Shown one piece after another: positions 1 to 9,279 of a DNA stretch of 9,279 bases; the stretch's first letter is position 1, and every line of letters begins with the position of its first letter. This stretch comes from Candidatus Poribacteria bacterium (GTDB lineage Bacteria > Poribacteria > DTPJ01 > WJIO01): NCBI GenBank assembly GCA_014730235.1, contig WJIO01000269.1, forward strand, positions 1 through 9,279. The letters run 5' to 3'. Under the pieces are notes generated by a model, which saw nothing but the letters and a program-made list of their open reading frames with translations, made no database searches and was not told the origin of the DNA. Position numbers and translations under genes: made by a program.

Positions 1-2
1 AG

Positions 3-83
3 GAAGTAGCAAGCGGAGTATATTTTTACATCATTGATGCTGGTGGTTATAAGCATATTAAGAGGATGACAATCCTTCGCTGA
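3..83 (+). CDS. C-terminal end of a secreted protein with a sorting-type tail (partial)
   Basis: Only the last 26 codons and a TGA stop are in the window; the gene begins upstream. The visible residues read EVASGVYFY, then IIDAGGYKHIK, then RMTILR. The pattern (L/V)ASGVYFY, a short turn with glycines, and a basic-hydrophobic end close to K/R-M-x-L/I-L-R is known from the C-terminal strands of FlgD-Ig-like and type IX secretion sorting domains, which end exported proteins in Bacteroidota and several FCB-related candidate phyla. The parent protein was therefore probably exported or surface-attached; its main domain cannot be known from here. It is followed by 87 bases before the next gene on the same strand, so co-transcription is possible but not shown. 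Confidence 0.7.
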   Translation, partial: EVASGVYFYIIDAGGYKHIKRMTILR

Positions 84-158
84 TCTCGCGGGTATTAGCT
101 ATGAAGAGATAACGTTAAGAATTAGAAAGCTAAATATTGTTAATCCATATTTTTCTCT

Positions 159-164
159 AAGGGG
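159..164 (+). promoter_or_regulatory. Ribosome binding site for the 171 GTG start
   Basis: AAGGGG lies 6 bases before GTG at 171 and supports that non-ATG start. No in-frame ATG in the next 20 codons has a comparable site, and this start gives a well-formed signal peptide. Confidence 0.6.
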
Positions 165-170
165 CATTTA

Positions 171-3100
171 GTGTGCAAAAAATTCAATAGATCAGAGCAT
201 TTTATTGTCAATAGAATACTTACTAATTGCCATGTAATATTTATGATTTTCATAATGGCACTACTTGCTATAATGTCTGCGTCTGCCGTTCAGCAAAAAA
301 AGAACCCGGACGAGATCCGGGCAATAATATCGGAAGCCAGAGGGGAACTAAAACATGGAAATACGTTCTATCAACTGGCACGAGTTCGCGATGGTAGACT
401 TAAGGATTTCGAGAACGCTCGGATATACTTTAAAAAAGCGCAGGAACTAGCGAATAAAGCTTTGAAGGAAACGACAGATCAGGCATTGTTATCAGAAATA
501 GAAAAGATTAATGAAATTTCACAGAAAGGAATAGACGATACAGAATTCCGCATTGATAATAATTTTGATACCATGCGTAATGTGTTTCTTCTATATGAAA
601 CCTTGAGTGGCAAACCCAAAAGCCTTTTCGAATACATAGATGATCCTTCAATAATAGCAATCACGAATGGTATGGAGCAAGTTATAGCATCAATTGATAG
701 ACAACCCAGAAAAGACTATCAAGAATATATTATATGCCTTAGTATGCCTAAGAACGAGGCTCTGGAAGATGAAGCCCGGTTTTATTTTGGTCGCTCCCAA
801 TACTTTTTCCCTTTATCACCTGAACGCATAGCGGAGATACTGACTAAAAAAGAGGTAGCAGGCCTGTATTCTTCTCCACTCCCAAGAGGTATACTTGCCA
901 AAATAGCCAAATTTTACAAACAGAAAACCTTGGGAGTAGTGAAGATCGAACAGAAAGACATGATTGATGATCTAGTATACTATGGAATCACATATTATAG
1001 CTGGTCCTTACTAACCGGAGATTACGAGAGAAGTTGTTATGCAGATGGGTTTGCCTATGACAGAACTCGTAAGTTTCTATACCTATTAGCATTTCTAACA
1101 GCAACATTTATACTGGCTATAATTTATCCTACCCTTTGGACTAAGATTAGCAGAGATTCTATACCATTAAATTTTATACATAGATTTTTTCTGTTTATTT
1201 TTGGCTTTTTGCTTTTTGGGGGTGGAATATGGATTAGTCGAAGCTTTGCGCCAGATCCGACTGAAATGGCATTAAAAGGATTTTATTGGTTTATTCCGGC
1301 ATCCACATTCGGTCTTTTATCACCAGCTGTAGTCCTGACTCTTCTGGGTAAGCGTTTTTTTTCAATTAAAGATGATTTACATCGGGGTATTACCCATTCT
1401 TTGATGATATGCTGTTTAGGAGCTTGCGCATATCTGGGCTTATGTTTCATCCAAACGTTTTCATTAGTATCAGACATTTCCTACGTTCTGGGCTTTTGTG
1501 TTCTTGCCATAATCTTAATATCAATACTCACCAAAGTCCTTCGACCTTTTTTAAGCCTTATTCCAACTCAATATAGAAAAAGGGATATTATTGCTTTACT
1601 TTATGTGTTATTCGCTTCGGCTGTTGTTTTATTGGTTATCGCCACATGCAATTGGTATATAATAAGCCCTGTGATAATTGTGTCGGTGATTGTATTAATT
1701 GTTTATTATAGAAAAACTTCATTGGATATTCCTAAAGAGATAAATGAACGGGATGAAGAAACCAAATCTGTTTCTTCTATTACTGATGTATCATTTTCAA
1801 TTGAAGAGCTTAAAGCAAAGCTCAATAAACCAGAATATATTGAACATGAGCAGATTCATATAGAGGAATATACCAGAAAAATGGAAGCAATTTTTCATGG
1901 GAAGATTTACAATCTTCTTATCACCGGAGAAGCCGGTGTGGGAAAAACCAGACTAGCTGAGGAAATTATAAAATCTCTGAAACTAAAACATAAAAATCTG
2001 AAGATCCTGGAAGCCAAGTGTAAACAACCAGAAGGTAATGAGCAAAATATACCATACGAACCATTCAGTAAAGTCTTTGAAATTATTGGCTTTAATAATC
2101 TTAGTGCCATTAAGCAGCAGGTATTAAGAGAACGTAATACGATTGAAAGTATAAGCAATGGGGTTCTGAATTTAGTTCCTAAACTAGGAGATTTAATTCC
2201 TAGTTCACTATTGTCCCATTCAAATGCAAATTCAAGTAACATATTTCTCAAAACCATGATTACTATCCTGAAAAATTATTCTAAAGAGATACCTATCATT
2301 CTGTTCTTTGATGATGTCCAATGGATAGACGAAGCGTCGCGTAAATTCCTGGAATTCATGATGGTAGATATAGCTTCTGAGGCCTTACAGATCGGCATTA
2401 TATTTACATGCCGTTCAGAACCATCTAGCGAATCCGACTACTTCAAGCAAACCTTAGCTGTTGAACCAGTTAAGCTAAAACCCATGAAAACTGAGAAACT
2501 TATTGAACTCCTGTGCAATGTTGGCTTTGTTACAAATAACACCCGGAAAATTGCAGATTGGTTAATAAGGAATACCGGAGGTAATATTCTATTCGTATTG
2601 GAGGCACTGCGTGGATTGTCTGTAGACGACCTGGAATTCACCAGACAAGGTGTCAACTTAGCAAAGGGACTTAGTGAACCTGCACTGGTAGTTTCCCATG
2701 AGTTAAAAGAGCAGATAAGAGAACGCATTATGCAGATTCCGGAGCAATTCCAGATGGTATTAGAATGCGCTGCACACATTGGCATGAGTTTTGACGCAGA
2801 TGAGCTGGTGAGAATTCTGGATATAGATCGATTAGAACTTCTAAATAAATTACGTCAGATTGAAGATGAATATGGAATTTTAAGAGATGTTAGAGAAACT
2901 GATGATGCTTACGAATTTGAGTCGGATATTATATTGCAGGTGTTGCTGGAACGTGTAGAGCAACCTGGAAGGGAAGGACAGATTTCCCAGGTTTCCAAAG
3001 AGTATAATCGCCGAATCGCTGAATCTATTGAAGAGAGATACCAAATCAATGAGATAGAAGATGACATATTTAACCAACTAGGAAACAGATTATTTGATTT

Positions 3101-4346
3101 GGCCAACCATTCTTATAAAAGCGGTAAGAAAATGAAATCCAAAACCTTTAGATATTGTAAGATTGCTGCAGAAGCCGCATTGGGACAATTTGCTTATAAT
3201 GAAGCCTCAAAGTATGCTGATATGGCTATCAATTCTTTTGATTGGAAAGACTCTGAGGAATTAGGAGTCCAGTTGCTGGAACTGGAATACCTGAAATGCA
3301 AAGTATTAATAGATTCTGGGAAAGTACCTACCTATATAAAATCGAAGAGAAATGCTTATGATCTTGCGATTGTGGAATTAGAAAGAGTTCTTGGTGATTT
3401 TGATAAAATGCGGGATATTATGAATGATAACAATAAATTAAAACCTATAAAATACAGACTTATGAATTTACAGACTACTGCCTATTATAGAAAGGGGTGG
3501 TACGATCAATCTCTGAGAATGGCAGAAAGCGTTTTGGCCAAATTGGGGGATAATGCGAATGGATTTTTATTGGAATATCTAGAGGCAAGTTTCGATAAAG
3601 CAATGTCATTAGGTAGGATAGATTCGGATGAGGACAGGGCCGAATCCATAAAATTAATGAAAAACTTAGTAGACTTAATAGATAAAAAGATTGATGAAGT
3701 TAATAAAGAACAAAAGATATATCTGATATCAATGAAATCCCGGATTATTAACACAACAGCTGAATGCATGAGTTACTCGAAAGAGAAAGGAATGGATTAT
3801 TCATCTGAAGAAATAAAAGCAAACTATAATGAAAGTCTCAAAATTAAAGAACAGCTTAACGATCACCGAGGTCAGGCAATGACTTACGGCGGACTGGGAA
3901 GATTTTATAGAGATATTGAAGTTGATTGTAAAAAAGCAATGATTTGTTTTAAGAAGGATCTGGATATATCAGAGCAGATGGGTGATCATCGAGGCATCAT
4001 GGTTATGAGCCGTGATATGGGACAATGCGCTGAGAAATTAACCCAATTAGAAGACGCTATTGAATATTTTGAGAAATGGCTTGAGTATTCTCAAAGATTA
4101 TCATCTAAAGGAGAACAAGCTAAAGCTCTTTGTGGTATATTGAGAATCAAAGCAAGGCAAAGAGACTGGGAGAGTCTGAATACTAAAGCTATGGAGCTAT
4201 GTGAAGTCCTGTCTGATTTCAATCCAGATGAAGTGAAGGATATGATAACGGAAACAGTTAGTGATTTACGTCATAATAATGCGGATGATTTTGATTTAGA
4301 AAAGCAAGCCTGGTTTCTGGAATTGAATAAGATTGCCGATGGTTAG
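171..4346 (+). CDS. Seven-transmembrane STAND NTPase with TPR repeats, receptor-like
   Basis: I read this 1391-residue protein as a membrane signal receptor. Residues 1-39 look like a signal peptide (basic start, hydrophobic core about 21-37, A-S-A before V40). Residues 40-302 would be outside the cytoplasm and start with a TPR-like helical pair (about 50-100). Seven hydrophobic segments follow at roughly 303-322, 336-355, 371-392, 409-430, 435-456, 474-492 and 495-513; an odd number places the rest in the cytoplasm. The NTPase occupies about 560-900: Walker A GEAGVGKT at 586-593, Walker B LFFDDVQWID at 711-720, a sensor-like FTCRSE at 745-750 and GGNILFVLEAL at 803-813. This is the AAA_16/MalT-like STAND pattern. 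Residues about 990-1391 are helical repeats, clearest as TPRs at 1232-1310. STAND proteins usually act as NTP-gated switches that assemble on a signal. No effector domain is visible, so the output is unknown. It converges on the minus-strand pair. Confidence 0.85.
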   Translation: MCKKFNRSEHFIVNRILTNCHVIFMIFIMALLAIMSASAVQQKKNPDEIRAIISEARGELKHGNTFYQLARVRDGRLKDFENARIYFKKAQELANKALKETTDQALLSEIEKINEISQKGIDDTEFRIDNNFDTMRNVFLLYETLSGKPKSLFEYIDDPSIIAITNGMEQVIASIDRQPRKDYQEYIICLSMPKNEALEDEARFYFGRSQYFFPLSPERIAEILTKKEVAGLYSSPLPRGILAKIAKFYKQKTLGVVKIEQKDMIDDLVYYGITYYSWSLLTGDYERSCYADGFAYDRTRKFLYLLAFLTATFILAIIYPTLWTKISRDSIPLNFIHRFFLFIFGFLLFGGGIWISRSFAPDPTEMALKGFYWFIPASTFGLLSPAVVLTLLGKRFFSIKDDLHRGITHSLMICCLGACAYLGLCFIQTFSLVSDISYVLGFCVLAIILISILTKVLRPFLSLIPTQYRKRDIIALLYVLFASAVVLLVIATCNWYIISPVIIVSVIVLIVYYRKTSLDIPKEINERDEETKSVSSITDVSFSIEELKAKLNKPEYIEHEQIHIEEYTRKMEAIFHGKIYNLLITGEAGVGKTRLAEEIIKSLKLKHKNLKILEAKCKQPEGNEQNIPYEPFSKVFEIIGFNNLSAIKQQVLRERNTIESISNGVLNLVPKLGDLIPSSLLSHSNANSSNIFLKTMITILKNYSKEIPIILFFDDVQWIDEASRKFLEFMMVDIASEALQIGIIFTCRSEPSSESDYFKQTLAVEPVKLKPMKTEKLIELLCNVGFVTNNTRKIADWLIRNTGGNILFVLEALRGLSVDDLEFTRQGVNLAKGLSEPALVVSHELKEQIRERIMQIPEQFQMVLECAAHIGMSFDADELVRILDIDRLELLNKLRQIEDEYGILRDVRETDDAYEFESDIILQVLLERVEQPGREGQISQVSKEYNRRIAESIEERYQINEIEDDIFNQLGNRLFDLANHSYKSGKKMKSKTFRYCKIAAEAALGQFAYNEASKYADMAINSFDWKDSEELGVQLLELEYLKCKVLIDSGKVPTYIKSKRNAYDLAIVELERVLGDFDKMRDIMNDNNKLKPIKYRLMNLQTTAYYRKGWYDQSLRMAESVLAKLGDNANGFLLEYLEASFDKAMSLGRIDSDEDRAESIKLMKNLVDLIDKKIDEVNKEQKIYLISMKSRIINTTAECMSYSKEKGMDYSSEEIKANYNESLKIKEQLNDHRGQAMTYGGLGRFYRDIEVDCKKAMICFKKDLDISEQMGDHRGIMVMSRDMGQCAEKLTQLEDAIEYFEKWLEYSQRLSSKGEQAKALCGILRIKARQRDWESLNTKAMELCEVLSDFNPDEVKDMITETVSDLRHNNADDFDLEKQAWFLELNKIADG

Positions 4347-4375
4347 AAATGGTAGGTTAAAGCGCTCCATAGAAC

Positions 4376-4403
4376 AATTGATTTCAAACACTAAAAATCA
4401 ATT
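4376..4403. terminator. AT-rich inverted repeat between convergent genes, possible weak terminator
   Basis: AATTGATTT (4376-4384) pairs perfectly with AAATCAATT (4395-4403) around a 10-base loop, in the 57-base gap between the convergent stops at 4346 and 4404. The stem has one G-C pair and there is no strong T-run after it on the plus strand, so it is at best a weak bidirectional terminator; it may be chance in AT-rich DNA. Confidence 0.3.
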
Positions 4404-4775
4404 TCATAAAAAGACACGGTTTCTGGCAAATATATATATAACGGTAGCCATTATAAATACAGCTATAATCAAATAACGTTTTCCTCTTCTTATTGAACGT
4501 CCCCATATATAAATTAGTAAATCAATACAGATGAAAGCCATATAATAGCTATGAACTCCCCTAGTATATAGGTCCATAAAAAAGATAGCAAGACCACAGA
4601 TTCCAGCTGCTTCCCGTAAAAGTTTGTTGAATCCGTGACCACCTAAACCCCAGAAGAAGGGAAGACCAAAAATTCCCAGAATAAATAATTCTATTGGAAT
4701 CAAAGAAGATTTATATGTTTCCCATAAGAGCTTTGTAACTAAACCCATGAGAAGCAGATCGGGAAAGAAAAACAT
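4404..4775 (-). CDS. Small four-helix membrane protein of unknown function
   Basis: A 123-residue, very hydrophobic protein with about four membrane segments: near residues 5-20 (start of the chain), 26-43 (around the LGIFGLPFFWGLG stretch), 56-90 (broken into two by a short polar DLYTRG turn) and 101-117, with a basic RSIRRGKR loop before the last. It ends in RNRVFL. I chose ATG 4775 because GGAG at 4785-4788 lies 9 bases upstream; the longer frame from TTG 4790 would contain that site within its own first codons. It follows the AAA+ gene after 41 bases on the same strand, so the two are probably co-transcribed. I recognise no family. It could anchor the ATPase or pair with the neighbouring membrane receptor, but that is only inferred from position. 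Confidence 0.7.
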   Translation of the reverse strand: MFFFPDLLLMGLVTKLLWETYKSSLIPIELFILGIFGLPFFWGLGGHGFNKLLREAAGICGLAIFFMDLYTRGVHSYYMAFICIDLLIYIWGRSIRRGKRYLIIAVFIMATVIYIFARNRVFL

Positions 4776-4784
4776 GATGTGTTT

Positions 4785-4788
4785 CTCC
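4785..4788 (-). promoter_or_regulatory. Ribosome binding site deciding the 4775 start
   Basis: GGAG on the minus strand, 9 bases before ATG 4775. Its place inside the longer TTG-started frame argues for the shorter protein. Confidence 0.55.
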
Positions 4789-4816
4789 AATTATTATGAA
4801 ATAACAGCAGATGGTT

Positions 4817-5668
4817 TCATTCAAAATATCCTGCAGGTTTGCAATGCATTCTACCCCATCTCCGAAGTTCCTGAAATTCGTCATATACATTAATAACCTT
4901 CAGCCATTTAAGTTCTATTTCGTGCTTAAGTATATTCAGTGTTAGTTCGTCATTCTCATGTTTAGCCATTGCCTGTTTGATTATGGAATGCAGATCAGCG
5001 CCAGAAAATTTCTCAGTCATACCCGCTATCTGATCAGCCAAGTCGTTATCTTTACTCAACCATCTCTTTAACATTCTTCGTCGTGACTCGAAACTAGGAA
5101 AGTCTATAAAGAAAGCCGCATCGAAGCATCCAGACCTGATTATGGCAAGTCCAATATCTCCAAAGCGTTGGATGTTATTGGATGTGACTACAATGAAATT
5201 TGGGTAAAGATTATCGGAAAACCATGATAACAAAAGTTCGGAGAGTCGCACAATTGTTCTTCTTTCCATTTTCGATGAATCCTCGAAAAAATTCCAGAAT
5301 TCATCTATGAGAACCACATTAGGAGACATGGCCTCTAAAACAGAGAGTATCTGAGAAAATCTGTTCTCTATTTCTCCATATGGAGTATTTATAAGTGATG
5401 ATATGCAGAACTCTACTGTCAGAAGCCCAGTTCTTCTGCCAATTATCCTTGCAAACATTGTTTTTCCAGTACCTGGCGGACCTATCAGAATAAATCCTTT
5501 AGCCCGTTCATTTCCTGTTATTCGTATCTTGTCCTTTCTGGCATCTAAATGTTCTAATAAAATGTCTAAACCTATGGGCTCTTCCGCGAGAGATGTATCC
5601 GGAATACTAATAGCCAATTTAAGGTTTGGTTCAATTGATTTAAATATATAATTTATATCCCTATTCAT
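4817..5668 (-). CDS. Ycf46-like AAA+ ATPase
   Basis: A 283-residue single-domain AAA+ ATPase, soluble by sequence. Walker A GPPGTGKT is at 63-70, Walker B VVLIDEFWNF at 118-127 (D122, E123), sensor 1 in VVTSNN at 160-165 (N164 or N165), the IIRSGCFD segment at 176-183 and the GADL sensor 2 region at 223-226. The run from an LSELLLSWFS helix to VTSNNIQ, RSG-FD and a DFPS strand resembles the Ycf46 group of AAA+ proteins more than FtsH or the proteasomal ATPases, and no protease domain follows. Two positions are unusual: the common DEID of Walker B is DEFW, and the common R-x-G-R-F-D has Cys at 181, so the second arginine of this motif is missing. ATP binding and hydrolysis residues are kept. 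Such proteins usually remodel a protein partner; the partner is unknown. AAGGAG (5681-5686) lies 12 bases before ATG 5668. Confidence 0.88.
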   Translation of the reverse strand: MNRDINYIFKSIEPNLKLAISIPDTSLAEEPIGLDILLEHLDARKDKIRITGNERAKGFILIGPPGTGKTMFARIIGRRTGLLTVEFCISSLINTPYGEIENRFSQILSVLEAMSPNVVLIDEFWNFFEDSSKMERRTIVRLSELLLSWFSDNLYPNFIVVTSNNIQRFGDIGLAIIRSGCFDAAFFIDFPSFESRRRMLKRWLSKDNDLADQIAGMTEKFSGADLHSIIKQAMAKHENDELTLNILKHEIELKWLKVINVYDEFQELRRWGRMHCKPAGYFE

Positions 5669-5680
5669 CTTGAAATTTTT

Positions 5681-5686
5681 CTCCTT
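5681..5686 (-). promoter_or_regulatory. Ribosome binding site of the AAA+ gene
   Basis: AAGGAG on the minus strand ends 12 bases before ATG 5668, a rather long but usable spacing. It starts only 5 bases after the stop of the short upstream frame (5692). Confidence 0.55.
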
Positions 5687-5691
5687 ATTTA

Positions 5692-5847
5692 TTATCCTAC
5701 TAAAATCTCCTCTTTTACATTAAACGAAACTTTTGTATTATTCTCCCAAAGAATGACTTGACTTCGTATATTCTTATATGATATATACTCAGAAGTGCAT
5801 AATCTTGCTTTAGGATATGGCATAATATAACGCCGTTCTAAATTCAT
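5692..5847 (-). CDS. Possible 51-residue small protein upstream of the AAA+ gene (doubtful)
   Basis: A minus-strand frame beginning MNLERRYIMPYPK and ending VSFNVKEEILVG stops just before the ribosome binding site of the AAA+ gene, as an operon partner would. Its composition is protein-like, with alternating hydrophobic and charged residues near the end that suggest beta strands. Against it: neither ATG 5847 nor the internal ATG 5823 has a Shine-Dalgarno sequence, it has no recognisable family, and it occupies most of the divergent intergenic region, where promoters for both sides should lie. It may instead be an untranslated leader. Confidence 0.25.
   Translation of the reverse strand: MNLERRYIMPYPKARLCTSEYISYKNIRSQVILWENNTKVSFNVKEEILVG
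5758..5787 (+). promoter_or_regulatory. Candidate sigma-70-type promoter for the sigma factor operon
   Basis: TTGACT at 5758-5763 (five of six to the -35 consensus) is followed after 18 bases by TATATA at 5782-5787, with TATACT at 5784-5789 as an alternative -10 at an over-long spacing of 20. Transcription would start near 5795, leaving an untranslated leader of about 90 bases before ATG 5888. The region is so AT-rich that -10-like strings are common, so the -35 carries most of the weight. Confidence 0.35.
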
Positions 5848-5873
5848 ACTACAGATAGAGAACAGATAATAAA

Positions 5874-5878
5874 AGAGG
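5874..5878 (+). promoter_or_regulatory. Ribosome binding site of the sigma factor gene
   Basis: AGAGG, 9 bases before ATG 5888. The in-frame GTG at 5885 is only 6 bases away, so ATG 5888 is preferred. Confidence 0.5.
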
Positions 5879-5887
5879 TATTGGGTG

Positions 5888-6667
5888 ATGCTGGAACAGC
5901 AAAAACTCGGTTTTGACAAAGAAGAAGAATTTATATACGCGGTACAGAAAGCAATGCAAGTTCAAAATCGCAGCCAATTGGACGATGATATACTCGAAGC
6001 TTTTTGCAAAGATTATGAAAAATACATAAAAAATGTAGCAAGAAAAAGAGGGCAAGATCATTTGAGCCAGGATATGCAGAAAGATCTGAATCAGCATATC
6101 TGGGCGCACGTCCTTAAAAAAATATGCAAATGGAAATATAAGGGCTTTAAGTTTACTACGTGGTTACATAGTGTCTCTTATAATGCAGCTACAGACTGGT
6201 GGAGGGAGCATGGGCTGATCCGAATTCCACATAGCATTTATAGTAAAGTGAAGGCATATAAGAAAGCGCTGGAAGACCTGAGTATGCAATCTATAAATCG
6301 CCCAATGGATGAAGAAATTGCTGCTAAATTGGGATGGAGTCTTGAGGATGTAAGAAAAACATCAATAATCAACCTAACCTCAACCAACATAGCTATAGGA
6401 AATGATAAAGACAATGATATACAAGATATTATCCCCGACCCAAATATACCTGAAAGTCCCTATGATAACGATATACTACAGGAATGTATTAGTCAACTTA
6501 ATGATAACGAAAGGAACGCTATCGTTCTATTTTTTAAAGAGGGATGTCCTCAAGCTGAAATTGCTTCCATGATGGGTGTTTCTCGAAGTACTATAAGTAC
6601 CTGGGTTAGCCGTGCAAAGAAAGATTTAAAGAAGTGTTTGAAAGATAAGGGAATCTTTGTGCGTTAA
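5888..6667 (+). CDS. Sigma-70-family RNA polymerase sigma factor (regions 2, 3 and 4)
   Basis: A 259-residue sigma factor that would direct RNA polymerase to a dedicated promoter set. Region 2 lies at about 37-108 and includes the aromatic, DNA-melting and -10-recognition segment (FKFTTWLHSVSYNAATDWWRE, split here over residues 87-107). Region 3 is at about 111-160, starting IRIP and including RPMDEEIAAKLGWSLEDV, which matches the region 3 helix-turn-helix of group 3 factors. After a linker, region 4 is at about 192-251, with the helix-turn-helix AEIASMMGVSRSTISTWVSR at 223-242. ECF factors lack region 3, so this is closer to group 3 (the sporulation and flagellar type) in layout. It heads the operon and is followed at once by a zinc-finger anti-sigma-like gene, the usual arrangement for sigma factors kept off by a partner. 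Self-activation is possible but no matching promoter could be defined. Confidence 0.9.
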   Translation: MLEQQKLGFDKEEEFIYAVQKAMQVQNRSQLDDDILEAFCKDYEKYIKNVARKRGQDHLSQDMQKDLNQHIWAHVLKKICKWKYKGFKFTTWLHSVSYNAATDWWREHGLIRIPHSIYSKVKAYKKALEDLSMQSINRPMDEEIAAKLGWSLEDVRKTSIINLTSTNIAIGNDKDNDIQDIIPDPNIPESPYDNDILQECISQLNDNERNAIVLFFKEGCPQAEIASMMGVSRSTISTWVSRAKKDLKKCLKDKGIFVR

Positions 6668-6691
6668 ATATATATAGAGTTAAGACTTTTT

Positions 6692-6696
6692 GGAGG
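6692..6696 (+). promoter_or_regulatory. Ribosome binding site deciding the 6705 TTG start
   Basis: GGAGG, 8 bases before TTG 6705. It overlaps the second codon of the longer frame that could start at TTG 6690, which rules that start out in practice. Confidence 0.65.
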
Positions 6697-6704
6697 TGAA
6701 TACT

Positions 6705-7415
6705 TTGTCAATTAATAACAAACCTTCACTTGATGAGATACTTGCAGCTTTAAGGGGAAAAGATAGTCTTTTATCACCTGAAAAAAAATCCCAACATTTA
6801 AGCTCAGAAGAGATATTCCAATATTTAGAAAAGCGTTATAAACTCGAGCAAGATAACCCTCTAAGACGAAAAGTTCTGAATCATGTGGTAGAATGTAATC
6901 AGTGTTACAGGATATTCAGGGACGCTCATGAGCTTATTGTAGAATTGGAAAATGATTCAGTGCCCGATACCTCTGAAGAGTCAAAGAGAAAAATCTTCGA
7001 GACTTTCTTTGGGGAAGGAACTACAAAACCTCCTGTCACTCGACCACAACAAGAAAAAGAATTAGCAGCCGCTCCATTGTCTAAAAGGCTCATATATAAA
7101 AATCAAGCGTTCCGGTGTGAAATCTACAAGCAATCTAATAAGTTATTCTTATCAATAGCAACGGATAATTCAGAGAGCATTGGACGCCAGGTTAGGGTTT
7201 GTATTATATCTGATGATTATAAGGTTGGTTTAATTAAGTGGCGCAAAAATGGTCCTGAAGAGATTATATCTGAAGAATCCATTGATGAAAGCGGTAGTGT
7301 GGAAATAGAAATTGCAGAGACCGATCTGGATCCGCAGGAACCAAGTCATTTTAGAATTCTTGAGGATGTTTTTAAAGAAATTAAACTGAATATATACTGC
7401 AAAGAAAGAGATTAA
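6705..7415 (+). CDS. Soluble zinc-finger anti-sigma-like protein with a shared C-terminal domain
   Basis: A 236-residue protein starting at TTG 6705. Residues 31-80 match the zf-HC2/ZAS anti-sigma fold: HLSSEEIFQYLEKR, then a helix leading to H60-x3-C64-x2-C67 and a closing helix. Such domains bind the cognate sigma factor and often respond to redox or zinc state. No membrane segment is present, so this would be a cytoplasmic partner, unlike the common membrane-spanning anti-sigma factors. A polar linker (about 85-125) joins it to a C-terminal domain at 127-236 with a WRKNGPEEIIS core at 179-189 and an ESIDE at 191-195; the same domain ends the MazF-like protein at 7801-8781. It lies 37 bases after the sigma gene. 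I infer that it binds this sigma factor and that its C-terminal domain receives a signal or docks on another component. It could be an adaptor with no inhibitory role. Confidence 0.75.
   Translation: MSINNKPSLDEILAALRGKDSLLSPEKKSQHLSSEEIFQYLEKRYKLEQDNPLRRKVLNHVVECNQCYRIFRDAHELIVELENDSVPDTSEESKRKIFETFFGEGTTKPPVTRPQQEKELAAAPLSKRLIYKNQAFRCEIYKQSNKLFLSIATDNSESIGRQVRVCIISDDYKVGLIKWRKNGPEEIISEESIDESGSVEIEIAETDLDPQEPSHFRILEDVFKEIKLNIYCKERD
7083..7412 (+). repeat. Copy 1 of a duplicated domain-coding segment
   Basis: Codes for residues 127-236 of the anti-sigma-like protein. It aligns over its whole length with 8449-8778: KR-x-IY-x-N-x-A near the start, EIYK, LFL, then W-x2-NGPEEIIS-x4-IDE and a closing F-K-x-I-x-L-x-I helix or strand. 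The bases around NGPEEIIS are also largely the same (AATGGTCC then GAAGAGAT). Confidence 0.8.
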
Positions 7416-7416
7416 T

Positions 7417-7421
7417 AGGAG
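7417..7421 (+). promoter_or_regulatory. Ribosome binding site of the first MazF-like gene
   Basis: AGGAG one base after the upstream TAA and 11 bases before ATG 7433, indicating translation as part of the same transcript. Confidence 0.5.
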
Positions 7422-7432
7422 ATTCAGCGGAT

Positions 7433-7783
7433 ATGGGTGGAAAATACGATCTTGGTAATTTTTGGTGGGTCCCTCATAATAAAACTAATTATGTATGTCA
7501 GGCAAGAAAACCCTATGATCGTCCTGCAATTACTGTCCGCAAGAACGGGCCAAAAAGCTCTATGATCGTCATAGGAAGCAGCATAAAGAAACGGCAATGC
7601 ATCAAAGTTACAAGAGATGATTTTCCTTTAATCCGTAAGAGCACATATATCAATATGCGTAGCCTGCAACCAGTATTAAAAAGTTATCTCAGAAACTATA
7701 AGGGATTATTGCCCAAGCGTCTAAGAGATGAACTACGACAAAGAATATTAAGAGACTACGGCATAAACCTATATGGCAATTAA
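7433..7783 (+). CDS. MazF/PemK-like protein
   Basis: A 116-residue basic protein, the length of a typical MazF or PemK toxin. The likeness is a pattern, not a strong match: an early aromatic strand (GNFWWVPH, 8-15), DRPAITV (29-35) where toxins have the RP-x-VV/IVLS strand, MIVIGSSI (44-51) where they have the V-x-P-x-TS strand, and STYINMRSLQPVLKSYL (70-86) followed by GLL-x6-DEL-x3-I where PemK has SYINL-x-Q-x-RTV-x-K and a closing helix. R30 sits at the position of the catalytic Arg; Ser49 or Ser50 takes the place of the usual Thr. MazF-family toxins cut RNA; other members of this fold only bind. No antitoxin gene is adjacent; the gene is 17 bases after the anti-sigma-like gene and 17 before the next start. 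An alternative is a non-toxic SH3-barrel nucleic-acid-binding protein. Confidence 0.5.
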   Translation: MGGKYDLGNFWWVPHNKTNYVCQARKPYDRPAITVRKNGPKSSMIVIGSSIKKRQCIKVTRDDFPLIRKSTYINMRSLQPVLKSYLRNYKGLLPKRLRDELRQRILRDYGINLYGN

Positions 7784-7787
7784 TAAT

Positions 7788-7793
7788 GGGGAG
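7788..7793 (+). promoter_or_regulatory. Ribosome binding site deciding the 7801 GTG start
   Basis: GGGGAG, 7 bases before GTG 7801. The ATG at 7786 overlaps this site and has no site of its own, since it lies 2 bases after the previous stop. Confidence 0.6.
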
Positions 7794-7800
7794 TGGAACT

Positions 7801-8781
7801 GTGAATGGAAAAAACGAAAACATAGTTGTGGAAATTGGTGAAATATGGGCAACCAAGAGCTCTCCACTTTCACCAAACGGGGGCCAACTGCCAGAAGTGC
7901 AAAATCCCGTTCATGTAGTCATTCTCCTTGATGATAAAGACGCGTATAACAAAAGTTACCCTGACGTTCGTATTGCGCCTATCTCTAATAAAGTGGACCA
8001 AGCTAGCGATATGGATTTAATGTTGTCTGCTGAAGAAAATCCATTGGAAAAAGATATAATAATAGAGATATGGAACAGTCAACCTATGCTCAAGGCGAAT
8101 CTCTCCCAATTATATGGAAAGTTATCAGATAAACTTATAAATCAATTGGGTAGACTACAGTTGAAACTTCTGGAAACAGAAATTGATATATCCGATATAA
8201 AAACAGGAGCACCTGTTGTAGATGAGAGTGACCCAAGACTGGATTTTCAGGAACGGGAAATAGAAAAAACTTTATATCTTAGAGGTCCCTTTAATGAATT
8301 AGTTGAAAAATTGGAACTGGATAGCCAGCCATTATTAACCTTAGAACAGATTCAGGAGATGCATAAAAGGTTAGTCGCCATCGGCGACTGTATATATACC
8401 GCTTTCACTCTCCCAACCCCAGCAGGAATGCTTTCAAAAACAGATAAGAAGCGTCAGATATATGAAAATGAAGCCGTCAAAGCTGAAATATACAAAGAGG
8501 GAAATTCTCTGTTTCTTGAATTAGTGGCCAAGGCAGAAGAGCTTACTGGTAAATTTGTATCAGTAACTGTATCATCTGCAATAGAAACGGAAGACTTGGA
8601 GAAGTTTATTGAATGGGAACAGAATGGTCCGGAAGAGATAATCTCTCATAAACCTATAGATGAGGGTAGGTGGTTAGTCATAAAGCTTGGAAAAACAGAA
8701 CTAAGATTTGATAATCCCCATGATCGCAATGTAATTGATCAGATATTCAAGGATATAAGGTTAGAGATATTTGACGATTGA
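7801..8781 (+). CDS. MazF/PemK-like fold fused to the shared C-terminal domain
   Basis: A 326-residue protein in three parts. Residues 10-125 follow a MazF/PemK-like strand order: EIGEIWA (11-17), NPVHVVILLDD (35-45), DVRIAPIS (55-62), ENPLEKDIIIEIWN (79-92) and a closing KLSDKLINQLGRLQL (107-121). The catalytic Arg position is Asn35 and the Thr position is Ser62, so RNA cleavage looks unlikely; a binding role is more plausible. Residues about 126-215 are helical linker of no known family. Residues 217-326 are the domain shared with the anti-sigma-like protein, including W272-x2-NGPEEIIS (275-282) and IDE (286-288). It is soluble. Its place beside a smaller MazF-like protein that keeps the Arg suggests a regulator or paired subunit of that protein, linked by the shared domain to the sigma and anti-sigma pair. 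This role is inferred; the N-terminal family call is moderate. Confidence 0.6.
   Translation: MNGKNENIVVEIGEIWATKSSPLSPNGGQLPEVQNPVHVVILLDDKDAYNKSYPDVRIAPISNKVDQASDMDLMLSAEENPLEKDIIIEIWNSQPMLKANLSQLYGKLSDKLINQLGRLQLKLLETEIDISDIKTGAPVVDESDPRLDFQEREIEKTLYLRGPFNELVEKLELDSQPLLTLEQIQEMHKRLVAIGDCIYTAFTLPTPAGMLSKTDKKRQIYENEAVKAEIYKEGNSLFLELVAKAEELTGKFVSVTVSSAIETEDLEKFIEWEQNGPEEIISHKPIDEGRWLVIKLGKTELRFDNPHDRNVIDQIFKDIRLEIFDD
8449..8778 (+). repeat. Copy 2 of the duplicated domain-coding segment
   Basis: Codes for residues 217-326 of the larger MazF-like protein; pairs with 7083-7412. The two copies are nearly equal in length and both end at, or within a few residues of, the protein's C-terminus, which suggests duplication of a C-terminal module within this operon. 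Confidence 0.8.
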
Positions 8782-8791
8782 AATTCCATGT

Positions 8792-8796
8792 GAGGG
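8792..8796 (+). promoter_or_regulatory. Ribosome binding site of the last, partial gene
   Basis: GAGGG lies 8 bases before ATG 8805 but only 2 before the in-frame ATG 8799, so 8805 is the likelier start. Confidence 0.5.
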
Positions 8797-8804
8797 AAAT
8801 GGAA

Positions 8805-9279
8805 ATGAACGCTGAATTAAAAGTCTTGAGAACCCTTTGGAATAATGGAGATTATAAAGAATTAAAAAGTCTTTATTCACCCGGTCTGGATTCATACAGG
8901 TTTGATATAGAGGAATTAATCTTACTTGAGTTCTGCAGCTACGAATATGAAAAACGTATAACCAAAGCTAAATCATTGGAAGAAAAGAAGAGAGTTCACT
9001 GGCAAGAGGAACAGTTCAGGTCCAAACTTAGAATTAAGAGACAACAAGAACTAAGTCGGCTTATAGAAGGCATAAAATTAGGCAGAAGGAACCTGCAAGA
9101 CATATCATTTGGCTTCAGCGATCCAATTTACCTATTTAAAGCCCTTCTCAGACTAAGTAAACGCTATTATTATACACTTTCTCTTCCAAAATCCCACGTT
9201 AATCCCCAACTTATGGATAAAATATACCATGCTATTGAAGAAGTGTTGAAACTTCCCAGCAAAGAAAAACGGAAACAAG
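8805..9279 (+). CDS. Unrecognised charged helical protein, N-terminal part (runs off the window)
   Basis: An open frame of 158 codons with no stop before the window end; the protein continues. It starts MNAELKVLRTLWNNGDYKEL, a helical hairpin resembling the first repeat of TPR-like proteins. A highly charged stretch follows (about residues 48-95, rich in K, R, E and Q, for example KSLEEKKRVHWQEEQFRSK), which could be a coiled coil. After it come a DISFGFSDP turn and a segment with aromatic and basic residues (LSKRYYYTLSLPKS), then another amphipathic helix (MDKIYHAIEEVLKLP). No catalytic motif or membrane segment is visible and I recognise no family. It starts 23 bases after the larger MazF-like gene with a good ribosome binding site, so it belongs to the operon by position. 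Its function is unknown. Confidence 0.75.
   Translation, partial: MNAELKVLRTLWNNGDYKELKSLYSPGLDSYRFDIEELILLEFCSYEYEKRITKAKSLEEKKRVHWQEEQFRSKLRIKRQQELSRLIEGIKLGRRNLQDISFGFSDPIYLFKALLRLSKRYYYTLSLPKSHVNPQLMDKIYHAIEEVLKLPSKEKRKQ

Follow-up and report, generated by a model that had tools for sequence, protein, structure and literature searches.

A C-terminal domain shared by a soluble zinc anti-sigma-type protein and a putatively MazF-like protein of one operon, with relatives behind sigma-like genes in Chloroflexota

To our knowledge, the reception of signals by soluble zinc anti-sigma factors is understood in very few cases. ChrR can inhibit its sigma factor without the C-terminal domain but needs that domain for release (PMC6852236), and in Csx30, a soluble sigma-factor inhibitor of type III-E CRISPR, the C-terminal domain is the part that is recognised by a protease (PMC10028731). 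CalpT is an anti-sigma factor (PMC11417357, PMC12751052) of which CalpT10 constitutes the C-terminal fragment (PMC11417357), and its 23 kDa fragment has been described as MazF-like (PMC9704534). Here we compare these systems with a bacterial locus in which a single C-terminal domain occurs both on a zinc anti-sigma-type protein and on a second protein that may be MazF-like.

The operon and the domain carried by two of its proteins

The window, by which we mean the whole stretch of DNA analysed, is one whole contig of 9279 bases belonging to a 5.5 Mb genome in 451 contigs that is ~92% complete. From 5885 onwards it holds a plus-strand operon composed of genes for a sigma-70 factor, a zinc protein, a 116-aa protein and a 331-aa protein, followed by a cut gene; the gaps range from 2 to ~37 bases, and the last two genes (those of the 331-aa protein and the cut gene) overlap. 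Its features, with the basis of each assignment, are:

5885..6667, plus strand: sigma-70 family factor of 260 aa with regions 2, 3 and 4; first gene of the operon (Pfam, NCBIfam)
6705..7415, plus strand: soluble zinc anti-sigma-like protein, with an H-x3-C-x2-C helical N-terminus and the shared domain at its C-terminus (signature read in the translation; start placed by the ribosome-binding site; Chloroflexota-only profile, 1.6e-10)
7068..7406, plus strand: shared domain, copy 1 (BLASTP, MAFFT, profiles, shuffles)
7433..7783, plus strand: 116-aa protein between both carriers, possibly MazF-like, with the Arg of the RP motif kept (collinear PemK profile match)
7786..8781, plus strand: 331-aa protein with a putative MazF-like N-terminal part (~residues 12–121) and the shared domain at its C-terminus (PemK profile, 12.8 bits; Chloroflexota-only profile, 1.4e-14)
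8443..8775, plus strand: shared domain, copy 2, modelled as a beta-sandwich plus C-terminal helix (BLASTP, MAFFT, profile, model)
8778..9278, plus strand: final gene of the operon, truncated by the contig end (no family match in Pfam, NCBIfam or PADLOC)

The product of the first gene is matched in Pfam by Sigma70_r4_2 (E=1.3e-15), Sigma70_r3 (E=1.6e-8) and Sigma70_r2 (E=2.5e-7), and in NCBIfam by TIGR02937 (E=3.9e-25); within the window's phylum, a FliA-like factor amid flagellar genes was the only relative of this sigma factor to be found. Directly downstream of the sigma gene lies the zinc protein gene, the translation of which contains HVVECNQC, an occurrence of the H-x3-C-x2-C signature used for zinc class-I anti-sigma factors (ZAS/ASDI; PMC7406223). 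The curated anti-sigma profiles of Pfam and NCBIfam, which cover domains that are short and divergent, gave no match to this protein. The longest frame of the gene begins at TTG 6690; its start is probably TTG 6705, because GGAGGTGA at 6692–6699 precedes that codon, and the residue numbers of the protein, as counted along the longest frame, would then fall by 5. Outside the operon, an AAA ATPase gene (4817–5668, minus strand) is divergent from it and encodes a protein of general CDC48/proteasome-ATPase-like character with weak matches to IetA-type anti-phage ATPases. Positions 171–4346 (plus strand) encode a 1391-aa membrane protein combining an AAA_16/STAND-like ATPase (AAA_16 E=5e-17) with TPRs, of which the genome contains no second copy.

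Homology of the two C-termini was evident from several comparisons. Residues ~127–238 of the zinc protein (longest frame) correspond to residues ~219–330 of the 331-aa protein: BLASTP of the whole proteins gave E=4e-21 with 33% identity over 162 residues, and MAFFT over the domain gave 38% identity between the copies, with KR-x-IY-x-N-x-A, EIYK, LFL, W-x2-NGPEEIIS and IDE identical in both. The local alignment score of the copies was 196, and the best of 2000 shuffles scored 61. The BLAST match extends upstream into a helical linker, an extension that is marginal when taken alone, as 19 of 2000 shuffles reached its score. The two regions represent a single homologous domain of ~105–110 residues, and no third copy was found elsewhere in this genome. 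The original prediction, made from the letters of the window, had aligned the two C-termini end to end through the same motifs and had placed one common domain on two proteins of one operon, and both claims hold; its coordinates are also right, with copy 1 at 7068–7406 and copy 2 at 8443–8775, and only its residue numbers for the anti-sigma-like protein, which are probably 5 too high, need amending.

A domain family behind sigma-like genes in Chloroflexota

Neither carrier protein matched Pfam, NCBIfam or PADLOC beyond chance, and no relative of the domain was found among PDB sequences; sequence matches there to ADP-sugar pyrophosphatase, Spx and a cytochrome were dismissed as short or compositional. 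A profile built from the two copies, a search that had been proposed together with the original prediction, recovered the domain in 25 of 400 Chloroflexota genomes (E down to 2.4e-9), and a richer profile returned the same 25 genomes (E down to 1.6e-45), with one carrier protein in each positive genome and no further architecture. Searches of 83 further genomes from the window's phylum did not detect the domain, and the richer profile gave no match in 396 Acidobacteriota. In the reverse direction, a profile made from Chloroflexota sequences only matched the 331-aa protein at 1.4e-14 and the zinc protein at 1.6e-10 (best shuffle E=2.7), and profile–profile comparison between window and Chloroflexota gave 97.5% with E=6e-12. 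Seven positions (L, L, G, W, P, T and L) are invariant across 22 sequences, and within the NGPEEIIS block Ile and Ser are almost invariant; the average identity of the window copies to those of Chloroflexota is 25% and 19%, compared with 38% between the window copies themselves.

Searches of other collections were uniformly negative. Scanning genome contigs with peptide patterns of the two copies gave no confirmed member, and 22 matches to W-x2-NGPEEI were judged unrelated by sequence. There was no match in viral contigs (queried with alignment A1, both carriers, the 116-aa protein, the last gene and the Chloroflexota alignment), in plasmids (queried with the 331-aa protein, the sigma factor, the 116-aa protein and one Chloroflexota homologue) or in phages (queried with the 331-aa protein). 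The last gene matched one Sinorhizobium plasmid, but within a large repetitive frame, and we took this match as spurious.

The genomic setting was examined for 21 Chloroflexota proteins at 20 loci (L079–L098). In every one of the 21, the domain forms the C-terminus of a ~350-aa protein carrying H-x3-C-x2-C, and a same-strand gene lies directly upstream (21/21). The product of this upstream gene shows a weak Sigma70_r2 match in 16 of 20 cases (best E=0.002) and is aligned by ECF sigma models over residues 76–219, in both instances below the curated cut-offs; from its sequence it looks like a divergent sigma factor, and no family of its own was found for it. Since a helix-turn-helix/TPR regulator is nearby in all 20 loci, and aroC and moaC (identified by reading the sequences) are near most of them, the setting suggests a chromosomal regulatory locus and not a mobile defence island. 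No NTPase or effector was seen beside the Chloroflexota homologues, and the carrier genomes are mostly 5–14 Mb in size. The HTH-TPR regulator, the sigma-like gene and the zinc/shared-domain protein recur as a triad at the 20 loci (e.g. L080:6333–10136). On one short Chloroflexota contig (L092:431–8442) the locus occurs twice as an inverted repeat with identical proteins, which is probably an assembly artefact.

The domain has a constant place on H-x3-C-x2-C proteins behind sigma-like genes, and the link to sigma factors first proposed for the window reappears independently in Chloroflexota. This previously undescribed module forms the C-terminus of soluble zinc anti-sigma-type proteins in two phyla; the earlier suggestion of an undescribed family agrees with the lack of Pfam, NCBIfam, PADLOC and PDB-sequence matches, and the profile search led to a family outside known domains and tied to sigma-like genes. 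As a conserved and uncatalogued C-terminal domain, the module provides a handle for finding the signals of zinc anti-sigma factors.

The modelled domain and the MazF-like part

Structure comparison was based on copy 2 alone. With copy 1 as the sole aligned sequence, one model of copy 2 reached pLDDT 78.4 and pTM 0.71, the other 4 of 5 models being poor; the 331-aa protein folded alone gave pLDDT 34. The model of copy 2 comprises a beta-sandwich, a C-terminal helix and a last strand, and is predicted to be an Ig-like sandwich. Foldseek returned no PDB or viral match for it at E<=0.001, the best matches being designed Ig-like proteins. The leading rows from VIA-align (Z 6.6–6.0) contained clathrin-adaptor ears and 8b0u chain C, which is the CalpT10 fragment complexed with CalpL (Z 6.3, rmsd 2.8, 73/76 residues); the latter is tied with unrelated folds, and Z values below 8 can reflect a common arrangement. 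No sequence support for the CalpT10 match was found, and we regard this model-based resemblance as a lead and not as proof, albeit a striking one because CalpT is an anti-sigma factor with a MazF-like fragment and the order of its parts is that of the 331-aa protein.

In MazF, the Arg of the RP motif is catalytic. The PemK profile that we derived from relatives within the window's phylum is collinear with residues 12–121 of the 331-aa protein at 12.8 bits and with the 116-aa protein at 5.8 bits. Among 3000 shuffles and 331 natural proteins, none reached the score of the 331-aa protein; that of the 116-aa protein was reached by 3 shuffles and by no natural protein. PF02452 matched neither protein, by hmmscan or in a six-frame search of the genome, and no recognisable antitoxin gene was found. 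At the RP motif of MazF, the 331-aa protein reads Asn40–Pro41 and the 116-aa protein reads RPAITV, in which the Arg (Arg30) is retained. Because the 331-aa protein is without the catalytic Arg and falls below every curated threshold, its interpretation as an effector toxin is doubtful, and the profile similarity lends weak support to an N-terminus that is MazF-like in fold and is not a MazF toxin. Of its former description as MazF-like and effector-like, the first half survives as a non-random similarity, and the second is unsafe. The MazF-like part would bind rather than cut, and the 116-aa protein may be the active partner of the 331-aa protein.

A possible sigma-factor switch, its alternatives and known systems

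By analogy with the C-terminal domains of ChrR and Csx30, the shared domain probably serves a family of sigma-factor switches as the part that receives the signal or docks. In the mechanism that we tentatively propose, the zinc helical part of the first protein would keep the sigma factor inactive, and the C-terminal domain would not hold sigma but would take the release signal by docking to an activator, which would be a protease or an ATPase. The same activator would reach the zinc protein and the MazF-like protein because the latter carries the same docking domain, and the second protein would act, or be removed, together with the release of sigma. We give slightly less than an even chance to this proposal as a whole, namely that one activator docks on the shared domain of both proteins and that release of sigma is coupled to the second protein. 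The prediction that follows from the shared domain is that both carrier proteins answer to one partner; the second carrier, the 331-aa protein, has been seen in one genome only. The AAA ATPase gene at 4817–5668 (minus strand) is a candidate activator by position only. No protease was recognised in the window, and SAVED (PF18145) gave no match in the genome at E<=1, an absence that is uncertain with the genome 92% complete and with no control genome passing the cut-off. A more specific version of the proposal, which we consider unlikely, is a CRISPR-independent switch of the CalpT/CalpS type, in which a docking domain on a zinc anti-sigma protein and on a CalpT-like MazF-fold protein would allow one activator to free sigma and switch the second protein, with Chloroflexota having a simpler one-protein form. 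The presence of the domain on a MazF-like protein in the same operon suggests a route by which a CalpT-type regulator could be assembled outside CRISPR.

Alternatively, the domain could be a small-molecule or stress sensor, whereby a ligand would make the anti-sigma-type protein drop sigma and the MazF-like protein would sense the same ligand independently. ChrR has exactly the same layout, in which a soluble zinc anti-sigma protein ends in a separate beta domain (PMC6852236), and the conserved W-x-x-x-x-P / NGPEEIIS loop could form the wall of a ligand site. However, the residues that are invariant across the 22 sequences (Leu, Gly, Trp, Pro and Thr) do not make up a metal-ligand set such as the ChrR cupin has, and the loop differs between the phyla (WxxNGPEEIIS versus WxGGNPxAIRS); a sensor is possible on these grounds but doubtful. 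Dimerisation is a further explanation, in which copies 1 and 2 would pair such that the MazF-like protein is held with, or competes with, the sigma/anti-sigma complex, without an outside activator. The greater likeness of the window copies to each other (38%) than to those of Chloroflexota (25% and 19%) is as expected from co-evolution after duplication, but hetero-pairing cannot be the original function because each Chloroflexota genome has one such protein, and we judge a dimerisation module to be distinctly unlikely. Very improbable is the reading that follows the likeness originally drawn to NTPase-linked conflict systems, in which an adaptor-type domain would join a toxin effector to a regulator and the STAND-like ATPase would act as sensor. 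Such an ATPase, with TPRs, does lie upstream (AAA_16 E=5e-17) and a MazF-like fold is weakly supported, but the ATPase gene (171–4346) is outside the operon and separated from it by two minus-strand genes, the MazF-like part carries Asn in place of the catalytic Arg and has no PF02452 match, the Chloroflexota homologues are without a neighbouring NTPase or effector, and a 2020 survey of such systems makes no mention of sigma factors (PMC7159879), although ECF sigma genes were linked to caspase systems in a 2021 survey (PMC8195603). This reading, which rests on the neighbourhood in one contig, is not supported.

Returning to the docking proposal, the locus resembles each of several known systems in part. 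With MazF/PemK toxins it has in common the weak, collinear profile similarity of the 331-aa N-terminus and the 116-aa protein, and it differs in giving no PF02452 match, in having Asn40 for the catalytic Arg (331-aa protein) and in having no recognisable antitoxin gene. Csx30, which acts with CASP-sigma in type III-E CRISPR, is soluble and inhibits an ECF-like sigma factor until a protease relieves the inhibition via the C-terminal domain of Csx30 (PMC10028731), a likeness to the window domain by analogy; in contrast, Csx30 has 565 aa, the window is without a Cas7-11 or CHAT protease gene, and the window sigma factor scores 44 bits against the type III-E sigma model, for which the cut-off is 100. 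ChrR and other soluble ZAS factors have the layout in common with the zinc protein, being soluble, encoded directly behind a sigma gene, and built from a helical H-x3-C-x2-C N-terminus and a separate C-terminal domain. Unlike that of ChrR, the window domain is an Ig-like sandwich in the model, has no conserved cupin metal site and is common to a second protein. In the CalpT/CalpS/CalpL system of type III CRISPR, as in the window operon, a sigma gene is present, and CalpT has a MazF-like part followed by a small C-terminal part, in the same order as in the 331-aa protein, with a middling structural match of the C-termini. No sequence similarity between CalpT and the window proteins was found, no counterpart of CalpL was recognised (neither a Lon-SAVED protease in the window nor a SAVED domain in the genome), and the window encodes, alongside the 331-aa protein, a separate zinc anti-sigma-type protein that also ends in this domain.
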